Assembly (NCBI GenBank): GCA_021793895.1
Contig: JAJYRW010000055.1
Location: 1-8,382, forward strand
Reading direction: 5' to 3'
DNA: 8,382 nt
Origin: Actinomycetes bacterium
GTDB lineage: Bacteria; Actinomycetota; Actinomycetes; Actinomycetales; JAJYRW01
The translations under genes were made by a program, and so were the position numbers. The notes below the pieces were generated by a model. That model was not told the origin of the DNA, ran no database searches, and saw only the letters and a program-made list of their open reading frames with translations. This document shows, in pieces, positions 1 to 8,382 of this stretch; position 1 is the first letter of the stretch, and each line of letters begins with the position of its first letter.

Positions 1-826
1 GCTCATCCAGGTGAACGGGGCCGTTTTCCGACATGGACAGGTACTGCAGCGAAATGTTGGTGCTCGTGGCCGAAGACAGTTCCTTCTTCGCGCCCTCAGC
101 TGCTTCGCGCAGCCGCTGGAGAGCGATCTTGTCCTTGGACAGGTCAACGCCGGCGGTGTTCTTTACCTGCGTGATCAGCCAGTCAACAACGCGCTGGTCC
201 CAGTCATCGCCGCCTAAGGCGTTATCACCGGAGGTGGCGCGCACCTGGATGGTTGAGAATTCGTCTTCATCCTTGCCGACTTCCAGCAGCGAAACGTCGA
301 ACGTACCGCCACCGAGGTCGAATACCAGAATGAGCTCGTCTTCCTTACCCTTATCTAGGCCATAAGCCAGGGCCGCGGCCGTGGGCTCGTTAACAATGCG
401 CAGCACATTAAGCCCGGCAATCTGCCCCGCATCCTTCGTGGCCTGCCGCTGAGCATCGTTGAAGTAGGCGGGAACGGTAACTACCGCATCGGTGACCTCT
501 TCGCCCAGGTACTCTTCCGCGTCGTGCTTCAGTTTGCCCAGTACGCGCGCGGAAATCTCCTGCGCGGTGTAGGTCTTGTCGTCAATGTCGACCGACCAGT
601 CCGCGCCCATGTGCCGCTTGACCGAACTAATGGTGCGATCAACGTTGGTTACTGCCTGGCGCTTGGCAATTTCACCAACCAGCACCTCATCAGACTTGCT
701 AAAGGCGACCACCGACGGGGTGGTGCGGGCACCTTCGGCGTTAGCGATGACGGTGGGCTCGCCACCTTCGAGCACGCTAACGACCGAGTTGGTCGTTCCA
801 AGGTCAATTCCGACCGCTCTTCCCAT
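1..826 (-). CDS. dnaK: Molecular chaperone DnaK (Hsp70), N-terminal part, cut by the left edge
   Basis: The minus strand encodes 275 residues with no stop before the window edge. This is most of the Hsp70 ATPase domain of a protein usually about 610-620 residues long. Visible landmarks are the phosphate-1 loop GIDLGTTNS (residues 6-14), [12 protein letters not shown] (about 116-127), the [11 protein letters not shown] segment (146-156) and the phosphate-2 loop [11 protein letters not shown] (169-179). The ATP-driven chaperone acts in the cytoplasm with GrpE and DnaJ, whose genes normally follow dnaK in actinobacteria and would lie beyond the left edge. The ATG at 824-826 is preceded by GGAGG at 835-839 (minus strand, 8-nt spacer), which fixes the start. 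Two HAIR dyads upstream point to HspR repression and heat induction. The sequence is well conserved and I see no frameshift or damage. Confidence 0.98.
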
Positions 827-853
827 GAGTAATTCCTCCAAATAAGCTGGGTT

Positions 854-874
854 CTTGAGTGTTCCAGGCTCAAG
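854..874. promoter_or_regulatory. HAIR element 1 (predicted HspR operator) upstream of dnaK
   Basis: The sequence CTTGAGT-N7-GCTCAAG matches the known actinobacterial HspR inverted repeat CTTGAGT-N7-ACTCAAG at 13 of 14 arm positions, with the exact 7-bp spacer. It lies 27 bp upstream of the dnaK start, between promoter and gene, where bound HspR would block transcription. In Streptomyces and mycobacteria HspR works with DnaK as co-repressor, so dnaK is probably autoregulated by feedback here. The family knowledge is established; binding at this site is inferred. Confidence 0.88.
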
Positions 875-916
875 TTTGCCTCATGATCGCTCCGGATCAA
901 AATTGAAAACCTGAAA

Positions 917-937
917 CTTGAGTCTAATAGGCTCAAC
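917..937. promoter_or_regulatory. HAIR element 2 (predicted HspR operator) in the dnaK / sugar-transporter divergent region
   Basis: The sequence CTTGAGT-N7-GCTCAAC matches the HAIR consensus at 12 of 14 arm positions. Its centre is 63 bp from that of HAIR 1, close to six helical turns, so two HspR molecules would bind the same DNA face. On the minus strand its right arm supplies TTGAGC (936 down to 931), a plausible -35 box for dnaK, although no convincing -10 follows at 17-18 nt (the 17-nt position reads CAGGTT). On the plus strand TTGAGT at 918 and TATAGA at 939 could form a weak promoter, spaced only 15 nt, for the divergent transporter. Both promoter readings are tentative. Confidence 0.75.
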
Positions 938-1053
938 TTATAGATCCCGGCGTTTATTCCCGAGGCAGCAAACTGCCCAGATTCCGATCTTTTGCGCCCA
1001 CCAACACCCCTGGCAACAATGTGACCCACCACACCGCCGACCCAGGGACGATG

Positions 1054-2469
1054 ATGACCTCAGAAACTGCCACCACCGCCAAAGGGCGCGACTACGTTCT
1101 GGGCCGCGCACTCCACCTAGCAGCCGTTGCCGCCCTGGGCGGTTTTTTATTCGGGTTCGATACCTCAGTTATCAACGGGGCCGTCAACGCTATGCGCGCC
1201 GAATTTGCAATTGGGTCCGTGCTGACCGGATTCGTCGTATCTTCCGCGCTCTTGGCATGTGTAGCTGGCGCCTATTTGGCCGGCCGCTTAGCTGAGCGCA
1301 CCGGTCGTATTCGAGTGATGCTGCTGGCTTCGGTACTTTTTACGGTTTCCGCTTTAGGCTCGGGGCTGGCAGTTGGTCCGTGGGACATGATTGTGTGGCG
1401 CATGATTGGCGGCCTGGGGGTGGGCGCGGCATCGGTCATCGCGCCCGCCTACATCGCTGAAATTTCCCCCGCATCAATTCGCGGCCGACTCGGCTCCCTA
1501 CAGCAACTGGCCATCGTCTTCGGAATTTTTGTCGCGCTGCTGTCCGACTATTTTCTGTCTTCGGTCGCCGGCGGCTCCTCTGAGGCGCTGTGGGGCTCGG
1601 TGGCCTGGCGCTGGATGTTTTGGATCGAGATCATTCCGGCCGTTATCTATGGAGTGCTCGCGCTCACGATCCCAGAATCACCGCGGTATCTGGTCAGCCG
1701 CAATGAAATTGCTCGTGCCCGAGCCGTCCTGCGCAGCGTGATGACGCGCGGAGTGAACGATCGCATCGCCGAAATTCAGCGCACCGCCCGTCGCGAAGCG
1801 CGCTCATCGATTCGGGACCTGCTCGGCGCCAACAACAAGGTTTTGCCGATTGTGTGGATCGGTATAGGGCTGTCGATTTTTCAACAATTTGTCGGCATCA
1901 ACGTCATCTTTTACTACTCCTCAACGCTGTGGCAGGCGGTTGGCTTCACCGAAGACGACGCCCTTACGCAGACAGTCATCACCTCGGTAACAAATATCGT
2001 TGTGACATTGATAGCGATCGCGCTCATCGACAAGATTGGCCGCAAACTCTTACTGGCCATCGGGTCGACGGGCATGTTCATTTCCCTGGGCGTGATGGCG
2101 TGGGTCTTTGCCATTGCTGATCGCACCATGGTTGACGGCGAACTTGTTCCGGTCTTAACCGACACGCAGGGGCCAATAGCGCTCATCGCCGCAAATGGCT
2201 TCGTGGTCTTCTTCGGAATGTCGTGGGGCCCGGGCGTTTGGGTGTTACTCGGCGAAATTTTCAACAACAAGATTCGCGCCACCGCCTTGGGGATCGCTGC
2301 TGCCGTGCAGTGGTTGGCCAACTTCGCCGTGTCGACCACTTTCCCCATAATGGCCGAAATCGGGCTGGGTTTCGCATATGGTTTCTATACCCTCTTCGCC
2401 CTGCTTTCCCTAATATTTGTGATCAAGTGGGTGCCCGAAACGAAGGGTCGCGAACTGGAAGAAATGTAA
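1054..2469 (+). CDS. MFS sugar porter (sugar:H+ symporter, XylE/GalP/IolT-like)
   Basis: This 471-residue, 12-helix permease belongs to the sugar porter family (TC 2.A.1.1) and should import a monosaccharide or inositol with protons across the cytoplasmic membrane. Signatures, numbered from the chosen start: GFLFGFDTSVING in helix 1 (about 30-42), the loop 2-3 motif GRLAERTGR (77-85), PAYIAEISP followed by RGRLGS (131-148), PESPRYL before the central loop (207-213), QQFVGIN in helix 7 (276-282), DKIGRK in loop 8-9 (326-331), WGPGVW in helix 10 (391-396) and the C-terminal PETKGRELEE (461-470). The ATG at 1054 is chosen because AGGGA (1044-1048) lies 5 nt upstream; a GTG at 1021 in the same frame lacks a ribosome binding site. 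The first signature carries E where most members have D (DRxGRR). The substrate cannot be told from sequence. It is probably co-transcribed with the downstream DUF1622 gene. Confidence 0.93.
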   Translation: MTSETATTAKGRDYVLGRALHLAAVAALGGFLFGFDTSVINGAVNAMRAEFAIGSVLTGFVVSSALLACVAGAYLAGRLAERTGRIRVMLLASVLFTVSALGSGLAVGPWDMIVWRMIGGLGVGAASVIAPAYIAEISPASIRGRLGSLQQLAIVFGIFVALLSDYFLSSVAGGSSEALWGSVAWRWMFWIEIIPAVIYGVLALTIPESPRYLVSRNEIARARAVLRSVMTRGVNDRIAEIQRTARREARSSIRDLLGANNKVLPIVWIGIGLSIFQQFVGINVIFYYSSTLWQAVGFTEDDALTQTVITSVTNIVVTLIAIALIDKIGRKLLLAIGSTGMFISLGVMAWVFAIADRTMVDGELVPVLTDTQGPIALIAANGFVVFFGMSWGPGVWVLLGEIFNNKIRATALGIAAAVQWLANFAVSTTFPIMAEIGLGFAYGFYTLFALLSLIFVIKWVPETKGRELEEM

Positions 2470-2506
2470 ATAGAAGGGTACTGGCCAGCGCCGCAAAGGA
2501 GAGACG

Positions 2507-2872
2507 ATGGAGTTTCAGGAGATCATCGAAAACGTCGGCCGGGCCGTCGACGCGATGGGTGTAGCCGCCGTTGTCATTGGCGCACTAATAGCCGCGTTCG
2601 TCGCGGGATGGCGCTTAATCCACCGCCAACCCGACGTCTACCGTCAATTTCGCCGATTCCTGGGGCGCTCCATCTTGCTGGGCCTGGAACTTCTCGTCGC
2701 CGCCGACATCATCCGGACAGTTGCCGTCACCCCCTCGTTGAAAAACGTGGCGGTATTGGCGGCAATCGTTGTGATCCGAACGTTCCTTAGTTGGTCGCTC
2801 GAACTGGAAATTACGGGCCGCTGGCCCTGGCAAAAATCTCAGTCCCCCGAACTACCGGCTCAAACAACCTGA
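2507..2872 (+). CDS. DUF1622 family small membrane protein
   Basis: This 121-residue membrane protein has three likely transmembrane segments (about 16-36, 55-72 and 79-98). It carries the conserved DUF1622 block: LGRSILLGLELLVAADIIRT (52-71), then TPSLKNVAVLAAIVVIRTFL (75-94), LELEITGRWPW (98-108). The function of the family is unknown; the intramembrane ELLVAADIIRT stretch with its acidic and arginine residues is its hallmark. A strong Shine-Dalgarno sequence AAAGGAG (2495-2501) sits 5 nt before the ATG. The gene starts 37 bp after the sugar porter on the same strand with no evident terminator between, so they are probably one transcript. The last dozen residues are polar and poorly conserved. 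The family call is confident; any role in transport or stress is not supported by the sequence. Confidence 0.88.
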   Translation: MEFQEIIENVGRAVDAMGVAAVVIGALIAAFVAGWRLIHRQPDVYRQFRRFLGRSILLGLELLVAADIIRTVAVTPSLKNVAVLAAIVVIRTFLSWSLELEITGRWPWQKSQSPELPAQTT

Positions 2873-2879
2873 TATCGCG

Positions 2880-2937
2880 CAAATTGCTACCGCGCGAACC
2901 GTTAGCCACAAATTGCTACCGCACGAAGCGTTAGCCG
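2880..2937. repeat. Tandem 29-bp direct repeat (two copies, 26/29 identical), each forming a hairpin
   Basis: Copy 1 is 2880-2908 and copy 2 is 2909-2937; they abut with no spacer and differ at three positions. Each contains a 21-nt imperfect hairpin (2886-2906 and 2915-2935). In copy 2 the 8-bp arms GCTACCGC and GCGTTAGC pair with one mismatch around the 5-nt loop ACGAA. In copy 1 a second mismatch opens the base of the loop. The stop codon of the minus-strand lipoprotein gene (2931-2933) lies inside copy 2. No T-tract follows on either strand. Confidence 0.9.
2886..2935. terminator. Possible bidirectional terminator made of two tandem hairpins
   Basis: The DUF1622 gene (plus) and the lipoprotein gene (minus) converge here, with stops at 2870-2872 and 2931-2933. 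The only secondary structure between them is the pair of 21-nt hairpins in the tandem repeat. Neither is followed by a U-tract, so this would have to be the U-less hairpin type reported in actinobacteria. The position argues for termination; the stem mismatches argue against a strong one. Confidence 0.4.
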
Positions 2938-3401
2938 ACGTCGATATCGGCCAAGAGCAACCAACCACCATCATCAGCGCCACACAGCTCGGAAACTTCC
3001 GGCAAATTCGCTGCCCGTTCCGAACCGGGCAGGTCCAATTCACCGCTGGCAACGACGGTGTCCTGCGACATGACCGTGGCCCCGCTCTCCAAATACACGC
3101 CGGGCTTTTCATTTGCGGAGTAGCCGCCCTCGGAATTCATTGGCCACGCAAGCGCATACTGAGTCTCGTCTTCCTGCAAAACCCAGCAGTCGCCGTCCGC
3201 AATGTGCTCAACCGTTCCCTCGATCACCTTCGAGGGCTTGACTACCGAATTGACGACCGCCAACCGCGGCGGCCCGCCGACCATGGTCACGCGCCCCTCG
3301 GTTACCGAGCAGGCCGCTAAAAATAAAACTGCTCCATTAAGGACGGCGAGGCTCCGGTAGAGACCGCGGCGTTTCCGGGCGTAGGGCTTAGCAGGCGTCA
3401 C
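2931..3401 (-). CDS. Hypothetical small lipoprotein
   Basis: This predicted protein has 156 residues and no family I recognise. A basic N-terminus (KPYARKRR, 5-12) and a hydrophobic stretch (about 18-30) end in the lipobox LAAC, so signal peptidase II should cleave before Cys31 and the mature protein would be anchored to the outer face of the membrane. The mature part is beta-rich (KVIEGTVEHI, CWVLQEDETQYALAWP, PGVYLESGATV, DTVVASGELDL), in a pattern that could be an OB-fold-like barrel; that is only an impression. Cys72 and Cys140 could form a disulphide outside the cell. The start is GTG at 3399-3401 with AAGGA close upstream (3-nt spacer, tighter than usual). The gene is 125 bp downstream of lacI on the same strand, and its stop lies inside the tandem repeat. 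It is probably a separate transcription unit. Confidence 0.75.
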   Translation of the reverse strand: MTPAKPYARKRRGLYRSLAVLNGAVLFLAACSVTEGRVTMVGGPPRLAVVNSVVKPSKVIEGTVEHIADGDCWVLQEDETQYALAWPMNSEGGYSANEKPGVYLESGATVMSQDTVVASGELDLPGSERAANLPEVSELCGADDGGWLLLADIDVG

Positions 3402-3487
3402 AATTCCTTACTATCCCATGGCCAGCCATGATCATCTAGGGTGCCAGTTGGCCCACGGCGGCGACGTCCCAATGAGTCTTAAAAGAT

Positions 3488-3524
3488 CGCACCGAAATCG
3501 GCCTAGGCCACAGGTCTTAGTGCG
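3488..3524 (-). terminator. Possible terminator after the LacI-family gene
   Basis: Just past the repressor stop codon, the minus strand has arms CGCAC (3524-3520) and GTGCG (3492-3488). They enclose the perfect 10-bp palindrome GGCCTAGGCC (3500-3509) and are followed by ATCTTTT. The outer stem is only 5 bp around a 27-nt interior and the T-run is four bases, so termination would be weak. The 3402-3526 gap shows nothing else that I can support. Confidence 0.3.
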
Positions 3525-3526
3525 AA

Positions 3527-4573
3527 TTACTGCACTGCGCGGGACGACTCACGCACGACGATCTCCGGACGCATCGTATGGCGTTCGGGTTCTTCACCGT
3601 GCTCACGACGAATGCGGCGCAGCATCATCTCAAACGCAATTCGACCCACGCGCTGGATAGGCAATCGAACAGAGGTTAAAGAGGGAGCTAGATAGGCAGA
3701 AAAGGGGTAATCACCCCAACCAACAACGAGAATGTCATCTGGAACGCTGATCGACCTCTCATGCAGCGCTCTCATTGCTCCCAAAGCATGCAGATCATTG
3801 CCCGTAATGATCGCATCTGGTTTTTGCCCACGATCAAGCAAATCGAGCATCGTCAAATGCGCTTGGTCGGCTAGCCACGGCAGCATTGCGCGGCCCCGTC
3901 GCCGGGAGGATATGTATGTGACAGCATCTTCTGAAGCTGTCACACCCGCATCTTTCAACGCCGCGCGAAAACCCGAGGTTCGATCATCAACAGTCGAGAT
4001 TGCTAGGTCTTCTTCCAATAAAAAGACGTTCCGAGCCCCCTGGTCTAATACGTGCTGGGTCGCTTGGTACATACCAGTGAAATTATCTGTCCGGACCAGA
4101 TCCAGAGCCAGGTCGGGCATTTCTCGGTTGATCGTTACTATCGGCACTTCGGCGTTTACCAAGCGATACCAGGGATTCGTTTTACCTTGGACCGGTGCGA
4201 CAATCGCGCCATCTACGCCAGCACGCAGCATTGCTTGCGCCGCTTCATCTTCCTGCTCAGAAGATTCGTCGGAAGAAAACAGGATTATTGAGTAATCTTC
4301 CTCACCGGCATGCTTTTCAATTTCGCTAATCAAGCCCGCATAAAACGGGTTGGATGGGTTTGAAATTACCATCCCGATAAGCATTCGGGATCCAAGGACT
4401 AGGGACCGGGCATGCGGGTTCGGAACATAGCCGATTCGCTCTGCTTCTAACTGAATTCGCGTCCGGGTCACTTCCCCCACGCCACTCTTCTTGTTAAGTG
4501 CGCGAGAGACCGTATTCACCGATACGCCGAGGGAATCGGCTATGTTCCGTAACGTCGGGCGCTCATTGGGCAT
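3527..4573 (-). CDS. LacI-family transcriptional regulator
   Basis: At 348 residues this has the full length of a LacI/GalR repressor. The N-terminal helix-turn-helix covers residues 7-27 (TLRNIADSLGVSVNTVSRAL). It is followed by the hinge region YVPNPHARSLVLGS (about 49-62) and a periplasmic-binding-protein-like effector domain (about 64-345) with IGMVISNPSNPFYAGL, DGAIVAPVQG and ITGNDLHALGAMRAL. The segment VVGWGDYPFSAYLAPSLTSVR (283-303) corresponds to the usual VGFDD...PPLTTV stretch. The family senses small ligands, mostly sugars, and is released from DNA on binding. The start ATG at 4571-4573 has GGAG 8 nt upstream. It is the last gene of an apparent three-gene operon (25 bp after the 109-residue gene) and probably binds the two palindromes at 5971-5986 and 6106-6121, so repressing itself and the divergent transporter. 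The ligand is unknown. Confidence 0.95.
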   Translation of the reverse strand: MPNERPTLRNIADSLGVSVNTVSRALNKKSGVGEVTRTRIQLEAERIGYVPNPHARSLVLGSRMLIGMVISNPSNPFYAGLISEIEKHAGEEDYSIILFSSDESSEQEDEAAQAMLRAGVDGAIVAPVQGKTNPWYRLVNAEVPIVTINREMPDLALDLVRTDNFTGMYQATQHVLDQGARNVFLLEEDLAISTVDDRTSGFRAALKDAGVTASEDAVTYISSRRRGRAMLPWLADQAHLTMLDLLDRGQKPDAIITGNDLHALGAMRALHERSISVPDDILVVGWGDYPFSAYLAPSLTSVRLPIQRVGRIAFEMMLRRIRREHGEEPERHTMRPEIVVRESSRAVQ

Positions 4574-4598
4574 GCTGGCCGCTCCATGATGTTAATTT

Positions 4599-4928
4599 TT
4601 ACTCTTTAAGTGCCAAATAAATTCTAACCTTCACCCGGCCGCCACCACTGCCAAAAGTGGCACGCACCCGCAACCAATGACCGAAATCGCGCGCCGTCCA
4701 GGAAACTAATCCGTCATCGACTGCTTCTACTGCGCTATCGGGCAGATCAATCCAATGCAAACCGTCGGGCGAGATTTGAGTCGTAAACGATACGGGCGCT
4801 CCCTCGTGCTCGAGGATTTGTGCATACCAGCGCGCTTCTGCTGCCCATGCCACCTCGAAAGGCTCGGTCTCAAAATCCTTTTCAAATGTCGTATTGCGTT
4901 CAAGAACTGCAAGTTGTGACTGTCTCAC
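4599..4928 (-). CDS. Hypothetical 109-residue beta-rich protein, partner of the 323-residue protein
   Basis: I do not recognise this gene with confidence. It is a compact, soluble 109-residue protein without signal peptide or membrane segment. The middle (about 46-60, SFTTQISPDGLHWIDLP) and the end (FGHWLRVRATFG, then VKVRIYLALKE) resemble small beta-sandwich domains with a 'QiSPDG..W' strand pair, as in some phage-tail-like or carbohydrate-associated domains. From memory this could be the DUF6385 type, which I have not checked. The start is GTG at 4926-4928, 7 nt after the stop of the upstream gene and with only a weak Shine-Dalgarno sequence, so translation is probably coupled. No other start codon is usable near the N-terminus. 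The repressor gene begins 25 bp downstream. Co-transcription suggests that it acts with the 323-residue protein. Confidence 0.75.
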   Translation of the reverse strand: MRQSQLAVLERNTTFEKDFETEPFEVAWAAEARWYAQILEHEGAPVSFTTQISPDGLHWIDLPDSAVEAVDDGLVSWTARDFGHWLRVRATFGSGGGRVKVRIYLALKE

Positions 4929-4935
4929 GTTGATA

Positions 4936-5907
4936 TTACCAATCTGCTGAAATGACGACTGTGTCCAGATAGAGAAAATTGCGCTTTCCAGAAAGCGTCC
5001 GCACTGAGAAATAAAAGTTCAAGAGGTTCTCTAATGAGTCGTACCGCTCCTCATATGGCGGGACCGGAACCTCACTCATATCGATGAGCTTATTGTTAAT
5101 TTGGAGCTCGATGTTCTTTCGCTTTTCAGTGTCCATTACCCATCGCAGGTAATGCCAGTTCACCTTCGTAGGAACCTCGTTGTAGCACAGCGTGAAGGGT
5201 TCTCCCACGGTTCTCCAATCCTCCGGATTTGGAGCAGTGAAGTCCGCAGCATACGGCAGCTTTTCGCCCTTACCTTCGAATTGTTCTCGGGGCGTAGGCT
5301 CCGGGACAACTGGGTACATTACCTGTTTCACGAAATTGCCATCGAAATCGGTATTTTGGTAACGCGCTACTGTGTGATACCGCAAACCGTTGTCACCACA
5401 CAGGTCAGTAGCAACGGTAAATGCACCAAACTGGGTCTCCGATGGGTGCGAGTTTCCGTCATATGAAATGTCACCGAAAGAATCTGCATCGGCGCCGCCA
5501 CCGATATTTGTTTCAGACTTATAAGTGAAATAGGCCTCAATCTGCAGTTTGCCACGACCCGACATGGTCAGACGCCTGATCGCGGTCGACGTGTGACCAG
5601 CGTAAGGCCGGGTCGCCAGCTTCAAGGCATAGGTGCCGCTCATCGCACCGTGCGTCCCGACGTCAAAAAAGTTGAGGTTAGAAAGTTGTGGCGGCCGAAA
5701 ATCAGACAGAAAGGCGTCTACGGTGTCCAGGTTTCCCTGGCCGTCGTAATTGCCGTTGAGTTCAACCCAGCCATTTGTTCCCCGGTTGAAATCATCCACG
5801 GTCAAAATCCGAGACAGTGGGTTGAACCGCGACAGGGTTGGGTCCGATGTTCGTAACGCGTCTTTGAAGCTTGCCACTTGCGTTCGATCATCACCATTGA
5901 CGGTCAT
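4936..5907 (-). CDS. Hypothetical 323-residue protein, likely jelly-roll (concanavalin-like) fold, not secreted
   Basis: This is the first gene of the operon that ends in the LacI regulator. It has no signal peptide, lipobox or membrane helix, so it should be cytoplasmic. Alternating beta-like segments suggest a lectin/glucanase-type jelly roll: LTVDDFNRGTNGWVEL (35-50), MSGTYALKLATRP (89-101), GKLQIEAYFTYKSE (119-132), ETQFGAFTVATDL (157-169), then WHYLRWVMDTEKRKNIELQI (251-270) and FLYLDTVVISADW at the C-terminus (311-323). No catalytic Glu/Asp pair of a known glycosidase family is evident. From memory it may belong to an unnamed DUF family (possibly DUF6772), not checked. The ATG at 5905-5907 has AGGAG (5913-5917) 5 nt upstream. 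A LacI-type promoter/operator lies just beyond. A ligand-binding or structural role toward the transported compound is a guess; no function can be assigned. Confidence 0.82.
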   Translation of the reverse strand: MTVNGDDRTQVASFKDALRTSDPTLSRFNPLSRILTVDDFNRGTNGWVELNGNYDGQGNLDTVDAFLSDFRPPQLSNLNFFDVGTHGAMSGTYALKLATRPYAGHTSTAIRRLTMSGRGKLQIEAYFTYKSETNIGGGADADSFGDISYDGNSHPSETQFGAFTVATDLCGDNGLRYHTVARYQNTDFDGNFVKQVMYPVVPEPTPREQFEGKGEKLPYAADFTAPNPEDWRTVGEPFTLCYNEVPTKVNWHYLRWVMDTEKRKNIELQINNKLIDMSEVPVPPYEERYDSLENLLNFYFSVRTLSGKRNFLYLDTVVISADW

Positions 5908-5970
5908 ATTTTCTCCTAACGTTTCCGCCGGGCTCGCTTGCGGTAGCGAACTGAAGGCGCTTGGCTCGAG

Positions 5971-5986
5971 ACATTAACGTTAATGT
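5971..5986. promoter_or_regulatory. Predicted LacI-family operator O1
   Basis: ACATTAACGTTAATGT is a perfect 16-bp palindrome with the central CG typical of LacI/GalR operators. It covers the -10 box of the minus-strand promoter, the classical repressor position. A repressor gene of this family is the third gene of the operon driven by that promoter. Binding is inferred from position and symmetry. Confidence 0.85.
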
Positions 5987-6000
5987 TACGCAACTGTCAA
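5971..6000 (-). promoter_or_regulatory. Promoter of the 323-residue / 109-residue / lacI operon
   Basis: On the minus strand a perfect -35 box TTGACA (6000 down to 5995) is followed after 18 nt by TAATGT (5976 down to 5971), which fits the actinobacterial TANNNT -10 pattern. Transcription would begin around 5963-5965, leaving a leader of about 55-60 nt before the ATG at 5907. The -10 box lies inside operator O1. Confidence 0.72.
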
Positions 6001-6033
6001 GCGCGCATGCTTCCCATCGGAATAAAATGGTTT

Positions 6034-6060
6034 ATGGCTGTATATGTGTGTTCTAGCCAT
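6034..6060. repeat. Inverted repeat ATGGCT-N15-AGCCAT between the two divergent promoters
   Basis: The 6-bp arms at 6034-6039 and 6055-6060 are exactly complementary around an AT-rich 15-bp core. The dyad sits between the two outward -35 boxes, ending 15 bp before the plus-strand one. It could be a site for an activator acting on both promoters, but 6-bp arms can occur by chance. Confidence 0.35.
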
Positions 6061-6075
6061 GTTTTTGGCGAACGC

Positions 6076-6105
6076 TTGACAAGTACGCATGTTGCACGCG
6101 ACACT
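6076..6105 (+). promoter_or_regulatory. Promoter of the ABC importer operon
   Basis: A perfect -35 box TTGACA (6076-6081) is followed after 18 nt by GACACT (6100-6105), a weak -10 that keeps the A at position 2 and the T at position 6. It mirrors the minus-strand promoter: the 9-bp stretch around its -35 (6073-6081) is an exact inverted copy of 5995-6003. The predicted start, near 6112, lies inside operator O2. Confidence 0.65.
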
Positions 6106-6121
6106 GCATTAACGCTCATGT
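6106..6121. promoter_or_regulatory. Predicted LacI-family operator O2
   Basis: GCATTAACGCTCATGT matches O1 at 13 of 16 positions; the half-site CATTAACG is identical and the other half is degenerate. It begins directly after the -10 box of the importer promoter and covers the predicted transcription start. Its centre is 135 bp from that of O1, close to 13 helical turns, so one repressor tetramer, or two dimers, could bridge both sites. Confidence 0.72.
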
Positions 6122-6160
6122 AACGAGGCTTGAGAGATGTCGCAAAAGGAGCGTTCGACG

Positions 6161-6220
6161 ATGAACCGACAGCGCGCACTGACGCAGAATCATGCTGCGC
6201 ACGGTAGAGGTCCGCAATGA
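6161..6220 (+). CDS. Possible 19-codon leader ORF coupled to permease 1
   Basis: An ATG at 6161, with AAGGAG (6146-6151) 9 nt upstream, opens a reading frame of 19 residues (MNRQRALTQNHAAHGRGPQ). Its TGA stop (6218-6220) overlaps the permease start in an ATGA. A second in-frame ATG at 6137, with GAGG at 6125-6128, would give 27 residues. The Shine-Dalgarno sequence is stronger than that of the permease itself (AGAGG at 6206-6210), so ribosomes ending here could re-initiate at 6217. The peptide is basic and resembles no known leader; its codons show no run typical of attenuation. It is either a coupling leader, a remnant left when a binding-protein gene was lost, or chance. Expression is not shown by sequence alone. 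Confidence 0.45.
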   Translation: MNRQRALTQNHAAHGRGPQ

Positions 6221-7140
6221 CGAGTTATTTGATAAAGCGCATTTTGTACTCCCTTTTTGTCCTCTGGGGCGCCGTATCGATCGTCTTTATCGTTCTGCGT
6301 TTGGTGCCTTCGAATCCGGTTGTGATGCAACTTGGAGCCGACTCCACGCCAGAACAACGTGCGGCACTGGCGGCCGAAATGGGGCTTGATAAACCCGTCA
6401 TAGTCCAATACTGGAACTTCTTAACCGATGCGGTTCAACTGGATTTCGGGTCCTCGTATCGTCTGCAACAAGAGGCACTCCCTCTCGTCCTCGAGCGTCT
6501 TCCCGCGACACTGGAACTAGCCGGGGCGGCACTCATCATGGCCCTAATGGTGGGAATCCCGCTAGGCATGATCTCGGCGTTCAATGTAAATCGGGTTCCG
6601 GACCGCATTGTTTCCACCCTCTCTTTAACGGGACAGTCTCTGCCACCTTTTTGGATCGGTATCGTATTAATTTTGGTGTTCGCGCGGGTGTTTGGTGTCC
6701 TACCCAGCGGGGGAACCGGGTCCCTCCTACACATAGTTCTTCCAGCCTTCACACTTGCCTTCCCATTCCTCGCAATATTGACGAGGATGACGCGAAATGG
6801 CCTTTTGGAAGTGCTTGGCGAAGGGTATATACAAACCGCCCGCTCCAAGGGGCTAAAAGAAAGAATCGTCATCGCGCCCCATGCCATCAGGAACGCGCTT
6901 ATCCCGCTTGTGACGGTTGTCGGTGTCCAGTTCGGAATTTTGCTCGCCGGTTCGGTAGTCGTCGAGACAGTCTTTTCCTGGCCGGGAATTGGCCGCATGT
7001 TGATCGATGCCATCAATATGCGTGACTACAACCTGGTGCAAGCAGCTGTTTTGGTGATTGCCATCGGCTTTGTCGTCATAAACCTGATTGTGGATCTGCT
7101 CTATGTCTACCTTGATCCACGAGTGAGGATCACGAAATGA
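6217..7140 (+). CDS. ABC transporter permease, DppB/OppB-like
   Basis: This 307-residue inner-membrane permease is the first of the two subunits that form the channel of a peptide/nickel/opine-type (PepT, family 5 SBP-dependent) ABC importer. Evidence: the N-terminal signature YLIKRILYSLFVLWGAVSIV (4-23), the extracytoplasmic region with MGLDKPVIVQY (55-65) and LDFGSSY (75-81), the EAA coupling loop YIQTARSKGLKE (204-215) with PHAIRNALIP (221-230), and ETVFSWPGIGRM (250-261) near the C-terminus. Six transmembrane segments and a length of 300-340 are usual. The ATG at 6217 has AGAGG 6 nt upstream and overlaps the stop of the possible leader ORF. The gene overlaps the second permease by 4 bp (ATGA). 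Many family members carry peptides, but several carry oligosaccharides; LacI control favours a sugar here. The usual upstream binding-protein gene is absent. Confidence 0.95.
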   Translation: MTSYLIKRILYSLFVLWGAVSIVFIVLRLVPSNPVVMQLGADSTPEQRAALAAEMGLDKPVIVQYWNFLTDAVQLDFGSSYRLQQEALPLVLERLPATLELAGAALIMALMVGIPLGMISAFNVNRVPDRIVSTLSLTGQSLPPFWIGIVLILVFARVFGVLPSGGTGSLLHIVLPAFTLAFPFLAILTRMTRNGLLEVLGEGYIQTARSKGLKERIVIAPHAIRNALIPLVTVVGVQFGILLAGSVVVETVFSWPGIGRMLIDAINMRDYNLVQAAVLVIAIGFVVINLIVDLLYVYLDPRVRITK

Positions 7141-8036
7141 CCACGATCCAAAAAACCCAGATTGCGAACAAGCGCACGGGGCTGCGCAGCGTTTTTAAGA
7201 AAAACCCCGTTGGACGAGGGAGAATCATTGCCGCAATCATCATCGTCAGTATCTATGTACTTGCTGCGATCTTTGGACCGATCCTTACCGGATACCAGGG
7301 CACAGCGACCCGCATGGAAGAGAGACTCCTGCCGCCTGGCAGCACGCTAAGTGATGGCAGCTTCGCACTTTTAGGCACAGACCAAATCGGTCAAGATCTC
7401 TTCGCGCAGATTCTGTCCGGCGCACGAGTCTCAATTGCTGTGGGCCTGGCAACCCTTCTCTTAGCCGGTCTAATTGGTGTGATTTTTGGTCTATTCGCCG
7501 GATTCTTTGGCGGCTGGGTCGATTCCCTCCTGATGCGTCTGGCCGATGTCCAACTAGCGTTCCCCTCGATTCTGCTGGCGATCTTCATCGCTTCCGTTTT
7601 AGGCCCGAGTGTGATCAATGTCGTTATTGTCCTGGCGATTTCTAACTGGGTGCAGTTCGCACGGGTTACCCGGAGTCAGGTTTTGACGCTGAAGAACCGT
7701 GAATATGTGGATGCCTCACGTACGCTCGGCGCCAAAAACCGGCATCTAATTTTTAAGACCATCCTTCCGGGCTGTATCGCGCCGATCACCGTTGTCGCCA
7801 CAGTGGAATTAGGGCAGGTCATCCTACTTGAAGCAGCTTTATCGTTTCTCGGCGTCGGGGTGCCGATAACGGCGCAGAGTTGGGGCAGCACGATTTCCAA
7901 CGGCCGTGATTATCTCGCTGACGCCTGGTGGATTTCCACTTTCCCCGGTGTGGCATTGGCAATTTTGGTCATCACGCTAGGGCTGCTTGGAGATGCCCTA
8001 CGAGACCGCTACGACCCCAAACTAAGGAGTAGATAG
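7137..8036 (+). CDS. ABC transporter permease, DppC/OppC-like
   Basis: This is the second channel subunit of the same importer, 299 residues. It shows the OppC-type N-terminal extension before helix 1 (about 30-52). The hallmark segment LGTDQIGQDLFAQILSGARV (79-98) follows, then the EAA coupling loop YVDASRTLGAKN (190-201) with FKTILPGCIAPI (206-217), and EAALSFLGVGVP followed by SWG (232-250). The C-terminus LRDRYDPKLRSR (288-299) is a variant of the usual LRDxLDP. The gene begins within the last codons of the first permease (ATGA, 7137-7140), so the two are translated in equal amounts. The initial residues (TTIQKTQIANKR) are polar and cytoplasmic. Substrate specificity resides mostly in the missing binding protein and cannot be read here. 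Confidence 0.95.
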   Translation: MTTIQKTQIANKRTGLRSVFKKNPVGRGRIIAAIIIVSIYVLAAIFGPILTGYQGTATRMEERLLPPGSTLSDGSFALLGTDQIGQDLFAQILSGARVSIAVGLATLLLAGLIGVIFGLFAGFFGGWVDSLLMRLADVQLAFPSILLAIFIASVLGPSVINVVIVLAISNWVQFARVTRSQVLTLKNREYVDASRTLGAKNRHLIFKTILPGCIAPITVVATVELGQVILLEAALSFLGVGVPITAQSWGSTISNGRDYLADAWWISTFPGVALAILVITLGLLGDALRDRYDPKLRSR

Positions 8037-8037
8037 C

Positions 8038-8382
8038 GTGACAAAAACTGCGACGAAATCCACTCCTATTCTTCCTGAGCAAACAAGCGCTCCCCTTCTG
8101 GAGGTGCGGAATCTCGGCGTTGAATTCTCAACTGCACGCGGCGCACTTCGCGCTATCGATGACGTGAGTTTCAGTGTGCACGAAGGCGAGACCCTCGCCG
8201 TCCTCGGTGAGTCTGGCAGCGGTAAATCTGTCACAGCCCAGGCAATCATGGGACTACTACCCAAGCACAGCGCCGAAATAACGGACGGCGAAATCCGGTA
8301 CGAAGGTACTGATCTCGTGCAAAAATCCCTGAAATTCGTACGGCAACTGTGCGGCACCGACATCGCTATGGTTTTCCAAGAA
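8038..8382 (+). CDS. ABC transporter ATP-binding protein, DppD/OppD-like, N-terminal part, cut by the right edge
   Basis: The first 115 codons of the importer ATPase are present and the frame is open at the window end. The start is GTG at 8038, one base after the TAG of the second permease and 8 nt after AAGGAG (8024-8029). Typical OppD-type features: LLEVRNLGVEFSTARGALRAIDDVSF (20-45, beta strands before the nucleotide site), the Walker A loop GESGSGKS (57-64), MGLLP (71-75) and the Q-loop glutamine in MVFQE (114). The region 1-19 is a variable polar extension. The signature motif, Walker B and the C-terminal oligopeptide domain lie beyond the edge, as presumably do a second ATPase and the binding protein. 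It powers uptake through the two preceding permeases from the cytoplasmic side of the membrane. Confidence 0.95.
   Translation, partial: MTKTATKSTPILPEQTSAPLLEVRNLGVEFSTARGALRAIDDVSFSVHEGETLAVLGESGSGKSVTAQAIMGLLPKHSAEITDGEIRYEGTDLVQKSLKFVRQLCGTDIAMVFQE

What the first reader, a model, noticed from the sequence alone, without database searches (positions are those of the whole stretch)
3527..8382. LacI-controlled Dpp-type importer divergent from two uncharacterised non-secreted beta-rich proteins: candidate undescribed uptake system
Seen: a divergent locus with a three-gene operon (323-residue protein, 109-residue protein, LacI repressor) facing a Dpp/Opp-like importer, with matching operators at both promoters. 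Known: LacI repressors mostly sense sugars, and family 5 importers carry peptides, nickel or, in some lineages, oligosaccharides. Inferred: the locus imports a sugar or glycoside, and the two unknown proteins act on or bind it in the cytoplasm. Jelly-roll proteins of this look are normally secreted or part of hydrolases; here they have no signal peptide and no evident catalytic pair.
Basis: partly seen in the sequence, partly recalled or inferred. Interest (0 to 1): 0.72.

Follow-up and report, generated by a model that had tools for sequence, protein, structure and literature searches.

The report
LacI regulon with orphan jelly-roll pair
Next to a nutrient-import pump, this actinobacterium carries two proteins of unstudied families that almost always travel together with a sugar-type repressor and an importer, so they very probably form an undescribed system for taking up and breaking down some sugar-like compound.

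Summary
The locus is real. A DUF6772 gene, a DUF6385-like gene and a LacI gene face a Dpp-type importer, and two near-identical operators lie in the shared control region. The arrangement is not local. Around 84 DUF6772 genes examined, a DUF6385 gene follows in 84, a LacI or FadR regulator is near in 83 and a solute importer near in 82; the exceptions sit at contig ends. The operator CATTAACGTTAATG is conserved: 79 sites inside the control regions of 57 loci (45 loci hit) and 3 elsewhere in about 1.04 Mb. The importer is usually Dpp-type but can be CUT1 (MalFG-like) or an MHS-family MFS permease. Both proteins are predicted jelly rolls: DUF6772 has the lectin/GH16-like fold, DUF6385 is a small sandwich. 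DUF6772 keeps 22 invariant residues across subfamilies only about 30-40% identical, which looks like an active site. Type-A relatives usually have phosphoesterase genes near (46 of 57); other relatives have sugar-acid, polyol or pentose enzymes. Best reading: a regulon for importing and cleaving a small, probably anionic sugar or polyol conjugate, with DUF6772-DUF6385 as a two-protein cytoplasmic enzyme. Substrate, reaction and complex are inferred. No paper in the held library names either family.

The parts
4936..5907 (-). DUF6772 protein, 323 aa, predicted ConA-like (lectin/GH16-type) jelly roll, no visible signal peptide; proposed catalytic subunit
4599..4928 (-). DUF6385-like protein, 109 aa, small beta sandwich; proposed partner subunit
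3527..4573 (-). LacI-family repressor, third gene of the operon
   Evidence: PF00356 and PF13377 above cut-off
5971..5986 (.). operator 1, perfect 16-bp palindrome ACATTAACGTTAATGT with central CG
   Evidence: conserved in relatives
6107..6120 (.). operator 2, CATTAACGCTCATG, two mismatches, 96 bp before the permease start
6217..7140 (+). DppB/OppB-type permease, 307 aa
   Evidence: PF00528, PF19300; NCBIfam Opp2B 345.4 bits, just under its cut-off 350
7137..8036 (+). DppC/OppC-type permease, 299 aa, overlaps dppB by 4 bases
   Evidence: PF00528
8038..8382 (+). DppD-type ATPase, N-terminal 115 aa, cut by the window end
   Evidence: PF00005

Best explanation
A LacI-repressed uptake and breakdown regulon. 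Shown from sequence: one operator type lies before a DUF6772-DUF6385-LacI operon and a facing importer, and this set is inherited as a unit across actinobacteria. Inferred: the importer brings in a small sugar or polyol conjugate that is probably anionic (phosphate or carboxylate). In the cytoplasm DUF6772 (jelly roll with invariant K/R and D/E residues, taken to line one pocket) together with the small sandwich DUF6385 forms a two-protein enzyme that makes the committed cleavage or conversion. The substrate or product releases LacI. In many type-A relatives an EEP phosphoesterase with a histidine phosphatase (cytosolic), or a secreted EEP or metallophosphoesterase, removes the phosphate inside or outside the cell.
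For: Neighbourhood tally: 84 of 84 with DUF6385, 83 with regulator, 82 with importer. Operator: 79 sites inside control regions against 3 outside, and at most 1 inside for each of six shuffled palindromes; it is exact in the MHS-type locus L119 and present with 1-2 mismatches before secreted EEP genes. Phosphoesterases near 46 of 57 type-A genes, with stop-start overlaps ATPase/HisP and HisP/EEP in L069, L081, L026 and EEP/DUF6772 in L007. Sugar-type partners elsewhere: CUT1 permeases, MR/MLE dehydratase, SDR, SMP-30, GH51-like, mannitol/arabinitol dehydrogenase family, xylulokinase. Folds. Invariant residues. DUF6772 is the slowest of the four core genes over 40 loci: mean identity 72% against 55-59%.
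Against: No ligand, activity or complex is shown. 11 of 57 type-A loci (including the window as far as it reads), 10 of 18 type-B and all 9 type-C loci show no phosphoesterase. The second catalytic His of HisP is not invariant. After correcting for LacI and DppB, DUF6772 and DUF6385 show no extra co-variation (partial r 0.06). The binding-protein family also serves peptides and nickel. No coordinates were at hand to test whether the invariant residues cluster. Many loci come from a few genera, so the counts are not independent, and most neighbouring genes were not annotated.
Confidence: 0.62

Rival explanations
1. The pair is not an enzyme but a cytoplasmic lectin-like binding or sensing complex, for example a buffer for the imported ligand or a co-regulator of LacI.
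For: Best structural matches of DUF6772 are lectins, those of DUF6385 include TNF-like lectins and CBMs, and the GH16 catalytic motif is absent in 88 of 89 members.
Against: 22 residues, many charged, are invariant although types B and C are only 29-42% identical to the window protein, unusual for a lectin surface. The pair persists when the regulator changes to FadR/GntR and when the transporter family changes. In the MHS-type locus L119 the operon holds only the pair and LacI, facing the permease; its further neighbours were not annotated.
Confidence: 0.17
2. An ordinary peptide or nickel importer whose neighbours are there by chance.
For: The first permease scores nearly at the Opp2B (nickel) model cut-off (345.4 against 350). 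A relative's binding protein (L023) is closest in the PDB to an unnamed substrate-binding protein, then nickel, heme and dipeptide binders. One flank (L087, 6734-7915) looks peptidase-like by eye.
Against: Shared operator and conserved unit across families; replacement of the importer by CUT1 and MHS permeases in the same arrangement. No peptidase or nickel gene was met among the neighbours that I annotated, but most neighbours were not annotated.
Confidence: 0.07
3. A nucleic-acid scavenging system: the EEP and metallophosphoesterases are nucleases or nucleotidases and the pair acts on a nucleoside.
For: EEP proteins include nucleases, and one secreted metallophosphoesterase group carries lamin-tail domains; LacI members can sense nucleosides (general knowledge). 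A phosphoribosyltransferase-family gene lies near the L115 module and a ribose-5-phosphate isomerase B gene near L114.
Against: No nucleoside hydrolase, phosphorylase or deaminase was met among the neighbours that I annotated, though most were not annotated. Partners in other subfamilies are sugar-acid and polyol enzymes.
Confidence: 0.08
4. DUF6772 is a very divergent member of a known jelly-roll enzyme family (GH16 or 3-keto-disaccharide hydrolase, DUF1080).
For: Same general fold; endo-acting O-glycanases (GH16, family label recalled) are among the top Foldseek hits.
Against: No other Pfam family consistently matches 42 diverse members. Profile comparison gives probability 0.14% with DUF1080 and 0.07% with GH16, though with only 6 and 8 sequences. 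Motif absent in 88 of 89.
Confidence: 0.06

Closest known systems
Agrocinopine uptake system acc (AccA with AccBCDE importer, AccF, AccR repressor) of Agrobacterium (PMC4526662, passages read)
   Same: ABC importer for a sugar phosphodiester, whose binding protein is among the PDB relatives of the L023 binding protein; a cytoplasmic enzyme (AccF) that cleaves the import; a repressor answering to the cleavage product
   Different: No DUF6772/DUF6385 is described there in the passages read. The phosphodiester here is only inferred.
C-glycoside deglycosidases CGD/CGE (PMC8563793, PMC10628242, passages read)
   Same: Two-subunit enzyme on a sugar conjugate, one subunit a small beta sandwich; active site made at the interface (analogy only)
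   Different: Their large subunit is a TIM barrel; DUF6772 is a jelly roll. No complex is shown here.
3-keto-disaccharide hydrolases, DUF1080/PF06439 (PMC9007349, passages read)
   Same: Jelly-roll class (recalled), sugar catabolism
   Different: No detectable sequence kinship
X122 domains of Teredinibacter (PMC10916295, passages read)
   Same: Top Foldseek matches; jelly roll with a conserved patch and no known substrate
   Different: Secreted domains of large redox proteins; TM-score only about 0.36 on DUF6772
LacI-type sugar regulons (PMC4052901, passages read)
   Same: Even palindrome with central CG, mostly autoregulated local regulators
   Different: Core enzymes here belong to uncharacterised families

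Membership tests
DUF6772 (PF20562) | Pfam score above curated cut-off | tested here: met
   402.8 bits against 27
DUF6385 (PF19912) | Pfam score above curated cut-off for the window protein | tested here: not met
   20.5 bits against 26.8. Many homologues at about 55-70% identity carry the precomputed PF19912 label, so it is called DUF6385-like.
LacI repressors | LacI HTH plus periplasmic-binding-like domain, and palindromic operator with central CG | tested here: met
   PF00356 42.5 bits (27), PF13377 111.5 (26.5); operator
Dpp/Opp (family 5) ABC importers | Two BPD_transp_1 permeases plus ATPase | tested here: met
   the ATPase is cut by the window end
Dpp/Opp (family 5) ABC importers | SBP_bac_5 binding protein in this organism | not testable with these tools
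   Beyond the window; no genome held. Present in relatives, e.g. L023.
Nickel importers (Opp2B/NikB models) | NCBIfam equivalog cut-off | tested here: not met
   345.4 against 350; NikB 287.6 against 447
GH16 | E-x-D-x(x)-E catalytic motif (recalled) | tested here: not met
   1 of 89 members, at residue 52 of one divergent copy
GH16 | Sequence profile kinship | tested here: inconclusive
   No PF00722 match in 42 members; hhalign probability 0.07% with 8 GH16 sequences; fold class shared
3-keto-disaccharide hydrolase (DUF1080) | PF06439 or profile kinship | tested here: inconclusive
   No PF06439 match in 42 members; hhalign probability 0.14% with only 6 sequences
C-glycoside deglycosidase | TIM-barrel large subunit | tested here: not met
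   DUF6772 model is a jelly roll
Agrocinopine acc system | Cytoplasmic phosphodiesterase with ABC importer and repressor | tested here: inconclusive
   Relatives carry cytosolic EEP plus HisP near the importer; nothing of the kind in the window itself, which ends in dppD

The most novel reading that the evidence does not exclude
DUF6772-DUF6385 is a new class of two-subunit, cytoplasmic carbohydrate-active enzyme (a jelly-roll large subunit completed by a small sandwich) that cleaves phosphate- or carboxylate-bearing sugar or polyol conjugates, for instance fragments of phosphodiester cell-wall polymers. It serves as the exchangeable core of regulons that have adopted three unrelated importer families and several unrelated phosphoesterases.
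Probability: 0.3. Interest if true: 0.77.

Novelty: new variant of a known kind. Interest (0 to 1): 0.56.

Why it matters
Two protein families with hundreds of homologues (881 hits for DUF6772; 167 for the DUF6385-like protein) and no paper in the searched library get a concrete, testable role. They form the fixed core of a LacI/FadR-controlled uptake regulon in Actinomycetota and Alphaproteobacteria. If the phosphoester hint is right, it would reveal how soil actinobacteria feed on phosphate-bearing glycans or sugar phosphodiesters. If the pair is catalytic, it would be a new carbohydrate-active enzyme architecture. The conserved operator and the compact MHS-type loci (permease, pair and repressor) make the substrate findable.

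Tried and rejected

Sequence search of the PDB with either protein: nothing significant (best E 0.07 and 0.23); with the profile A4 only chance hits. Functional hints from single weak hits (archaeal exo-glucosaminidase/beta-galactosidase, CBM6) were rejected as chance.

Mirror-tree test for a specific DUF6772-DUF6385 bond: all four core genes co-vary over 40 loci (r 0.83-0.96); the partial correlation for the pair was 0.06. This is evidence for a unit, not for contact.

Kinship to DUF1080 and GH16 by profile: none seen. A first DUF1080 alignment (A5) used the wrong strand for five of six loci; it was discarded and redone (A6).

The gene caller written here failed on L011 and L075 (wrong strand), and L005 is cut. 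These three, and flank extensions L084-L088, were left out of the first tally. The tblastn tally includes L005, L011 and L075; it leaves out L084-L088 and, by its 75% coverage rule, the broken third copy in L006.

Teichoic or teichulosonic acids as substrate: only a recalled idea. One search listed two papers, not read. Rfam (gathering threshold) and tRNA scans of the window: nothing.
Full report
What is in the window. On the minus strand a 323-aa protein (4936-5907), a 109-aa protein (4599-4928) and a LacI repressor (3527-4573) follow each other with gaps of 7 and 25 bases. On the plus strand two permeases (6217-7140, 7137-8036) and the start of an ATPase (8038-) form a Dpp/Opp-type importer that runs off the window. 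Pfam names the 323-aa protein DUF6772 (402.8 bits, cut-off 27). The 109-aa protein matches DUF6385 below the cut-off (20.5 against 26.8). NCBIfam assigns the permeases to no single substrate: the best model, Opp2B for the first permease, scores 345.4 against a cut-off of 350. No whole genome is held for the window, so the binding protein and second ATPase were not seen.

Control region. Between the two operons lie an exact 16-bp palindrome, ACATTAACGTTAATGT (5971-5986), and a second copy, CATTAACGCTCATG (6107-6120). A promoter scan found no sigma-70-like site there, so promoter positions are not established. Even palindromes with a central CG are the typical LacI operator (PMC4052901, passages read).

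Does the unit recur? A scan of species genomes gave 26 loci. Of 12 of these loci handed to a whole-genome search with the DUF6385-like protein, 11 genomes were held and 11 had a match. Family searches found DUF6772 in 1 of 396 genomes drawn across the phylum of L003 (the one hit being the centre genome itself), 20 of 293 of the order of L005, and 16 of 396 of the order of L006 (in the last two the centre genomes, and also the genomes of L003 and L023, are among the hits). Seven plasmid-collection records also matched: six alphaproteobacterial and one Nonomuraea. Counting with tblastn over the window, L001-L026, L068-L083, L114-L136 and L159-L168 gives 84 DUF6772 genes covered for at least 75%: 57 of the window's type A, 18 of type B, 9 of type C. 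DUF6385 lies downstream on the same strand in 84 of 84; in three type-B loci an FAD-oxidoreductase gene sits between. A LacI gene is within 10.5 kb in 76, a FadR/GntR gene in 7, neither in 1. An importer permease is near in 82. The two without importer (L005, L022, the latter also without regulator) end at contig ends. The labels are by homology within 10.5 kb and may include a non-cognate neighbour, and several genera contribute many loci, so these are not independent events. The earlier tally with called genes gives the same picture: 47 type-A genes, 47 with DUF6385 next, 46 with LacI, 46 with an importer.

Operator conservation. In 57 loci with a type-A control region, sites with at most 3 mismatches to CATTAACGTTAATG number 79 inside those regions (28,294 bases, 45 loci) and 3 in the rest of 1.07 Mb. 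Six shuffled palindromes gave 0 or 1 inside and 0 to 2 outside. The 12 loci without a site by this rule are L001, L005, L008, L009, L017, L018, L020, L024, L025, L123, L129 and L130. L005, L008, L009 and L017 are cut at the locus start, close to where the site would lie. L018 does have a site before its EEP gene that the rule missed. The site is exact in Pseudonocardia (L002) and in Nonomuraea (L119), where an MHS-type MFS permease stands in for the ABC importer. It lies 27-101 bases before the secreted EEP gene in six Actinomadura loci (L007, L012, L013, L014, L016, L018) and two Streptomyces loci (L019, L022); L011 has it in the same place but its genes were miscalled. So the same site precedes the pair, different importers and an extracellular esterase. 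In one search no type-B or type-C gene had a site with at most 3 mismatches in the 350 bases upstream, as expected if they answer to other regulators.

Importers and partners. Type A: Dpp-type in 49 of 57 (two of these with CUT1 genes also near), MHS in 4 (one with CUT1 near), CUT1 only in 2, none in 2. Type B: Dpp in 8 of 18 (one with CUT1 near), CUT1 and/or MHS in the other 10. Type C: CUT1 in 9 of 9. Two MHS proteins scanned score best against the metabolite/H+ symporter and shikimate transporter models, below the cut-offs. In the type-A loci 46 of 57 have a phosphoesterase near: cytosolic EEP (PF03372) with a histidine phosphatase, a secreted EEP, or a 1,000-1,450-aa apparently secreted metallophosphoesterase-like protein with Laminin-G or lamin-tail domains. 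Pfam's Metallophos model itself matched only the L131 protein; the others are linked to it by blastp. HisP overlaps the second ATPase gene, and EEP overlaps HisP, by 4 bases each in L069, L081 and L026, and the secreted EEP overlaps DUF6772 in L007, so in these they belong to the operon. EEP motif residues are invariant (19 cytosolic, 14 secreted aligned); the second catalytic His of the histidine phosphatase is not (20 aligned) (motif positions recalled). Type B: 8 of 18 with a phosphoesterase; type C: 0 of 9. Sugar-related partners of other loci: mannitol/arabinitol dehydrogenase family, xylulokinase (two of four FGGY kinases scanned above the XylB cut-off), GH51-like, Zn-dependent dehydrogenase, FAD-oxidoreductase, DHDPS-type aldolase. 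In the six alphaproteobacterial plasmids the operon is MR/MLE dehydratase, in some CUT1 permeases, DUF6772, DUF6385, in some SDR, beside a FadR/GntR gene. I read from this that the pair is the constant core and that importer, regulator and accessory enzymes are exchanged.

Mechanism. Shown: conserved operator, conserved gene order, and a pair without visible signal peptides that is predicted to be two jelly rolls. Inferred: import of a small sugar or polyol conjugate. The exchange for CUT1 and MHS permeases argues against long oligomers and peptides; phosphoesterases in the operon and the invariant basic residues argue for an anionic group. Further inferred: cleavage or conversion by the DUF6772-DUF6385 pair, and release of LacI by substrate or product. 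The agrocinopine system is the nearest working parallel for import and regulation (PMC4526662, passages read). C-glycoside deglycosidases are the nearest for a two-protein enzyme with a small beta-sandwich subunit (PMC8563793 and PMC10628242, passages read). Neither is claimed as kin.

Novelty. Neither DUF name nor Pfam accession occurs in the 5.39 million open papers searched; most subscription papers and preprints are not in that library. As a LacI-controlled uptake locus it is a known kind. The core pair is uncharacterised, and its recurrence with three importer families is the new point.

Noticed in passing
window 854-874 and 917-937: Two CTTGAGT-N7-GCTCAA(G/C) inverted repeats before the dnaK gene (minus strand, from about 826), resembling HAIR/HspR sites (motif recalled, not tested).
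   Followed up: no
window 2880-2936: Imperfect direct repeat of 28 nt (93%) right after the DUF1622 gene.
   Followed up: no
window 2931-3401 (-): 156-aa protein with a lipoprotein-like N-terminus (by eye) and no Pfam match.
   Followed up: no
L131, L135, L136, L122-L124, L129, L004: Large metallophosphoesterase-like proteins (1,063-1,453 aa where not cut), several with Laminin-G or lamin-tail domains, beside DUF6772 modules.
   Followed up: partly
L003, L131-L133, L135, L136: A 260-aa esterase-like protein (PF00756 tested in L136 only) accompanies type-B DUF6772 modules with CUT1 importers.
   Followed up: partly
L010, L015, L026: Type-B DUF6772 and DUF6385 flank an FAD-oxidoreductase gene (PF12831 tested in L015); in L015 a GDPD-family gene (PF03009, cut) follows.
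   Followed up: partly
L006 14643-15533: A third DUF6772 copy in two pieces with an in-frame stop; described only.
   Followed up: no
   Followed up: partly
L004 and 9 further loci: A related regulator gene (IclR-type by PF09339 in L069) stands between the importer and the pair, a possible second regulator.
   Followed up: no
L121 7926-9437: A sulfatase-like gene (CSPSR motif, by eye) sits between the DUF6385 and LacI genes.
   Followed up: no
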